The notes beneath the pieces are model-generated. The model did not search any database and was not told the origin of the DNA. It saw only the letters and a program-made list of their open reading frames with translations. Positions 1 through 64,000 of a stretch of 64,000 nucleotides of DNA are shown here, piece after piece (within the stretch, counting starts at the first letter, position 1; each line of letters starts with the position of its first letter). The DNA is from Ignavibacteriales bacterium (GTDB lineage: Bacteria; Bacteroidota; Ignavibacteria; UBA10030): NCBI GenBank assembly GCA_026390595.1, contig JAPLFQ010000016.1, positions 62,001 to 126,000 on the forward strand. The letters are read 5' to 3'. A program made the translations under genes and the position numbers.

Positions 1-112
1 AGAAGGAAGGCTAGAAGCGAACTTGCTCTGAGCGTTGGATGCGTGGCATGGACGGTAAGCATCGGGTCGTGTGACCGATCGGGATGTGAGTAGGAGAACA
101 GCTGTTTGGTCG

Positions 113-1156
113 TTACGCCGTAATGCGGTAATTCTTGAGACCCCAGAATGTCTCGACTGCGGATACCTTGATGATCGTGGCAAGTGGAATGGCAAGGAGC
201 ATGCCGCCGATCCCCATAATTTCGTGGCCGATAAGAAGCAGCAGAATCACTGTCAGGGGATGCATGTCGACCGATTTCGCAAAGCAGAGCGGCTGAACGA
301 CAAAATCATCGATCATTCGTATGATCACCGTCAGGATGATGATGGATCCGACCATCCCGAAATCGCCCACCTGAGTGAGGGAGACAAGGATCGCCAGGCT
401 TGCGCCGACAAGAGGCCCCAGATAGGGGACAAGATTGGCGATACCTGCGAGAACGCCGATAATGATCGAATACTGGATGCCGAGAATACTCAGGCCGACG
501 ATGGTCAGGAGTCCGATGATCATGGAATCAAGAAGCCATCCTTTGAAATATCCGACAAGTTGTCGCCGGATTTTCAGGACGACGTTCAACGTCATTTCAA
601 AATAGTGGTTCGGCACACGCCTGATGAGCGCAGTGAATGCCCTGCGCCCGTCAGCGAGAAGAAAGTACGTGACGAATGGGACGATCACGAGCGTGACGAG
701 TGTCCCAAGTGCTTTCTGTATGGAGTTGCCTGCCTCGTCGGCGGCGCTCTGGATTGCCCCATGGATCGACTGAGCAAGTGAAGCGCTGTTGACAAATGGA
801 ATAGTCCCCTCGAGTCCTTTCGTCAGCTCCTGGAGCTTTGCCTCAAAGGGGAATTGCTGTATCTGTCCGTGGATCGAGATGAGCCGATCGAGCAGCAGGG
901 GGAGCAGTAATGAAAGGAGGAAGACCAGCGCACCGCCGACCGTGATAAACGTTATGATGATTGCCGGAACGCGTTTCATGCCAAACCTGCTCTCGATCGC
1001 AGAGACAAATGGTCCGAGGATGAACGCCGCGAGTGCAGAGAGGATGAGAGCCAGAACAAGATCCGGGAAAAGCGATCCGATCCAGAACGCACATGCGATG
1101 GCGCCTATGAGGAACGTGACTTTGATGAACGGATGGCTGGGGGCCGATGGTTTCAT
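113..1156 (-). CDS. AI-2E family (PerM-type) membrane permease
   Basis: This is a 347-residue polytopic membrane protein of the AI-2E transporter / PerM family, whose substrates are mostly unproven (autoinducer-2 export, Na+/H+ exchange or small-molecule efflux). The N-terminal third holds hydrophobic stretches at about residues 12-50 and 60-85. The family core lies in the C-terminal half: a glycine- and proline-rich segment reading NLVPYLGPLVGA, then a VVQP...HPLTVILLLLIG block near residues 285-310. It is the last gene of the minus-strand group containing recA and starts 8 nt after recX ends. A second, longer paralogue lies at 19782-21092. Family assignment is firm; the transported molecule cannot be read from sequence. 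Confidence 0.88.
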   Translation of the reverse strand: MKPSAPSHPFIKVTFLIGAIACAFWIGSLFPDLVLALILSALAAFILGPFVSAIESRFGMKRVPAIIITFITVGGALVFLLSLLLPLLLDRLISIHGQIQQFPFEAKLQELTKGLEGTIPFVNSASLAQSIHGAIQSAADEAGNSIQKALGTLVTLVIVPFVTYFLLADGRRAFTALIRRVPNHYFEMTLNVVLKIRRQLVGYFKGWLLDSMIIGLLTIVGLSILGIQYSIIIGVLAGIANLVPYLGPLVGASLAILVSLTQVGDFGMVGSIIILTVIIRMIDDFVVQPLCFAKSVDMHPLTVILLLLIGHEIMGIGGMLLAIPLATIIKVSAVETFWGLKNYRITA

Positions 1157-1164
1157 TGGGATCG

Positions 1165-1800
1165 CTATCGGAGAATGCTGCGGGCGGTTTTGTACGCCAC
1201 TTCGGTGGAGAATCCGCGGTTCAGAAGATAGTCGGCCAGCCGCTTCTGGCGCACAGCCGGTTCAAGGTCGGAAAAGCGGGCCCCGCTCATCTTGAGTTTT
1301 CGGGTTGCGAGCGTTCGGGCTGCTTCCTGCTCATTCTCGTCAGTGACATACTCCTTAATCACTCGCTCTGTTGCCTGAAAGGAGATCCCTTTTTCCATCA
1401 GCTTTCTTCGCAGAAGAGCTCTTCCCACTGGTTTTCCGCGGAGTTTGTCCCTCACGAACATTCTCGCAAACTCAAGGTCGTTGATGAGGAAGATCTCGCG
1501 AAGATGTTCCACCACGGCATGGACGATGTCTTCGGTGAAACCCTTACGGACCAGCTTATCGGTAACTTCCTTCGAACTGCGCGGGCGATAAGAAATGAAA
1601 TTGACGGCGATCTGGTTCGCCCGCTCGCATGCATCGGCCAGAAGGAGCTTGTCGATTTCCCCCTGGTCGATGGATTTCCCTGTGAACAGACCTGCCTTCA
1701 CGAGAAGAGACTCGCTGACGTGAAAGGCGGGTTTTTCGTCAAGCGAGATTTCGTACCTGCTGCGCGCTCGGCGGACTTTCTGAATCCTCGTGATAAGCAT
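1165..1800 (-). CDS. recX: Regulatory protein RecX
   Basis: RecX binds RecA filaments and limits their activity in recombination and SOS induction. The 211-residue product has the expected run of three-helix repeats: an early block with the SYRPRSSKEVTDKLVRKG pattern near residues 70-90, a middle DLEFARMFVRDKL block, and a C-terminal RLADYLLNRGFSTE block. Length is typical for the family. It follows recA on the same strand with a 14-nt gap, the classic recA-recX order, so it is almost certainly co-transcribed and made in fixed ratio to RecA. Confidence 0.93.
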   Translation of the reverse strand: MLITRIQKVRRARSRYEISLDEKPAFHVSESLLVKAGLFTGKSIDQGEIDKLLLADACERANQIAVNFISYRPRSSKEVTDKLVRKGFTEDIVHAVVEHLREIFLINDLEFARMFVRDKLRGKPVGRALLRRKLMEKGISFQATERVIKEYVTDENEQEAARTLATRKLKMSGARFSDLEPAVRQKRLADYLLNRGFSTEVAYKTARSILR

Positions 1801-1814
1801 GCCTGTTCGCCGCT

Positions 1815-2891
1815 CTAGCTCTTAGGTGCTTTCTTGGTCGCTGCTGCAGGCTCGGCCTTTGATGGTGCGGCTGGTACCGGCTCTGCTGGGAGGAGCCCGA
1901 GTTTGCGCCGGACCGCTGTGTCGATCTCTGTCGCAAGCACGGCGTTCCCCTGCAGATACGTCTTTACAGAATCTCGTCCCTGCCCGATTCTATCCTCCTT
2001 ATAGGAGAACCACGAGCCGCTCTTGGCAATGATATTCTGATCGACGGCGGTGTCGATGAGGTCGCCCAGTTTCGAAATCCCTTCATTGTACAGGATATCG
2101 AATTGTGCTTCTTTGAAAGGAGGAGCGACCTTGTTCTTCACCACCTTGACGCGCGTCCTGTTGCCGATGATATTCTGACCATCTTTCAGCGCCTCGATAC
2201 GGCGGACGTCGAGACGGACCGACGCGTAGAACTTCAAAGCGTTGCCGCCTGTCGTTGTCTCGGGATTCCCGAACATGACGCCGATTTTCTGGCGAAGCTG
2301 GTTCGTAAACATTACCGTCGTTTTCGATTTGCTGATGGCTGCCGTGAGCTTCCGAAGAGCCTGAGACATCAGGCGTGCCTGCACGCCCATCGTGGGATCG
2401 CCCATTTCGCCCTCGATCTCCGCCCGTGGCGTCAGCGCTGCCACTGAGTCGATGATGACAAGGTCGAGCGCATTGCTCCGGACGAGGGTCTCGACGATTT
2501 CGAGAGCCTGCTCGCCAAACTCCGGCTGTGAGATCAAAAGGTTGTTGACATCCACGCCGAGCTTCTTGGCATAGGCGAGGTCGAGGGCATGCTCGGTGTC
2601 AATGAACGCTCCGACACCCCCGGTCTTCTGAACTTCCGCGAGCAGATGGAGACAGATGGTGGTTTTTCCGGATGATTCAGGTCCGAAGATCTCGACGACG
2701 CGTCCGCGCGGAATCCCGCCGATCCCAAGCGCAGCGTCGAGGGAAATCGATCCGGTCGATATCGCATCGACCTTCGCGATCGGGCCCTCCGAGAGTTTCA
2801 TGATTGCTCCCTTGCCGTGCTGCTTCTCGATCTGATCGATGGCGATCTTGAGGGCCTGAGAACGTGCTTCTTTGTTAACTGATTCGGACAT
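1815..2891 (-). CDS. recA: Recombinase RecA
   Basis: RecA is the ATP-dependent strand-exchange protein that also triggers LexA cleavage. The 358-residue length is normal. Walker [10 protein letters not shown] lies at residues 70-78, and Walker B ([10 protein letters not shown]) and the MSQALRKL / [20 protein letters not shown] segment of loop L2 follow in order. The C-terminal tail is rich in Pro, Ala and Lys. It begins 12 nt after thpR, so it sits inside the pgsA-pgpA-cinA-thpR-recA-recX group rather than in its own unit. I see no convincing LexA box in the short upstream gap; damage control, if any, would act further upstream. Confidence 0.98.
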
Positions 2892-2903
2892 GGAAGCTCC
2901 TAA

Positions 2904-3467
2904 TTAAGATGCAAGAGGAATTGAATTCAAGAGAGTGTACACTGAGCCGGCTGGTTTCAACTCACTGCGAATGATGTGCACTTCCGTGCAGCGGGCTATC
3001 AACGGTTTGAAAGTAATGGATTTTAGTTTGGCTGTCAAGCGGTCGATGTTGCGATCCCCCTTCACTCTGCCAAGCGTGACGTGTGCGTGAAACGGCCGAT
3101 CTTCTTTTGCGAACCCGAACGAACTACACGCCATCTCAACGCTTCGTTGAAGGCCTGTCACGTCCTCGTTTTGCTCACTTCCGATCCACACGACGCGAGG
3201 CCTGCCGGGATTCGGAAAGGCGCCCAGAGTCACAAAGGAGAGATCGAAATGCCGGAAAGTGCCAATGGAATTCTGGACCTCCTTCGCCAGAAGGCCGGGC
3301 TGCGACGATTCCACGTCGCCAAGGAACTTCAACGTGATGTGAAACTTGTCCGACGTGTCCCACTTGACGTCGGCCTGAGATTCGATAAGCTGCTTCTGAA
3401 GAGTTGCGAACTCTCGCCGGATCTCTGCCGGAAGAGGGAGGGCGATGAATGCTCGATTCAGGGGCAT
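2904..3467 (-). CDS. thpR: RNA 2',3'-cyclic phosphodiesterase (2H family)
   Basis: A member of the LigT/ThpR branch of the 2H phosphoesterase superfamily, which opens 2',3'-cyclic phosphates and can join tRNA halves in vitro. Both catalytic HxTx motifs are present, HITL at residues 43-46 and HVTL at 129-132, in a protein of normal size (187 residues). It is transcribed with cinA upstream and recA downstream; cinA-thpR-recA is a recurrent arrangement in many bacteria. The physiological RNA substrate is not known for the family. Confidence 0.92.
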   Translation of the reverse strand: MPLNRAFIALPLPAEIRREFATLQKQLIESQADVKWDTSDKFHITLKFLGDVESSQPGLLAKEVQNSIGTFRHFDLSFVTLGAFPNPGRPRVVWIGSEQNEDVTGLQRSVEMACSSFGFAKEDRPFHAHVTLGRVKGDRNIDRLTAKLKSITFKPLIARCTEVHIIRSELKPAGSVYTLLNSIPLAS

Positions 3468-3474
3468 CAGGATC

Positions 3475-4296
3475 TCACGATTCGATTTTGAGCAGTTTCC
3501 TTCTCAGGAGTTCGAGCGCTGCCTGCGCTGTCCGCTCCTTGATCCTTCGCCGTTCGTCACCGAGGTGGAAGCGAAGAGCAATCGTGCCAGTGCTGTCAGA
3601 ATATCCGATCCAGGCGAGGCCCACTGGTTTTTCCTCCGAGCCGCCGGTCGGACCCGCGATCCCTGTGGTCGAAAGACCGATGTCGGTGCCCGATTTTGTG
3701 CGTGCTCCCAGTGCCATTGCCTCGGCCACTTCGCGGCTCACGGCCCCGTGGCGTTGAATGAGTTCGTGCGGCACACCCAGGTCCGCTGTCTTTGAATCGT
3801 TGCTGTAGGTGATGTACGACCGCTCGAAGTACCGCGAGCTCCCCGATACGTTTGTGATCCTGTCGGAGATGAGTCCGCCGGTGCAGGACTCCGCGACTGC
3901 CAGGGTGAGATGCCGTTCCATCAAGAGTTTGCCAATGACGTGCTCGAGTTCCTCGTCCTCGCCGGCGTAAATGTACTTTCCGGCTTTCGCGCGGAGAGCC
4001 TCTTCAACCTTATCGACCTGCAACTGCGCTGCAGCAGCGTTTTCTGCCCGAACGGTGATCCGAAGCCGCGTGCCGGTCGGACCCGGCAGGAAAGCGAGCG
4101 TCGTACCGTCGCCGGGGCCAAAGAGCGCGTGAACATCTCCGATTTGCTCTGCGAGAAACGATTCTCCAATGCCGGTGGTCTTCAACGTCCGGTGCTGGAT
4201 CACCAGCCCTGTTGCCCGTACCGCGAAGAAGGGCAGAACGAAGTTCTCCATCATCGCCTTCATCTCAAAGGGGACTCCGGGCATGACAACGAGCAA
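3475..4296 (-). pseudogene. cinA: cinA, C-terminal fragment with intact NMN deamidase (PncC) domain
   Basis: This frame carries the end of the CinA N-terminal (MoaB/MogA-like) domain from the VMPGVPFEMKAMM motif, then the complete C-terminal PncC domain, with the ESCTGGLI signature and the TTGIAGPTGG loop. The first possible start is a TTG at 4296; in-frame codons before it spell APGFLFERDRQ, a normal internal CinA stretch, and a stop precedes that. It is therefore the back part of a CinA gene whose front part is in another frame. The PncC domain alone is active in other bacteria, so this piece could still work if translated. Calling it broken assumes the sequence is right here. Confidence 0.85.
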
Positions 4297-4528
4297 CTGC
4301 CTGTCTCGTTCGAACAGGAATCCAGGAGCCGGTTACCAGCACGACGTCGCTGTTGTCCAACGCCTCGGCGAAGGAATCGAGAATGGCCTGTTCATCGTCC
4401 CCCACCGTCGTCATTCGGGAAACGGGTATGCCGATGGAGTTCAGTTTCTCGGCGATGAAAGCCTGATTTGTATTGATGACCTGCCCGATCAGGAGTTCGT
4501 CACCGATGGAGATGATTTCTGCTTTCAT
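4265..4528 (-). pseudogene. cinA: cinA, N-terminal fragment (COG1058 domain start)
   Basis: The first 68 or so residues are a clean CinA start: MKAEIISIGDELLIGQ, then NTNQAFIAEKLN, down to VVLVTG. A normal CinA continues with GLGPT and some 60-70 residues of the MoaB-like domain before APGF. Here VTG joins directly to the DNA encoding APGFLFER but in the wrong frame, giving a 19-residue nonsense tail and a stop. The junction lies at about 4325-4336. About 200 nt appear to be missing compared with a complete gene. It starts 38 nt after pgpA ends. Confidence 0.85.
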
Positions 4529-4565
4529 GTGATGCTTGGTGTATCCGGCATTCTATGAGTATTGT

Positions 4566-5087
4566 TCAGATGATTTGTAAAGCGACCGCCAGCTGCAGGA
4601 GGAGATTGGTGTAGATTGCAGAAACAACGTCGTCGAGCATTACCCCTGAGCCTCCGTGAAGATTGTCGAACCGGCGGGCGGGGAACGGCTTGACGATGTC
4701 CAGTATACGGAAGATGAAGAAGGCGAGGGTGGCAACAAGAATGGTCTTCGGAAGAAAAAGGAGAGAGACCCACATGCCAAGCACTTCGTCAATCGTGACT
4801 TCACCCGGATCGTGTCCGTAAACCTTCTCCATTGCATCCGAGGCCTTGATGCCAAGGGCGAGAACCAGCAGGCTCGCAGGGAGCAGAATGTACCATCGTT
4901 CGAATCCTGGAATACAGTAGAATGCGAGACCGACAGCGCTCCCGACTGTTCCGGATGCTACCGGTGAGAACCCCGAGAACAGACCAGAGGCGAATGCCTT
5001 CGTGACAAAACCCACCTTCGGGGGCTGGGCGACTGATTGATCGGCGGGGTTGTTACTCGGATTCTGTGGATCGGTTGGAAGAGCCAT
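4566..5087 (-). CDS. pgpA: Phosphatidylglycerophosphatase A
   Basis: PgpA removes the phosphate from phosphatidylglycerol phosphate, the step after PgsA in making phosphatidylglycerol. The protein shows the family's SGTVGSAVG stretch, the DEVLGMW acidic motif, the ILDIVKPFPARRFD segment and the C-terminal GGSGVMLDDVVSAIYTN motif, with four hydrophobic segments. I chose the ATG at 5087 because it begins closest to the conserved region; the frame stays open to 5132, which would overlap pgsA more. It overlaps the end of pgsA (5053) by 35 nt, so the two consecutive pathway steps are translationally linked. Confidence 0.9.
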   Translation of the reverse strand: MALPTDPQNPSNNPADQSVAQPPKVGFVTKAFASGLFSGFSPVASGTVGSAVGLAFYCIPGFERWYILLPASLLVLALGIKASDAMEKVYGHDPGEVTIDEVLGMWVSLLFLPKTILVATLAFFIFRILDIVKPFPARRFDNLHGGSGVMLDDVVSAIYTNLLLQLAVALQII

Positions 5088-5682
5088 ACAATTCTCGGAC
5101 AGTCGTCCAGTTGTCGATGACGTAGAGGACACCAGTCAGCAGTGTGATGGCTGCAATGACCGCCATGCCGGCGTAGAGTATTGATTGCCCGAGAAGCTGA
5201 TCGAGCAATGCTGAATACCGTGACCGAAAATACTCGGTATCGCGTGCGATGTAGGCAAGAAGAATATAATAGATCAGTGCAAACTGAAGAAACGTCTTTG
5301 TCTTCGCCATGCGCGAAGTGTCAAAGGGCTTCCCTTTGAGTTCGGCGTAGGACCGGAGGAATGTGATGAGGATATCACGGATCACGATCACCCAGACAGT
5401 CCAGGCAGGGACAAGGTTGAGGTACATGAATGCAATGAGAGCTGCGGAGGTGACGACCTTGTCTGCCAGCGGGTCAAGAAATGTTCCCCACCGCGTCACG
5501 TATCCCCATCGGCGTGCGACCCACCCATCGTACCAGTCCGTAAGCATTGCAATCACGAAGACAACCGGAGAGAGCTGCCTCAGAACGGGGTCCGCCGAGA
5601 ACAAGAACGCGACGAACACCGGCGTAAGGAGGATGCGAAGAAACGTCAGCTGATTTGGGGGAGAAAAAGCTAGCTTCATCAC
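5053..5682 (-). CDS. pgsA: CDP-diacylglycerol-glycerol-3-phosphate 3-phosphatidyltransferase
   Basis: This enzyme makes phosphatidylglycerol phosphate from CDP-diacylglycerol and glycerol 3-phosphate at the inner membrane. The CDP-alcohol phosphotransferase motif is complete: D52-G53, A56-R57, G66, D70 and D74, with D49 just before. The 209 residues hold about five hydrophobic segments. It is the first gene of the minus-strand group that continues with pgpA, cinA, thpR and recA. A terminator for rpmB lies just upstream (5715-5744), so this group should have its own start in the short gap. Confidence 0.93.
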   Translation of the reverse strand: MMKLAFSPPNQLTFLRILLTPVFVAFLFSADPVLRQLSPVVFVIAMLTDWYDGWVARRWGYVTRWGTFLDPLADKVVTSAALIAFMYLNLVPAWTVWVIVIRDILITFLRSYAELKGKPFDTSRMAKTKTFLQFALIYYILLAYIARDTEYFRSRYSALLDQLLGQSILYAGMAVIAAITLLTGVLYVIDNWTTVRELYGSSNRSTESE

Positions 5683-5714
5683 CTGGGTTGTATGGTTTCA
5701 ATCAACAGCGGAAC

Positions 5715-5744
5715 AAAAAATCCCGCCGAAGTTGCGGGATTTTT
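5715..5744 (-). terminator. Rho-independent terminator after rpmB (bidirectional shape)
   Basis: An 11-bp perfect stem (5716-5726 with 5734-5744) around a 7-nt loop has an A run on the left and a T run on the right, so it can act on either strand. On the minus strand it follows the rpmB stop by about 34 nt and separates rpmB from pgsA. Confidence 0.8.
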
Positions 5745-5777
5745 CTTGCCACAATCTATGTCGGAACCTCGCCCGCG

Positions 5778-5969
5778 TTAGGCGGCTTTCTGAACCTTGC
5801 CGGATTTAATGCAGTTTGTACACACCGTGATGCGCCGAACTGAACCATCGACTTTTGCTCGCACCGATTGGAGGTTAGGAAGAAACCGTCGGGGCGATCG
5901 GTTGTGGGCGTGGCTTACATGATTTCCGGCCATTGGTTTTTTGCCGCAGATTTCGCAAACTCTTGCCAT
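5778..5969 (-). CDS. rpmB: 50S ribosomal protein L28
   Basis: L28 is a small protein of the large ribosomal subunit. The 63-residue product has the N-terminal CEICGKKP segment, the SHAHNRS stretch and the RRFLPNLQ motif. It is a zinc-ribbon (C+) form, with cysteine pairs C5/C8 and C50/C53; such forms are often replaced by C- copies under zinc limitation, but no second copy is in view. It has its own promoter (6007-6035) and terminator (5715-5744), so it is a single-gene unit. Confidence 0.96.
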
Positions 5970-6006
5970 CAGTAAACTCCATCTCTATAGTTCAAAATTG
6001 TAAACC

Positions 6007-6035
6007 AATATAGAGAGAAAATCAGAGAGAGGCAA
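6007..6035 (-). promoter_or_regulatory. Promoter of rpmB
   Basis: Read on the minus strand, a TTGCCT box (6030-6035) and a TATATT box (6007-6012) are exactly 17 nt apart, about 38 nt before the rpmB start. The same 17-nt architecture recurs upstream of dut, lpd, rplM, gltX, folB, asnS and both tRNA genes. Confidence 0.6.
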
Positions 6036-6136
6036 GACCATTTTGCCGTGCCCACCACGATGTGGCCGGGGGCGGACCAACGTTGCACAAACCTGTTTTT
6101 TTGGTTATCATAATCAAAACCATGGGAGTTCATATT

Positions 6137-6165
6137 GTGAATAGTGAGTAGTGAACAGTGAACAG
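6137..6165. repeat. Four-unit heptamer micro-array (consensus GTGAACA)
   Basis: Four heptamers in tandem, starting at 6137, 6144, 6151 and 6158, with at most two changes from GTGAACA, plus one trailing G. It lies in the divergent rpmB-tsaD gap and belongs to the micro-array class described in the findings. Confidence 0.75.
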
Positions 6166-6226
6166 AAGGCGGCCAGGGAGTGATTTGGGCTCGATCCGAC
6201 TTCATGTCGTTGGCCTTGAACCCTGG

Positions 6227-6268
6227 AACTCGAAACTCTAAACTCCAAACCCGAAACTCCTAACTCCT
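6227..6268. repeat. Six-unit heptamer micro-array abutting the tsaD start (consensus AACTCCA)
   Basis: Exactly six heptamers fill 6227-6268 with no spacer and end at the TTG start codon of tsaD (6269). Variation is confined mostly to the last two letters of each word. The array occupies the place where a ribosome binding site would lie, and none is visible. Confidence 0.8.
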
Positions 6269-7297
6269 TTGACCATTCTCGGTATTGAAACATCGTGTGA
6301 CGAGACCTCTGCAGCCATCGTGCGTGACGGCCGACTCTTGGCGAATGTCACGGCGACGCAATTGTTCCACTCGCAATACGGAGGGGTCGTCCCTGAACTG
6401 GCTTCAAGGGCGCACCAGCGCCGCATAATTCCGGTTGTGGAGGAGGCGCTTGCGAAAGCCGGGGTCTCCAAAAACGAACTCGACGGGATCGCCGCCGTCT
6501 ATGGGCCCGGGTTGGTCGGCGCAATTCTCGTTGGTCTGAGCTTCGGAAAATCCATGGCCCTTGGCCTGGGGATTCCGTTTGTCGGCGTCGACCACATGGA
6601 GGCCCACATTTTCTCCAACCTCATCGACGATCCAAAGCCCGAATTCCCATTCGTAAACCTGACTGTTTCGGGCGGACACACCCAACTCGTTCTGGTGAAG
6701 GGACCGTTTGAACATCAGGTCCTCGGCGAGACGAAGGACGACGCGGCTGGAGAGGCATTCGATAAGGTGGCGAAGATGCTTGGAATTGGCTATCCGGGCG
6801 GACCACTGATTGACAAGTACGCCAAAGACGGAGATCCTGCGTTTGTCAGTTTTCCCCGTCCGTACCTCGAAGAGGGATCGCTCGAATTCAGTTTCAGCGG
6901 ACTGAAGACCTCCGTCCTCTATTATCTTAGAAAGAGCGGCTTCATACCATTTTCTGATGGAGCTGAGGCGTCGATCACTCAGAAGAAACTGCGCTCTGAC
7001 CTGTGTGCCAGTTTTCAGGCGGCTGTCGTGGACGTGCTCGTCAACAAGGCAATTCGCGCTGCTCAGGCATCACGAGTCAAGAGTATCACAGTCTCCGGGG
7101 GCGTTTCAGCGAATTCTGAACTCCGCACGAGGATGGTGGAAACTGCCGTTCGCCATGGATTGTCTGTGTTCATGCCGAAATTTGAATACTGCACCGACAA
7201 CGGGGCGATGGTGGCGATGGTCGGGTACACGAAAATGCAGTCAGGGAAGACATCAAGTCTCGAATTGACAGCGGAGCCAAACCTGTCGCTTGCATGA
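6269..7297 (+). CDS. tsaD: tRNA N6-threonylcarbamoyladenosine transferase
   Basis: TsaD transfers the threonylcarbamoyl group to A37 of ANN-decoding tRNAs together with TsaB and TsaE. The 342 residues hold the N-terminal GIETSCDET phosphate-binding motif, the metal-binding HMEAH at residues 109-113, the LVKGP / LGETKDDAAGEAFDK region, and the C-terminal SGGVSAN and CTDNGAMVA motifs. The start must be TTG at 6269, because an in-frame stop lies at 6239-6241 and no ATG or GTG occurs between. The bases before it are a heptamer array rather than a Shine-Dalgarno sequence. trpA begins within 70 nt of its stop. Confidence 0.95.
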   Translation: MTILGIETSCDETSAAIVRDGRLLANVTATQLFHSQYGGVVPELASRAHQRRIIPVVEEALAKAGVSKNELDGIAAVYGPGLVGAILVGLSFGKSMALGLGIPFVGVDHMEAHIFSNLIDDPKPEFPFVNLTVSGGHTQLVLVKGPFEHQVLGETKDDAAGEAFDKVAKMLGIGYPGGPLIDKYAKDGDPAFVSFPRPYLEEGSLEFSFSGLKTSVLYYLRKSGFIPFSDGAEASITQKKLRSDLCASFQAAVVDVLVNKAIRAAQASRVKSITVSGGVSANSELRTRMVETAVRHGLSVFMPKFEYCTDNGAMVAMVGYTKMQSGKTSSLELTAEPNLSLA

Positions 7298-7362
7298 TTC
7301 GCTGTCGTGGGCAACAATCCCGAAGCGTCGGTCGGGCAAAGAGCAACCAACAATATGCCGAA

Positions 7363-8157
7363 ATGAATCGGATCCAGAAAAAGTTCGCCAGCCTCAAAGC
7401 CGCCGGCCAAAAAGCGCTCGTTCCGTACATCACGCCTGAGTTTCCCTTCAAAGGTATGACGCTTGGCCTGCTCCGGGCACTTGAGGAAGCGGAAGCGGAC
7501 CTCATTGAGGTGGGGATTCCGTTCTCTGATCCTCTTGCCGACGGTGAGACTATTCAGCATTCTTCCGAGATTGCATTGAAGAACGGTGCTACGGCTGAAC
7601 GAATTCTCGAAGCGGTGCGCGAATTCCGAGCCGACAGTGAACTTCCAATTCTGTTGATGGGATACATCAACCCGATTATCCGATTCGGAGTTGAAAAGTT
7701 TCTGGCGAGGTGCAAGTCGGCCGGTGTCGATGGGCTCATCATCCCCGATCTTCCTCCCGAGGAAGCTTCCGAGATGACGACATTAAGTCGGAAGTGCGGA
7801 ATCAGCAACGTATTTCTGATTGCTCCAACCAGTTCCGACGCGAGGATCAAGGAGATTGATGGTTGCTCGACGGACTTTTCCTATTGTGTCTCTGTCACGG
7901 GTGTGACAGGTTCGCGAGCACAGTTCGGTGAGGGGGGAGGTTTGGACGAGTTTCTGCAGAGGGTACGGAGGAATTCCCGGAAGCCGTTTGTTGTCGGTTT
8001 TGGGATCTCACAGCGTGAGCACGTGCAGCGCGTCTGGGAATATGCGGATGGAGCGGTAGTCGGATCCTCTCTCATTAATGTGTTGGGGAAGGCAGCGTCC
8101 GAAGAACAAGCCCTTCGCGCTGCTGTCGATTTCCTTCGTTCAATTCGTCCAAACTAA
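7363..8157 (+). CDS. trpA: Tryptophan synthase alpha chain
   Basis: TrpA cleaves indole-3-glycerol phosphate and channels indole to TrpB. With the ATG at 7363 the catalytic residues fall at E49 and D60, the numbering of the classical enzyme, so I prefer this start over the upstream ATG at 7294 that overlaps the tsaD stop. The IEVGIPFSDPLADG motif, GYINP, PDLPPEE and the C-terminal VVGFGISQ phosphate loop are all present. No other trp gene lies in the window, so trpA is detached from its partner here, next to a chorismate mutase of the same aromatic pathway. Confidence 0.95.
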   Translation: MNRIQKKFASLKAAGQKALVPYITPEFPFKGMTLGLLRALEEAEADLIEVGIPFSDPLADGETIQHSSEIALKNGATAERILEAVREFRADSELPILLMGYINPIIRFGVEKFLARCKSAGVDGLIIPDLPPEEASEMTTLSRKCGISNVFLIAPTSSDARIKEIDGCSTDFSYCVSVTGVTGSRAQFGEGGGLDEFLQRVRRNSRKPFVVGFGISQREHVQRVWEYADGAVVGSSLINVLGKAASEEQALRAAVDFLRSIRPN

Positions 8158-8169
8158 CCGGGATTCATT

Positions 8170-8463
8170 ATGAATGAGCTTGATGTCTGGCGTAAGAAAA
8201 TCGATGATATAGATCTGCAGCTGGTGAACCTGCTGAACGAGCGCACGATGTGCGCGACAGAAATCGGAAAGATCAAGATCAGGCTTGGGTTGGACGCGTA
8301 CTCTCCGGAGCGTGAGGTGGAAGTGATGAAGAATGTGACGGCCTGCAACAAAGGACCTCTTTCCTCGCCTGCCGTCCGGCGGCTCTTTGAACGTATTATT
8401 GACGAAGCCCGCAGCGTGGAGCGGGTCTATATGCACGAGCAGAAAAAGAAATCAAAAAGGTGA
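8170..8463 (+). CDS. Chorismate mutase, AroQ class
   Basis: A stand-alone 97-residue AroQ-type chorismate mutase, which turns chorismate into prephenate for Phe/Tyr synthesis. The helical pattern is clear: WRKKIDDIDLQLVNLLNERT at the N-terminus, then EIGKIK, then SPEREVEVM and RRLFERIIDEARSVE. It starts 12 nt after trpA, so the two aromatic genes are probably co-transcribed. The lysine-rich tail runs into the upstream end of the mltG frame. Mutase-only proteins of this size are normal in this group. Confidence 0.9.
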   Translation: MNELDVWRKKIDDIDLQLVNLLNERTMCATEIGKIKIRLGLDAYSPEREVEVMKNVTACNKGPLSSPAVRRLFERIIDEARSVERVYMHEQKKKSKR

Positions 8464-8512
8464 TTCTCTGTCTGCAGGATCGTCCATATCGGGATCTTTC
8501 CGGAAACGGTGG

Positions 8513-9520
8513 GTGCAGGCCGTTGCCATTGTGCTTTTGGCTCTCGCCTCCGGGACGATGTATGCAATCTTCTTTGCGTCGAATACCTCGGTGCTTGCTT
8601 CGGAACGCACCGTCATCATACCCCGCGGCGCCTCGTTCAGAACGGTGCTCGATTCGCTCGAGTCTTCCGGCGTTCTGCGAGTCCGGTGGACTCTGAGCCT
8701 GGCCGGCAGGGTACTCGGCCTCACGAAAACGATGAAGGTGGGAAAATACCTGTTCCCGCGCGGGCTCTCAAATATTGCGATTCTCAACGATCTCGCCGAA
8801 GGGAAGTCCCGCATTCTCATCAACATTCCGATTCCGGAAGGATGGAGGATGGAACGGATTGCTCTCCAATGCGGCAAGATCCTCGGTGTCGACTCGCAGC
8901 GGTTCATTTCGCTCTGCGACAACAGTTCGTTCCGAAAGGAACTTGGGATCGATGCTCCATCGATCGAGGGATACCTCCTGCCGGACACGTATAAATTTCT
9001 CTGGCAGGTAAGCGAAGAGGAGATCATCGAGCGGATGGTGGGGGAGTTCAGGAAGTTCTACGCAGACAGTCTGAAACGTCGTCAGGATGATCTGGGATTT
9101 TCGATGAAGGAGGTCCTTGCGCTTGCCTCGATTGTCGAAGGGGAAGCAATACTTGATCGGGAACGACCGGTTATTGCCGGTGTCTACCTCAATAGACTGA
9201 AAAAGAGAATGCGCCTGGAGGCAGACCCGACGGTGCAGTACGCTCTCCCTGAATGGAAGCGAAGGCTGACCTACTCAGATCTTCGAATCGATTCTCCGTA
9301 CAACACATATCTTTATTATGGACTCCCCCCCGGGCCAATCAACAATCCAGGCCGGAAATCTATTCTCGCAGCTCTGTATCCCGAAAAGCACTCATTCCTC
9401 TATTTTGTTGCAGACGGAACCGGCGGGCACGTCTTCTCCCGTAACTACGCCGAACACCAGAAAGCGGTGAACTCATACCGGCGAATGAAACGTGAAGCCG
9501 CAAAAGCAGCTGGCTCGTAA
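8513..9520 (+). CDS. mltG: Endolytic murein transglycosylase
   Basis: MltG (YceG) cuts nascent glycan strands and helps end peptidoglycan elongation at the inner membrane. A single transmembrane helix lies at the very N-terminus, followed by a LysM-like region (VIIPRGASFRTVLDSLE) and the catalytic domain with SIEGYLLPDTYKF, the LASIVEGEA motif carrying the catalytic Glu, and SPYNTYLYYGLPPGPI. The start is uncertain: the frame opens upstream inside the chorismate mutase gene (TTG at 8387), but the GTG at 8513 falls just before the membrane helix and avoids that overlap. The frame is solid to 9520. Confidence 0.9.
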   Translation: MQAVAIVLLALASGTMYAIFFASNTSVLASERTVIIPRGASFRTVLDSLESSGVLRVRWTLSLAGRVLGLTKTMKVGKYLFPRGLSNIAILNDLAEGKSRILINIPIPEGWRMERIALQCGKILGVDSQRFISLCDNSSFRKELGIDAPSIEGYLLPDTYKFLWQVSEEEIIERMVGEFRKFYADSLKRRQDDLGFSMKEVLALASIVEGEAILDRERPVIAGVYLNRLKKRMRLEADPTVQYALPEWKRRLTYSDLRIDSPYNTYLYYGLPPGPINNPGRKSILAALYPEKHSFLYFVADGTGGHVFSRNYAEHQKAVNSYRRMKREAAKAAGS

Positions 9521-9524
9521 GTCA

Positions 9525-9602
9525 GGCTGGCCGAATTGTCAGACAAAGCGTTGTTTCTCCCAACGGCCGCCCCGCGGTGGGCTGAAGTTCGTGCTGCCAG
9601 CC
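9525..9602. repeat. Imperfect palindromic (BIME-like) region upstream of the RAYT gene
   Basis: A 7-bp inverted repeat (9525-9531 with 9596-9602) encloses a degenerate copy of the AAGCGTTG core hairpin at 9542-9559. Together with the palindromes after the gene this brackets the transposase on both sides. Confidence 0.55.
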
Positions 9603-9677
9603 AGAGTGCAAATTGAAACTTGTTGTCCTGCAATCTCCCGCCGATTACATTCCCTCAGGACGACTTACCAGAGGGAC

Positions 9678-10316
9678 ATGCAACCAGATCCAAAGATCTT
9701 CTACCGAAGACGTCTTCCGCACTACCAGCCGCCAGGAGAGACGTTTCACGTGACGTTTCGCCTTGCTGGGTCGCTGCCTGTTGAGGTCGTTGTGAGATTG
9801 AAGCATGAGCATGAAGCGATAAAGCGAAAAGTGCGTCAGGTCGGCAAGTCTGAAGAGCAAAGGAAACTTACCCGAGAATTGGGAGCGACCTATTTCGATA
9901 AATATGATGGATTGCTGGATCGAGCAGGCAATGGGCCCACTTGGCTTGGGGACGATCGAGTCGCTTCTGTCGTGATGAGTGCATTGCTCTACCGGGACGG
10001 TAATATCTACGACATGCTCGCCGCCTGTGTGATGCCAAACCATGTGCATGTGTTAATGCATGTAAAGCGAAGCGATGCTTCGCTTTACAGAATCCTCCAA
10101 TCTCTGAAATCTTACACCGCTGTCACCTGCAACGCCTGCCTCAATCGTTCCGGTGCTTTCTGGCATCACGAAAGCTACGACCATGTCATCCGAGATGGCG
10201 CAGAGCTAGAGAGGACGATCTGGTACATCTTGGAGAATCCTGTGAAGGCCGGACTGTGTCGCAATTGGCGGGATTGGCGGTGGACCTACGTGAAAAAGGG
10301 GCTGGTTGAACCGTAG
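9678..10316 (+). CDS. REP-associated tyrosine transposase (RAYT, Y1 HUH family)
   Basis: A 212-residue single-strand transposase of the IS200/IS605-like Y1 family in its RAYT form. The HUH motif reads MPNHVHVLMH with the histidines at 122 and 124. The downstream QSLKSYTA, FWHHESYDHVIRD and IWYILENPVKAGL blocks are standard for RAYTs. ATG 9678 has GAGGG just upstream; the longer open frame from 9492 has no support. RAYTs are single-copy, non-self-mobile and tied to REP palindromes; such palindromes are present here upstream, inside (10061-10089) and immediately downstream. The TAG stop is part of the GTAG box of the downstream palindrome. Confidence 0.92.
   Translation: MQPDPKIFYRRRLPHYQPPGETFHVTFRLAGSLPVEVVVRLKHEHEAIKRKVRQVGKSEEQRKLTRELGATYFDKYDGLLDRAGNGPTWLGDDRVASVVMSALLYRDGNIYDMLAACVMPNHVHVLMHVKRSDASLYRILQSLKSYTAVTCNACLNRSGAFWHHESYDHVIRDGAELERTIWYILENPVKAGLCRNWRDWRWTYVKKGLVEP
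10061..10089. repeat. Perfect palindrome inside the RAYT coding sequence
   Basis: Two 13-nt arms (10061-10073 and 10077-10089) are exact reverse complements around a GAT loop. The central GAAGCGATGCTTC matches, apart from the loop, the core of the palindrome after the gene (GAAGCGTTGCTTC). It encodes about residues 128-138 of the transposase without breaking the frame. Confidence 0.85.
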
Positions 10317-10380
10317 GACGAAGCGTTGCTTCGTCGCAGGTCGGCGTAGGCGGACCATCGAGCGCCCACGGTCTGACCTG
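10313..10380. repeat. REP-like doublet downstream of the RAYT gene
   Basis: The first unit is GTAG (10313-10316) followed at once by a perfect hairpin with 8-bp arms and a GTT loop (10317-10335). The second has GTAG at 10346-10349 followed by a hairpin (GGACC with GGTCT), itself nested in CAGGTC (10337-10342) and GACCTG (10375-10380). A 5' GTAG tetranucleotide next to a hairpin is the known recognition layout of REP sequences for RAYT proteins. Confidence 0.75.
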
Positions 10381-10506
10381 GTGGAATGTATCCAACGAGG
10401 CCGACGAGCGTCCCCCTCCTCGCTTTCTCGTTCCTTTCTTCTCCACTACCGTTTTATTATATTCACCCATCAATAAAACTCCGGGTCACGACAAGAAAAT
10501 GATCTG

Positions 10507-12207
10507 ATGCGCAATATCCTCCTCATAGTACTCCTTCCATTCATTCTCCTCTCTTGCGCCGGCCAACGTGCCCCGGAAGGGGGGCCGATCGATACCGATC
10601 CGCCGACTGTGGCCTCAACGATCCCTGCGAATTATGCCACCCGCTTCAGCGGCCGAAGCATCACGCTGGAATTCAACGAGTATGTCGACCATCGAAGTGT
10701 CGAAGGTGCAGTCTTTGTTTCGCCTTCGCTCGGCCAACTCGAGTTCGATTGGTCCGGACGAGAAGTCGAAATACGCTTTGCAGGAACCTTGCGGCGCAGC
10801 ACGACGTACGTCGTCACGATCGGAACCGATGTGGTGGATCTCCACAATCGCAACAAGATGGCGCAATCGTATACCCTTGCCTTTACGACGGGTGAGGACA
10901 TCGACCATGGTGCGGTAGAGGGAAGAGTGTTCCCGCGCAGGGAAACCGACCCTGCGCTTGGAGCAATGATTTTTGCATATAGGCTCGATGGCCTCAATCC
11001 TGACACACTGGACCCAAGAACGACGAAGCCGGACTACGTTACGCAATCAGGGAAGGATGGCGGATTTCTTCTGAGGCATCTTACCTTCGGATCGTATCGA
11101 ATTATTGCCGTACGGGATGACTACAAGAATCTCTTGTACGATCCGGAGACTGACGAATTCGGGGCTCAGCCTGACGAAATTGTTCTGACTCCGACGGACA
11201 CGCTCAAAGCAGGGGTCTGGATGAGGCTCGGCAAGGAAGACACGACTGCTGTCCGGATGACGAAGGCGGCCTCCACGAACAATCGACACGTGATGATTGA
11301 ATTGTCTTCGCCGATGGACACCAGCGGCCTCAGCGCAAACTGGTTTCGGGTTTCAGACACCGTGAGTCAGAAGCCACTTGGCGTGTTGTCGGTATGTCCG
11401 GTGATTCCGAAAATGACCTCAGTCGTCGTCGTTACGGACACGCAACGAGCCGGGGAGGGGTATCGTGTAGAGATCTCGTCTCTACGCGGCGTCAACGGCT
11501 TGAGAGTCAGCCCCTCGGCGAATCGCCTGACGTTTTCGGGTTCTGAGGTAAGAGATACACTGGCTCCCAGGATCGCATCGATCTCTCTGGCCGACAGTGC
11601 AAAGGAAATTGATCTCCAGCCGAAGTTCCTGCTCAGCTTCTCGGACGCCGTGAAGCGGGAAAGAGCGGGGAACTCGATCTCTCTCATTGATAGTAGTCGC
11701 AGCGCGGTTCCTCTCAGGCTGCGCTGGCTCTCCGATGCCTCGGTGGAAGTTATGCCTCAAGGAAGACTGGCCAGCAGGACATGGTTTACACTTCGAATCG
11801 GGATGCGGAGCGTGATGAACCTGGCAGGGCGAGCCGGAAAAGATTCGCTGCGGGTATTCCGGTTTCAAACTATTGATGACGAGTTGTTCAGCAGCATCGA
11901 AGGTTTCATCCACGATGTGAGCGTGTCAGATCCCAAAGGCGATGTCTTCCTCGTAGCCCGAAACGTCTCGAGGAAGGAGCCAAAGGAATATGTCGTCCGG
12001 CTTTCTCAGCCCGGACCGTTCATGCTGAGCGACCTGCTCGAGGGCAAATATCTCCTTCAGGCATTCAGAGATCGCGATGATGATGGAAAATTTTCTCCGG
12101 GTCAGGTCTTTCCTTTCCGGCGATCAGAGCGGTTTACTGAATATCCTGACACGCTGAGACTCCGTGCGCGGTGGCCTCTCGAAAATGTCGAATTGAAGTT
12201 GCATTGA
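10507..12207 (+). CDS. Ig-like (Big_5/SbsA-type) domain lipoprotein
   Basis: A 566-residue surface lipoprotein of a kind common in Bacteroidota. A signal peptide ends in a lipobox (LLSC, C17), followed by GGPIDTDPP, the usual lead-in to a first Big_5 domain (about residues 30-130, ending TTGEDIDHG). A carboxypeptidase-regulatory-like stretch (about 135-240) comes next, then a second Big_5-like domain beginning at DTLAPRIASISLAD (about 350-460), and a C-terminal beta-rich segment with a DRDDDGKFSPG loop that looks calcium-binding. Such proteins are probably envelope-associated; no enzymatic role is evident. It stands between the RAYT/REP region and the nuo genes. Confidence 0.85.
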   Translation: MRNILLIVLLPFILLSCAGQRAPEGGPIDTDPPTVASTIPANYATRFSGRSITLEFNEYVDHRSVEGAVFVSPSLGQLEFDWSGREVEIRFAGTLRRSTTYVVTIGTDVVDLHNRNKMAQSYTLAFTTGEDIDHGAVEGRVFPRRETDPALGAMIFAYRLDGLNPDTLDPRTTKPDYVTQSGKDGGFLLRHLTFGSYRIIAVRDDYKNLLYDPETDEFGAQPDEIVLTPTDTLKAGVWMRLGKEDTTAVRMTKAASTNNRHVMIELSSPMDTSGLSANWFRVSDTVSQKPLGVLSVCPVIPKMTSVVVVTDTQRAGEGYRVEISSLRGVNGLRVSPSANRLTFSGSEVRDTLAPRIASISLADSAKEIDLQPKFLLSFSDAVKRERAGNSISLIDSSRSAVPLRLRWLSDASVEVMPQGRLASRTWFTLRIGMRSVMNLAGRAGKDSLRVFRFQTIDDELFSSIEGFIHDVSVSDPKGDVFLVARNVSRKEPKEYVVRLSQPGPFMLSDLLEGKYLLQAFRDRDDDGKFSPGQVFPFRRSERFTEYPDTLRLRARWPLENVELKLH

Positions 12208-12227
12208 TCCGTAACCCATTGATTTGT

Positions 12228-12256
12228 TTGACTTTTTGACCAATTTTGTTTAACCT
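12228..12256 (+). promoter_or_regulatory. Possible promoter of nuoABCDEF
   Basis: TTGACT (12228-12233) and TAACCT (12251-12256) are 17 nt apart in the AT-rich gap before nuoA. The -10 match is weaker than at the other promoters in the window. Confidence 0.4.
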
Positions 12257-12328
12257 CATTGGAATTTTGCATCGCGGTATGCTTCAGGAACAGCATGCTG
12301 CAACGTTATTCCCAGTTCGAGTGTTTTT

Positions 12329-12685
12329 ATGCTAGAAAGCTATGTTCCGATATTCGTCATGGTCGCCGGGGGCATCATCTTCGGCGTAGTCATGGTGAAA
12401 TTGAACGAGTGGTTTGGGCCGCGCCGGCCTTCGCCGGAGAAGCTCTCGACGTATGAAAGCGGTATGGACCCGGTCAGGAGCGCACGCGAACGGTTCTCCG
12501 TCAAGTACTACATGGTTGCGGTTCTGTTCATCCTTTTCGACATCGAAGTGGTCTTTCTCTATCCTTGGGCTGTCTCCTTCAAGCAGTTGGGGGTGGGTGG
12601 GTTTATTGAGATGGTGGTCTTTATCGCAATTCTGCTGATTGGGTATTTTTACGTTTGGAGGAAAGGAGCTCTTGAATGGGATTAG
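12329..12685 (+). CDS. nuoA: NADH-quinone oxidoreductase subunit A
   Basis: NuoA is a small three-helix membrane subunit of complex I. The 118 residues show the first helix, the conserved loop [20 protein letters not shown], the [12 protein letters not shown] motif of helix two and a third helix. It opens the first nuo block, ordered A-B-C-D-E-F, and its end overlaps nuoB by 10 nt. The gap before it is the likely promoter region. Confidence 0.96.
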
Positions 12686-13215
12686 AGCATGCGCTGGGTG
12701 ATAGTTTCCTTACCACGAAAATAGACCTCGCAATCAATTGGTGCCGCAAGAATTCTCTCTGGCCGATGCCCATGGGCATTTCATGCTGCGCTATCGAAAT
12801 GATGGCGTTTGCCGGCCCGCGCTTTGACGTTGCACGGTTTGGGTCGGAAGTGTTTCGATTTTCCCCGCGTCAATCCGACGTGATGATCGTCGCAGGAACG
12901 ACGACGTTCAAGATGGCCAAGGTCGTGCGAAAAATCTACGACCAAATGCCGGATCCCAAATGGGTGATTGCGATGGGCGCATGCACATCATCCGGAGGAA
13001 TGTATCGTACCTATTCAGTTGTGCAGGGCATTGACCAGTTTCTCCCTGTCGATGTCTATGTCGCAGGCTGCCCGCCCCGTCCGGATAATCTGCTCAACGC
13101 GTTGATCAAACTGCAGGAAAAAGTGCAACGTGGAGAGAGTAAGGGGAGCTTCCCTGCGTATGTAGGCGAAGCGAAGCTCAACCAACCGCAGGCTCTCCCG
13201 ATAATCTCAGGCTGA
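12676..13215 (+). CDS. nuoB: NADH-quinone oxidoreductase subunit B
   Basis: NuoB carries the N2 iron-sulfur cluster that passes electrons to quinone. The four ligands are in place: C37-C38 ([10 protein letters not shown]), C102 ([11 protein letters not shown]) and C131 (GCPPRPDNL). At 179 residues it is of normal length, with the usual [14 protein letters not shown] segment. Overlap with nuoA and a 3-nt gap to nuoC indicate a tight operon. Confidence 0.97.
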
Positions 13216-13218
13216 GGA

Positions 13219-13704
13219 ATGAACGCTGTTATCATCGATAAATTGCAGGCGCGGTTTGGGAAAGAAAGTGTCCTTCCCAGTGAATTCCGGGATGAACTCA
13301 CGATCGTCGTGCCGAAGAACCAGATCGTCGACATCTGCCGCTTCCTCAAAGAGGATGCAGAGTTGAAATTCGATTTCCTAATGGATCTTTGCGGCATTGA
13401 CATGAACACTCCCGAGAATCGATTCGGGGTGATCTACAACATTTACTCGCTGACGAACAAGTTCCGACTTCGTCTGAAGACCTTCACCGAAGAAGCAGAC
13501 CTCAAGGTCCCGACCGTCACTGGTGTGTGGGGCACAGCGAACTGGCACGAACGCGAAACATTTGACATGTTCGGCGTAGTGTTTGAAGGGCACCCTGATC
13601 TGCGAAGGGTCTACATGCCCGAGGATTTTGAACATTTCCCGCTTCGGAAGGACTTTCCTCTCATGGGAATCCCCGGATCCATTCCTCTGCCGAAGAACAA
13701 GTGA
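13219..13704 (+). CDS. nuoC: NADH-quinone oxidoreductase subunit C
   Basis: NuoC is the 30-kDa-type peripheral-arm subunit. The 161-residue product shows the FDFLMDLCGIDM segment, the ERETFDMFGVVFEGHPDLRR motif and the LRKDFPLMG ending typical of the family. It is a separate gene, not fused to nuoD as in enterics. Its TGA stop overlaps the GTG of nuoD. Confidence 0.96.
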   Translation: MNAVIIDKLQARFGKESVLPSEFRDELTIVVPKNQIVDICRFLKEDAELKFDFLMDLCGIDMNTPENRFGVIYNIYSLTNKFRLRLKTFTEEADLKVPTVTGVWGTANWHERETFDMFGVVFEGHPDLRRVYMPEDFEHFPLRKDFPLMGIPGSIPLPKNK

Positions 13705-14960
13705 CGGAAACCCGAATGGAAGAAGTCCCGAAAAAGACGAAGATTCTTCAGGCCCTTGAGGACCAGAACACCAGCGTGTCGTTTGAAGATCCGCTTGAGA
13801 ATGATATGATCCTCAACATGGGCCCCCAGCATCCGGCGACGCATGGTGTGCTGCGGCTTCTCATTCGACTCGACGGTGAAACCGTCGTGGGATGCGTGCC
13901 CGAAATCGGTTATCTCCATCGCGGCTATGAGAAGCTGGCTGAGAATTCCACGTTCCACGAGTTTATTCCTCACACAGACCGTCTCGATTACCTCTCCCCG
14001 TTGAACAACAACACGGCGTATGCTCTTGCCGTTGAGAAACTCCTCGGGATTGAAGCGCCTCCCCGTGCTCAGTATATCAGGGTAATGATTTCGGAACTCG
14101 CGCGTATCTCGTCGCACTTGATGTTTCTCGGTTCGCTTGCGATGGATGTTGGAGCGCTGACCGTCTGGATGTGGGCGTTTCGTGAGCGGGAGAAGCAGTA
14201 TGATATCTTCGAAAATATCGCGGGTGCACGATTCACGACAAGTTATACGCGCATCGGCGGACTTGCACAGGACGTGGAAGCATCGACGCTTGCGATGGTA
14301 AGAGCATTCGTGGAAGCATTGCCCGGCCACCTCGTCGAATGCGAGAAACTCCTCAACACGAACCGAATTTTCCTCGAGCGCACGGATGGCGTTGGGGTTA
14401 TCACACGGGATCAGGCGGTCGACCTGGGTCTCACGGGCCCCGGCCTTCGCGCGTGCGGTGTCGATCATGACCTTCGGAAAGCGAATCCGTATCTCGTCTA
14501 CAAAGATCTCGATTTCGGTGTGCCGCTGTATGAGGGAGGCGATGCACTCGCACGGTACTACGTCCGAATGGCCGAGATGAGGGAGAGCGTCAGCATCATC
14601 AAGCAAGTGCTGGAGAAGATGCCGTCCGGCGATGTGCATGCATTCAAACCGAAGAAGGTGCTTCCCCGCAAAGAGCGCATCTACACGCGGATGGAAGAGC
14701 TTATTCACGATTTCATGCTGGTGAATTTCGGAGTCGATCCACCTGTCGGCGAGACGTACAGCGCTGTCGAGGCGCCCAAGGGTGAACTGGGCTTCTACAT
14801 ATATAGTGACGGCAAAGGTTACCCGTGGCGGCTAAAAATCCGCTCTCCGTCATTCGTAAACCTCCAATCCCTCCCAACGATGATTATGGGTTGCATGATC
14901 TCCGATGTTGTCGCAGTCATTGGCAGTCTCGACCCGGTCATGGGAGAAGCAGATAAATGA
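13701..14960 (+). CDS. nuoD: NADH-quinone oxidoreductase subunit D
   Basis: NuoD is the 49-kDa subunit that forms the quinone pocket with NuoB. The 419 residues contain NMGPQHPATHGVLR, the PEIGYLHRGYEKLAE motif, PHTDRLDYLSP, GARFTTSYTRIGG and the C-terminal IRSPSFVNLQSLP and GSLDPVMGEADK. I take the GTG at 13701 that overlaps the nuoC stop; an ATG at 13716 is also possible and changes only the first five residues. A 112-nt gap with repeat words separates it from nuoE, unusual in an otherwise tight block. Confidence 0.97.
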   Translation: MTETRMEEVPKKTKILQALEDQNTSVSFEDPLENDMILNMGPQHPATHGVLRLLIRLDGETVVGCVPEIGYLHRGYEKLAENSTFHEFIPHTDRLDYLSPLNNNTAYALAVEKLLGIEAPPRAQYIRVMISELARISSHLMFLGSLAMDVGALTVWMWAFREREKQYDIFENIAGARFTTSYTRIGGLAQDVEASTLAMVRAFVEALPGHLVECEKLLNTNRIFLERTDGVGVITRDQAVDLGLTGPGLRACGVDHDLRKANPYLVYKDLDFGVPLYEGGDALARYYVRMAEMRESVSIIKQVLEKMPSGDVHAFKPKKVLPRKERIYTRMEELIHDFMLVNFGVDPPVGETYSAVEAPKGELGFYIYSDGKGYPWRLKIRSPSFVNLQSLPTMIMGCMISDVVAVIGSLDPVMGEADK

Positions 14961-14964
14961 TTTT

Positions 14965-15066
14965 CGATTGCCGAATGTCGATTGTCGATTTGAAGACGAC
15001 GAGCGACAATAATCGACAATCGTAATCTCGTGGTGAGCGAAACCGAACCATCGCAAATCGACAATT
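14965..15066. repeat. Heptamer array and inverted words between nuoD and nuoE (CGATTGT / ACAATCG)
   Basis: Four heptamers in tandem at 14965-14992 (words close to CGATTGT) are followed by the same word in the opposite sense at 15004-15022 and again at 15056-15066. The gap can thus fold as alternative hairpins. It fills the only sizeable gap inside the nuoA-F block. Confidence 0.7.
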
Positions 15067-15072
15067 ACCAGA

Positions 15073-15543
15073 ATGCTATCTCAACAAAATCTCGACAAGA
15101 TAGAGGACTTGAAGAAGTCCTACCCCACGACGCAGGCATTGGTGTTGCCGGTGCTCTGGATGGTGCAGGAGGAGCACGGCTACATCTCCGAAGAATCGAT
15201 GCGGTATGTTGCCGGGATTTTAAACGTGACGTTTGGTCACGTGCTCGGCCTCGTGACCTTCTATACAATGTTCAATTCGAAGCCGATGGGGAGACGGCAC
15301 GTCGAGGTATGCACGAATGTCTCCTGCATGCTTCGCGGATCGGACAAGATTGTCGCACATCTCGAAAAACGTCTCGGTATCGGTTTGGGGGAGACCTCGA
15401 AGGACAAGAAATGGACGCTCTCAGAAGTTGAGTGCATGGGTTCGTGTGGAACTGCGCCGATGCTCGCTGTTGGCGAGGAATACTACGAGAACCTCACGGA
15501 AGAGAAACTCGATCGGATTATCGCAGAGCTGGAGCGAGAGTAG
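15073..15543 (+). CDS. nuoE: NADH-quinone oxidoreductase subunit E
   Basis: NuoE is the 24-kDa-type subunit with a [2Fe-2S] cluster of thioredoxin-like fold. The ligands C80, C85, C121 and C125 are present in the CTNVSC and CMGSC motifs. The 156 residues include the N-terminal helical part and the VEVCTNVSCMLRG segment. It is 6 nt from nuoF, the partner that binds NADH and FMN. Confidence 0.96.
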   Translation: MLSQQNLDKIEDLKKSYPTTQALVLPVLWMVQEEHGYISEESMRYVAGILNVTFGHVLGLVTFYTMFNSKPMGRRHVEVCTNVSCMLRGSDKIVAHLEKRLGIGLGETSKDKKWTLSEVECMGSCGTAPMLAVGEEYYENLTEEKLDRIIAELERE

Positions 15544-15549
15544 ACTGCC

Positions 15550-16821
15550 ATGGAAAAGTATATTCTACCTGACATACACGGACTGCACATGATAGACGTC
15601 TACGAGGCGCACGGCGGTTACAAGGCGCTTCGGAAAGCCCTGGGGATGAAGCCTGAGGAAGTGACGGATGAAGTGAAAAAGTCCGGCTTGCGCGGCAGGG
15701 GAGGAGCGTGTTTCCCCACAGGATTGAAGTGGACCTTCATGCCTAAGCAAACGACAAAGCCAAAGTATCTTTGTGTGAACGGTGACGAGTCGGAACCCGG
15801 AACATTTAAAGACAGGCAGATCTTTGAATCCAATCCTCATCTCCTGATCGAAGGGATTCTGATCGGCGCATACGCCATGGGTGTCACCACCTCGTACGTC
15901 TATATCAGAGGCGAGTATGGCAAGTGGATCCGCATGGTCGAGAAAGCGGTGGCCGACGCGTATGCGAAGGGGTATGTGGGGACCAGCATCGCGGGATCTT
16001 CGTTCTCAACCAACATCGTTATCCATAAAGGCGCCGGCGCCTACATTTGCGGTGAAGAATCGTCGCTGATGAATTCTATCGAAGGTTTGCGTGGCTACCC
16101 GCGCATTAAACCTCCTTTCCCTGCCCAGTTTGGTTTGTGGGGCTGCCCGACGACGATCAACAATGTCGAAACCATGAGCAACATCCCATTGATTCTCAAC
16201 AATGGATGGGAATGGTATTCGAAGATCGGCGCGCCGAAACATCCCGGACCGATACTCGTTGGCATCAGCGGACATGTCAACAAGCCCGGTGTCTATGAAC
16301 TGCCCACCGGAGTACCTTTGCTCGAGATCATCTACAAGCACGCGGGCGGTGTGCCGGAAGACAAGAAGATCAAGGCTCTCATCCCCGGAGGTTCTTCGAC
16401 GATGATCATGCGCGGTGACCAACTTGAAGGCGCATGCATGGACGCAGAGTCCCTGAAAGCAGCCGGATCGTCTGTCGGAACAGCGGGCATGATAGTCATG
16501 GATGAAGACACGGACCTTATCAGGGTCATTGAACGCATCGCGATGTTTTACTATCACGAATCGTGCGGGCAATGCACCCCGTGCCGTGAAGGAACTGGAT
16601 GGCTCTGGAAAATCCTGAAACGGTTCGGGAAGGGGGAAGGCCGGATGGACGACATCGATCTGTTGATGGACATTGCCAACAACATCGAAGGGAACACGAT
16701 CTGTGCTCTCGGTGATGCTGCGGCGTGGCCGGTTCAATCAATGATCCGGCGGTTCCGCGATGAATTCGAAAAACGAGTCAATTCTGCTCCGGCACGAATC
16801 GGGCAGGAAGCCGCGGCCTGA
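15550..16821 (+). CDS. nuoF: NADH-quinone oxidoreductase subunit F
   Basis: NuoF binds NADH and FMN and holds the N3 [4Fe-4S] cluster. The 423 residues contain the GLRGRGGACFPTGLKW nucleotide-binding motif, the VNGDESEPGTFKDR loop, GAGAYICGEESSLMNS, and cluster ligands C339, C342, C345 and C385. It is the last gene of this nuo block and is followed by a terminator; nuoG, which often follows, is absent here. Confidence 0.97.
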   Translation: MEKYILPDIHGLHMIDVYEAHGGYKALRKALGMKPEEVTDEVKKSGLRGRGGACFPTGLKWTFMPKQTTKPKYLCVNGDESEPGTFKDRQIFESNPHLLIEGILIGAYAMGVTTSYVYIRGEYGKWIRMVEKAVADAYAKGYVGTSIAGSSFSTNIVIHKGAGAYICGEESSLMNSIEGLRGYPRIKPPFPAQFGLWGCPTTINNVETMSNIPLILNNGWEWYSKIGAPKHPGPILVGISGHVNKPGVYELPTGVPLLEIIYKHAGGVPEDKKIKALIPGGSSTMIMRGDQLEGACMDAESLKAAGSSVGTAGMIVMDEDTDLIRVIERIAMFYYHESCGQCTPCREGTGWLWKILKRFGKGEGRMDDIDLLMDIANNIEGNTICALGDAAAWPVQSMIRRFRDEFEKRVNSAPARIGQEAAA

Positions 16822-16846
16822 CCAGCCAACGTCAGCCTGAATAATG

Positions 16847-16899
16847 AAGCCCGTGTTCGCCAGACCTGACAAAGGGGCGTTCATGGGCTTTCTTTTTTT
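16847..16899 (+). terminator. Rho-independent terminator after nuoF
   Basis: A 9-bp stem with one G-T pair (16847-16855 with 16882-16890), a long 26-nt loop and a following T-rich run (16891-16899). It closes the nuoA-F block and separates it from the sigma-factor gene. Confidence 0.7.
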
Positions 16900-17019
16900 A
16901 TCCGACTCCGGGGAACTGAATCCCTGATAAAATGCAACAAACGGCCCGGTATGACTGTATACGAAGGACCCTAGAGGGACAACGTAAGAAGGAACACGAA
17001 GGGATTTCGATACGTCTAT

Positions 17020-17652
17020 ATGACTGAATCCGGACACATAAAGCAGCCGATGGCCTATCAAACGCTGGCGCAGCCGGCTGAAGCACCACTGAAAGCAAAA
17101 AGCGACGAAGTGCTGATCACCCTTGTGCATCAGGGAGAGCAGGGTGCCTATCGCATTTTGGTCGAGCGTTACCAGGAACGAATCAGGAATCTGGTCTATT
17201 CCATTTTCCACGACCAGCAAGTGGTCGATGATCTGTCCCAGGAAGTGTTCATCAAAGCGTACGAAGCTCTGTCACAGTTCCGGTTCCAGTCATCCTTTTA
17301 CACGTGGCTGTATCGCATCGCCGTCAATAAGAGCAGGGATGAGCTTAGGAAAAGAAAGGTTCGGCGTTGGTTCTCGCTTCAAACCATGCTGGAGTCGTCG
17401 GACAAGGAATTGGGATCGAAGATTGTTGTTGAGCAGCATGACAATGAGCCGCAGGAGTTGCTCGCCGCCGGATTGAAGACGTTGCCGGAGAAGTATCGTA
17501 TCGCCGTCATTCTGAAAGACATCGACGGACTATCCTATGAAGAAATTGCGGAGATTATGGAATGCGAAATTGGTACAGTGAAGTCAAGACTGTCGCGCGC
17601 CCGCGCGATGCTGAGAAAAGTTCTTGAGCCTTTGCTGAAGGAGAGAATCTAA
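17020..17652 (+). CDS. RNA polymerase sigma factor, ECF family (RpoE-like)
   Basis: A 210-residue group IV sigma factor. Region 2 spans about residues 40-105, with YRILVERYQERI, the DDLSQEVFIKAY core and FYTWLYRIAVNKSRDELRK. Region 4 (about 155-205) includes LPEKYRIAVILKDIDGLSYEEIAEIM and the recognition helix GTVKSRLSRARAMLRK. A 20-residue N-terminal extension precedes region 2; an inner ATG at residue 11 is an alternative start. The next gene, 1 nt after its stop, encodes a one-helix membrane protein, the usual sigma/anti-sigma arrangement. The genes it controls are unknown. Confidence 0.93.
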   Translation: MTESGHIKQPMAYQTLAQPAEAPLKAKSDEVLITLVHQGEQGAYRILVERYQERIRNLVYSIFHDQQVVDDLSQEVFIKAYEALSQFRFQSSFYTWLYRIAVNKSRDELRKRKVRRWFSLQTMLESSDKELGSKIVVEQHDNEPQELLAAGLKTLPEKYRIAVILKDIDGLSYEEIAEIMECEIGTVKSRLSRARAMLRKVLEPLLKERI

Positions 17653-17653
17653 G

Positions 17654-19162
17654 ATGAAACCTCAGACAAAGACCGAACTGTCTCAGCTGCTTTCCGGTTA
17701 TCTTGACGGAGAGCTCGATGAGCGACAGATACACGATGTGGAAACCATCCTGTCGCAGGATTCCGAAGCCCGGAAGGAATTTGAAGAACTCAGGGCATTG
17801 AAGAGCCTGCTGACATCGAAGCGACAGCTTCCGCCGTCCTACGGCTTCTGGAGCCGGTTTTCCACAGAGCTCGAACGAAGGAAGAGGGAAGAGGACAATC
17901 TCCTCCCATTTCCGCGGAAGTATGTGCCGGCTGTTGCCATCAGCGGTGCGATTGTTGTGCTCGTTCTTGGTGTTCTGATGTTCCAGCAGCGCTCCAGGCT
18001 GATTGAATACGTCAGCAGGCAATCGGAGCGGGTGCAGAAGGCAGTCGAGGATAATGTCCTCAAGGGCTCATTGATGCCCCTCTTCACGCATATCGACAAG
18101 AACCAGGCGCTGCAATTTGCCATGTTTGGTACGCTTCCTCTCGATGCGAAGGCGGAAACGGAAATGCGCGTAAATGAAGACTCTGCCCGCGGCTACACGA
18201 TCGATGTTGATAAGAAGAGGGAGCGGAAGACACCTACGGTGACGGTGCAGGATTTTGTCGATGAGGTGCAACCGAGCCATGTACAGCTCCAGATTATTGA
18301 TTCTTTGCTCGACCTCGGCCGGGTGAAGCTCGAAGGTTCGATCCTGGTGGCCGAGGACAAAGCGATGGCCGTCAATCCAGAACTCTCGCGATTGAACCGG
18401 GTCATGCTTTCCGGTATTGCTGCGGCCCTGGAACCCGATCAGCGTGTGAAGTTCGAACAATTCCTGCATTCCAGGAAGTCGACGTATATGCTGGCTGGCG
18501 GACGGCGTGGACCGGAATCCGCCGAGCGCATCTATCATACGATGAGGACTCCTGAAGGGATGGCGCAGTTCGTGGTCTTTTCGCCCGATACGGTTCTCGT
18601 CTCGCGACTCGAGATTGATCTTGACAGTTTGCGCCGTCACACCGGAGCGATGGTGGAAAGACAGAGGACTGTAGGGGTGCACGTAAACAGTTTGATACGA
18701 CGGATGGCGGAGCGCGAGATGGCGGTGAGTATGCAACAACGTCCGCCGGCACCTCATGTGCGGATATCCGGGGATTCGGATTCATTCAGCATTCAGGTCA
18801 GCACGGGATGGGAGGGTATGCCCGCAATGCCCAGGGATCCGTGGGTGAGGCCTCGTATGTCAGAGCAGGTTGGGAGACATGGTCAACAGCCAGGTGCAGG
18901 ATTCAATATGCAACTCGGAGGGGACGACAGTTCCTTCTTCTTCAACCTCGACATGGATAGTATCGCGGTACGGATTGGGAAGTCGGTCAACGGAGGAGGC
19001 TTTGAGGTATTCAAGGGAGATCCAAGATCGCGCGGTCGTGCTGTCCAGGGAAAGGAGCGCAAGATGTCGAAGCTGGATTCCCTTATGAACGAGATGGACA
19101 AACGCGAGCGTCAGCGCGAACGATTGCAGAAGGAAAAGCAACTTCCAGAGCCAAGACGCTAA
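17654..19162 (+). CDS. Putative membrane anti-sigma factor with large outer domain
   Basis: The 502-residue protein sits directly after the ECF sigma gene. Residues 1-60 resemble the cytoplasmic part of anti-sigma factors (LLSGYLDGELDERQIHDVE), without the HxxxCxxC zinc motif. One membrane helix lies at about 91-110. The remaining 390 residues, mostly outside the membrane, are not a domain I recognise: a helical LTXXQ-like stretch near 250-275, then a long segment rich in Arg, Met, Gly and Pro, ending in a charged coiled-coil-like tail (SLMNEMDKRERQRERLQKEKQ). A sensor role is inferred from position and topology. Confidence 0.75.
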   Translation: MKPQTKTELSQLLSGYLDGELDERQIHDVETILSQDSEARKEFEELRALKSLLTSKRQLPPSYGFWSRFSTELERRKREEDNLLPFPRKYVPAVAISGAIVVLVLGVLMFQQRSRLIEYVSRQSERVQKAVEDNVLKGSLMPLFTHIDKNQALQFAMFGTLPLDAKAETEMRVNEDSARGYTIDVDKKRERKTPTVTVQDFVDEVQPSHVQLQIIDSLLDLGRVKLEGSILVAEDKAMAVNPELSRLNRVMLSGIAAALEPDQRVKFEQFLHSRKSTYMLAGGRRGPESAERIYHTMRTPEGMAQFVVFSPDTVLVSRLEIDLDSLRRHTGAMVERQRTVGVHVNSLIRRMAEREMAVSMQQRPPAPHVRISGDSDSFSIQVSTGWEGMPAMPRDPWVRPRMSEQVGRHGQQPGAGFNMQLGGDDSSFFFNLDMDSIAVRIGKSVNGGGFEVFKGDPRSRGRAVQGKERKMSKLDSLMNEMDKRERQRERLQKEKQLPEPRR

Positions 19163-19188
19163 GCGAGTACAAGAGAGCCTTTTTTGAG

Positions 19189-19227
19189 GACGGGGCCCCG
19201 ATGCGCAATGCCGCACCGGGGCTCGTC
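19189..19227 (+). terminator. GC-rich stem-loop after the anti-sigma gene
   Basis: A long imperfect GC-rich stem built around GCCCCG and CGGGGC lies 26 nt after the stop codon. There is no T run on the plus strand, so it is at best a weak or Rho-dependent terminator. Confidence 0.4.
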
Positions 19228-19239
19228 ATTTCAGGTGGT

Positions 19240-19268
19240 TTGCTTATCTTTTCACTCTTGCATATATT
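19240..19268 (+). promoter_or_regulatory. Promoter of dut
   Basis: TTGCTT (19240-19245) and TATATT (19263-19268) are 17 nt apart, 37 nt before the dut start. The -35 is preceded by T, giving TTTG with N20 to the -10, as in Bacteroidota promoters. Confidence 0.6.
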
Positions 19269-19305
19269 TATTTCACAGAAACCTTCCGGAGAGTGATAGA
19301 CCTAC

Positions 19306-19785
19306 TTGTCAGAACACATCAAAGTTCGCATTAGCCGCGTTGGTCAGGGGGAACATGACCTTCCGCTCCCGGCATATGCAACATCAGGTTCAGCGGGGAT
19401 GGACCTTGTTGCAAATGTCGAGGCCGATGTTTGTATCAATCCTGCCGAGACCATTCTTGTCCCAACCGGGATCAGCGTTCAGCTTCCCGAGGGGTACGAG
19501 GCACAGGTACGTCCTCGCAGCGGTCTCGCCATCAAACACCAGATTGGGATCCTGAACTCGCCCGGGACGATTGACTCGGACTACCGCGGCGAAGTGAAGA
19601 TCGTGCTCACGAATTTCGGAAAACAACCGTTCACCGTCCGGCGTGGTGATCGTATCGCGCAGATGATTGTTCAGAAATACGCCAGGGTCGAGTGGGACGA
19701 AGTGCAGTCGCTGGATGAGACTGCTCGCGGCGGCGGGGGATTTGGCCACACTGGTGTTTCGTCGTCCAAGGGGGAGAGATCATGA
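19306..19785 (+). CDS. dut: Deoxyuridine 5'-triphosphate nucleotidohydrolase
   Basis: dUTPase removes dUTP and supplies dUMP for thymidylate synthesis. All five trimeric-dUTPase motifs occur in order in 159 residues: SGSAGMDL, the PTGISV region, PRSGLA, GTIDSDYRGEVK and the C-terminal RGGGGFGHTG. The start is a TTG at 19306; GGAGAG lies upstream at a rather long distance. Its stop overlaps the ATG of the following permease gene (ATGA), so the two are co-translated. Confidence 0.95.
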   Translation: MSEHIKVRISRVGQGEHDLPLPAYATSGSAGMDLVANVEADVCINPAETILVPTGISVQLPEGYEAQVRPRSGLAIKHQIGILNSPGTIDSDYRGEVKIVLTNFGKQPFTVRRGDRIAQMIVQKYARVEWDEVQSLDETARGGGGFGHTGVSSSKGERS

Positions 19786-21092
19786 GTGCCAAGAGGCGTC
19801 CACAGAGGTTGCGTCCAGGTGTTGAACCACAGGTCGATGCGCTCGACACGCACTGGGATTCGTTGTTTCAGTCTCTCGGTCGTATCGAAATTGTTCTCCT
19901 TATCGGAGCTATTCTGCTCCTGTTGGTTCTGATTTATTCCATTCAATCTGTCCTGTCACCATTCCTTCTTCTTGGCGCAATCCTGTTCCTTCTGTATCCC
20001 CTGCGTGGATACAGCCTTGCCAAGAAAATAATGTGGTTGAGTGTAATTCTCTTCAGTATCTGGTTCGTCTCCTCGATATCATCGCTGCTTGCTCCGTTCG
20101 CGGTCTCACTTGTGCTTGCCTATGTGATGAACCCGATCGTTGAGCGCTTCGAAAAATGGGGTGTCCCTCGCTGGGTCACCTCGATGATTCTCATCCTGAT
20201 TCTTCTCGGCTTGATCGTGCTCTTCTTCTTCCTCGTGCTTCCGGTGGTGTTGACGCAGGTTGAGGGCATTCTCGATTCACTCTCAAAACTAATTGTCGAT
20301 TTCAACACATTTGTTTGGAATAGCAGTATGGTAAGAGCTCTTGAGAAATACGGCGTCTCGGGAGATGAAGTGCGGAACACGATCACGAGCCAGTTCACGC
20401 CAAAACTGGAGGATATCCTCAAGAACCTCGTGCGCGGCATGTTAATGCTGGCGAGCAGCATCGGCAACCTCGTCACGCAGATTTTCTATGTCGTCCTCGT
20501 CCCGTTTCTCACATTCTACTTGCTGTCTGACTTGCCGAAGATCCGTCATCGCTTCACGATGCTCTTTGCTCAACGGTACAGAGACCGCGTGGAATCCTAC
20601 CTGAAGACAGCAGATGATGTCATTGGTCTGTATCTCCGCGGAGCGGTGACGGTGGCTTTGCTGCAGGGCGTTATCATCGCAACGATTTTCTCGATCGTCG
20701 GCATCAAGTATGCGCTGATGATCGGTGTTGTCGCCGCGATTCTGGACCTTATTCCGTACTTCGGGCTCATCATTACTATGGCGCTCGCCGCTCTCGTGTC
20801 GATGTTCAGCGATCCCCCGGTGTTGCCGAAAGTCCTGTTTGCAATCCTCTCGATCGAGTCATTGCGCATTTTCGAGACGATGTACCTCTCCCCGCGCATC
20901 GTCGGAAGTAAAATCGGACTGCATCCCCTGCTCGTGATTTTCTCGATCCTCGTATTCTTCTACTTCCTGGGTTTCCTCGGATTACTCATTGCAGTGCCGA
21001 CGACGGCCTTGATGATCACCTTCGTCAAAGAATGGGAAGCGATGCGAAAGGGCATGCCTCCTGGCGTCTACCATACTCCACCGGGTAAGTGA
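19782..21092 (+). CDS. AI-2E family (PerM-type) membrane permease, second copy
   Basis: A 436-residue polytopic protein of the same family as the product at 113-1156. It has an extra soluble N-terminus of about 35 residues rich in Arg and Pro, paired helices at about 40-110, helices near 130 and 235, and the family core with GIKYALMIGVVAAILDLIPYFG, ESLRIFETMYLSPRIVGSKIGLHPLLVIFSIL and the AVPTTALMI end. The two copies differ greatly in the N-terminal half, so they are old paralogues rather than a recent duplication. Substrate unknown. It is 6 nt from rsmI. Confidence 0.88.
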   Translation: MSAKRRPQRLRPGVEPQVDALDTHWDSLFQSLGRIEIVLLIGAILLLLVLIYSIQSVLSPFLLLGAILFLLYPLRGYSLAKKIMWLSVILFSIWFVSSISSLLAPFAVSLVLAYVMNPIVERFEKWGVPRWVTSMILILILLGLIVLFFFLVLPVVLTQVEGILDSLSKLIVDFNTFVWNSSMVRALEKYGVSGDEVRNTITSQFTPKLEDILKNLVRGMLMLASSIGNLVTQIFYVVLVPFLTFYLLSDLPKIRHRFTMLFAQRYRDRVESYLKTADDVIGLYLRGAVTVALLQGVIIATIFSIVGIKYALMIGVVAAILDLIPYFGLIITMALAALVSMFSDPPVLPKVLFAILSIESLRIFETMYLSPRIVGSKIGLHPLLVIFSILVFFYFLGFLGLLIAVPTTALMITFVKEWEAMRKGMPPGVYHTPPGK

Positions 21093-21098
21093 TTCCCC

Positions 21099-21791
21099 AT
21101 GGCAGGAACACTGTACCTCGTCGCAACGCCGATTGGCAATTGGGAAGATATCACGCTGCGAGCTCTTCGTGTGTTGAAAGAAGTTGATCTCGTTGTGTAC
21201 GAAGAGCGAAAGGAGGGATCGCGGCTCCTCAGGCATTACGGAATCGAGAAGCCCGTCGAAAGCCTCAACGAGCACAACGAAGCGGCTGCGTCGCAGGTTA
21301 TCCTCGATCGCATCCAAAGCGGAATCTCTGTCGCGCTGGTCTCTGACGCCGGGACGCCCGTGTTTTCAGATCCGGGCCAGGTCCTTGTCGACAGGGCGAT
21401 TCGGTTGGGAATTTCTGTCGTACCGATACCCGGCGCTTCGTCGCTCATGCCTGCCCTGATTGTATCCGGTTTTTCCATCCGAGAGTTTCTCTTCGAAGGA
21501 TTCCTGTCTCCCAAACGCAATCGACGCATCGTGGAGTTGCAGCAGCTGAAGCGCGAATCCCGCACCATCGTGCTCATGGATGCCCCGTACAGACTGGTTC
21601 AGCTCGTGCGGGACATTGCCGATGTCATCGGTCCTTCACGTCGAATCTGTGTCGCTTTTGACCTGACACTTCCCACCGAAAAGGTGTTCCACGGCACTGC
21701 GCCGGAGCTCTACAAGCAATTCGCGAAAGAGGAGAGGAAGGGGGAATTCGTGCTGCTGATCGAGGGTTTGGCGGGGAAACAAACTTCGTAA
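21099..21791 (+). CDS. rsmI: 16S rRNA (cytidine-1402 2'-O) methyltransferase, RsmI type
   Basis: A tetrapyrrole-methylase-fold enzyme with the RsmI pattern: LYLVATPIGNWEDITLRAL at the start, the VSDAGTPVFSDPG loop, the VPIPGASSLMPAL motif and FLFEGFLSPKRNRR. Length (230) is slightly below usual because the short C-terminal RsmI extension is missing. The stretch that normally reads C-E-D-T-R after helix one is YEERK here (residues 34-38), so substrate details may differ. Downstream is a heptamer array and then a convergent terminator. Confidence 0.87.
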   Translation: MAGTLYLVATPIGNWEDITLRALRVLKEVDLVVYEERKEGSRLLRHYGIEKPVESLNEHNEAAASQVILDRIQSGISVALVSDAGTPVFSDPGQVLVDRAIRLGISVVPIPGASSLMPALIVSGFSIREFLFEGFLSPKRNRRIVELQQLKRESRTIVLMDAPYRLVQLVRDIADVIGPSRRICVAFDLTLPTEKVFHGTAPELYKQFAKEERKGEFVLLIEGLAGKQTS

Positions 21792-21826
21792 TTCAATATT
21801 CGAACAATCGAATCTCGAACGATGAA
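21791..21826. repeat. Heptamer micro-array after rsmI (words near ATTCGAA)
   Basis: Five degenerate heptamers run from the rsmI stop codon to 21825, sharing a TCGAA-type core with drift in flanking letters. It is the weakest member of the micro-array class in this window. Confidence 0.5.
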
Positions 21827-21844
21827 GTGAGTTGGGAAACAAAC

Positions 21845-21874
21845 AGGGGCCGCCTCATCGCTGAGACAGCCCCT
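21845..21874 (-). terminator. Stem-loop terminator shared by rsmI and the arginine decarboxylase gene
   Basis: An outer AGGGGC/GCCCCT stem (21845-21850 with 21869-21874) and an inner CTCA/TGAG stem around TCGC. T-rich bases follow on both strands, fitting a position between two convergent genes. Confidence 0.6.
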
Positions 21875-21899
21875 TCTTCTTGAGATGCTTGAAGAATCG

Positions 21900-22445
21900 T
21901 TACGGCAGGAGAACCGCCACTGCTATAACCGTCGTCCAGATTCCCTTCTTGTCGCCTTCAGCAGATTGCGTGACGTTGAAGGTTCGAACGATTTTTCCCG
22001 ACATCTTGAACATTTTTTCCCGCTCGTCCCAGGCCGTGTTCGGATCGAACTCCAATCCGAGTGTCGAGGCGAGCATGGTGGCTGCCAGATCCTCGGCATA
22101 TTCGCCGGCACGTTCATCCGTCTCGCCGAACGGATGATGCTCGGAAAGATATCCGTAAAGGTTCTGGTCAGCGGGCTGCGCGACGCCGATTGCGGACGCG
22201 ACGAGGCGATTCGGTTCGTTGGTGGCGTTGCGCGCCATGACGCAAAACGTGATGGCGCCCGGCTCGAGGAACTTCAGCCCCTCTTCCTTTGGAATGCGCT
22301 TGCAATTCGGCGGATAAATGCTCGAGACGGTGACGAGGTTGCATTTCTCGATGCCGGCATCTCTCAGGGCAAGCTCGAATGATTGCAGATAGTCTTTATG
22401 CCGGCCGACCCCTTTGGTGAAGAACATCTTAGTTGGTACGAACAC
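21900..22445 (-). CDS. Pyruvoyl-dependent arginine decarboxylase
   Basis: This family makes agmatine from arginine using a pyruvoyl group formed by self-cleavage of the chain at a serine. The 181-residue proenzyme has the family start ([17 protein letters not shown]), the cleavage segment [12 protein letters not shown], where the serine pair marks the alpha/beta boundary, the [12 protein letters not shown] segment and a C-terminal [13 protein letters not shown] strand. The start is GTG at 22445 with GAGG in front. Agmatine would feed polyamine synthesis; no other polyamine gene is nearby. It is downstream of tyrS on the same strand with a 142-nt gap and a TATAAT box of its own. Confidence 0.92.
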
Positions 22446-22467
22446 TTCCTCATCTCCCTCTTAAAGA

Positions 22468-22496
22468 ATTATAGTAGATGCAAACAACGCTTGAAC
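22468..22496 (-). promoter_or_regulatory. Possible promoter of the arginine decarboxylase gene
   Basis: On the minus strand a perfect TATAAT (22468-22473) lies 22 nt before the GTG start, with GTTCAA at the -35 spacing. The -10 is strong and the -35 weak. Confidence 0.4.
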
Positions 22497-22587
22497 CGAG
22501 AATACTCACGCAAAGTCGCTGCGAATGCGAGGCGATCCATACCCCTTCTTCCCGCGGCCTGACGCCTTTCCGTGAGATGATTTTGGT

Positions 22588-23805
22588 TTACTTCTGCACG
22601 ATTTTCAGAAACTTTCTCTTACCCACTTTGACGATGAACTCTTTGATTGGCGGTATGCCGGCGTTGAGGTCCGTGATCCGTTCTCCATTGATGGAGACGC
22701 CGCCTTGCTCGATCAGCCGCCGCGCCTCGCTCTTTGACGAAGCGAGTTTGGAAAGAGCCAGCATGCCGACCACGGTTGTCTCGGTGCTCCCATCGCTCAA
22801 CGCGAACTCCTCGATGACATCCGGGACATCCTTGTCGATGAAAATCCTGTCGAATTCAGCCTCGGCGTTACGGGCCTCGTCGGCGGCGTGGTACAACGTG
22901 ACAATAGTCCGGGCGAGCTTTCGTTTCAAATCCCTGGGATTCAATCCGGGATCTTCGAGTTGGCTCTTAATCTCTGCCAACTCCGTGTTTGGGACATCCG
23001 TTGCAAGTTCGTAGTAGGAGTAGATGAGCGTATCAGGGATGCGCAAAGTCTTCCCGTACATCTCGCGCGGCGATTCGCTGATCCCGATATAGTTGTCGTA
23101 CGACTTGCTCATCTTTTCCACGCCATCCGTTCCGACAAGCAGGGGAGTCGTCAGGATGACCTGCGGGTCCAGTCCGTATTCCCGCTGGATGTCGCGTCCC
23201 ACCAGCAAATTGAATTTCTGATCGGTCCCGCCAAGTTCAACATCCGATTCGATTGCAACAGAATCCATCGCTTGGGCAAGAGGGTAGAGGAATTCGTGCA
23301 CGCCGATGGGTTCGCCCGATTTGTATCGCTGCGTGAAGTCATCGCGCTCCAGCATCCGGGCCACGGTGTACTTTCCTGCAAGAGTCACCACATCCGAAAA
23401 ACTCATTTTCCCAAGCCACTCGGAATTGTATTCCATCCGTACACGCTGTGAGGCCAGGACTTTGGTTGCCTGCTCGAAGTACGATTGACCATTGAGCCGG
23501 GTTTCTTCGATCGTCAAGGACGGACGCGTCTTGTTGCGACCCGACGGATCGCCGATCATGCCGGTGAAATCACCAATGATCAGGATCGCCTGGTGGCCGA
23601 GATCCTGGAACTGACGCAATTTGCGAAGGACTACCGAATGACCGAGGTGGAGATCGGGTCGGCTGGGATCGCAGCCGAGTTTCACGCGGAGGGGTCTGTT
23701 TGTCTTGATGGATCTCTCAAGCTTCCTGACAAGATCGTCCTCGGGGATGATCTCTGAAGCGCCTCGCCTGATGAGGTCCATCTGTTCTTGGATGGGAGGA
23801 AACAA
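22588..23805 (-). CDS. tyrS: Tyrosyl-tRNA synthetase
   Basis: A class I synthetase charging tRNA-Tyr. The 405 residues contain the HIGH-type motif HLGHS (residues 53-57), the [13 protein letters not shown] segment, the KMSKS loop and a C-terminal S4 RNA-binding domain ([21 protein letters not shown]). The sequence is of the shorter bacterial TyrRZ-like type. It follows smpB with a 19-nt gap, so the two are probably co-transcribed. I saw no T-box-like leader. Confidence 0.96.
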
Positions 23806-23824
23806 TTCCTTCGTGATTCTCCAG

Positions 23825-24286
23825 TTAGTTTGGTCTTCGAAGCCGCTGTGCGATGTCGCGCTTGGCGTCGCGTTGTTTCAGCGTTTCACGTTTGTCGTAG
23901 CTCTTTTTCCCCTGCGCAATCGCCAGCTCGACTTTTGCGTACGGGCCTTTGAAATACACGGACAGCGGGATGATCGTCAAACCCTTTTCCTGCACTCGTC
24001 CGAGCAACCGTCTGATTTCGCGCTTGCTCACCAAAAGCTTGCGGGTGCGCCGCGGGTCGTGTTTTTCAAAACTTGCCTGCGCATACGGGCTGATATGCAT
24101 CCCGAGGAGCCACATTTCTCCGTTCTTGATGAGAGCGTGACTGTCCTGCAGATTGGCATTTCCCGCCCGCAGAGACTTGACCTCCGTCCCTTTGAGCACA
24201 AGTCCGGCTTCCAACGTGTCGAGGATGAAATAGTCGTGCCGCGCTTTCCGATTTGAAACGAGAACTCGCTGTTCTTTCTCAGTCAT
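23825..24286 (-). CDS. smpB: SsrA-binding protein SmpB
   Basis: SmpB carries tmRNA to stalled ribosomes for trans-translation. The 153-residue protein shows the [26 protein letters not shown] core, NLQDSHALI, the [11 protein letters not shown] segment and the basic C-terminal tail with [18 protein letters not shown]. The promoter lies just upstream (24307-24335). The tmRNA gene itself was not found in the window. Confidence 0.96.
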
Positions 24287-24306
24287 CCCGCACTAGATTT
24301 TGCATC

Positions 24307-24335
24307 ATAGTACGGTAATTGTGAAAAAGAATCAA
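24307..24335 (-). promoter_or_regulatory. Promoter of smpB-tyrS
   Basis: On the minus strand TTGATT (24330-24335) and TACTAT (24307-24312) are 17 nt apart, 21 nt before the smpB start. Confidence 0.5.
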
Positions 24336-24418
24336 TTCCAATCTGTCCCTTTGAGGGTGTTTGCAGGTTCGCCGGATCTCGCCTCGTTCGGGTTCCCGGG
24401 GAGCGCGGTGGGGGTCGG

Positions 24419-24447
24419 TTGCCTTTTTTTCGAGTTATGGCTATATT
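24419..24447 (+). promoter_or_regulatory. Promoter of the lpd-lipB-E1-E2-lipA block
   Basis: TTGCCT (24419-24424) and TATATT (24442-24447) are 17 nt apart. The leader to the lpd start would be about 90 nt. No comparable promoter is apparent before lipB, E1, E2 or lipA. Confidence 0.6.
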
Positions 24448-24543
24448 GAAATCGTTCGCCGCAGGTTTAGTTCCAGATCTCATTGTGATTCCCGGGAGAG
24501 CAACCTCCGCTCACGGTTCCCGCTTAACCTCGAAAGGATTTCC

Positions 24544-25938
24544 ATGCCAGAAAAACAGTTTGACGTCACTGTCATTGGTGCCGGGCCGGGTGGTTATGTG
24601 GCCGCAATCAGGGCTGCACAGCTTGGGATGAAGGTTTGTATCGTGGAGCGCGACAAACTCGGAGGTATTTGTCTCAACTGGGGATGCATTCCCTCGAAGG
24701 CCCTTCTCAAAAGCGCCGAAATGTATCAGTCCTTCAAGAAGGCAGAGGAGTTTGGGTTTTCGTACAAGGATCTCACCTTCGATTTCGGCAAGATTGTCAA
24801 GCGCAGCAGGGACGTCGCTGACCGCATCTCCAAAGGTGTGGAATACCTGATGAAGAAGAACAAGATCGAAGTCGTGAGCGGCACGGCGAAGCTTACTGCG
24901 AAAAACTCGATTGAAGTGACGAAGGACGGCAAGGTTGTCGATGTGATCAAGACGAAATTCACGATCGTGGCCACTGGCGGGCGACCGAGGTCCCTGCCCG
25001 GCGCGACGATCGACAGAAAGAAAATCATCACAAGCACCGAAGCGATGACGCTTCCGGCGCTCCCGAAGTCCTTGCTCGTGATCGGCGGAGGAGCTATCGG
25101 CGTTGAGTTCGCCTATTTCTACAATACGTTCGGGACGAAGGTCACCATCATCGAGATGCTGCCCTCGATTTTGCCGAAAGAAGACAGGGAGATTACGAAA
25201 CTCCTCGAGTCCAGCCTGAAAAGGCAAGGGATCGAGATTCTTACGAATGCGAAAGTCGAATCGGTTGTCGTCGGCGATGACGTGAGCCTGAAGGTCAGTA
25301 CAAAGGAAGGGACATCCGACGTGAAAGGGGAGATCGCTCTGATGGCGGTCGGTGTGCAGGGAAACGTGGAGAATCTGGGACTTGAAGCCCTCGGCGTGAA
25401 AGTCGACAGGGCTGCCATCGTGGTGGACAAATTCGGAAAAACAAGCGTCGACGGGATCTATGCGATCGGGGACGTGTCGGGTCCCCCGTGGCTCGCCCAC
25501 GCAGCTTCTCATCAGGGCATCGTCGCGGTTGAACACTTCGCCGGCAAGTCACTGCATGGATTCGATCGTTCGAATATCCCAAGCTGCACATATTGCCAGC
25601 CGCAGGTCGCAAGCGTCGGTATGACCGAAGAGTCGGCCCTTGCCGCCGGACATAAGATCAAGGTTGGTCGATTCCCGTATCGGCCGCTGGGCAAAGCGAT
25701 GGCGATAGGGGCCACCGAAGGAACTGTCAAACTGATCTTTGACGAAAAATACGGAGAGTTGCTCGGTGCCCACATCATGGGGGCAGAGGCAACCGAGTTG
25801 ATTGCTGAACTTGTGCTTGCGAGAGCGCTTGAAAGCACAAACGAGGAAATACAACGGACGATGCATGCCCATCCGACATTGTCGGAGGCGATCATGGAAG
25901 CCGCCGGTGACGCTTTTGGCCAGGCAATCCATCTCTAA
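24544..25938 (+). CDS. lpd: Dihydrolipoyl dehydrogenase (E3)
   Basis: E3 reoxidises dihydrolipoamide on E2 and reduces NAD+. From the ATG at 24544 (AAAGGA upstream) the protein has 464 residues: FAD-binding GAGPGG (12-17), the redox disulfide C43/C48 in GGICLNWGCIPSKALL, the NAD-binding GGGAIGVEFA, the AIGDV FAD motif and the C-terminal HAHPTLSEA with the catalytic His. The frame is open upstream to 24361, but that part has no similarity to the family. It leads a five-gene set that supplies E3, octanoyl transfer, E1, E2 and lipoate synthesis. Confidence 0.96.
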   Translation: MPEKQFDVTVIGAGPGGYVAAIRAAQLGMKVCIVERDKLGGICLNWGCIPSKALLKSAEMYQSFKKAEEFGFSYKDLTFDFGKIVKRSRDVADRISKGVEYLMKKNKIEVVSGTAKLTAKNSIEVTKDGKVVDVIKTKFTIVATGGRPRSLPGATIDRKKIITSTEAMTLPALPKSLLVIGGGAIGVEFAYFYNTFGTKVTIIEMLPSILPKEDREITKLLESSLKRQGIEILTNAKVESVVVGDDVSLKVSTKEGTSDVKGEIALMAVGVQGNVENLGLEALGVKVDRAAIVVDKFGKTSVDGIYAIGDVSGPPWLAHAASHQGIVAVEHFAGKSLHGFDRSNIPSCTYCQPQVASVGMTEESALAAGHKIKVGRFPYRPLGKAMAIGATEGTVKLIFDEKYGELLGAHIMGAEATELIAELVLARALESTNEEIQRTMHAHPTLSEAIMEAAGDAFGQAIHL

Positions 25939-25961
25939 AGAGACCCACAATCTGAGGAAGA

Positions 25962-26666
25962 ATGCAGATCGTTGTCAGTAATCTTGGCCGGACTCGCTAT
26001 GCCGATACATGGGACTTTCAGCGCCGGCTTTTTGATCTGCGTCTTCAAGGCCTCATCGATGATGTTCTGTTATTCACGGAACATGAACACGTCTATACCA
26101 TAGGCAAGGGGGGGGACTCCAACCACCTTCTTGCTTCCGCGGAAGAACTCAGCAAGGACGGCACAGAAGTTTTCCGGATTGATCGCGGGGGCGATATCAC
26201 CTACCACGGCCCCGGTCAAGTCGTTGGCTATCCGATTCTCGATCTCAACCATTACTCTCCCGATATTCACAAGTACCTGAGATGTCTCGAGGATGTCCTC
26301 ATCAGACTCCTCGACGGATACGGCATCAGGGGAGAGCGGGAAGAAGGTATGACCGGAGTTTGGGTTAAAGGAGAGAAGATTGCCGCGATGGGTGTCAAGG
26401 TAAGCCGTTGGGTGACCATGCATGGATTCGCACTCAACGTGAATACCGATCTTCAGAAGTTTGAACGCATCATCCCGTGCGGGATCTTTCACAAAGGGGT
26501 GACATCCATGCAGCGGCTCTTGGGGAAAGAACTTCGCGTGGAAGATGTCGAAGCAAGGCTGACGGAATCTTTTTGTTCCGTTTTTGGTTGTACGCCCGTA
26601 GAAGTAAGTGCCGAAGTGCTCCGGCAACGGATTGAATCACTCCATGTTCAGTCATCGCAGGAATAG
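25962..26666 (+). CDS. lipB: Octanoyltransferase LipB
   Basis: LipB moves octanoate from acyl carrier protein to the lipoyl-domain lysine. The catalytic pair is visible: K146 in MGVKVSRWVTMHGFALN and C173 in CGIFHKGVTSM. The RGGDITYHGPGQVVGYPI motif marks the active-site loop. At 234 residues the length is standard. It lies 23 nt after lpd and just before the E1 gene, and lipA closes the same block, so both steps of de novo lipoylation accompany a substrate complex. Confidence 0.95.
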   Translation: MQIVVSNLGRTRYADTWDFQRRLFDLRLQGLIDDVLLFTEHEHVYTIGKGGDSNHLLASAEELSKDGTEVFRIDRGGDITYHGPGQVVGYPILDLNHYSPDIHKYLRCLEDVLIRLLDGYGIRGEREEGMTGVWVKGEKIAAMGVKVSRWVTMHGFALNVNTDLQKFERIIPCGIFHKGVTSMQRLLGKELRVEDVEARLTESFCSVFGCTPVEVSAEVLRQRIESLHVQSSQE

Positions 26667-26711
26667 CCGCTACGGAGCGGCCTCATCCCCGCGAGAGGAG
26701 ACATTGAATAC

Positions 26712-28760
26712 ATGCCGTCTACCCAGACACGTGTTCGTGTTGCAGGGTCGAGTGCAATGAAGCTCTCGAAGGAAGAACTCCTGCGGGCATATCGCACCAT
26801 GCTGATTGCCCGCCGCGCAGATGAGAAGATCCTCATCATGCTCAAGCAGGGAAAGTGCTTCTTTCACATCGGCGGTTCAGGTCACGAAGCGGCTCAGGTC
26901 GCTGCAGCCGCAGCTCTCCGCCCCAAATACGATTGGGGCTTCCCGTACTACCGTGACATGGCGTTTGCTCTGCACATGGGCATGACCCTCGAAGACATTT
27001 TTCTTTCCTCTCTTCACAGGGCCGAAGATCCGACCACGGGGGGGCGTCAGCCGCAGGGGCACTACGGTCGCCCCGATATCCGGATCCCGACGCAGTCAAG
27101 TCCAACAGGAACACAATATCTTCAGGCTGTCGGAGTTGCGATGGCATGCAAGAAAGAACAGACGGATGAAGTCGTGTATGTCTCGTCCGGCGAGGGGGCC
27201 ACGAGCGAAGGAGAATTCTTTGAGGCGGTAAACTGGGCAGCACGGGATGCATACCCTGTGATCTTCTTTGTGCAGGACAACAGGTACGCTATCTCTGTGC
27301 CGGTCAAACACCAGACCGCAGGTGGATCAGTGTATGAAGTTGTGGGAGGGTTCAAGGGGCTTGAACGATTCGATGTTGATGGCTCGAATTTTGGTCAAGT
27401 GTTCAACGCTATGGAGAAAGCTGTGGCGAGGGCCCGATCGGGGGGAGGACCCGCTCTTATCAGGGCCAATGTCGTGCGTCTCCTGCCTCATTCTTCCTCG
27501 GACGACCAGCTCAAGTACAGAACCAGAGAAGACGTCGAGAGCGACAAAGCCAAAGATCCGATTCCGATCATGACGCAATTTCTGATGGAAGAAGGGATCA
27601 TCACCGGCGACGAAGCTCTTGGCATTCAGGCTGAAGCGAAAGAAGCGGTCGAAGCGGCGGCGCGCTGGGCTGAATCACGGCCATTACCCGATCCCTCGAC
27701 GGTTGAGCATTTTGTGTACGGTGATGCGCATGCAAATCCGCCAAAAGATTTCGTGGAGCCGATACACACAGGGCTGAAAGTCGTATTGGTTGATGCGATC
27801 AATCATGCGTTGAAAGAGGAGATGGCCCGCAATCCGAAAATGATCATCTTCGGAGAGGATGTCGCAGACGGCAAGGGGGGAGTTTTTACGGCGACAAAAG
27901 GAATCTCAACGCAGTTTGGTGCGTCCCGCGCGTTCAATTCGCCGCTTGCTGAAGCGAGCATCGTTGGGATCGCGACAGGCCTCGCCATGAAAGGGTGGAC
28001 ACCGGTGCCGGAGATTCAGTTCGGAGACTACATCTGGCCGGCCTTCATGCAGATCCGCGATGAGATCTCCATGTTCCGGTACCGGTCAAACAACGGTTGG
28101 ACATGTCCGTTCGTCATTCGCGTGCCGGTCGGCGGATACATTCATGGAGGGCACTACCACAGCCAGTGCCTTGAGAGCATTTTGGCACACGTCCCGGGAA
28201 TTCGTCTCGCATTTCCCTCCAACGCAGCCGATGCCAAAGGATTGCTGAAAGCGGCCATCCGTGGAGATGATCCCGTGATTTTCATGGAGCACAAGGGATT
28301 GTACCGGCAGGGATATGCTTCCTCGCTTGAACCAGACGAAAACTTCGTGTTACCCTTCGGCATAGCGTCGGTGAAGAGACCGGGAAGCGATATCAGTGTT
28401 ATTACGTACGGAGCGCTGGTTCACAAATCTCTTGAAGCCGCCCGCAAGATGGAAGAACGCGGAGTGAGCGTCGAGGTGATCGATTTGCGTACGATCAATC
28501 CTCTCGACATCGATGCGATCTACACGTCCGTGAAAAAGACGGGAAAGGTGCTCGTCGCGCATGAAGATACGATCACTGCCGGATTCGGCGCCGAGATCGC
28601 AGCGCTGATCGCGCAACACTGTTTCGAATATCTCGATGCGCCGGTGAAACGGATCGGCGCTCTCGATACTCCGGTACCGTACAGCCCTCCCCTCGAGAAC
28701 GCTATGCTTCCGAGCGAAGGGAAGATCCTGGCAGCGCTCGAAGAATTGGCCGCATATTAA
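26712..28760 (+). CDS. Fused alpha-beta E1 of a branched-chain-type 2-oxoacid dehydrogenase
   Basis: One 682-residue chain joins the two E1 subunits. Residues 1 to about 340 are the alpha part, with the TPP/Mg2+ site around SSGEGATSEGEFFEAVNWAARDAYPVIFFVQDN (split here by normal family variation) and a phosphorylation-loop-like region (LLPHSSSDDQLKYR). Residues from about 355 are the beta part, with FGEDVADGKGGVF, NSPLAEASIVGIATGLA and the VIDLRTINPLD segment. Such fusions are common in Bacteroidota and are usually assigned to branched-chain 2-oxoacids, though pyruvate cannot be excluded. Flanked by lipB and the E2 gene. Confidence 0.92.
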   Translation: MPSTQTRVRVAGSSAMKLSKEELLRAYRTMLIARRADEKILIMLKQGKCFFHIGGSGHEAAQVAAAAALRPKYDWGFPYYRDMAFALHMGMTLEDIFLSSLHRAEDPTTGGRQPQGHYGRPDIRIPTQSSPTGTQYLQAVGVAMACKKEQTDEVVYVSSGEGATSEGEFFEAVNWAARDAYPVIFFVQDNRYAISVPVKHQTAGGSVYEVVGGFKGLERFDVDGSNFGQVFNAMEKAVARARSGGGPALIRANVVRLLPHSSSDDQLKYRTREDVESDKAKDPIPIMTQFLMEEGIITGDEALGIQAEAKEAVEAAARWAESRPLPDPSTVEHFVYGDAHANPPKDFVEPIHTGLKVVLVDAINHALKEEMARNPKMIIFGEDVADGKGGVFTATKGISTQFGASRAFNSPLAEASIVGIATGLAMKGWTPVPEIQFGDYIWPAFMQIRDEISMFRYRSNNGWTCPFVIRVPVGGYIHGGHYHSQCLESILAHVPGIRLAFPSNAADAKGLLKAAIRGDDPVIFMEHKGLYRQGYASSLEPDENFVLPFGIASVKRPGSDISVITYGALVHKSLEAARKMEERGVSVEVIDLRTINPLDIDAIYTSVKKTGKVLVAHEDTITAGFGAEIAALIAQHCFEYLDAPVKRIGALDTPVPYSPPLENAMLPSEGKILAALEELAAY

Positions 28761-28772
28761 AGGAGCCCGCTG

Positions 28773-30065
28773 ATGCTTGTGGAAGTTGTCATGCCGAAGA
28801 TGGGGGAGAGTATTCAGGAAGGGAAGATCCTTCGCTGGATGAAAAAGCCCGGCGACAAGATCGAGCAGGACGAGTCCATGCTGGAGATCAGCACGGACAA
28901 AGTCGACGCGGAAATCCCTTCTCCGTCCGCCGGATTCCTCTCGAGAATCCTTGTGCCAGAGGGAGAGACAGTCGAGGTCGGGAAGATCATCGCCGTGATC
29001 GAGACCGACGCGGGTGCCCTAAAGATCGAGCAAACGACGGCGGTTTCTTCGAAACCAGCGACCGTGGACGCAACCCCGCTGCCCGCTACCGCACCCGTGA
29101 TTGCGGGATGGGAAAGGAAGGAGCAGAAGCGCGAGGGGGAACGGTTCTATTCACCGCTGGTCCGTTCAATCGCGCGGAAAGAAGGAGTGAGCATTGCGGA
29201 GCTGGATCGGGTGCAGGGGACCGGACTATCTGGCCGCGTCACCAAGCACGACCTGGGAGACTATCTCAGGAACCGGACTGGAAGATCCGGCCCATTTGTC
29301 CAGGCCCCGCTTGCACGCGTTGATATCAAGGAGCTTCAGGCAAAATATCCGCCTCCGCAATTCGAAGTTGTGCAGATGGACAATGTGCAGATGAAGATGG
29401 CAGAGCACATGGTCCGAAGCGTGCAGACTTCTCCGCATGTGGAAGCCATTTCGGAATGTGATTGTTCGCGCATCGTCGATTTTAGATCGAAGAATGCTGC
29501 GCAGTTCGAGACTCAAGAAGGGTTTAAACTCACCTTCATGCCCTTCATTGTTGACGCCGCGATCCAGGCATTGAAAGCGTTTCCGCTTGTCAACAGTTCC
29601 TTGGAAGGGGACAAGATCATCCTGAAGAAGTCGATCAACTTCGGAATCGCCGTCGCGTCTCCAACGGGACTGATTGTCCCTGTCATCAAAAACGCTGAAG
29701 GGAAAAATTTCCTGGGGCTCGCGCGGGCCATCAACGATCTCGCGGTCCGGACGCGGACCAAGCGGTTGATGCCTGATGAAATCCAGGGAGGGACATTCAC
29801 CGTGACGAACTACGGCGTCTTCGGCAATATCATCGGTACGCCGATTATCAACCAGCCCCAGGTGGCGATCCTGGGTATCGGGGCGATCAAGAAACGGCCG
29901 ATGGTGCTGACGGATGCTCAGGGGAATGACACGATAGCCATCCGGTCGATGGCGTACCTGACTCTCGCCTTCGACCATCGCATCATCGACGGCGCTCTTG
30001 GCGGACAATTCCTCGCCAAGGTGGTTTCGAATCTCGAACAGTACGATTTTACGAGGACTTCTTAA
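28773..30065 (+). CDS. Dihydrolipoamide acyltransferase (E2)
   Basis: The core component of the oxoacid dehydrogenase, 430 residues with three domains in order: one lipoyl domain (1-80, lipoyl-lysine K43 in EISTDKVDAEI), an Ala/Pro linker, a peripheral-subunit-binding domain (about 127-162, SPLVRSIARKEGVSIAELD...GRVTKHDL), and the catalytic trimer domain (about 200-430) with the DHRIIDG motif carrying the active His and Asp. It starts 12 nt after the fused E1, and lipA follows at once. The acyl group handled is set by E1 and is not certain. Confidence 0.93.
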   Translation: MLVEVVMPKMGESIQEGKILRWMKKPGDKIEQDESMLEISTDKVDAEIPSPSAGFLSRILVPEGETVEVGKIIAVIETDAGALKIEQTTAVSSKPATVDATPLPATAPVIAGWERKEQKREGERFYSPLVRSIARKEGVSIAELDRVQGTGLSGRVTKHDLGDYLRNRTGRSGPFVQAPLARVDIKELQAKYPPPQFEVVQMDNVQMKMAEHMVRSVQTSPHVEAISECDCSRIVDFRSKNAAQFETQEGFKLTFMPFIVDAAIQALKAFPLVNSSLEGDKIILKKSINFGIAVASPTGLIVPVIKNAEGKNFLGLARAINDLAVRTRTKRLMPDEIQGGTFTVTNYGVFGNIIGTPIINQPQVAILGIGAIKKRPMVLTDAQGNDTIAIRSMAYLTLAFDHRIIDGALGGQFLAKVVSNLEQYDFTRTS

Positions 30066-30953
30066 GTGGCGCAGATTTTCGAGGAAATTCCCGCAGGCAA
30101 GAGAGAACCCGACCGTCCGCGCCGTCCTGAGTGGTTGAAGGCGAAGATTCCGGGCGGAGAGGGATACGCGAAGCTGAAGAACATCATCGATGGACACCGG
30201 CTTCACACGGTCTGTGAGGAAGCGCGCTGTCCGAACATGGGCGAATGCTGGCATTCCGGGACTGCAACGTTTATGATCCTGGGTGATATATGTACCCGAT
30301 CGTGCGGGTTTTGCGCGGTAAAGACCGGCCGACCGGACTACGGCCTGGATTGGGACGAACCACGCAGGGTCGCCGACGCCGTGAAGTTGATGGGTGTGCG
30401 GCATGCCGTGATAACCTCGGTGAACAGGGATGAGAGGGCGGATGGAGGCGCTCCGATTTTTGCCGAGACGATTCGGTTGATCCATGCAGAAGCGACTGGA
30501 ACAACGGTCGAAGTGTTGATCCCGGACTTCAAAGGCAGTGAAGAGGCCCTCAAAATCGTCCTCGATGCGCGTCCGGACATTCTGAACCATAACCTCGAGA
30601 CGGTTCCCCGCCTTTATCGTACGGTGCGTCCCCAGGCGAACTACCAGCAGTCACTAGAGGTGCTTGACCGCTCAAAGAAACGTGGAATGGTGACAAAAAC
30701 CGGGCTCATGCTGGGGATCGGGGAGAGGACGGAAGAGGTCGTTGAGGTCATGCGAGATGTCCGAAAGACGAACTGCGATATCCTCACGCTCGGGCAGTAC
30801 CTTCAGCCGACGCATGAACATTTGCCGGTGGAGCGCTATGCACACCCGGACGAGTTCAAAATGCTCAAGGAATTCGGCCTTGAGATCGGATTCAGGCACG
30901 TTGAGTCGGGACCACTTGTCCGCAGTTCCTACCACGCAGAACAGCAGGTATAA
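30066..30953 (+). CDS. lipA: Lipoyl synthase LipA
   Basis: LipA inserts two sulfurs into protein-bound octanoate by radical SAM chemistry. Both cluster motifs are visible: the auxiliary cluster C50, C55 and C61 ([12 protein letters not shown]) and the radical SAM triad C76, C80 and C83 (CTRSCGFC). The C-terminal [11 protein letters not shown] includes the conserved RSSY serine. The start is GTG at 30066, directly after the E2 stop with no gap. At 295 residues the length is normal. Confidence 0.96.
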
Positions 30954-31035
30954 GCCCTTCGTTCACAGTCCACTCGAGATTTCCTTCAGAACCTCGCCTT
31001 CCATCGTTCGCCCGAGTGGGAGTGCCAGAAAACGT

Positions 31036-31064
31036 TTGACTTTCCGGCCAAAGAGCGCTATATT
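31036..31064 (+). promoter_or_regulatory. Promoter of the rplM-rpsI-rpsB-tsf operon
   Basis: TTGACT (31036-31041) and TATATT (31059-31064) lie 17 nt apart; the -10 extends to TATATTTG, a perfect TAnnTTTG, and the -35 to TTTG, the Bacteroidota form. The start of transcription would fall about 45 nt before rplM. Confidence 0.7.
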
Positions 31065-31115
31065 TGTAAACTTGAAAACGAAGCTGAGTTCTATTCTTTT
31101 GATCCGGAGGTTAGT

Positions 31116-31556
31116 GTGGAATTGTCATCAAGGACCAAGTTCTTTACACAAGAAGATGTCGAGCAGAAGTGGTTCATTGTCGATGCAAGCGGAAAGACAT
31201 TGGGTCGCATCGCTTCCAAGATCGCGCACATAATTCGCGGGAAGCACAAGCCGACATTCACGACAAATGCCGATCTTGGTGATTTCGTTGTTGTCATCAA
31301 CGCTGAGAAGGTGGTTGTAACGGGCAAGCGCCAGGAGCTGAAGCAGTACTATCACAATACACAATATCCTGGCGGAGCGCGGTTCGAGTCGATTGTAGAT
31401 GTTATGAAGACGAAACCGCATATGATTCTCGAGCATGCCGTGAAAGGCATGCTGCCGCATAACCGCCTGGGACGCAGGATGATCAAGAAGCTGAAAGTGT
31501 ACGTTGGACCTGAGCATCCGCACAGCGCCCAAATGCCTGAGAATTTACCACTGTAA
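31116..31556 (+). CDS. rplM: 50S ribosomal protein L13
   Basis: L13 binds 23S rRNA early in large-subunit assembly. The 146-residue protein has the [19 protein letters not shown] start, the [11 protein letters not shown] stretch, the HTQYPGG segment and the [22 protein letters not shown] motif. Translation starts at GTG 31116 with a good GGAGG at 31106-31110. It is followed by rpsI in the usual pair. Confidence 0.97.
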
Positions 31557-31582
31557 CTATCTATTTTCTTAGAAGGACATCA

Positions 31583-31969
31583 ATGCCATCTATCATCACT
31601 GTCGGTCGTCGGAAAACTGCCGTTGCTCGCGTGAAGCTCACGGACGGATCCGGCAAAGTTACTGTCAACAACAAAGATCTCGAGAAGTACTTCCCGATCG
31701 CTGTTCTGCGCGAAGATGTTCTGAAGCCTTTCATCGCGACATCCACGCAGGGACGCTACGACGCGAAAGTCAGAGTGGCAGGGGGCGGATCAACCGGTCA
31801 GGCCGGAGCAATCAAGCTCGGCATCGCCCGATCGCTCGTGTCGCTCGATGAGGATCACCGGCAGAACCTGCGGAATGCAGGATTGCTGACACGAGATCCC
31901 CGCATGGTGGAACGGAAAAAATACGGACAGAAGAAGGCCCGTAAGCGGTTCCAGTTCTCAAAGCGTTAA
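31583..31969 (+). CDS. rpsI: 30S ribosomal protein S9
   Basis: S9 reaches the P-site tRNA with its C-terminal tail. The 128-residue product has the [12 protein letters not shown] start, the [19 protein letters not shown] core and the conserved basic end [11 protein letters not shown]. It lies 26 nt after rplM. A 121-nt gap with a small CAGTCT/AGACTG hairpin separates it from rpsB. Confidence 0.97.
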
Positions 31970-32090
31970 TCGAAGTTTTTCATCAATCATATTCTCCGAT
32001 CCAAGCGGGAGTGTCTCGACAGTCTCATAGACTGCCGGGATTCCGTAAGGAGATGACGGGAATAGCAGAACTAACTCAAAAGGATCACTT

Positions 32091-32864
32091 ATGCCCCGTG
32101 TAGAACTCGACGCACTGCTGCAAGCTGGTGCCCACTTCGTGCACATCACCCGCCGTTGGAATCCCAAGATGAAGCCCTACATCTTCATGGAGCGCAATGG
32201 GATTCATGTCATCGATCTGAAAAAGACGCAGGAAATGCTGGAAGCGGCATGCAATGCCGTGTCCAATATCGTTTCGCAAAACCGGAAACCCCTGTTTGTT
32301 GCCACGAAGCAGCAGGCAAAGGACGTTGTGCAGGAGGAGGCGAAGCGCTGCGGATCATTCTATGTCACCCAACGGTGGCTGGGCGGCATGCTGACAAACT
32401 TTCAGACCATTCGCAAGAGCGTCAAGCGCCTCACGAATATCGAGAAAATGGAAAGTGACGGCACGTTCGAGAAGATCACCAAAAAGGAAAGACTGTTCCT
32501 CGATCGCGAACGTGAAAAGCTCCAGAACATTCTCTCAGGTGTCGTTGAGATGTCGCGGCTGCCTGGTCTGGTGTTTGTCGTGGATGTGAAGAAGGAAGCG
32601 ATCGCGGTGAAGGAAGCCCGACGTCTCGGGATACCAATTGTCGCAATCGTTGATACAAACGTCGACCCTGACCTTGTGGATTACCCGATCCCCGCCAACG
32701 ATGACGCATTGAAATCTGTTCAGTGTATCGCGCGGGCGATTGCAGAGGCCGTCATCGAAGGCAGCCAGAGAGTTGCCTCCCGCCAGGCTGACGAAGCAAT
32801 GGCGCGTGGTGCAGAAAACAAGGAGGCATCTGAGAAATCCGAAGCTTCTGAGAAAGCTCATTAA
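32091..32864 (+). CDS. rpsB: 30S ribosomal protein S2
   Basis: S2 binds the 30S head late in assembly. The 257-residue product shows the family start (ELLQAGAHF-like LLQAGAHFVHITRRWNPKM), FVATKQQAKDVVQEEAKRC, the RWLGGMLTNFQTI motif and the VDTNVDPDLVDYPIPANDDA block. The C-terminal tail is a low-complexity Glu/Lys/Ser/Ala run. The upstream gap may hold an autoregulatory leader, but I cannot identify one. It precedes tsf, as in most bacteria. Confidence 0.97.
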   Translation: MPRVELDALLQAGAHFVHITRRWNPKMKPYIFMERNGIHVIDLKKTQEMLEAACNAVSNIVSQNRKPLFVATKQQAKDVVQEEAKRCGSFYVTQRWLGGMLTNFQTIRKSVKRLTNIEKMESDGTFEKITKKERLFLDREREKLQNILSGVVEMSRLPGLVFVVDVKKEAIAVKEARRLGIPIVAIVDTNVDPDLVDYPIPANDDALKSVQCIARAIAEAVIEGSQRVASRQADEAMARGAENKEASEKSEASEKAH

Positions 32865-32882
32865 AGAAGGAGTTTCTTGAAT

Positions 32883-33488
32883 ATGGCTGTAATATCATCT
32901 GAAATAGTGAAGTCCCTACGTGACAAAACCGGCGCGGGCATGATGGATTGCAAGCGTGCGCTCGAAGCGTCAAATGGTGACATCGAACAAGCGACCGACT
33001 ATCTCCGGAAGAAGGGCGCGGCCGTTGCTGCAAAGCGTGCAGAGAGAGAAGCAAACCAGGGAGTCATCGAAGCGTACATACACGCAGGCGGACGCATCGG
33101 CGCAATGATCGAATTGAACTGCGAAACCGATTTCGTTGCAAAGACGCCCGAGTTCAGGCAATTGGCTCACGACATCGCCATGCAGATCGCGGCGATGAGT
33201 CCGGTCTTTGTCAGCAGGGAAGATGTCGACGAGGCGACGCTACAGAAGGAAATAGAGATCTACAAGGCCCAGGCGGTCAATGAGGGTAAGCGGCCCGAGA
33301 TCGCAGAGAAGATTGCCGAGGGCAGGGTGGAGAAATTCTACCAGGAGGTGTGCCTTCTGGAGCAAAGCTTCATTAAGGATTCTGGCAAGACGATCAAGGA
33401 CCTCCTGTCCGATGCAACGGGCAAGGTAGGCGAGAAGATCGGCGTCCGTCGATTTACACGCTTTCACCTTGGTGAATCTTCTAAATAG
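32883..33488 (+). CDS. tsf: Elongation factor Ts
   Basis: EF-Ts exchanges GDP for GTP on EF-Tu. It has the UBA-like N-terminus with [18 protein letters not shown], the [18 protein letters not shown] segment and the core motif [15 protein letters not shown]. At 201 residues it is the short form lacking one core repeat. ATG 32883 has a strong AAGAAGGAG site; a TTG six bases upstream is in frame but unlikely. A terminator-like hairpin follows within 12 nt of the stop. Confidence 0.96.
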
Positions 33489-33498
33489 ACTGTCTCAT

Positions 33499-33526
33499 AA
33501 ATCCCGAAGCGATTCGGGATTTTTTT
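33499..33526 (+). terminator. Rho-independent terminator between tsf and pyrH
   Basis: A perfect 10-bp stem (33499-33508 with 33513-33522), a GCGA loop and a T run to 33526. It ends only 15 nt before the pyrH start, so pyrH must either be reached by read-through or start from a promoter inside or before tsf. Confidence 0.8.
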
Positions 33527-33541
33527 CGTCCTCGAGGGAGC

Positions 33542-34264
33542 ATGGAAAAAGCACGATACAAACGCGTTCTCCTGAAACTCAGCGGCGAATCCCTGATGGG
33601 GAGCCGCGACTATGGCATTGACTCCAATGTCGTGAGTGATTTTGCGGAGGAAATTCGAGGAATCAAGGAACTCGGCGTCGAAATTGGCATCGTCATTGGT
33701 GGCGGCAATATTTACCGGGGTATCGATAATTCGGCCGACGGAATCGACAAGGTTACCGGCGATCACATGGGGATGCTCGCGACGGTCATCAACGCCCTCG
33801 CTCTGCAGAATGCCCTCGAAAAACACGGTCTCTATACCCGGTGCCAAACAGCGATCAATATGGAAAGAATCGCTGAACCGTTCATCCGCCGTCGCGCAAT
33901 CCGGCACCTCGAGAAGGGAAGAATTGTTATCTTTGCAGCAGGAACGGGAAATCCGTACTTTACAACAGACACCGCCGCGGCCCTTCGGGCCATCGAAATC
34001 GAAGCCGATGTGATCTTGAAGGGGACGAGAGTCGATGGCGTCTATGACAGCGATCCGGAGAAAAACGCGGCTGCGATACGGATCCCTGAGATCAGTTACC
34101 TTGACGTTCTGAAAAAGGACCTCCGCGTCATGGATCTGACGGCAATCACGTTGTGCAAGGAGAATAAGCTTCCGATCATCATCTTCAACATGAACACGCC
34201 CGGGAACCTGCGCAGAATTATCTTGGGTGAAAACGTAGGTTCGAAGGTGTTTGTGGAAAACTGA
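33542..34264 (+). CDS. pyrH: Uridylate kinase
   Basis: PyrH phosphorylates UMP to UDP and belongs to the amino-acid-kinase fold. The 240 residues hold KLSGESLMG, the [10 protein letters not shown] motif, [35 protein letters not shown] and [13 protein letters not shown]. Gene order tsf-pyrH-frr is the common bacterial one. The upstream terminator just 15 nt from the start suggests that its expression is lowered or tuned relative to tsf. Confidence 0.97.
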
Positions 34265-34320
34265 AACGGGTCACTAATCCACTCCGGCAATCCTCATCAT
34301 AAACGAATAGCGAGCCCCCT

Positions 34321-34878
34321 ATGGTAAAGGATATCCTGAAGAATGCAGAAGACCGGATGAAGAAGGCAGTGGAAGTTGTGCGCGAAGAACTTGTGAAAGT
34401 GCGGACTGGCAAAGCGACCACGGCGCTTCTTGACGGTATCAAAGTAGACTACTACGGCAGCATGGTGCCTCTCAACCAGGTTGCCAACGTCAGCACCCCT
34501 GACGTCCACACGATCTCGGTCCAGGCCTGGGAAAAGAACATGCTCGGTGTTATCGACAAGGCAATTCTGGCAGCGAATCTCGGCCTGAATCCTGTCAACG
34601 ACGGGAACATACTCCGGGTGCCGATTCCCGCCTTGAATGAAGAGCGACGGCGAGAACTCGTCAAGCTCGTGAAGAAGTTCGGTGAAGACGGGAAAATCGC
34701 CGTTCGGAATGTGCGGAGGGACGCAATCGAGCATCTGAAGAAATCGGAAAAGGCGGAGCACTTCTCGGAAGATGAGCGGAAGCGGGGCGAACAGGAATCT
34801 CAGAAACTTACAGACAAGCACATCAAGGATATCGACAACCTCCTCGCCATAAAGGAGAAGGAGATTATGGAAGTCTGA
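34321..34878 (+). CDS. frr: Ribosome recycling factor
   Basis: RRF splits post-termination ribosomes with EF-G. The 185-residue product has the typical RTGKATTALLDGIKVDYYGSMVPLNQVANVS block (spread over residues 27-57), the VPIPALNEERRRELVK motif, VAVRNVRRDA-like IAVRNVRRDA and the C-terminal helical bundle. It lies 56 nt after pyrH and is followed by a clear terminator, which closes the rplM-to-frr group. Confidence 0.97.
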   Translation: MVKDILKNAEDRMKKAVEVVREELVKVRTGKATTALLDGIKVDYYGSMVPLNQVANVSTPDVHTISVQAWEKNMLGVIDKAILAANLGLNPVNDGNILRVPIPALNEERRRELVKLVKKFGEDGKIAVRNVRRDAIEHLKKSEKAEHFSEDERKRGEQESQKLTDKHIKDIDNLLAIKEKEIMEV

Positions 34879-34907
34879 TCTTCGACTGTTGACCATCGTC
34901 GTGCATC

Positions 34908-34945
34908 AGCAAAGTCCCGGCCCGGTGCCGGGACTTTTGCTTTTT
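34908..34945 (+). terminator. Rho-independent terminator after frr
   Basis: An 11-bp perfect GC-rich stem (34911-34921 with 34927-34937) with a CCGGT loop, followed by T-rich sequence to 34945, about 33 nt after the frr stop. Confidence 0.85.
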
Positions 34946-35051
34946 CAGACGGAAAGTGCTATTCTCCATTCAACGGTTCTCACAGCACTCGCTGACCGTG
35001 ATTATCAGAACCAGCTACAGCACCGATTCCCAATCCTGAAGGAGTGTCCCG

Positions 35052-37148
35052 ATGAATAAATCCCTGGCGGTACTTACTCTCTTGTTGCTCATGACCATCG
35101 GAGCAAATGCACAGATGACGCCGTGGCTTCAATGGACTTTTCTGCCCGAGCGGGTCATGAACGAGATCATCGGTGAGACATCCGGAGAAAACGCGTGGCA
35201 CTTCATCATGGAAACGGGAGGGTATGACAAAGACAGGTCAGCGTCGGAATATGAAACGACCTTTTATGAAACGAAGTACTTCCTGGAGAAGATGAAGGAG
35301 TACAATCTTCCGGGCGTGGAACTTGTACGGTTTCCCGGTGGGGAGACATGGGATGCGGTGAAGGGAGAGTTGTGGGAAGTTTCTCCGATGCGCCAGAAGC
35401 TTGCCTCCTATGTGGATATGGCTGCGATGCTCGCACAGGGAAGTGTGACGACAGATGTCACAGCGGAACTCGTGTGGGTCGGCCTTGGCCGGCGTGAGGA
35501 TTTTGCAGGCAGGGATGTGAAGAACAAGATCGTCGTCACGGAAGGGCCCGCGTCGTCTGTCCATCAGATTGCGTGTATGGATTCCGGTGCAGCCGGCGTC
35601 ATTTCGATGTTTTCTCAGCGTCCCTATTTCGATGCGACTCAAATACCGTTTGGAGGTATCCGCGGGGATCAGGAGAACAAGCGGCCGGCGAAATTCGCAT
35701 TCCAGCTGACGCCTCGGGATGGCGAGTTTCTCAAGAAGCGGCTGCTCGCCGGCGAGAAGATCTCCGTCCGGGCAAACGTCGTGGCGGAAACGCGCAAGTA
35801 TGAAATTCAGGATCTCACGTGCTATATCCCTGGCACTGATCCGAACGCCGGCGAAGTCATATTCTCCGCCCACATTCACGAGGGATATGTGAAGCAGGGT
35901 GGAAACGATGATATCTCCGGATGCGCAGCGATTCTGGAGATTGCCCGCACTCTCAACACGCTGATCAAGGAAGGGCGTATCCCGCCGCCAAAACGTACGA
36001 TCCGATTCCTGTGGGGTCCGGAATTCTCGGGAACGGGACCATGGGTGAAAGCAAACAAAGAGCTGATGAAGAAAACGCTGTGCGACATCAACATGGACAT
36101 GGTGGGTGAATGGCTCAGCAAGAACAAGTCGTATATGTGCCTGATGCGAACCACGTACGGTAATCCGCATTATGTCAATGACGTGATGGAGAACTACTTC
36201 CGCTTCGTTGGAGAGGGAAACCAGGAGCATCTGCAGAACCGTTCGAACGCGTTCCCGGTGACACATCGCATCGTTGCCCCGACGGGTGCAGACGAGCCGT
36301 TCACGTACAGCATCGAAACGCACTACGGGGCATCGGACCACGAGGTATTCAACGATTGGGGCGTGCAGGTGCCGGGAATCATGATGATCGCGTGGCCGGA
36401 TCAGTGGTATCATACCTCCGGCGATCATGTGGACAAAGCCGATCCTACGCAACTGAAGCGTGTCGCTGTGATCGGGGCTGCGAGTGCCTACACAATCGCC
36501 ACGGCGGACGACATGCTTGCGATCAAGATCGCAGGCGAAATCACCACCAACGCTGCGTCACGTCTGGCACACCAGACAGTGCGCGGGCTCGAAGAACTCA
36601 ACAAGGCGACAATGGAATCGCTGCCGGCGGCATACAAGTCATCCCGTGCATATGTCGATGCAGCGGCGACAAACGAGAAGAATACACTTGAGACAGTCCT
36701 GCAACTGGCGGTCGACAAGAAGAAGGTCGGTGAGTATATCGCTTCGTCCAAGAAGTCCGTTGATCAGCTCGTCAGGACTCAAATGGACCTCCTCGAAAGG
36801 CACATGAGAGCCACAGCTGAGGCACTGAAAATAGAATCGGTGAAGATTGAACTCTCCGCAACGGAGAAGAAGGCCTCGAAAGTGTTTCCGAAGCCGACCG
36901 AGAAAGTGAAAGCAAACGGATACGGAGGGTATCGTGAGTTCCTCCCGCGCCCACAGGGAGGGCGGGGTCAGCGCGGGGAGGGGGCGAGGTTCGACCGTTC
37001 TGAAATGCAGCTTCTGATCAACGGAAGGAACTCGGTTCTCGATATCAAAAACATGCTCGATACTCAGTCTGACCGGAGAGCAGATCTCCAGGAAGTCCTG
37101 AACTATCTTGAGACCTTGAAAACGGCGGGGCTGGTTACGGTGGACTAG
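35052..37148 (+). CDS. Secreted M28-type zinc peptidase with PA domain
   Basis: A 698-residue exported aminopeptidase-like protein. A signal peptide covers residues 1-20 (ending ANA). A PA-like insertion lies at about 110-250, and the M28 domain at about 255-480. Likely zinc ligands are H274 (SAHIHEGY), D286 (GGNDDISG), E324 (GPEFSGTG), D349 (NMDMVG) and H454 (WYHTSGDH). The usual EE pair before the loop is EF here, with E324 as the candidate. The C-terminal 200 residues are helical and end in a winged-helix-like segment (LINGRNSVLDIKNMLD). It is a single gene; a palindrome pair separates it from polA. Confidence 0.85.
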   Translation: MNKSLAVLTLLLLMTIGANAQMTPWLQWTFLPERVMNEIIGETSGENAWHFIMETGGYDKDRSASEYETTFYETKYFLEKMKEYNLPGVELVRFPGGETWDAVKGELWEVSPMRQKLASYVDMAAMLAQGSVTTDVTAELVWVGLGRREDFAGRDVKNKIVVTEGPASSVHQIACMDSGAAGVISMFSQRPYFDATQIPFGGIRGDQENKRPAKFAFQLTPRDGEFLKKRLLAGEKISVRANVVAETRKYEIQDLTCYIPGTDPNAGEVIFSAHIHEGYVKQGGNDDISGCAAILEIARTLNTLIKEGRIPPPKRTIRFLWGPEFSGTGPWVKANKELMKKTLCDINMDMVGEWLSKNKSYMCLMRTTYGNPHYVNDVMENYFRFVGEGNQEHLQNRSNAFPVTHRIVAPTGADEPFTYSIETHYGASDHEVFNDWGVQVPGIMMIAWPDQWYHTSGDHVDKADPTQLKRVAVIGAASAYTIATADDMLAIKIAGEITTNAASRLAHQTVRGLEELNKATMESLPAAYKSSRAYVDAAATNEKNTLETVLQLAVDKKKVGEYIASSKKSVDQLVRTQMDLLERHMRATAEALKIESVKIELSATEKKASKVFPKPTEKVKANGYGGYREFLPRPQGGRGQRGEGARFDRSEMQLLINGRNSVLDIKNMLDTQSDRRADLQEVLNYLETLKTAGLVTVD

Positions 37149-37162
37149 GGGCGGGCAAGCTA

Positions 37163-37210
37163 ACCTTCCGAAGGTAACCTGGTTTCGCGAGGCAACCTTC
37201 GGAAGGTTGC
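37163..37210. repeat. Two palindromes between the M28 peptidase and polA
   Basis: A 13-nt palindrome (37163-37175, ACCTTC-C-GAAGGT) and a longer 19-nt one with 9-bp arms (37192-37210) share the core ACCTTC/GAAGGT. They lie between convergent genes, so they may end transcription, but no T run follows and the shared core looks REP-like. Confidence 0.75.
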
Positions 37211-37232
37211 GGGAGGGGAAGGTGCAGGGGGG

Positions 37233-40028
37233 CTAATGTGCCTCGAGCCAGTTTTGCCCAACGCCGATCTCGATTTCGAGGGGAACGCTAAGCTTCAACG
37301 AATCCAGCATGTGCTTAGTTACAAGAGACCGAACTTCTTTTTCTTCCTTCTTCTTCACCTCAAACACCAGTTCATCGTGTACCTGAATCAGCATCCGTGA
37401 TGCCAGCTCGTTCGCATTGAACGCTTCGCTGATGTGGATCATCGCCAGCTTGATCATGTCTGCCGCGGTCCCCTGGATGGGCATGTTGATTGCCTGCCGT
37501 TCGGCATTCTGCCTGATGTTCTGGTTGCTGCTGTTGATGTCGGGCATAAACCTTCGTCGTCCCATCAACGTCTCAACATATCCGCTGGTGCGTGCGGAGG
37601 CGATAGTATCATTGATGTATTGCTTGACCTTCGGGAACCGTTCGAAGTAGCGGGCAATGATCTCCTTCGCTTCAGATTGAGAAATCTCCAGGCGGTTCGC
37701 GAGTCCGAATGGCCCGATGCCGTACATGATGCCAAAATTGACTTCCTTCGCTTTCCTTCGCATATCCTTTGAAACATCTTTCTGTTCCACGCCGAACACT
37801 TTCGCCGCCGTGGAAGAGTGAATGTCTTCTTTGTTTCTGAATGCCGTGCTCAGCCCTTCGTCTCCTGAGATGTGGGCCATCACCCTCAGCTCGATTTGAG
37901 AGTAGTCTGCAGAGAGGATGAGATCGTTCTTGTTCCCGGGCACGAACGCTTTTCTGATCGAGCGCCCGATCTCCGAACGGATTGGAATGTTCTGGAGATT
38001 CGGATCGCTGCTGGAAAGCCGGCCTGTTGCGGCGATGGTCTGGTTGAAGGACGTGTGGACTCTTCCCGTGCGAGGATTGATAAGGGCGGGGAGCGCGTCG
38101 ACATAGGTCGATTTCAGCTTGGAAAGCTGGCGGTATTCGAGGAGCTGCACGATGATGGGGTGCTCATGCCTCAACGATTCGAGCACTCCGACGTCTGTCG
38201 AAAAGCCTGTCTTGGTCTTCTTCTGCGTCGGGAGTTTGAGTTTGTTGAAGAGGATTTCGCCCAGCTGCTGGGTGGAATTGATGTTGAATTCGATTCCAGC
38301 GTGCTTGTGAATTTCCTTTATCAGCGATTTAAGAAGCACGTCAAGTTCTGCCGACATCTTCCTCAGATACTCGACATCAATCGAAATTCCTGCAGACTCC
38401 ATGGCTGAGAGTACCGGTATCAGCCGAAATTCCATCTCAGAGCAGAGCTTCATCATTCCCTGTTCGGTCAATTTCGCACGCAGGAGCTCGTAGAGACGGA
38501 GCGTCATATCTGCATCTTCACAGGAGTAATTGCACACCGCGCGAAGGTCAACCTCCCGGATAGGCTTCTGATCTTTGCCCGATCCGGTCAAATCACCGAA
38601 TGAGACTTTCTTATACTGAAGATGTTCCTTGGCGAGCGCGTCCAGGTTATGACGCCCGTCCGCCCTCAAGATATAGCTGGCAATCATCGTATCGAACTCA
38701 ACGCCCTGCGTCCAGATGCCGAATTGCGAGAGAACGAGCACATCGTACTTGATATTGTGCCCGATCTTCCTCACCCGCGGATCTTCCATGAGCGGTTTGA
38801 GACACTCGATCGTCTGCTCGAGCGACAGTCCTTGTTCTTCCAGCGCCGGCTGTGACTTTCCGAATAGATCCGATTGCGATGCGGCGGTGGCCGAGCGCAC
38901 GGCTACGTAGAATGCCTCCCGCGGCTGAGCGGCGAACGAAATTCCAACAAGCTCGGCGTTGAGCGAGTCCGTAGACGTTGTCTCTGTGTCGAAGACAAAC
39001 TGTTTCGCTTTCTTGAGGCGGGCGCAGAGCTGTTTCAACGCCTTAAGGTCCGTGATCAGCGTGTACGTATGTTCGTCTGAATTGATGTCCGCCAGCGATT
39101 CCGCGGGTGGAGGGAAATCGAGATCTTGTGGGGGCAGTGGCTTCGGAGCTGATGACTTGGGGACCGACTGGAGCAGTGAACGGAAATCCAATTCAGCAAA
39201 CAAGGCCTTGAGCACCTGAAAATCCGGGTCGGCTGCCTTAAGGGAATGGAAATCGATTCTCAGCGGCACGTCTGTGTCTATGGTGACGAGCTTTCTCGAC
39301 AGGAACGCGAGTTCCTTGTTCGTCTCGAGTTTCTGGCGGAGCCCATTCTGTTCGATCTTTTCAAGGTTCCTGTAAAGATTCTCGATCGACCCATACTTCT
39401 GAATAAGAGGAATGGCTGTCTTTTCGCCGACGCCGGGGACACCTGGGATATTGTCCGATGTATCGCCGATGAGGCCGAGGACCTCGATGACCTTGTCCGG
39501 CGCAACGCCGAATTTCTGTTTCACCGCTTCGATATCCACGATTTCAACATCGTTCCCCTGACGTCCCGGTTTATACATTTTTGTAGTTTTGGAGATCAGC
39601 TGCATGAAGTCTTTGTCGGGAGTCACGAGAAAGGAGAGCGCTCCATCGCTTTCTGCCCGCCTCGCAAGGGTACCGATGATGTCGTCCGCCTCGAAGCCAT
39701 CCATTTCCAGAACGGGGATCCTGTATGCGTTGACGACATCCTTGATCATCGCCAGCTGCGAGAAAAGGTCTTCGGGCATCTTCTGCCGGGTCGCCTTGTA
39801 CTCCTTGTATTCTTTGTGACGGAAGGTCGGCGCGCCCGTGTCGAAGACCACGGCGATGTAATCGGGAGATTCCTGTGAAAGGATACGGTTCAAGAACGTG
39901 ACAAAGCCGTACACGGCGCTCGTATTCTGTCCCTTGGCGTTGGTCAGTGGACGCTGGATGAACGCATAATATGACCGGTATGCAATTGCGTTGCCGTCTA
40001 CAAGGAATACGCGGTGAGTCGGTTTCAT
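37233..40028 (-). CDS. polA: DNA polymerase I
   Basis: A full-length 931-residue Pol I. The 5'-3' exonuclease domain (1-290) has the DGNAIAYRSYYAF start, EMDGFEADDIIGTLA and GDTSDNIPGVPGVGEKTA. The 3'-5' exonuclease domain (about 325-520) retains the FDTETTS acidic motif, suggesting active proofreading. The polymerase domain (about 560-931) has SSDPNLQNIPIRSE, SADYSQIELRVMAH, the O-helix region RRKAKEVNFGIMYG and VHDELVFEV. It is convergent with the peptidase gene and divergent from the EamA gene; its promoter was not clear. Confidence 0.97.
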   Translation of the reverse strand: MKPTHRVFLVDGNAIAYRSYYAFIQRPLTNAKGQNTSAVYGFVTFLNRILSQESPDYIAVVFDTGAPTFRHKEYKEYKATRQKMPEDLFSQLAMIKDVVNAYRIPVLEMDGFEADDIIGTLARRAESDGALSFLVTPDKDFMQLISKTTKMYKPGRQGNDVEIVDIEAVKQKFGVAPDKVIEVLGLIGDTSDNIPGVPGVGEKTAIPLIQKYGSIENLYRNLEKIEQNGLRQKLETNKELAFLSRKLVTIDTDVPLRIDFHSLKAADPDFQVLKALFAELDFRSLLQSVPKSSAPKPLPPQDLDFPPPAESLADINSDEHTYTLITDLKALKQLCARLKKAKQFVFDTETTSTDSLNAELVGISFAAQPREAFYVAVRSATAASQSDLFGKSQPALEEQGLSLEQTIECLKPLMEDPRVRKIGHNIKYDVLVLSQFGIWTQGVEFDTMIASYILRADGRHNLDALAKEHLQYKKVSFGDLTGSGKDQKPIREVDLRAVCNYSCEDADMTLRLYELLRAKLTEQGMMKLCSEMEFRLIPVLSAMESAGISIDVEYLRKMSAELDVLLKSLIKEIHKHAGIEFNINSTQQLGEILFNKLKLPTQKKTKTGFSTDVGVLESLRHEHPIIVQLLEYRQLSKLKSTYVDALPALINPRTGRVHTSFNQTIAATGRLSSSDPNLQNIPIRSEIGRSIRKAFVPGNKNDLILSADYSQIELRVMAHISGDEGLSTAFRNKEDIHSSTAAKVFGVEQKDVSKDMRRKAKEVNFGIMYGIGPFGLANRLEISQSEAKEIIARYFERFPKVKQYINDTIASARTSGYVETLMGRRRFMPDINSSNQNIRQNAERQAINMPIQGTAADMIKLAMIHISEAFNANELASRMLIQVHDELVFEVKKKEEKEVRSLVTKHMLDSLKLSVPLEIEIGVGQNWLEAH

Positions 40029-40242
40029 AAGGACTCTTGGAGAAGATGAAATCGTAAGTCAATCTGCAATCGCAGTTCCAAACCCTGACGTGCAGCTTAT
40101 GAGCAGGGCATTTCCATGAAGAATGTAACGTTGATTTCTGCCGGAGGCAAGAAGGATGTATGAGGATGGCGAACAGAGGCTATGCGTATCCGTTTCGCGT
40201 TGGTTTTGACTGTATCGAGCCGTACATTGACGGTCGAGAACA

Positions 40243-41112
40243 ATGAAACGAGTGAACGTCTATATCCTGCTGGTCTTTCAGCAAATCATCGCGGGAGGAA
40301 CGCATATCGTAGCCAAGGCGGTGGTGGGGGAGATCGATGCCGCAACGCTTACTTTCATGAGGACTATGATTGCCGCAGCGGGGCTGTGGATCATTGTGCG
40401 TATCCGGTCGGGCCCGCTTCGTATAGAACGGGGTGATTGGAAGCAGATGGCTTTCCTTGGTTTTGTCGGCGTCGCCTTGAACCAGTTTCTCTATTTGTAC
40501 GGGATGAAGTTCTCGACGGCGGCAAACGGCGCCCTACTCTACGCGGCAACACCGGTGTTTGTCCTTCTGTTTTCCCTCTATACACATCGGGAGAAAACGA
40601 GCCCGCGGAAGACCCTTGGAATCCTGCTCGCATTCGTCGGTATTTCCATCGTGATTTTTGAAAGAGGGATAGACTTTTCGTCGGGGTATGCGTTCGGCAA
40701 TCTTATGATCCTCATCGCTGTGTTGGCCTGGACTCTTTTTACCGTCATGGGCAAGAATATGATCGTAAAATACGGAGCACTGCGTACGACCTCAGCGATG
40801 ATGATCTGTGGGGCGGTGATGTTCGCTCCCATCGGACTGGTAAGCACGTTGCGGTTTCCGTTCGGTGAACTCAATGAACTCCATTGGGGCGGAGTGCTCT
40901 ATCTCGCCATCGGAACGTCCATCATCGGCTATCTCTTGTGGTACCACGCTCTGAGCCGGATTGAAGCAAGCAAAGTTGCCGTGTTTACGAATGCTCAACC
41001 AGTATTCGCCACCATCCTTTCGCTTATTTTCCTCAACTATACCATCACTCCTGCCTTTGTGATCGGGAGCATACTCACGATCTGTGCGATCTATATCACA
41101 CAAGTGGCATAG
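40243..41112 (+). CDS. EamA/DMT-family transporter
   Basis: A 289-residue drug/metabolite transporter with ten hydrophobic segments made of two EamA repeats. The first repeat has AGGTHIVAKAVVGEIDAATLTFMRTMIAA and the ALLYAATPVFVLLFSLY helix; the second has WTLFTVMGKNMIVKYGALRT and the SKVAVFTNAQPVFATILSLIFL helix. Such proteins export or import small metabolites, but the substrate cannot be predicted. The 214-nt gap before it, opposite to polA, shows nothing clear apart from the presumed divergent start regions. Confidence 0.88.
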   Translation: MKRVNVYILLVFQQIIAGGTHIVAKAVVGEIDAATLTFMRTMIAAAGLWIIVRIRSGPLRIERGDWKQMAFLGFVGVALNQFLYLYGMKFSTAANGALLYAATPVFVLLFSLYTHREKTSPRKTLGILLAFVGISIVIFERGIDFSSGYAFGNLMILIAVLAWTLFTVMGKNMIVKYGALRTTSAMMICGAVMFAPIGLVSTLRFPFGELNELHWGGVLYLAIGTSIIGYLLWYHALSRIEASKVAVFTNAQPVFATILSLIFLNYTITPAFVIGSILTICAIYITQVA

Positions 41113-41219
41113 CAATCGACGTACTATGATGACGAGACGCCCGTGGCATGTCTGGGGGCAGTACACGCAATGGGTTATCGTTCTCGTAACAAATGACTAG
41201 CCACAAGGGGGGGGAGAGC

Positions 41220-41570
41220 ATGAATACACTTACGCTGTTCTTTGTTTATGCAGTTTCAGCTCTTGTCCTGGCGCTTTGGAACAGGAAGAAGGGGCACGGA
41301 TTCTGGCTGGGGTTTTGGTATTCGATCGTTTTGACGCCTGCAATCGGGTTTCTGACGATCGCACTTGCACAACAGGTGGTCGTGGTGGATTCTGGCAACG
41401 TGAGGCGAAGATCCTGTCCGCATTGCTACAATCTGACCGCTGCCAATGTCACATTCTGCGAGATTTGCGGCAAGCACATGGTCCGCCAGACGGTGAAACA
41501 ATACATTCAAATGGCGGAGCTGTTTGTCGGCCTCGTGGTCACTGTGCTCGTGGTACGAAGTATAATCTGA
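41220..41570 (+). CDS. Small membrane protein with zinc-ribbon loop
   Basis: A 116-residue protein I cannot name. It has two hydrophobic N-terminal helices (about 2-20 and 30-52), a zinc-ribbon with two CxxC pairs (CPHCYN and CEICGKH) at about residues 66-86, and a C-terminal hydrophobic helix (about 97-114). The ATG at 41220 follows a G-rich AGGGGGGGGAGA stretch that can serve as ribosome binding site; the frame upstream adds nine residues only. The layout suggests a membrane-anchored zinc-binding loop, perhaps an assembly or quality-control helper. Function unknown. Confidence 0.7.
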   Translation: MNTLTLFFVYAVSALVLALWNRKKGHGFWLGFWYSIVLTPAIGFLTIALAQQVVVVDSGNVRRRSCPHCYNLTAANVTFCEICGKHMVRQTVKQYIQMAELFVGLVVTVLVVRSII

Positions 41571-41643
41571 CCAGCAAGTCAGACGAGAACTCTCTAAGGA
41601 GGCGACGATCTGAGGATAAGGTCTTGTTCTAAGTGCAGGATTG

Positions 41644-41674
41644 AGCCCGCCGGTTTTTTGTCGGCGGGCTTTTT
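41644..41674 (+). terminator. Rho-independent terminator after the zinc-ribbon gene
   Basis: A 9-bp GC stem (41644-41652 with 41662-41670), a T-rich loop and a run of Ts to 41674. The next tRNA promoter begins 10 nt later. Confidence 0.8.
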
Positions 41675-41683
41675 GTTTTCAGA

Positions 41684-41712
41684 TTGCTTCCTACACGGTT
41701 TTTCAATATCTT
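41684..41712 (+). promoter_or_regulatory. Promoter of tRNA-Ser(GCU)
   Basis: TTGCTT (41684-41689) and TATCTT (41707-41712) are 17 nt apart, 42 nt before the tRNA. Confidence 0.6.
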
Positions 41713-41754
41713 ATCAATGCAGTTTGGTTCGACATTTTTCGCTGCACGACACCT

Positions 41755-41843
41755 GGAGAGGTGGCCGAGTGGCTGAAGGCACAGGTTTGCTAAACCTGCA
41801 TAGGGGGTAACTCTTATCGAGGGTTCGAATCCCTCCCTCTCCG
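41755..41843 (+). tRNA. tRNA-Ser, anticodon GCU
   Basis: A complete type II tRNA of 89 nt. The acceptor stem pairs GGAGAGG with CCTCTCC, the anticodon stem CAGGT/ACCTG encloses TTGCTAA with anticodon GCT at 41789-41791, a long variable arm follows, and the T arm is GAGGG-TTCGAAT-CCCTC. The discriminator is G and CCA is not encoded. It has its own promoter and terminator. Confidence 0.96.
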
Positions 41844-41866
41844 CTCCGGGTAACAAACATTATCAG

Positions 41867-41890
41867 ATCCCGCCTTAGGGCGGGATTTTC
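41867..41890 (+). terminator. Terminator after tRNA-Ser(GCU)
   Basis: A perfect 8-bp stem ATCCCGCC/GGCGGGAT (41867-41874 with 41879-41886), TTAG loop and TTTT, 24 nt after the tRNA end. Confidence 0.75.
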
Positions 41891-42515
41891 ATTTTGAGCG
41901 CAAACATAGCTCGCGTCGCTTGATAACGTGAGTCCAAAACAAACCTCATCTCGCACACACGTCTCTGAATGCCCTCGTCAAAAGTCGCACCATAGTCGTT
42001 TTGTCTTTGCCTAGGAGCTTCACGAAAAGATCCAACTATCTGTCGAAAGGGCCAAGTTCGACGCTCCGGGCCTCTTGGGGTCTCGTCGAGTCTGGGACTA
42101 GACTGTTGAGGCCTTCACTGCGAGGACCGGTAAAGACCTTGTAGCGATTCTGACTAATACGTATCTCAAAAACGCCTGTCACTCCCGAATGCATTTGTCG
42201 GGAGTCTAGACTGCGCAGACTGGCTTCCCCGCCTGCCACAACGGAACTTTGATGGCGGGCAGGCCGCCTGAAACGTGCGGGAATGACATCGTTGGCTAAG
42301 AATGCATTTTTGAAATGACTTCTAGGTAGCGGGGCTTCCTTCACCCAATCCAACCTCTGACGGCTCGCTCTGGTTTCACGCCATCCTGGTTTGTATATTT
42401 GTCAAGAGCCGTACGAAAGAACCCGTCTGCAATGGCAATAGATGCGTCGAGGGTCAAATCAAACCATCGCACTGTTACTAACTGAATCGGTCTTCTCGTC
42501 CTGCTGGAGGCGACC
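41891..42515 (+). other. Gene-free stretch with a palindromic element
   Basis: No convincing gene lies in these 625 nt; the open frame at 42036-42353 (minus) overlaps the palindromic element and resembles no family. The stretch holds the composite palindrome at 42177-42288 and, near its end, a TATATT box (42394-42399) without a good -35, which might start the next gene. Confidence 0.6.
42177..42288. repeat. MITE-like composite palindromic element
   Basis: A 112-bp unit bounded by imperfect 11-bp inverted ends, TGTCACTCCCG (42177-42187) and CGGGAATGACA (42278-42288), with one mismatch. It contains a perfect 8-bp hairpin (42181-42188 with 42198-42205) and a second inverted pair GCCTGCC/GGCAGGC (42231-42237 with 42258-42264). 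It encodes no protein. The TGTCA..CCCG ends resemble widespread REP/MITE-like repeats. Confidence 0.6.
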
Positions 42516-44507
42516 TTGATACCAATTCCCAAACGAGCCCCGGATTTCTCCCGTCCTCTTCAAATAGTTTCGCCAATAGAAGAATGGTGTGGCACTGAGG
42601 AAGCGAGTATGCGCGCCGGCTTTCAGAACCTGATTGACATGGGGGTGAGCGGCTTCGTCACAAATGTGAAGCTCGAAAAGTATCTGTCGGACGAGAAGTC
42701 ATGGGACGTCCTCTGCAGGGGAGTGAAGATCGCTCATGAAATGGGACTGAGGGTTTGGATCTATGACGAAAAAGGATATCCGAGTGGAGCGGCCGGAGGG
42801 TTGGTGCTTGAAAAACATCCAAAGGGTGAAGCGGAAGGCTTGATCCAGACGTTCAGCGACGACGGGCGACCGCGGTATGAGGTCTCCAAACTCTTCGAGA
42901 ATACTCACGCGACAGCAAACTTCTTCGAGCGGCGTCACTACATCAATATCCTGGATCGAGAAGCAGCGGCGACGTTCGTCAACGTCACTCATGACAGCTA
43001 TGAACGTGCTCTCCATCCGATCGGAGACTACGTCGAGGCGTTCTTCACCGATGAGCCTTCGCTGATTTCCACCTACGTTCCCGCCGGACTGGACTATCCA
43101 AAAACACTTCCGTGGCACGAAAGCCTGCCGAGGGTTTTCCAGTCGAAAAAGGGGTACGATATCACGCAGCACTGGGCGAGTCTTTTCGAAGACACGGGAG
43201 AGAATGACAGGAAGGTGCGATGCGACTTTTATGAAGTGATCTCTGACCTCTGCGCTGAGAACTACTTTGGACAGCTTCAGGACTGGTGTCAGGCGCATAA
43301 GGTCATGTCGAGTGGGCACCTCCTGGGCGAGGAAACGCTTGTCTGGCAGACGCTGTTCAATGGCGATCCGTTCACATGCTATCGCAAATTTGACATGCCC
43401 GGAATAGATATGATCCTTTCAAGTCCGGAGAGGATCATGCAGGACAGAGAACCGTTCTTTCTGGTGCCGAAGGTTGCGAGTTCTGCCGCTCGTCTTCAGG
43501 GGAAGCGACGGGTGATGTGCGAGATAAGCGACTTCTTTGGAATGATGGGGGGGCGACATGCTTCTCTGGCACAGATGAAGTGCGCCGCGGGTGTCCTGAT
43601 GAGTCTGGGGATCACAGACTTTACGAGCTTCTACAGCGTGTCACTGAATTCGAAACAGCCGCCGGATCCCGCGCTTAAGTCGCGGCGATTCTCCGTTCAG
43701 GAGTATCGCCAGTACACCGACTACGTGAGCCGGGTCAACACAGTCCTCGGCGAAAGTTCATTCCATCGACGTACCGCCGTCCTGCACCCAGTTGTTTCAG
43801 TATGGGCCAACTTCACCCCTCCGACACGGTCGATGTATGAGCCGCATCCGAGTGACCGTGTTCGATTCATCGATGAATCATTCGCGAATTTCTGTCGGGA
43901 ATTGATCCAGCATCAGGTCGAATATGACATCGTTGATGAGAGGAGCCTCGCCACGGCAAGGGTGGAAGGCAAGACGCTTGTGATTGGAGAGCACTCTTAC
44001 GAGGTAGTAGTAATTCCGCCGATGGACACGATCCGGGTACGATCGCTCGAGATAATTCATCGCTTTGTTCAGCGAGGGGGATCGGTATTTGCCCATCCGC
44101 TCCACCCGCAATTTGCGGCCGAGGGGGTTGAGAAGGACGCTGACATTAGGCAAATGATGGCTGCGATCATGGCCAAAGGGCCGGTTGGAGGTATAAGCCC
44201 GGACACGACTCCCGTTCACTACCTGATCCGTTCCCGCATTCCTCCTCTTTGTCATCTGACGCCGTCCTCGACGAACATCCTCTGCACGACAATCGTGAAC
44301 AATGGCAAGTTCGCGTTCTTCTTTGTGAATAGTTCATCGAAGGAATACTCAGGGACATTTCTGATGCGAACAAGCGGCAAACCGATCATAATGGATCCAG
44401 CCACTGGGGAAGAGAGGCACGTCGATTTCACAAATGTGCGTGAGGTGGGCGTTCAGATTGATACAACAATAGGTCCGTATGCTTCGGCGTTCATCATCTC
44501 CCGTTGA
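42516..44507 (+). CDS. Putative glycoside hydrolase, GH106-like, cytoplasmic
   Basis: A 663-residue protein whose N-terminal half looks like the TIM-barrel of GH106-type alpha-L-rhamnosidases and related unclassified glycosidases: GLRVWIYDEKGYPSGAAGG near residues 75-93 and the FFTDEPSL motif with candidate acid E180. The C-terminal half has a Rossmann-like segment (VVVIPPMDTIRV) and a beta-sandwich end with GPYASAFIISR. There is no signal peptide. Translation starts at TTG 42516 behind a clear GGAGG (42506-42510). No sugar transporter or other sugar gene is adjacent, so the substrate is open. Confidence 0.65.
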   Translation: MIPIPKRAPDFSRPLQIVSPIEEWCGTEEASMRAGFQNLIDMGVSGFVTNVKLEKYLSDEKSWDVLCRGVKIAHEMGLRVWIYDEKGYPSGAAGGLVLEKHPKGEAEGLIQTFSDDGRPRYEVSKLFENTHATANFFERRHYINILDREAAATFVNVTHDSYERALHPIGDYVEAFFTDEPSLISTYVPAGLDYPKTLPWHESLPRVFQSKKGYDITQHWASLFEDTGENDRKVRCDFYEVISDLCAENYFGQLQDWCQAHKVMSSGHLLGEETLVWQTLFNGDPFTCYRKFDMPGIDMILSSPERIMQDREPFFLVPKVASSAARLQGKRRVMCEISDFFGMMGGRHASLAQMKCAAGVLMSLGITDFTSFYSVSLNSKQPPDPALKSRRFSVQEYRQYTDYVSRVNTVLGESSFHRRTAVLHPVVSVWANFTPPTRSMYEPHPSDRVRFIDESFANFCRELIQHQVEYDIVDERSLATARVEGKTLVIGEHSYEVVVIPPMDTIRVRSLEIIHRFVQRGGSVFAHPLHPQFAAEGVEKDADIRQMMAAIMAKGPVGGISPDTTPVHYLIRSRIPPLCHLTPSSTNILCTTIVNNGKFAFFFVNSSSKEYSGTFLMRTSGKPIIMDPATGEERHVDFTNVREVGVQIDTTIGPYASAFIISR

Positions 44508-44566
44508 CGCAGGGCGCTTTGGCGACTGAGTCCGTTGAAGCAGGTGCCGGTCTTCGGCAGTTCCTC

Positions 44567-44595
44567 TTGCCATCACGGATCTCCTTTCGTATATT
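44567..44595 (+). promoter_or_regulatory. Promoter that should drive tRNA-Ser(UGA)
   Basis: TTGCCA (44567-44572) and TATATT (44590-44595) are 17 nt apart. Transcription would begin about 14 nt before the first truncated tRNA copy (44616), a normal distance for a tRNA gene, yet the intact tRNA starts only at 45040. Confidence 0.6.
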
Positions 44596-44615
44596 TAAAA
44601 GTTGTCAGGGTAATT

Positions 44616-44671
44616 GGAGAGCAGGCCCGCCTGCGGTCGTTTGCACGACCTTCGGCGGGTATACAGAACGG
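44616..44671 (+). pseudogene. Truncated tRNA-Ser 5' end, copy 1, interrupted by a hairpin
   Basis: GGAGAGC (44616-44622) and CAGAACGG (44664-44671) are the two halves of the tRNA 5' fragment. Between them lie 41 nt with a double-stem palindrome (CCCGCC/GGCGGG at 44626-44631 and 44654-44659; GGTCGT/ACGACC inside). Confidence 0.75.
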
Positions 44672-44755
44672 TCCTTCGACTCCGCCTCGACTTGTCCCAA
44701 AGCATAGGACTCGCTCGGCGTCGCTCAGGACAAAACGAGGTTGCTCTAATACTCT

Positions 44756-44773
44756 GGAGAGCTGGCAGAACGG
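44756..44773 (+). pseudogene. Truncated tRNA-Ser 5' end, copy 2
   Basis: GGAGAGCTGGCAGAACGG, identical to nucleotides 1-18 of tRNA-Ser(UGA), ending in the D-loop GG and followed by unrelated palindromic DNA. Confidence 0.8.
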
Positions 44774-44857
44774 TCCTTCGACTCCGCCTCGACTCGTCCC
44801 AAAGCATAGGACTCGCTCGGCGTCGCTGAGGACAAAACGAGGTTGCTCTAATACTCT

Positions 44858-44875
44858 GGAGAGCTGGCAGAACGG
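44858..44875 (+). pseudogene. Truncated tRNA-Ser 5' end, copy 3
   Basis: A further identical 18-nt copy, 102 bp from copy 2 and again broken directly after the D-loop GG, followed by a filler different from the first two. Confidence 0.8.
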
Positions 44876-45039
44876 CCCTTCGATCCTTCGACTCGCGCGA
44901 AGGGTGCGCTATTAAGCTTGCTCAGGATCGAATCCTGAGCGACTCGTGAGGAATTCCCGAGAGGAGTCGAAGGATTCGACTTCGGTCGACAGAAATCGTC
45001 GACCTTCGCTCAGGACAACAAATGTTTCGTAGCACCATT

Positions 45040-45122
45040 GGAGAGCTGGCAGAACGGCTATTGCACCAGTCTTGAAAACTGGCGGGCGTAAGCCCTTGGG
45101 GGTTCGAATCCCTCGCTCTCCG
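45040..45122 (+). tRNA. tRNA-Ser, anticodon UGA
   Basis: An intact type II tRNA. GGAGAGC pairs with GCTCTCC, the anticodon stem CCAGT/ACTGG encloses CTTGAAA with anticodon TGA at 45073-45075, a long variable arm follows, and the T loop is TTCGAAT. The discriminator is G and CCA is not encoded. No good promoter lies directly before it; the nearest is about 440 bp upstream, beyond the truncated copies. Confidence 0.95.
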
Positions 45123-45155
45123 CTCATTGACATTTCTGAGTAGCCGCTGATTGCT

Positions 45156-46358
45156 TTGCACTCTCCTCAACGCCTCGAAAACCGGCGACTTCACCCAAGC
45201 ATTCGCGTATCGGAGCTGTTCCATTACGGCCCCAACTCGGTATCGCATTTCATAATACTCCCGAGCCGTGGATGTCTTGTGCTGGCGCTGTTTTGCATGC
45301 TCTCAGTTGTTCCATCCATTTCCTCAGGTCAGACACAACGCTATTACTTCTACAAGCCCGCACAAACGCGAGGATCCGACGCAATTTTCAGTCCCTTCAC
45401 GCTGCTGCTGAACGGTTCGTTCGATGCGCTCCGCATCAGCGCACACGAGGCGCGTGATCTTACTTCGTACCATTGGAAAGCCAACTTCCAAAACGTGTGG
45501 GAGAATGTCTCGAACCCGTTCGCGAGCATTCGTGCCTTCGGGTGGGAGGAGTTCAGGCGCCAGGAGCTTTTCAACCTGAGCTTTGATAACAATTCGCTCC
45601 AGTTTATTCCAAACATCGCTGACCATACCATCGGCTATGGGATGCAGTATGCAAAGATCTCTGAATGGTACGATGCACACGGATATGCGCAGCCCGTTCT
45701 TTGGGGAATCGGAACGTCCCTCGTGTATCAATATGTAAATGAGATGATGCAAAACGAAAATGGCGGAGGAAGCTACACGAATGTTGACTGCATCGCAGAT
45801 TATGACTTCTTCAATGTCCTCGGTTATGTCCTGTTCAGTTTCGACGGAGTGAAACGTTTCTTCTCGGAAACTGTGCAGCTGAACGACTGGTCGCTCCAGC
45901 CGTTGTATGTGCCCCGCAATCATCACCTTGAAAACACCGGCCAGGAATTTCTTCTGCGCTACAAGCTTCCCTTTGCCGCACGATACGCTCCGTTCGTGTG
46001 CTGGGGCGTGAACTCGGTGGCGGGAATCAGCTATCGAGTTGACAAGGCGACGAGCGTCTCGCTTGGGCTCGGCCAGGCCGTAACAGAAATGACAATCAAT
46101 ACTAGAGGTGAGTATCTCAGCGCCGCACCAAGACTCAGCACCGCAGTTGGACTCTTTGTTGACAACGATGGATCGCTCCTCTCAAGCCTCATCATCCGAG
46201 GTGGTTCCTCCACCAACATCCAGTTGAACGTCTACCCAGGGCTCATCGATTTCTATGGCATTCGGCCGGGGTGCTATTTGGGAGCCGGAGGGAATGAAGG
46301 GCTCGTTTTCGGCGTAACATTCATGTCACTTCCAGTTTCTCTCGGATTCGAGCGCTGA
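45156..46358 (+). CDS. Predicted outer-membrane or periplasmic protein of unknown function
   Basis: A 400-residue product. A hydrophobic stretch (about residues 40-56) ending SISSGQTQ looks like a signal peptide, so the true start may lie later than the TTG at 45156; the only other start before the hydrophobic core is GTG 45279. After it comes a segment with SFDALRISAHEARDL and a DUF3943-like middle (VWENVSNPFASIRAFGWEEFRRQELFN, spread over about 112-140; GYVLFSFDGVKRFF), then alternating polar/non-polar strands towards a C-terminal aromatic residue, as in beta-barrels. DUF3943 membership is a guess from pattern memory. Confidence 0.65.
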   Translation: MHSPQRLENRRLHPSIRVSELFHYGPNSVSHFIILPSRGCLVLALFCMLSVVPSISSGQTQRYYFYKPAQTRGSDAIFSPFTLLLNGSFDALRISAHEARDLTSYHWKANFQNVWENVSNPFASIRAFGWEEFRRQELFNLSFDNNSLQFIPNIADHTIGYGMQYAKISEWYDAHGYAQPVLWGIGTSLVYQYVNEMMQNENGGGSYTNVDCIADYDFFNVLGYVLFSFDGVKRFFSETVQLNDWSLQPLYVPRNHHLENTGQEFLLRYKLPFAARYAPFVCWGVNSVAGISYRVDKATSVSLGLGQAVTEMTINTRGEYLSAAPRLSTAVGLFVDNDGSLLSSLIIRGGSSTNIQLNVYPGLIDFYGIRPGCYLGAGGNEGLVFGVTFMSLPVSLGFER

Positions 46359-46524
46359 GGATCGGGATGCCGACTCCCACCCGATTCCAGTAGCCGAAGC
46401 GGTATTTCCCCGCCGATTTTTGAACTCTTCTGTTGACGATTTCACCTATTAATGCGATCTTCTTGCAGGGAGGTAACCGGGAACTCGTAGCTCGGCGAGA
46501 ACCCCTATCCCCATTTCACCACAT

Positions 46525-47580
46525 ATGAAGACGCCTCACGTGCTGAAGAAGGCTGTAAAGAACGCGATCAAAGCAGTCAAACTCGAGCGGATGCTTTTCT
46601 TCCCCGATATCCTCATCACTCACCATTGCACGCAGCGGTGCCTGCAATGTTCCATCCCGTTGAACGCCTCACCGACGAAGCCGTTCATGAAGTTCGAACA
46701 TTTCAAGACCATCGTCGACCGGCTGGATGACCATGGAACTCAAGGGTTCGTAATTTCGGGAGGCGAGCCGATACTCCATCCCGAGTTGCCCGAATTCATT
46801 CAATACGCTGCGAGCAAGAAATTTGCTCGCGTGCACCTCCTCTCGACACTCTACGGGCCGGACCGACTGATCGAACGGGCGGTCGGGGCGGCGATTGATG
46901 CAGGTATCTCGCTCTCAGTCTCATTTGACGGATTGGGAGAAGTTGGAGATACGGTGAGGGGCGCTCGCGATGTCGCCGAGCGCGTAAAGAAGAGCATCGA
47001 GTATGTGGAATCTGAAATGAAGCGAAAGGGCAAGCGGATCCACACGGGTGTCGGCGTGGTGCTCTCTCAACTCAATATCCACCAGACAAAAGACCTCCTT
47101 GAGTTCCTCGAAAAGGTAGGATGGCTCACAGAGGTGGATGTATACCGTTGGCAGTCGCAAAGCCAGATGGAGAACGACTCAATGAAGTTCCACGACACGA
47201 AGGAGCTTCGCGAGGCGCTCGAGCTGGTGAAGGAGTCTCCCGTCGTGCTCACTCCCCCTTGGCTGTTGGACCTGATCGCGGAGTTTCTCGATGGCAGGGC
47301 TGAGAAGTGGTGTCCCTATATCGAAATGCCGACTTTTGCCACGAAGGTGTTCATCCACCCCGATGGATCGGTGAAGACCTGCATGGGAGACGTGTTCGGA
47401 AATCTGTTGGAACAAACTCCCGAAGAGCTTTTTGCCTCAAAGGAATGGGACCACCAGATGGCCGAGAAACATGCGTGTGCGGGCTGTGTCAATACCTGTT
47501 TCACAAGAGGCAAGGTCCTCTATCCGACCACCATGAAAGAAGTTCGCGCCAACTGGAAGCAGATCTGGAATCTTAGCTAA
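46525..47580 (+). CDS. Radical SAM protein with SPASM-like C-terminus
   Basis: A 351-residue enzyme with the radical SAM cysteines C35, C39 and C42 (CTQRCLQC), a GGEP motif ([12 protein letters not shown]) for SAM binding, and further cysteines near the end (WCPYIE, KTCMGD and CAGCVNTC) that suggest an auxiliary SPASM/Twitch cluster. SPASM proteins often modify peptides or lipids or act in heme/PQQ-type pathways; no small peptide gene or obvious partner lies next to it, so the substrate is unknown. A GH51 gene follows after 65 nt on the same strand. Confidence 0.85.
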
Positions 47581-47645
47581 GCACCAGCGTCGCACCGTGC
47601 GACCTGCCCCAACCAAGTGCCATCGACTGCCCAGGGAGGACCGTC

Positions 47646-49196
47646 ATGATGAATCGCGTCTTGTCCGTAGCCGCTATTGCTTTTCTTTCCACCACCCTGC
47701 TCGTTAGCCAACCACGCGAAACAAAGATCACTCTGAACATTGATCAAAGTAGAGACACAATCAGCCGTCACATCTACGGTCAGTTCTCCGAACACCTCGG
47801 GCATGGCATCTACGGGGGAATCTGGGTTGGTGAGAACTCAACGATTCCAAACACGCGGGGGATTCGAAACGACGTCGTCGCCGCGTTGAAGCGAATGCAT
47901 ATCCCGAATCTGCGCTGGCCGGGGGGCTGTTTCGCCGATGAATACCATTGGGTGGACGGGATTGGCCCGAGAGACAAGCGCCCCAGAATGGTCAATACAC
48001 ACTGGGGAGGTGTGGTCGAGGATAACAGCTTCGGAACGCATGAGTTCATGGATTTGTGTGAGCTGCTTGGAACGGAACCGTACATTTGTGGAAACCTGGG
48101 AAGTGGATCGGTTGAAGAGATGTCGAAGTGGGTTGAATACCTGACGTTTGACGGAGAAAGCCCGATGGCCAAGCTCCGGGCGCAGAACGGGAGAGATAAA
48201 CCGTGGAAGGTGAAGTTTTGGGGAGTGGGAAATGAGAACTGGGGCTGTGGCGGAAACATGACGGCTGCATTCTATGCGGATCAGTACCGGCGCTATGCGA
48301 CCTATTGTCGTGATTATGGATCGAACCGGCTTCTGAAGATCGCGGGAGGGCCGAGCTCGGGGGATTTCCCGTGGATGGAGACTCTCATGAAGAACGTTCC
48401 AATAGGGATGGTCGGTGGAGTCTCTCTGCATCACTATACTGTGCCAAAGTCGTGGAGCGACAAAGGATCGGCGACTTCGTTCACAGAAGCTGAGTACTTC
48501 GCAACGATGGAAAAGGCCATTCGTATGGAAGATTTGGTCACGCGGCACTCGAGGATCATGGATATCTACGACCCGGGAAAGAGGGTGGGACTGATGGTCG
48601 ATGAGTGGGGAACATGGTACAACGTGGAACCCGGAACGAATCCCGGTTTCCTCTACCAGCAAAACACGGTTCGTGATGCATTGACTGCGGCAATCAACCT
48701 GAACATATTCAACAACCATTGTGACCGCGTCAGAATGGCGAACATTGCGCAGACCGTGAACGTCTTGCAGTCGCTGATATTGACAGACGGACCGAAAATT
48801 GTGTTGACACCGACGTTCTATGTCTATGAGCTCTACACGGTGCACCATGATGCCGTGCTGATTCCGCTGGACTTTCATTCGCCGACGTACGAACTCAATG
48901 GAAAGAGCATACCCGTCGTCAGCGCATCCGCGTCGAAGGATGGCCGGGGTCGCGTTCACGTCTCTCTGGTAAACGTCAATCCGAATTCCTCACTGAAAGT
49001 GACGTGCGAGATCAGGGGAGCCAGTGTGAATGATGCATCAGGCAAAATAATAACGGCGGATGCTGTCAATTCCTGCAATACATCAGAAGTTCCGAACACG
49101 GTGGTAACCCGGCCATTCACTGCCTTCAAGCTTGATGGCAACATGCTGACAGTCGAGATGCCGGCCAAATCGATCGTCATGCTCGAAATGAAATGA
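47646..49196 (+). CDS. Secreted alpha-L-arabinofuranosidase, GH51
   Basis: A 516-residue GH51 enzyme that removes arabinofuranosyl groups from arabinan or arabinoxylan. A signal peptide covers about residues 1-20 (before QPRETK). Then come the [19 protein letters not shown] start of the barrel (spread over about 39-57), [12 protein letters not shown], the acid/base E197 in GVGNENWG and the nucleophile E320 in [10 protein letters not shown], and a C-terminal beta-sandwich. Either of the first two Met codons can be the start. There is no SusCD pair or other glycosidase beside it. Confidence 0.93.
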
Positions 49197-49269
49197 AACG
49201 GGATGTCTCCACGCTTTTTCGCTGCGGACGTGAGGGCTGAACTCAGAAGGTGTCACGAGACTATCCTTT

Positions 49270-49298
49270 TTGCAATTTGATCGGTCATTCACTATCTT
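49270..49298 (+). promoter_or_regulatory. Promoter of gltX
   Basis: TTGCAA (49270-49275) and TATCTT (49293-49298) are 17 nt apart. The -10 continues as TATCTTTG, a perfect TAnnTTTG, and the -35 reads TTTG with its preceding T. The leader would be about 85 nt. Confidence 0.65.
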
Positions 49299-49388
49299 TG
49301 AAGAAGAATCGTAGTGATATGCCGAGTGACTGGCGTCCTGAGCAGCTACGGACGCCTTTTTTGTATGGTCCAAGTAGACCGACATCGT

Positions 49389-50840
49389 ATGAGCAGCCAG
49401 ATCAGAGTCAGGTTCGCGCCAAGTCCAACCGGATATCTCCACGTGGGAGGATTGCGGACTGCCCTCTACAACTATCTTTTCGCCCGGCGCAACGGGGGTA
49501 AACTCGTTCTTCGCATCGAGGATACTGACCAGGCCCGCAGGGTGGAGGGAGCAATGGAGAACCTCATCTCGACGTTGGGATGGGCGGGTGTCCACTATGA
49601 CGAAGGGCCGGATCGTCCGGGTCCATGTGGTCCGTATGTCCAGTCGCAGCGGCTCGACATCTATAATCGTCATGCGAAGGAGCTTGTTGAAAAGGGGGAA
49701 GCGTATCATTGCTTCTGCTCGTCCGAACGGTTGGAAGAGGTCCGTCAACGCCAAACTGCCGCGAAGGAACGAGCCACCTACGACCGGCGATGCCGTGATC
49801 TGGGTAAGGACGAAGTCGAAAGCCGGCTGCGCGCCGGCGAGAGAAATGTGATCAGGATGAAGATTCCGTTGAGCGGAGCGCTGACCTTCAACGACCTGAT
49901 CCGAGGCGATGTTTCCATAGCGTATGAAGTTCTGGATGACCAGGTACTCCTGAAATCGGACGGGTTCCCGACGTACCACCTGGCCGTTGTGGTAGACGAT
50001 CATCTCATGGAAATCAGCCACGTGATCAGGGGAGAGGAGTGGCTCCCGAGCACACCGAAGCACATCCTGCTCTATCAGTTTTTCGGCTGGGAACTCCCCC
50101 AGTTTGCGCATCTGCCGCTGCTCTTGAATCCGGACAAGAGCAAGCTCAGCAAGCGGCAGGGAGACGTCGCTGTTGAGGACTACAAGGCGAAAGGGTATCT
50201 GAAGGAGGCGATCATCAACTTCATCGCCTTCTTGGGCTGGAACCCGGGGGATGAGCGCGAGCTCTTCATGATGGATGATTTGGTTAAGGAGTTTTCGCTG
50301 GAACGCGTTGGAAAATCGGGTGCTGTGTTCAATGTCGAAAAACTCGATTGGCTGAACTTCCAGCATCTACGGAAGAAGCCGGATGAGGAGGTGCTCGGCC
50401 TCGTGAAGGAGTTCCTCGCGAGCTCCTCGTTTGCCGGCACGCAATTCAGCGACTCGTACCTTATGAGTGTGATCGCCGCAATGCGGGAGAGGGCATCGTT
50501 CGTGAAGGACTTTGTCGAGAAATGCCCCTATTTCTATCAGGCTCCCGATCAATACGATCCGGATGTTGTGAAGAAGAGATGGAAACCGGAATCGGCCGTT
50601 CAGTTGCAGGCGCTGGGCAGCAACTTCGCCGGCTTGAGTTCGCCGGCAAAAGAAGATTACGAAACTGCGCTGCATCAGACAGCTGATGTATTGATCGTGA
50701 AGCATAGCGAACTGATTCACCCGCTGCGCCTGGCTGTGTCTGGCCTGGGAGCAGGTCCCGGGTTGTATGACATTCTGTTCATCCTGGGAAAGGATGAAGT
50801 CATCCGTAGAATTCAAACAGCAATCCAACACCTGAAATAG
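49389..50840 (+). CDS. gltX: Glutamyl-tRNA synthetase
   Basis: A class I synthetase of 483 residues with RVRFAPSPTGYLHVGGLRTA (HIGH motif HVGG at 18-21), LRIEDTD, the GDVSIAYEVLDDQVLLKSDGFPTYHLA block (spread over about 180-206) and the KLSKRQGD loop. I take the ATG at 49389, four residues before the conserved start; the frame opens at 49314, but the promoter at 49270-49298 would leave almost no leader for that. glnS follows on the same strand; with both present, tRNA-Gln is charged directly and this enzyme is probably the discriminating type. Confidence 0.96.
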   Translation: MSSQIRVRFAPSPTGYLHVGGLRTALYNYLFARRNGGKLVLRIEDTDQARRVEGAMENLISTLGWAGVHYDEGPDRPGPCGPYVQSQRLDIYNRHAKELVEKGEAYHCFCSSERLEEVRQRQTAAKERATYDRRCRDLGKDEVESRLRAGERNVIRMKIPLSGALTFNDLIRGDVSIAYEVLDDQVLLKSDGFPTYHLAVVVDDHLMEISHVIRGEEWLPSTPKHILLYQFFGWELPQFAHLPLLLNPDKSKLSKRQGDVAVEDYKAKGYLKEAIINFIAFLGWNPGDERELFMMDDLVKEFSLERVGKSGAVFNVEKLDWLNFQHLRKKPDEEVLGLVKEFLASSSFAGTQFSDSYLMSVIAAMRERASFVKDFVEKCPYFYQAPDQYDPDVVKKRWKPESAVQLQALGSNFAGLSSPAKEDYETALHQTADVLIVKHSELIHPLRLAVSGLGAGPGLYDILFILGKDEVIRRIQTAIQHLK

Positions 50841-50858
50841 GTGGCTGACCCGATTCTC

Positions 50859-50879
50859 CGTCGACATGCAATGTCGACG
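50859..50879. repeat. Perfect hairpin between gltX and glnS
   Basis: CGTCGACAT and ATGTCGACG are exact reverse complements around GCA (arms 50859-50867 and 50871-50879). No T run follows, so it is not a standard terminator; it may mark an RNA processing or stability site. Confidence 0.6.
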
Positions 50880-50944
50880 ACTATGAGGACCTGAACGTAT
50901 CGTGACAATTCGAGGGATTCAACCCCTTCATCGGAGCAACGTCA

Positions 50945-52645
50945 ATGGAAACAACCAAGAATCCAGAGGAGAACAAGACAACGCCGGAACTTCCCGTCCG
51001 GAGAAACTTCGTACGCGAGATCATCGATGATGACCTGAGAACGAACAAGTTCGAAGGACGTGTCCATACGCGGTTCCCGCCAGAGCCAAACGGCTATCTG
51101 CACATCGGACACGCGAAGTCCATTTGCCTCAACTTTGGACTTGCCCGCGACTACAAGGGATTCTGCAATCTCCGCTTTGACGACACAAACCCGTCGAAAG
51201 AGGAGCAGGAGTACGTGGATTCGATCGAGCACGATGTGCGCTGGCTCGGCTTCGATTGGGAGAATCGGCTGTTCTACGCTTCAGACTACTTCGGCCAGCT
51301 GCATGAGTATGCCGTCCAATTGATCAGGAAAGGCAAGGCATACGTCTGCGACCTGAATGCTGATCAGATGCGCGAACACCGCGGCACGCTGACAGCGCCG
51401 GGCAAGGATAGCCCGTACCGGAATCGTACGATCGAGGAGAATCTCGAGCTGTTCGAACGAATGCGAAAAGGGGAATTCCCGGATGGCTCGCGGACTTTGC
51501 GCGCGAAGGTCGACATGGCGTCGCCAAACCTGAATATGCGTGATCCGGTCATGTATCGGATCCTTCGTTCCACGCACCATCGCACGGGTGATACCTGGTG
51601 CATCTATCCGATGTATGACTGGGCGCACGGTCAGAGCGATTCCATCGAGAGAATTACGCATTCTATTTGCACGCTCGAATTCGAAGATCACCGGCCGCTG
51701 TATGATTGGTTCGTCGAGCAGCTCGGAATCTATCATCCGCAGCAAATCGAGTTTGCAAGGTTGAACCTGACCTATACGGTCATGAGCAAGCGAAAACTCC
51801 TCCAGCTTGTAGAGGAGCAACGCGTCAACGGATGGGATGATCCCCGCATGCCAACGATTTCCGGCCTTCGCCGGCGCGGCTACACGCCTGAGTCAATTCG
51901 CATGTTCGCAGACAAGATCGGCGTTGCAAAGAGCGAGAGCACCGTGGACGTGGCGTTCCTTGAAGACTGTGTCAGGGATGACCTGAACAGACGCTCATTG
52001 CGGGTAATGTCCGTTCTCCATCCCGTGAAGCTCGTCCTGGAAAACTATCCCGACGGGCTTGTTGAAGAGCTGGATGCGGTCAATAATCCGGAGGATCCTT
52101 CGGCGGGATCCCGCAAAGTTCCATTTTCGAAGGTCCTGTATATCGAGCAGGATGATTTCATGGAGAATCCTCCCAAGAAATTCTTCCGCCTCTCGCCCGG
52201 GACGGAAGTGCGTCTGCGGTACGCGTACATCATCAAGTGCGAGAGTGTTGTGAAGGACGAGACGGGCCGGATCACGGAGCTACGCTGTACCTACGATCCG
52301 GAGACGAAGAGCGGTTCGCCACAAAGCGCACGGAAGGTAAAAGGGACGATCCATTGGGTCTCAGCACCACACGCACTTGATGCAGAAGTCCGGCTGTACG
52401 ACAGGCTGTTCAATGTTGAGAATCCCGGAGGAGATGATTGGAGAGATCACATCAATCCGCATGCTCTTGAAGTGCTGAAGGCGTGCAAAGTGGAGCCGAG
52501 CCTCGCTGCGGCCAATCCGCTGGACCGCTTCCAATTCGAGCGGTTGGGATACTTTTGCGCGGATGATGATTCGAAGAGGGGAAACCTGGTCTTTAACCGG
52601 ACTGTCACGCTGCGCGACACGTGGGCAAAAATCGCGAAGATGTAG
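50945..52645 (+). CDS. glnS: Glutaminyl-tRNA synthetase
   Basis: A class I synthetase of 566 residues with [21 protein letters not shown] (HIGH at 53-56), [11 protein letters not shown], the [12 protein letters not shown]-like [19 protein letters not shown] block with the MSKRK loop, and the C-terminal beta-barrel anticodon domain ([11 protein letters not shown]-like segment). GlnS in bacteria comes by ancient transfer from eukaryotes and is present in many Bacteroidota. It follows gltX with a 104-nt gap containing a hairpin. Confidence 0.97.
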
Positions 52646-52656
52646 ACAGCCGGTGA

Positions 52657-52685
52657 TTGTTTTTTGAGATTTGGTTGTCTATATT
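52657..52685 (+). promoter_or_regulatory. Promoter of folB-folK-dNK
   Basis: TTGTTT (52657-52662) and TATATT (52680-52685) are 17 nt apart, starting 12 nt after the glnS stop and 51 nt before folB. Confidence 0.6.
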
Positions 52686-52735
52686 TTGCGGCACTCGCTG
52701 TGCTTGATCATTCATAATTCGATACCATCCGGTTC

Positions 52736-53122
52736 ATGCCCCGACGCAAGAAATCATCCGAAGACGTCATACGGCTCCATAACGCCGTCTTCTATGCGTA
52801 CCACGGTGTCCTTTCCGACGAGCAGACGCTTGGGGGCAAGTTCGAGGTGGACGTCGATCTGCATGTCGATCTCGCACGGGGAGCGCGGACAGACGATCTG
52901 CAGCGTACGGTCAACTACGAGCGGGTCTATGACTCCATCAAGCAGCTTGTCCTTGGCAAGAAATACAGGTTGATCGAAGCGCTGGCGGAGACGATTGCTG
53001 ACGGCCTGCTGGATGAGTTCAAGAAACTGGAAAAGGTCGTGGTGCGCGTTCGCAAGCCAAGCGCTCCTGTGAAAGGTGTGATAGACCACGTGGAAGTGGA
53101 GATCGCCCGGACGAGGAAGTGA
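52736..53122 (+). CDS. folB: Dihydroneopterin aldolase
   Basis: FolB converts dihydroneopterin to 6-hydroxymethyl-dihydropterin in folate synthesis. The 128 residues show the AVFYAYHGVLSDEQTLGGKFEVDVDL start, the TVNYERVYDSIK motif and the IEALAETIADGLL helix with the conserved Glu, then VVRVRKPSAPVKGVIDHVEVEI. An N-terminal basic extension of about 10 residues is a little longer than usual. Its stop overlaps the folK start, so consecutive steps of the pathway are linked. Confidence 0.94.
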   Translation: MPRRKKSSEDVIRLHNAVFYAYHGVLSDEQTLGGKFEVDVDLHVDLARGARTDDLQRTVNYERVYDSIKQLVLGKKYRLIEALAETIADGLLDEFKKLEKVVVRVRKPSAPVKGVIDHVEVEIARTRK

Positions 53123-53637
53123 TGGGCCGCGTGCTCATTTCGCTGGGCTCGAACCTCGGAGACCGCATCGGGTTTCTCCGGAAAGCGGTTGAGGCTCTGG
53201 GTCAGGTGCCAGGGTTCAGGATTGTCAGCGTTTCATCGATCTACGAAACGGAACCGGTAGGGAAGAAGGACCAGCCGCAGTTCTTGAATGCCGCGGTCGA
53301 GATTGAAAGCATGCTTTCTCCGGACAGCCTCCTGGTGAATTGTAAGCACATCGAACGGCGGGTAGGCCGCACGCCATCGGAGAAATGGGGACCCAGAGAG
53401 ATCGATCTCGATCTCATCTACGTTGGGGATCTCGTTGTCAGAAGCCCGATGTTGACACTTCCGCATCCTGAAGTCGCCGGTCGGAGATTTGTCCTGACTC
53501 CCCTGGCCGAGATTGCGCCCGGGTTCGTCGATCCGCTTCGCAAATGCACGCTGAGCGAGTTGCTTTCTGGTTGTTCCGACACGTGCTCGGTTGTCAAGGC
53601 ATCATCAGCCATTCTATCTTCAACAGCGGAGAATTGA
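53122..53637 (+). CDS. folK: 2-amino-4-hydroxy-6-hydroxymethyldihydropteridine diphosphokinase
   Basis: HPPK adds pyrophosphate from ATP to the FolB product. The start motif ISLGSNLGDR, the VSSIYETEPVG segment, QPQFLNAAVEIE and the WGPREIDLDLIYVGD Mg2+-binding motif are present, as is LPHPEVAGRRFVLTPLAEIAP. I take the ATG at 53122; the GTG three bases earlier is in frame. The deoxynucleoside kinase gene starts directly after its stop, an arrangement common in this phylum. Confidence 0.95.
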   Translation: MGRVLISLGSNLGDRIGFLRKAVEALGQVPGFRIVSVSSIYETEPVGKKDQPQFLNAAVEIESMLSPDSLLVNCKHIERRVGRTPSEKWGPREIDLDLIYVGDLVVRSPMLTLPHPEVAGRRFVLTPLAEIAPGFVDPLRKCTLSELLSGCSDTCSVVKASSAILSSTAEN

Positions 53638-54294
53638 TTGCAGGCTCCTGGTTCCGATATTCGGCACATCGCTATTGAGGGGGTCATCGGCGCAGGCAAG
53701 ACAACGCTTTCCCAGAAGTTGTCGGATCGGCTCGGGGCGCGGCTTGTACTCGAACGCTTTGAGGAAAACCCGTTCCTGCCCAAGTTCTATGAAGATCCGG
53801 AACATTACGCGTTTCAGACCCAGATTTTCTTTCTTCTCAGCCGCTACAAACAGCAGCAGGATTTGTTCCAGGCTGACCTGTTCCACGATTTCTTGATTTC
53901 GGATTACATCTTCGAGAAAGACAAGATCTTCGCCTATCTCACGCTTGCCGACGAAGAACTGAAACTGTATGAGACGCTCCTCACCGCCATCGAGCGAAAC
54001 GTCCCGACTCCCGACCTCGTCGTGTATCTCCAGTGCAGCGTCGAACGGCTGATGAACAACATCCGGTATCGGGGCCGGAAGATGGAGGAGAATATCTCGG
54101 AAGACTATATCCGGGATCTCAACGAGGCATACAATTATTTCTTTTTCCGCTACAAAGCCACTCCGCTGCTTATCGTCAAGGCGACTGACATCGATTTCGT
54201 CGGGAACAACGACGATTTCGAAGATCTGGTTGAGCAAATCCTCCGTCCCAACAAGGCCCCGGTGGAATACTACAACCCGGTCAGGAGGAAATAG
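53638..54294 (+). CDS. Deoxynucleoside kinase (dNK/dGK family)
   Basis: A 218-residue kinase that phosphorylates deoxynucleosides for salvage. The P-loop GVIGAGKTT occupies residues 15-23, an ERFEENPFLPKFYED motif carries the catalytic Glu, and DYIFEKDKIFA corresponds to the DRY-like segment of the family. The lid region RYRGRKMEE follows PDLVVYLQCSVERLMNNI. The start is a TTG at 53638 directly after the folK stop with no gap. Whether it prefers deoxyadenosine or deoxyguanosine cannot be told. Confidence 0.9.
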   Translation: MQAPGSDIRHIAIEGVIGAGKTTLSQKLSDRLGARLVLERFEENPFLPKFYEDPEHYAFQTQIFFLLSRYKQQQDLFQADLFHDFLISDYIFEKDKIFAYLTLADEELKLYETLLTAIERNVPTPDLVVYLQCSVERLMNNIRYRGRKMEENISEDYIRDLNEAYNYFFFRYKATPLLIVKATDIDFVGNNDDFEDLVEQILRPNKAPVEYYNPVRRK

Positions 54295-54296
54295 CC

Positions 54297-54524
54297 GTGA
54301 TTCGCGGACTGCTCCGATTCCTGGCATACACCCTGGCTTTCTGGTTCGTGTATCGTGTGGTCGTTGGAGCCTTGCGTCACATAGTCCCCGGGGACCGCAG
54401 AAAGTCTGCCGGGGAGCCTCCAGCTCAGCCAGACCAAAAGTCTGCTCAGCAGAAGGATTATCGTGACGTGAAGGACGCGCACTTCAAAGATCTCCCGCCA
54501 GGCGACTCTTCAAACCCCTCCTGA
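54297..54524 (+). CDS. Small single-helix membrane protein, DUF4834-like
   Basis: A 75-residue protein with an N-terminal hydrophobic helix (about residues 2-28), a basic patch and a polar Pro/Gln/Lys-rich tail that ends with the motif RDVKDAHFKDL, typical of small Bacteroidota proteins annotated DUF4834. The GTG start at 54297 has a strong AGGAGGAA in front. It follows the kinase gene by 2 nt. An inverted repeat CTCCTGAA/TTCAGGAG (54518-54525 with 54543-54550) overlaps its stop. Function unknown. Confidence 0.7.
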   Translation: MIRGLLRFLAYTLAFWFVYRVVVGALRHIVPGDRRKSAGEPPAQPDQKSAQQKDYRDVKDAHFKDLPPGDSSNPS

Positions 54525-54596
54525 ACCTCATCAGAAAATTCATTCAGGAGACGGCTGAAATCGCCGTGCCCACCTGCGCTGATCTCGGGAAATGAT

Positions 54597-54625
54597 TTGA
54601 AGATATTGGTTTACTTCACTATATT
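54597..54625 (+). promoter_or_regulatory. Promoter of asnS
   Basis: TTGAAG (54597-54602) and TATATT (54620-54625) are 17 nt apart, 38 nt before the asnS start; an extra T in front makes the -35 read TTTG. Confidence 0.6.
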
Positions 54626-54663
54626 GCCCCCGAGTTTTAGCATAAGAAGGATGAAACCAGACT

Positions 54664-55959
54664 ATGAAACGCGTCTATATTGCAGACCTTGATAAGCACG
54701 TCGGCGAGGAAGTTCTACTCCGGGGCTGGCTGTACCACAAACGATCGAGCGGAAAGGTGCGCTTTCTGCTGCTCCGTGACGGAACCGGAATCCTGCAGGG
54801 TGTGATGGTGAAGGGGGGGGTAAGTGAGGCGGTCTTTGCGAACTTCGACACGCTCACGCAGGAATCCTCGTTTTCCATGACTGGAAAAATACGCAAGGAT
54901 GACCGGGCTCCCGGAGGGTATGAAATGGAGGTGAGTGATGTCGGAGTCATAGCCGTCGCTCATGAGTATCCCATCACGCCAAAGGAGCACGGCATCGAGT
55001 TTCTGGCCGACCGCCGCCATCTCTGGCTCCGTTCCTCCCGTCAGCACGCGATCATGCGGGTGAGGCACCGGATCATCAAAGCGATCCGGGATTTCTACGA
55101 CGGACGCGGCTTTGTGCTTGTCGATTCTCCGATCCTGACGCCTGCAGCATGTGAGGGAACGTCCACGCTGTTCGAGACGGAGTACTTCGATCTCGGCAAG
55201 GCGTATCTCACGCAGTCCGGGCAGCTCTATGCCGAAGCGGGAGCGATGGCGTTTGGAAAGGTGTATTGCTTCGGCCCGACGTTTCGGGCGGAGAAATCGA
55301 AGACACGCCGGCACCTGACGGAATTCTGGATGGTGGAGCCGGAAGTCGCGTTCAACGATCTGAATGACGATATGGAACTTGCCGAGGAGTTCCTCGAGTA
55401 TATCGTCCAAACCGTCCTGAAGGACTGCGAAGCTGAACTGAAAGTGCTCGAACGGAATACGACGCTTCTCCAGAATGTGAAAAAACCTCTGCCCCGGATT
55501 TCCTATGATGAAGCTGTCACCATTCTCCGCTCGAAGGGGATCAATTTTGAATGGGGAAACGACTTCGGCGGAACGGACGAGACAGTGATTTCCGAGCAGT
55601 TCGATCGCCCCGTCATGGTCCATCGCTACCCTTCGGAGATTAAGGCGTTCTATATGAAGCGTGATCCTGAGAATCCAAAAGTAGCGCTCGCTGTCGATGT
55701 CCTAGCGCCGGAAGGATTTGGCGAGATCATCGGCGGCAGTCAGCGTGAGGATGATCTCGATGTGCTTCTTCAACGCATCAAAGATCACAACCTTCCCCAG
55801 GAAGCGTTCGAGTGGTATCTCGACCTGCGTCGCTTCGGCACCGTGCCGCACGCGGGCTTCGGCCTGGGTCTCGAACGGACAGTTGGGTGGATTTGCGGAC
55901 TCGATCACGTCAGAGAAACGGTTCCATTCCCCCGTTTGATCTATCGATTAACCCCATAA
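54664..55959 (+). CDS. asnS: Asparaginyl-tRNA synthetase
   Basis: A class IIb synthetase. The 431 residues have an N-terminal OB-fold anticodon domain (about 12-100, [20 protein letters not shown]), motif 2 with [25 protein letters not shown] (spread over about 203-228) and motif 3 [27 protein letters not shown] (spread over about 397-423). The final motif and the R-x-R-L-T-P-like end are of AsnRS rather than AspRS type. Own promoter upstream; the ABC transporter pair follows 9 nt later. Confidence 0.95.
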
Positions 55960-55968
55960 AGCGCCCCT

Positions 55969-57132
55969 ATGCTCAACGTTTCAAACTTGCGGAAGGCATA
56001 CGACACTGTGGTCGCCGTTGACGGTGTCTCGTTCGAAGTCCAGAGAGGTGAGTTGTTTGGCCTCCTTGGACCCAACGGGTCCGGCAAGACGACGACTATC
56101 CGTACTGTCCTCAACATCATCGCTCCGGACAATGGCACAATTTCTTTCGATGGCAAGCCGTTCACTCCGGCAATGTGGAATATCATCGGGTATCTGCCGG
56201 AAGAACGTGGACTGTACCGAAAAAGCAAGATACTCAGCGCCATCCTGTATTTTGCCGCACTGAAAGGAATGGACGAACGGGAGGCAAAGGCGGCGGCATT
56301 CAAATGGCTCGATCGTTTTGGGCTTAAAGATAGTGCCTTCCGCAAGGTGGAAGAGCTTTCCAAAGGCAATCAGCAGAAAATCCAGCTCATCATTTCGATT
56401 CTCCATAACCCGCAGCTTCTGATCCTCGACGAACCATTCTCCGGTCTCGATCCCGTTAATCAGATTCTCCTCAAAGACATCCTGATGGAACTCCGTCAAC
56501 AAAATGTGGCGATCGTGTTCTCGACACATCAGATGGAGCAGGTTGAAAAGATGTGCGACAACATCTGCCTCATCAACAAAGGCAAGCCTGTTTTGAGCGG
56601 ATCCTTGAGGGATGTGAAACAGCGGTATGGGACGAATACGCTGCGCCTGGAATTTGAAGGAGACGGAGAATTCCTGAAGAAGTCCCCGCTGGTGAAGAGG
56701 GCTGACGTGTATCAGAACTACGCCGAGCTTGAGTTGGTCGACATCAAAAAGAGCAGGGAACTCCTCTCAAAGCTGGACGACAAGCTCAATCTCAGGAAAT
56801 TTGAAATCGTTGAGCCTTCACTGACCTCGATCTTCATCAATGTGGTTGGAGTGCCGCCAACACCCGCCGAGCCGGTTTCTCAGAAACCGGTGGTGGTCCT
56901 TCCGGCGAAGAAGCCGCTTGACAAGCGCCTCAAGAAAGAACTCATCTCAATGGTCTTCGGCGTTGTGATTTTTGCGGCGCTGCTGGTCGTCAACTATCTC
57001 AGCACAGAACCAAGCATGGCGATGGTTGGACTGTTTGTAGTTGGCGTCGGACTGTCCGTCTTCAGATACCTGCGCGTGAAGAAACAGGTCGATGCAGACC
57101 AGAAGAGATCGGAAGGGGGGCAGATCGAATGA
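55969..57132 (+). CDS. ABC transporter ATPase with C-terminal membrane helices
   Basis: The first 300 residues are a NatA-like ABC ATPase: Walker A GPNGSGKTT (34-42), signature LSKGNQQK near 137-144, Walker B LLILDEPFSGLDP and the H-loop THQMEQ, then a regulatory domain. Unlike ordinary NatA proteins, it continues past a Pro-rich linker (about 295-325) into two hydrophobic segments near residues 332-350 and 355-373 and a charged tail. The permease gene overlaps its stop (ATGA). This could be a fused small membrane domain or anchor; the exported substrate is unknown. Confidence 0.88.
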   Translation: MLNVSNLRKAYDTVVAVDGVSFEVQRGELFGLLGPNGSGKTTTIRTVLNIIAPDNGTISFDGKPFTPAMWNIIGYLPEERGLYRKSKILSAILYFAALKGMDEREAKAAAFKWLDRFGLKDSAFRKVEELSKGNQQKIQLIISILHNPQLLILDEPFSGLDPVNQILLKDILMELRQQNVAIVFSTHQMEQVEKMCDNICLINKGKPVLSGSLRDVKQRYGTNTLRLEFEGDGEFLKKSPLVKRADVYQNYAELELVDIKKSRELLSKLDDKLNLRKFEIVEPSLTSIFINVVGVPPTPAEPVSQKPVVVLPAKKPLDKRLKKELISMVFGVVIFAALLVVNYLSTEPSMAMVGLFVVGVGLSVFRYLRVKKQVDADQKRSEGGQIE

Positions 57133-58370
57133 AATCCCTCGTCGTTGCCCGCTGGGAATTCATGGAAAAAGTGAAGTCGAAGGCGTTCATTATCTCGCTC
57201 GTCCTGATGCCTTTGATCATGGTCGGGTTCGGCGTCCTGCCGGGTCTGCTCGCATCAAAGCCCGACGCCAAGCCGATTACCGTTGGTATGATCGATGAGA
57301 CAGGAAGCATTTTGAAGCCTCTGTCGGCGAAGCTGGACGAGAAATACAAGCTTCCCGATGGCCGTCCGAATTACATCCTCCGCAATTTGAAAGAAGATGG
57401 ATCGGGAGACGACCTCAAGTCGCGGGCCGTTAGAATGATCTCGAACAAGGAGATGGAGGGGTACTTCTCGATTCCTTCGACGGTGTATGACAGCGGAAGA
57501 GTCGAGTACCGCGCAGAAAATGTCGGGAACATCCGCATCTCTGAACGATTTTCGCGCACGATGGAGGAAGTGATAGTTGAGCAACGGCTGACGGGCCGGG
57601 GTCTCAATCCCGCTGAAATCAAGAAACTCATGGCGAATATCGATGTCAAAGCCCTGAAGGTTTCTGAGCGCGGCGGAGAGAAGGAATCGGGCTTCCTGCA
57701 GACATTCGCCAGCGCCTACATCGTCATTATGATGCTGATGTTCCTCGTGATGACGTCAGGCCAGCTTCTGATCCGAAGCGTCGTCGAGGAGAAATCGAAT
57801 CGTGTGATCGAGGTGCTTCTTTCGTCCTGTTCCGCCCGCGATCTGATGATCGGAAAGATTCTTGGGCTGAGCGGCCTCGGTATTTTGCAAATGCTGATTT
57901 GGGGGGTGATCGGATTGGGGATCGCTCTCAAGAGCGGCGCGAATATTTTCGAGATGGAGCCTGTGCTCGTCGCGATCCTCTATGTGTTTGTAGGATACTT
58001 CTTCTATTCCGCGATTTTCGTTGCTGCCGGGTCTCCGGTAACGACGGAGCAGGAGGCGCAGCAGATTACGAGTTATGTGAGCCTCGTGCTCGTGTTCCCG
58101 ATCGTGCTGATGGTCCCTGCTATGCAGAACCCGGATTCATCGTTGATCAAGATACTGTCGTACATCCCGCTCCTCACGCCGGCATTCATGGTGTTGAGGG
58201 TCTCGATCCAGATGCCGCCTCTGTGGGAGATCCTCGCGACACTCGGACTGCTTCTCGCGTCCACTGTTTTGATGATGTGGGTGGCAGGGAAGATTTTCCG
58301 GACTGCGATCCTGGTGTACGGCAAGCGGCCGACGATTCCCGAATTGATTCGCTGGATCAGAACGCCGTAG
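57129..58370 (+). CDS. ABC-2-type permease, NatB-like
   Basis: A 413-residue membrane partner of the preceding ATPase. It has one N-terminal helix (about 18-38), a long extracytoplasmic domain (about 45-190), and five hydrophobic segments in the C-terminal half. The segment VVEEKSNRVIEVLLSSCSARDLMIGKILGLSGLGILQM (spread over about 219-256) is the known NatB/ABC-2 core. NatAB-type exporters have been linked to Na+ or drug export, but the ion or compound here is not determined. An 89-nt gap leads to nuoJ. Confidence 0.9.
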   Translation: MKSLVVARWEFMEKVKSKAFIISLVLMPLIMVGFGVLPGLLASKPDAKPITVGMIDETGSILKPLSAKLDEKYKLPDGRPNYILRNLKEDGSGDDLKSRAVRMISNKEMEGYFSIPSTVYDSGRVEYRAENVGNIRISERFSRTMEEVIVEQRLTGRGLNPAEIKKLMANIDVKALKVSERGGEKESGFLQTFASAYIVIMMLMFLVMTSGQLLIRSVVEEKSNRVIEVLLSSCSARDLMIGKILGLSGLGILQMLIWGVIGLGIALKSGANIFEMEPVLVAILYVFVGYFFYSAIFVAAGSPVTTEQEAQQITSYVSLVLVFPIVLMVPAMQNPDSSLIKILSYIPLLTPAFMVLRVSIQMPPLWEILATLGLLLASTVLMMWVAGKIFRTAILVYGKRPTIPELIRWIRTP

Positions 58371-58459
58371 AGTCGATACCGCCGTCGCAACGAGGTACGG
58401 GTTTCTGGATGACAAGAAGCATCACACAACGATTCTTATTCACTTAGACAAGGCTGTCC

Positions 58460-58972
58460 GTGACAATCGAGACGTTTCTTTTCTACTTCCTTGGCGCCAT
58501 CTCTGTGGGTTCAGCGCTGATGATGGTCACTCGCCGTAACCCTGTGATCGCAGCCCTCTATCTCATACTCAACTTCTTTGCTCTTGGGGGTCTCTACCTG
58601 TCGCTGCACGCCCAGTTCATCGCGTTCATCCAGATTCTGGTGTATGCGGGCGCTATCATGGTGCTATTCCTGTTCGTGATTATGCTCCTGAATCTTGGCG
58701 ATACCAGCCAGATGCGGGAGAAGATATCGATGAAGAAGATCATCGCGGCGGGACTGAGCTTTGGGGTGTTGATGGAATTGATCTATGTTCTCGGGTTTTC
58801 CAAGGCAGCTATGGCTCCATCACAATTTGAGAAAGCGACAGAGATTGGAACTGTCGAGAACATCGGCATGCAACTGTTTACGAAGTTTCTGTTTCCGTTT
58901 GAAGTAACATCCATACTCCTGCTGTCGGCGATTGTGGGAGCTGTGATACTCGCGAAGAAAACACTCAGATAA
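58460..58972 (+). CDS. nuoJ: NADH-quinone oxidoreductase subunit J
   Basis: NuoJ is a five-helix membrane subunit of complex I. The 170 residues have [22 protein letters not shown]-type helix one (residues 5-22), the conserved [16 protein letters not shown] and [19 protein letters not shown] of helices two and three, and two C-terminal helices. Start GTG at 58460. It opens the second nuo block, J-K-L-M; nuoH and nuoI, which usually precede it, are replaced by the ABC transporter genes. Confidence 0.95.
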
Positions 58973-58977
58973 CGACT

Positions 58978-59277
58978 ATGGATCTCCAGTCATATCTTCT
59001 GCTCAGCGCTGCCACGTTTATTATCGGCGTGGTCGGTGTCATCGCCAGGCGCAACGCTATCATCGTGTTCATGTCAATTGAGCTCATGCTGAACTCGGTG
59101 AACCTTACGCTGGTTGCATTTTCTGCATTCCTTGGCGATGTGACCGGGCAGATGCTGGTGTTTTTCTCAATGACCGTCGCAGCGGCTGAGGCTGCCATCG
59201 GACTTGCGATCATCATCGCCCTGTTCCGTAACAAACAAACGTTAAACCTTGAAGAGCTGAACATTTTGAAGTGGTGA
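58978..59277 (+). CDS. nuoK: NADH-quinone oxidoreductase subunit K
   Basis: NuoK is a three-helix proton-channel subunit. Its 99 residues contain [33 protein letters not shown] (spread over about 18-50) with the two key glutamates, and the [19 protein letters not shown] third helix. It is 5 nt from nuoJ. A 144-nt region with octamer repeats separates it from the preferred start of nuoL. Confidence 0.97.
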
Positions 59278-59286
59278 TGCTGAATT

Positions 59287-59390
59287 CGGGTCATCTGATG
59301 ATCGGGCCATCGGTTGATCTGGAAACTAATTATTGCTTCGATTCCTATGGGTTGACTATCAGATGGTGAGATGACCCGATCTCCCGATAC
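59287..59390. repeat. Paired octamer micro-arrays with inverted ends between nuoK and nuoL
   Basis: CGGGTCATCT and AGATGACCCG are 10-bp inverted ends (59287-59296 with 59370-59379, within one base). Each belongs to a run of four degenerate octamers (59291-59322 and 59356-59387). The possible early start codon of nuoL (ATG 59371) lies inside the second run. Confidence 0.65.
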
Positions 59391-59421
59391 AGGACACTTT
59401 CTTATTCAACTATCAGACCTC

Positions 59422-61392
59422 ATGTTCTCCTATACTCCTCTCATAGTTCTCTTTCCGCTGCTCGGATTTGTCTTCCTTGGCCTCTTTGGCTTAAAAGTGA
59501 AGAACGAGAAGCTTCTCGGAATTATCGGCAGCGGGTCGGTAGGACTTTCCTTCCTCTTCGCTGTGGGTCTGTTTGCGACCATGCTGGGGATGCACGCAGA
59601 AGAGAGAAAGCACGTCGTTGAGTTGTTTACGTGGATCTCGACGTTTACAGGAACTGCGTCTTCGTTCTCGGTTCCTGTCGCGTATCAGGTCGATCAGCTC
59701 TCCATCCTGATGACGATGATCATCACGGGCGTGGGTTTTCTGATTCACGTCTATTCGATCGGATACATGCACGGAGATCCGGGATACTGGAGATTTTTCG
59801 CCTACCTGAATCTTTTCATTTTCGCGATGCTGAATCTGGTGCTGGCAGACAATTTCCTCCTGATGTTTCTCGGATGGGAGGGGGTTGGACTGTGCTCGTA
59901 TTTGCTCATCGGGTTCTGGCATGATCGTAAATTCGAGACGGGCGGCTACAAGCCCGGGACGGCCACGACGGCTGATGCCGCCAAGAAGGCATTTGTCGTC
60001 AACCGGATTGGGGATTTCGGTTTTCTCCTGGCGATGTTTCTGATCTTCGTGAATTTTGGGAGCCTGAATTTCGACGCCGTCTTTGGTAGAGCGGCTATCC
60101 TGAGCGAAGGGAATAGCGCCCTGCTGTGGATCGCCCTGCTGCTGTTTCTCGGGGCTACCGGTAAGTCCGCACAGATTCCACTCTTTGTCTGGCTGCCCGA
60201 TGCCATGGCCGGCCCGACTCCCGTGAGTGCGCTGATCCACGCTGCCACGATGGTGACGGCAGGTGTCTATATGGTTGCGCGATGCTCCTTGTTGTATGCT
60301 CTTGCCCCTGGGGCAATGCAGGTCATGGCGATCGTCGGAGCGCTGACCGCGCTGATGGCAGCGACCATCGGTCTGGTGCAGAATGACATCAAGAAAGTAC
60401 TCGCGTACTCGACGGTAAGCCAACTCGGCTATATGTTTCTGGGTATGGGCGTAGCAGCTTTCTCTGCCGGCATCTTTCACGTGCTGACGCATGCGTTTTT
60501 CAAAGCGCTCCTCTTCCTCGGTTCGGGAGCGGTAATCCATGCCATGCATGATGAGCAGGATATACAAAAAATGGGCGGCCTCAAGCATCATATGCCGACC
60601 ACCTATAAGACCTTCCTCATCGGAGCGATTGCGATCGCGGGAATTCCGCCGTTCGCCGGATTCTTCAGCAAGGACGAGATCCTCTGGAAAGCCTTCAGCA
60701 GCGAACACGGTTCAATTCTCTTGTGGGTGATGGGTGTACTCGGGGCTGCGATGACGGCGTTTTACATGTTCAGACTTGTAAGCCTGACATTCGAGGGGGA
60801 GAAACGATACGGATCTGATGTCCACCCGCATGAAGCCCCGAAGACCATGACTGTGCCGCTTATCATTCTGGCGTTTCTCTCGATCGTTGGAGGGTTCGTT
60901 GGTATCCCTGAAAGTCTTCTCGGGGGAAATGCGCTTGAGCACTGGCTGGAGCCGGTATTCGCACCGGCATACGACAGGTTGAGAATGAGTACGCATCCTC
61001 TCGAGATAACCGAATACCTGCTCATGGTGCTCTCTGTTGGCGTTGCAGCAGCCGGCATCTATGCCGCACGGACAGTCTATCTCCGCAGGCCGGAACTCGC
61101 AGACGAGTGGAAGGCAAAGTATGCGCTTGCATATAAATGGCTCTTCAACAAATACTACATCGATGAAGCATACGATGCTCTCATCGTGAGTCCGACCGTG
61201 AAAGTCTCCGAAGGGTTCCTTTGGAAGGGAATCGATGTCAGGGTGATTGACGGGATTGTCGACGGATCAGCACGGCTGATAGCAATGCTTGCCCAGGGAG
61301 TCAGGCGCATCCAAACAGGAGTTGCCCAGCAGTATGCGACGGTTTTTGTAGGCGGTATTGTGCTCGTACTCATGTGGTTGATCCTCAAATAG
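59422..61392 (+). CDS. nuoL: NADH-quinone oxidoreductase subunit L
   Basis: NuoL is the distal antiporter-like proton pump with the long lateral helix. The 656 residues include the first helix right after MFSYTPLIVLFPLLG, the GWEGVGLCSYLLIGFWHD segment, NRIGDFGFLL, the proton-channel region GATGKSAQIPLFVWLPDAMAGPTPVSALIHAATMVTAG (spread over about 248-285) and the C-terminal lateral helix and final TM. I chose ATG 59422 because it fits the family start; the upstream ATG at 59371 would add 17 residues encoded by repeat DNA. Confidence 0.95.
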   Translation: MFSYTPLIVLFPLLGFVFLGLFGLKVKNEKLLGIIGSGSVGLSFLFAVGLFATMLGMHAEERKHVVELFTWISTFTGTASSFSVPVAYQVDQLSILMTMIITGVGFLIHVYSIGYMHGDPGYWRFFAYLNLFIFAMLNLVLADNFLLMFLGWEGVGLCSYLLIGFWHDRKFETGGYKPGTATTADAAKKAFVVNRIGDFGFLLAMFLIFVNFGSLNFDAVFGRAAILSEGNSALLWIALLLFLGATGKSAQIPLFVWLPDAMAGPTPVSALIHAATMVTAGVYMVARCSLLYALAPGAMQVMAIVGALTALMAATIGLVQNDIKKVLAYSTVSQLGYMFLGMGVAAFSAGIFHVLTHAFFKALLFLGSGAVIHAMHDEQDIQKMGGLKHHMPTTYKTFLIGAIAIAGIPPFAGFFSKDEILWKAFSSEHGSILLWVMGVLGAAMTAFYMFRLVSLTFEGEKRYGSDVHPHEAPKTMTVPLIILAFLSIVGGFVGIPESLLGGNALEHWLEPVFAPAYDRLRMSTHPLEITEYLLMVLSVGVAAAGIYAARTVYLRRPELADEWKAKYALAYKWLFNKYYIDEAYDALIVSPTVKVSEGFLWKGIDVRVIDGIVDGSARLIAMLAQGVRRIQTGVAQQYATVFVGGIVLVLMWLILK

Positions 61393-61414
61393 ACTAGCTG
61401 GTGAAGAGTATTCC

Positions 61415-62992
61415 ATGGTTTATCAACATCTTCTGACGCTTACCATCTTCTTTCCGATTCTGGGCGTTCTGGCTCTGTTCTTCGTCAACAGAGAGAATGC
61501 GCAGGCGCTCAAGGTTGTCGGGTTTCTGACGACGGTCGTAACGTTCGGGGTCTCGCTCTTCCTCTATTTCGGATACGACTCGGCCGCAGGAGGTTTTCAG
61601 TTTCGGGAGTATGCGGTCTGGATAGCCGGACTGAACATCAGCTACTACATCGGTATCGACGGCATTTCGCTGCTTCTGATTGTGCTCACCACATTCCTCA
61701 CTCCGCTTGCGTTGCTGGGAACGTGGAACTCAATTCAGAAGCGTCTGCGCGAATATACGATGATGATTCTCCTGCTCGAAGTCGGCATGATCGGTGTATT
61801 CGCATCCCTGGATCTCTTCCTCTTCTACATCTTCTGGGAGGCTATGCTCATCCCGATGTACTTCATTATCGGGATCTGGGGAGGGCAGGACAGGGTGTAT
61901 GCAGCAATCAAGTTCTTCCTGTTCACGCTCTTCGGCAGTCTCCTGATGCTCGTCGCGATTATTGCCCTCGGTGTGTACGCCTCCACGCTGCCGGGTGGCT
62001 ATTTCACGACTAACCTCGTGCAGCTGTATGGAGTTGCTCCCCGCATGGCCCTGACACTGCAGACCTGGATGTTCCTTGCCTTCACGCTGAGCTTTGCAAT
62101 AAAAGTCCCGTTGTTCCCGTTCCATACGTGGCTCCCTGATGCTCACGTTCAGGCTCCCACGGCGGGAAGCGTGCTCCTTGCCGGCGTGTTGCTGAAGATG
62201 GGGACCTACGGACTGATCCGATTCTGCCTACCGCTATTCCCGCACGCCGCCTTCAAGTTCGTTCCATTGCTTGGAGTTTTGTCGGTCATTGGTATCGTTT
62301 ACGGGGCACTCGTGGCAATGGTCCAGACCGACCTGAAGAAACTCGTCGCCTATTCTTCGGTCTCGCATCTTGGGTTTGTTGTCCTCGGCATTTTTGCGAT
62401 GACTGAGGAAGGTATGCAGGGGGCAGTCATACAGATGATTAATCATGGTCTGTCAACGGGGGCGCTCTTCTTGATCGTCGGCATGCTCTACGATCGGGCG
62501 CACACTCGGATGATTGCCGATTTCGGAGGTGTGGCCAAGGTGATGCCTGTGTTCTCCACGATCTTTATGATCGTCTCGCTTTCTTCTATCGGCTTGCCCG
62601 GTCTGAACGGATTCGTAGGCGAGTTCCTCATTCTCCTTGGCAGTTTCAAATCGACGTTTCTCGGATCGCATGCCTATGCAATTTTCGCGTCGTCGGGAGT
62701 CATTCTTGCGGCCGTCTATCTGCTTTGGGCCTATCAGCGAGTGATCTTCGGCAAGGTGAGGGAGGGGGGACTGTATGGCGGTCACCATCTCACCGACCTG
62801 AATGCGAAAGAAGTTGTATCGCTCGTGGCTCTACTGGTATTCATTGTCTGGATCGGGGTCTATCCAGGAACATTTTTGAGCAAGTCGGCTCCGGCTGCGA
62901 AGCAGCTGGTTTACGGCCTTGAGTCCGTCCGTGCGGGCGGTCTGATCCGCACTGCCGAGATCCCTGCGGTCACACGCCCCGCGGGTCAATAG
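61415..62992 (+). CDS. nuoM: NADH-quinone oxidoreductase subunit M
   Basis: NuoM is another antiporter-like proton pump of complex I. The 525 residues contain DGISLLLIVLTTFLTPLALL, the FYIFWEAMLIPMYFIIGIWGG helix with the key Glu, KVPLFPFHTWLPDAHVQAPTAGSVLLAGVLLKMGTYGL (spread over about 230-267), and LKKLVAYSSVSHLGFVVLG. It lies 22 nt after nuoL. nuoN does not follow; the next gene, 27 nt on, is an unrelated ion transporter. Confidence 0.97.
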   Translation: MVYQHLLTLTIFFPILGVLALFFVNRENAQALKVVGFLTTVVTFGVSLFLYFGYDSAAGGFQFREYAVWIAGLNISYYIGIDGISLLLIVLTTFLTPLALLGTWNSIQKRLREYTMMILLLEVGMIGVFASLDLFLFYIFWEAMLIPMYFIIGIWGGQDRVYAAIKFFLFTLFGSLLMLVAIIALGVYASTLPGGYFTTNLVQLYGVAPRMALTLQTWMFLAFTLSFAIKVPLFPFHTWLPDAHVQAPTAGSVLLAGVLLKMGTYGLIRFCLPLFPHAAFKFVPLLGVLSVIGIVYGALVAMVQTDLKKLVAYSSVSHLGFVVLGIFAMTEEGMQGAVIQMINHGLSTGALFLIVGMLYDRAHTRMIADFGGVAKVMPVFSTIFMIVSLSSIGLPGLNGFVGEFLILLGSFKSTFLGSHAYAIFASSGVILAAVYLLWAYQRVIFGKVREGGLYGGHHLTDLNAKEVVSLVALLVFIVWIGVYPGTFLSKSAPAAKQLVYGLESVRAGGLIRTAEIPAVTRPAGQ

Positions 62993-63019
62993 CCGGGATG
63001 ATGAGGTCTTACTCACCCA

Positions 63020-64000
63020 ATGCACAAACCCCGGACCCGGCAGATTGGCACAATCGTAGCATTGGCGGCAATTGCGGTTCTGTTCTTCAATTACTTCGAA
63101 CATGTGCTGGAATCTTCAGTTGTCTCGGCTGTACCGGTTTGGCTTGTTACGCCATTTGTTCTTTTACTTCTTGCGATAGCGACAGGTCCTTTCGTTAACA
63201 AGTCGTGGTGGGAACACCACTATCCGGCGGTTTCCGCTGTGCTGGGGGCCGTTGTGGTCGGGTATTACGTATATCCACTTTCAAATGTCTCCCGCATTGT
63301 GCTGACACTCTACGACTACGTCAGCTTCATTTCGCTCATCGGTTCGTTGTTTGTGGTGGCGGGCGGGATTCATTTCAACCTCCGCGGAAAAGCAGCTCCC
63401 TGGGAGAATGTTGTGCTCCTCGGTGCGGGGGCTGTACTTTCGAACGTGCTGGGCACGACGGGGGCGTCGATGCTCCTGGTTCGGCCTTACCTGAGGAGCA
63501 ACAAGTTCCGGATCAAGGGATACCATGTGGTCTTTTTCATCTTTATCGTCAGCAATATCGGCGGCGCACTTACGCCGATAGGCGATCCACCTCTCTTCCT
63601 GGGATTCCTGAAAGGCGTGCCATTCTTCTGGGTGGTGACGAAGGCATGGTTTGCGTGGGCGTTGGTTCTTGGACTCTTGCTGGTTCTTTTCTACGCCGTC
63701 GATCGGTTCCATTTTCGGAGAGTGTCTCACAAGAAACAGGAAGAGGCAATACGGCCGGAGGAAGTCAGGATTTCCGGACTGCACAATGTGTGGTTTCTTG
63801 CAACGATAATTGCCGCCGTGTTCGTTGAGCGTCCCCTGATGCTCCGTGAGGTGATTATGTGGAGCGCTGCGATGGGGTCGTACTACACGACGAGAAAAGA
63901 AGTGCACGGAAGAAATGAATTTAATTTTCTTCCGCTGAAGGAAGTGGCAGTGCTGTTCCTGGGGATATTTGCCACGATGATTCCCGCGCTCGACTGGCTG
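63020..64000 (+). CDS. Sodium/proton antiporter-like protein, IT superfamily (partial)
   Basis: An open frame from ATG 63020 to the window edge gives 327 residues with no stop. It is polytopic, with at least eight hydrophobic segments. Two sequences mark the ion-transporter superfamily (NhaD/CitM/ArsB-like): NVLGTTGASMLLVRPYLR and VSNIGGALTPIGDPPLFLGF, the latter with the conserved GDPP. Members in related bacteria are annotated as sodium:proton antiporters. Directly after nuoM, it may work on the ion gradient coupled to respiration, but that is inference from position. The C-terminal part is outside the window. Confidence 0.85.
   Translation, partial: MHKPRTRQIGTIVALAAIAVLFFNYFEHVLESSVVSAVPVWLVTPFVLLLLAIATGPFVNKSWWEHHYPAVSAVLGAVVVGYYVYPLSNVSRIVLTLYDYVSFISLIGSLFVVAGGIHFNLRGKAAPWENVVLLGAGAVLSNVLGTTGASMLLVRPYLRSNKFRIKGYHVVFFIFIVSNIGGALTPIGDPPLFLGFLKGVPFFWVVTKAWFAWALVLGLLLVLFYAVDRFHFRRVSHKKQEEAIRPEEVRISGLHNVWFLATIIAAVFVERPLMLREVIMWSAAMGSYYTTRKEVHGRNEFNFLPLKEVAVLFLGIFATMIPALDWL

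Follow-up and report, generated by a model that had tools for sequence, protein, structure and literature searches.

A tRNA-Ser(UGA) gene preceded by truncated copies of its own 5' end: a probable remnant of small GIY-YIG nuclease elements invading bacterial tRNA genes

The tRNA-Ser(UGA) locus

The window (the whole stretch of DNA that was analysed, 64,000 nucleotides from an Ignavibacteriales bacterium) contains an intact tRNA-Ser(UGA) gene preceded by three truncated copies of its 5' end, which are separated from each other and from the intact gene by fillers (Table 1). The sequence-only reading of this DNA had reported the 5'-end copies, a break in every extra copy after the GG of the D-loop and a 102-bp direct repeat. 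Examination of the sequence, ARAGORN and a repeat finder clearly recovered the copies; all three extra copies terminate after AACGG in the D-loop, and the direct repeat comprises 2 x 102 bp with 98% identity (the repeat finder gives the coordinates 44664-44867, with the same period as 44672-44875). Copy 1 carries one substitution and is interrupted by a hairpin of 38 nt (z = -3.9 compared with shuffled sequences); the hairpin-split copy 1 is also present in the genomes G002, G004 and G023. The same reading had described the DNA that follows the copies as palindrome-rich, which holds for filler 3, where the region 44876-45020 folds better than 200 of 200 shuffled sequences (z = -4.1), but only weakly for fillers 1 and 2 (z about -0.8 and -1.0, respectively). 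The letters at the end of filler 3 possibly derive from tRNA nt 24-29.

Table 1. Features of the tRNA-Ser(UGA) array (positions in the window)
Feature	Position	Strand	Basis and remarks
Sigma-70-like promoter	44567-44595	+	-35 TTGCCA (44567-44572), 17 nt spacer, -10 TATATT (44590-44595); 10/12 consensus match
Truncated copy 1, tRNA-Ser 5' end	44616-44671	+	Split by hairpin 44624-44661, terminates in CAGAACGG; sequence, repeat finder, folding
Filler 1	44672-44755	+	Palindromic (TCCTTCGACT...GCTCAGGAC) with short leader; sequence, repeat finder; related palindromes elsewhere in the genome
Truncated copy 2	44756-44773	+	Exact tRNA-Ser nt 1-18; sequence, repeat finder
Filler 2	44774-44857	+	Tandem duplicate of filler 1, 98% identical, 102-bp unit; repeat finder
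Truncated copy 3	44858-44876	+	Exact tRNA-Ser nt 1-19; repeat finder
Filler 3	44877-45039	+	Compound palindrome with leader, last letters GCACCATT; sequence, folding
Intact tRNA-Ser(UGA) gene	45040-45123	+	ARAGORN; Rfam tRNA 54.1 bits

The promoter ends 20 nt before copy 1, and the corresponding distance at the intact tRNA genes of this genome that have a clear promoter is 13-22 nt. The DNA directly before the intact tRNA-Ser gene, which now lies 424 nt downstream of the start of copy 1, contains a promoter match at the background level (7/12), and the TTGCCA-TATATT promoter is conserved in the congener G004. Since the sole good promoter is found at the usual tRNA distance before copy 1, copy 1 probably marks the point where the tRNA-Ser gene once began.

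Copies of their own ends at other tRNA genes of the genome

The genome contains 43 intact tRNA genes above the Rfam cut-off, and the tRNA loci were examined as separate stretches. Exact matches of at least 12 nt to the gene's own sequence within 600 bp were found at 12 of these genes, all of them on the sense strand; the absence of antisense matches among the 43 genes excludes chance as an explanation. Upstream copies, found in seven cases, are all 5' pieces that start from nt 1 (Leu-CAA 1-13, Asp 1-15, Arg-UCU 1-35, Arg-ACG 1-16, Gln-CUG 1-12, Ser-UGA 1-18/19 and Ser-GGA 1-70), and downstream copies are 3' pieces (Val-UAC, Asp, Gln-UUG, Leu-UAA and Leu-CAG), with a single exception, an internal match at Gly-UCC (Gly-TCC) within a tRNA cluster. 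The copies thus begin exactly at tRNA nt 1 or finish at the 3' end, and the flanking DNA is mostly unduplicated. The layout at tRNA-Gln(CUG) resembles that in the window, including three 5' pieces with the same type of palindrome after each. Many tRNA genes of the genome (L017-L066) have an AT-rich repeat of AATCGACAATCGAAAATCGGCAATCG type immediately upstream, and this repeat is also present downstream of tRNA-Arg(ACG) and tRNA-Arg(TCG).

A small GIY-YIG nuclease between the intact gene and the displaced copy

At the tRNA-Asp and tRNA-Ser(GGA) genes of the window genome, a small GIY-YIG protein is encoded between the intact gene and the truncated copy. The orthologous tRNA-Ser(UGA) locus of G002 has the order displaced 5' piece, GIY-YIG ORF, intact tRNA; in G003 and G004 the order is 5' pieces, intact tRNA, ORF, displaced 3' piece, and G013 and the more distant G033 contain the intact tRNA, the ORF and a displaced piece in tandem. 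This orthologous locus carries between none (G013) and at least four (G001) of the 5' pieces, and the copy number, the fragment length and the filler all vary among the congeners. Both arrangements recur elsewhere: the intact tRNA is followed by the ORF and a displaced 3' piece at L071, L108, L109, L111 and L115, and a displaced 5' piece precedes the ORF and the intact tRNA at L055 and L107. The spacers at tRNA loci are either about 80-165 bp long or contain a nuclease ORF of about 85-105 aa; no integrase gene was found between the tRNA and the displaced copies, where there is a small GIY-YIG ORF or nothing. No GIY-YIG ORF lies between the truncated copies and the intact tRNA at the window locus, so the ORF may have been lost there or may never have been present; the window genome does have the nuclease at other tRNA genes.

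The membership of these proteins in the GIY-YIG superfamily is indicated by the Pfam domain PF01541, found in 11 of the 11 nucleases from related loci, and by the invariance of the catalytic-type residues Y, Y/G, R and E. The nearest solved structures by sequence are the UPF0213/YhbQ-type proteins 1zg2 and 1ywl and Slx1 (7cq2); NCBIfam and PHROGs offered no useful name. An Rfam scan of the window region and six related loci revealed tRNA alone above the cut-off, the rest being sub-threshold chance matches.

Two further features of these loci were observed. At L108 and L109, a repeated hairpin motif, CAAGACTACG..CTGAGAA..CTTCGTCTTGCAGGCAA, is located between the 3' end of tRNA-Ser and the nuclease ORF, and it occurs again after the displaced 3' piece. 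Beside the tRNA-Asp element of L071, an ORF at 2003-2632 on the reverse strand resembles, by eye, a REP-associated (Y1-type) transposase and is a candidate mobiliser of the palindromes.

Distribution of the nuclease and its relation to the tRNA isotype

When one genome per species was scanned, 80 related nuclease loci were obtained (collection-scan alignment A3). Of these, 69 contain a tRNA gene, nearly always on the same strand, and the distance to the closest tRNA is 2-185 bp (median 23.5 bp). The tRNA-linked loci span more than a dozen phyla, including Ignavibacteriota, Bacteroidota, Fidelibacterota, many Patescibacteria, Nitrospirota, Acidobacteriota, Verrucomicrobiota, Planctomycetota, Chloroflexota, Margulisiibacteriota and Synergistota. 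In this set, 41 of the 50 upstream displaced copies have their start at nt 1-3; among the 68 downstream copies, 56 finish at the tRNA 3' end. Within the order of the window genome, a tRNA was found at 29 of the 30 best loci of the subfamily A2, in every case of one of the isotypes of the query set, Ser or Asp; the control, a different GIY-YIG subfamily from this genome (A5), had a tRNA at 0 of 30 loci. Hadesarchaea assemblies (L148, L151) also contain relatives of the nuclease, with no tRNA within the stretch examined.

The nuclease tree (66 sequences) is built on few columns and has many open forks, so single groupings in it are untrustworthy; the clustering of isotypes on the tree as a whole is clear. 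The isotype of the adjacent tRNA requires 30 changes on this tree and the host phylum 40; when isotypes were shuffled within phyla, the mean was 40.4 changes and the minimum 35, and 0 of 1000 shuffles were as low as 30. Such tracking is the expected trace of a target-specific mobile nuclease that crosses phyla. Phages contain distant relatives of the nuclease alone (<42% identity), a search of plasmids with one query found no relative, and viral contigs gave one; the family looks chromosomal rather than phage- or plasmid-borne.

Hairpins, palindromes and tandem arrays

Displaced tRNA copies carry interruptions in the form of a hairpin or a double hairpin. Among 37 well-folding inserts, 32 fall within one of three tRNA loops, D, anticodon or T (expectation 35%; P = 2e-10, an optimistic value, as related copies are included), and the main insertion points are after nt 18, between the anticodon bases 1/2 or 2/3 and in the T loop at TTC|GA. 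Many of the inserts open with TCC and close with GGA, and the consensus of the Ser type is TCCG-stem-CGAGATCnCG-stem-CGGA. The stems of the Ser-type double hairpins vary in sequence and keep their pairing, with two-sided changes in 8 of 15 pairs (12 sequences); template-switch correction of palindromes could be an alternative source of the kept pairing, with no need for selection. The D-loop fillers of the window agree in position with the hairpins of the displaced copies, yet are more degenerate.

Relatives of the filler palindromes are found in the same genome at non-tRNA sites and inside protein genes, including in the C-terminal domains of T9SS proteins. The sequence-only reading had considered the palindromic filler as the targeting agent and had itself named insertion at unrelated sites as evidence to the contrary, and this suggestion has to be abandoned; what tracks the tRNA gene, at orthologous and distant loci, is the small GIY-YIG nuclease together with a truncated or disrupted tRNA copy. 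The palindrome CCTTCGACTCCGCTCAGGGC was observed in frame within C-terminal sorting-type domains (..ISYQLPALSGVEGSA..) at L007, L008 and L010, at about locus position 1501, and resembles in this the Rickettsia palindromic elements within coding genes.

Tandem arrays were found at several other loci: seven copies of tRNA-Asn 1-24 with a unit of 84 bp (L179, Nitrospirota), three of Val with 84 bp (L154), three of Met with 92 bp (L183) and two of Ala with 74 bp (L187). In each of these arrays, a nuclease ORF adjoins the same tRNA.

Proposed mechanism

The architecture of the loci, the polarity and recurrence of the copies, the association with one nuclease subfamily, isotype tracking, the loop positions and the promoter, as read from the sequences, suggest the following cycle. 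The nuclease would cleave the tRNA gene in the D, anticodon or T loop, and repair from an element-bearing copy would bring in the element DNA together with enough tRNA sequence for a complete gene. The native 5' (or 3') part would be stranded beyond the element as a truncated displaced copy, in which a hairpin or double hairpin would mark the position of the cut. Recutting and unequal repair between near-identical units could then produce tandem stacks of truncated copies; since the intact gene would be rebuilt every time, the site would stay open for reinvasion and truncated copies would accumulate. The window would present the outcome of such a history: the nuclease gene is absent, and there remain the promoter, the palindromes with three displaced 5' pieces, and the tRNA gene as rebuilt. 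We infer cleavage, homing, the order of events and an origin of the window array by this route rather than by a related process.

The window array is probably the residue of repeated invasions of the tRNA gene by small mobile elements with a GIY-YIG nuclease, most likely a remnant array without the ORF that goes back to a widespread family of such elements. The displaced copies and the nuclease at tRNA loci support the earlier suggestion that an element repeatedly enters the tRNA gene and leaves 5' pieces, and the 102-bp duplication, with arrays of 2-7 units elsewhere, speaks for the repeat-driven expansion proposed alongside it. The idea of a D-loop target with 5' duplication can be retained in part: the D-loop is used, but it is one of three loops, and a form with the 3' piece downstream also exists. 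On balance, the evidence leans towards a widespread class of bacterial elements that home into tRNA genes, with one isotype per nuclease lineage, and that regenerate the target, stack the displaced pieces and mark the cut loops with structured double hairpins. A literature search that covered mainly openly available journal articles found no description of GIY-YIG elements invading tRNA genes in bacteria.

Some observations fit this model less readily. The displaced copies are disrupted by hairpins, but the rebuilt tRNA retains the supposed cut site, which leaves the immunity of the carrier unexplained. As relatives of the filler are present away from tRNA genes too, the palindromes may move by a separate route, e.g., a REP-type transposase. 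The tRNA pieces are near-identical while the fillers have strongly diverged, which hints at selection or gene conversion, neither of which is required by the model.

Alternative explanations

Slippage or tandem duplication of part of the tRNA gene, with REP/RPE-like palindromes entering the unconstrained duplicates later, would need no targeting; the 102-bp unit has clearly been duplicated in tandem, and related palindromes do lie at unrelated sites and in coding genes. However, untargeted duplication does not predict copies bounded exactly by tRNA nt 1 or the 3' end with mostly unduplicated flanks, nor the fixed loop positions of the hairpins, and it leaves the association with a single nuclease subfamily and the tracking of isotypes unexplained; we consider it unlikely. 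A selected regulatory or decoy structure, in which the tRNA-like 5' ends and hairpins of a single transcript control tRNA processing or bind tRNA-cutting or tRNA-binding enzymes, would agree with the one promoter ahead of the array, with the sharing of copy 1 and its hairpin by several relatives and with the pairing kept in the Ser-type double hairpins. Against such a role, the congeners differ in copy number, fragment length and filler, one of them having no piece upstream, most tRNA genes are without the structure, and template-switch correction can maintain perfect palindromes in the absence of selection; this makes a regulatory or decoy function distinctly improbable.

Restoration of the tRNA gene by the end of the element is a hallmark of integration by tyrosine-recombinase elements, which could have duplicated an att core within the tRNA. 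No integrase is present at the loci, where the spacers are about 80-165 bp or an ORF of about 85-105 aa, with GIY-YIG as the sole gene seen, and three different loop positions are in use; insertion of this type is very improbable and was rejected. Repeats are error-prone in metagenome assemblies, which are among the sources of the loci examined, and G001 has an N gap inside the tRNA, but the same architecture appears in many independent assemblies, at different tRNAs and with fillers of differing sequence; this agreement leaves scarcely any probability for an assembly artefact, which was likewise rejected.

Implications of the invasion model and comparison with known systems

If small GIY-YIG elements do invade tRNA genes in the proposed way, essential single-copy tRNA genes in many phyla would be standing targets of small homing elements, which would spare the host because the gene is rebuilt. 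Such invasion would account for numerous pseudo-fragments of tRNA genes, and for palindromes beside tRNA genes, in environmental genomes, and it would extend the gene-end replacement known from the mORFs of fungal mitochondria to bacterial RNA genes. The loci also provide small nucleases with predicted target isotypes that can be tested directly.

Slx1 is a DNA repair enzyme that acts on branched DNA, and to our knowledge none of the GIY-YIG proteins of the UPF0213/YhbQ and Slx1 types is mobile or linked to tRNA genes. Rickettsia REP/RPE-like palindromes and the double-hairpin elements (DHEs) of fungal mitochondria, the latter being paired hairpins with variable stems, are short hairpins found in intergenic regions, coding genes and RNA genes. 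The present inserts resemble them in these features, and the dispersal of the filler relatives at unrelated sites is reminiscent of REP/RPE elements, but the hairpins described here differ from REP/RPE elements and DHEs in that they lie in displaced tRNA copies, at fixed positions within the loops. In integrase-type elements, the element end restores the tRNA gene, as it does here; unlike them, the present elements have no integrase, are very small, are found at several loop positions and involve both gene ends. With regard to the features expected of GIY-YIG homing, the nuclease is found at its own putative target (69 of 80 loci beside a tRNA, the lineage following the isotype), and the related loci encode a nuclease with intact catalytic residues, while the window locus has no such ORF.

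SegB of phages T4/T6 is a free-standing GIY-YIG homing endonuclease located among tRNA genes that cuts within them; in phage T6, its preferred sequence is RAWTSGAAC, and tandem amplification of the tRNA-segB segment depends on the enzyme (PMC13096335). RAWTSGAAC is the antisense of GTTCGAATC, which is present in the T loop of 10 of the 43 tRNA genes here; the match of the SegB motif to the tRNA T loop was noted in this analysis. The present nucleases differ from SegB in being about 85-105 aa long, chromosomal, tied to one tRNA and accompanied by displaced tRNA copies. Membership in the T4 Seg family was considered and found unsupported, as an hhalign comparison with SegB gave a probability of 0.7 and E = 0.077, with nothing beyond the region of the GIY motif.

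In the mORFs of fungal mitochondria (atp6 of Allomyces; atp6, atp9, cox2 and nad3 of Glomus), a LAGLIDADG or GIY-YIG endonuclease ORF enters an essential gene together with a replacement gene end, which preserves the function of the gene, and the native end is displaced beyond the ORF (PMC3630166). The same plan, a replacement gene end with the ORF and the native end beyond it, can be seen in both arrangements described above (L071, L108, L109, L111 and L115; L055 and L107), although the tRNA sequences are too conserved to reveal whether the replacement end is of foreign or native origin. The bacterial elements differ from mORFs in residing in chromosomal tRNA genes, in having both 5' and 3' forms and in their loop hairpins and tandem arrays. 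The SegB and fungal mORF precedents make the steps of the proposed cycle plausible, and in our analysis the elements most likely work like homing elements with gene-end replacement.
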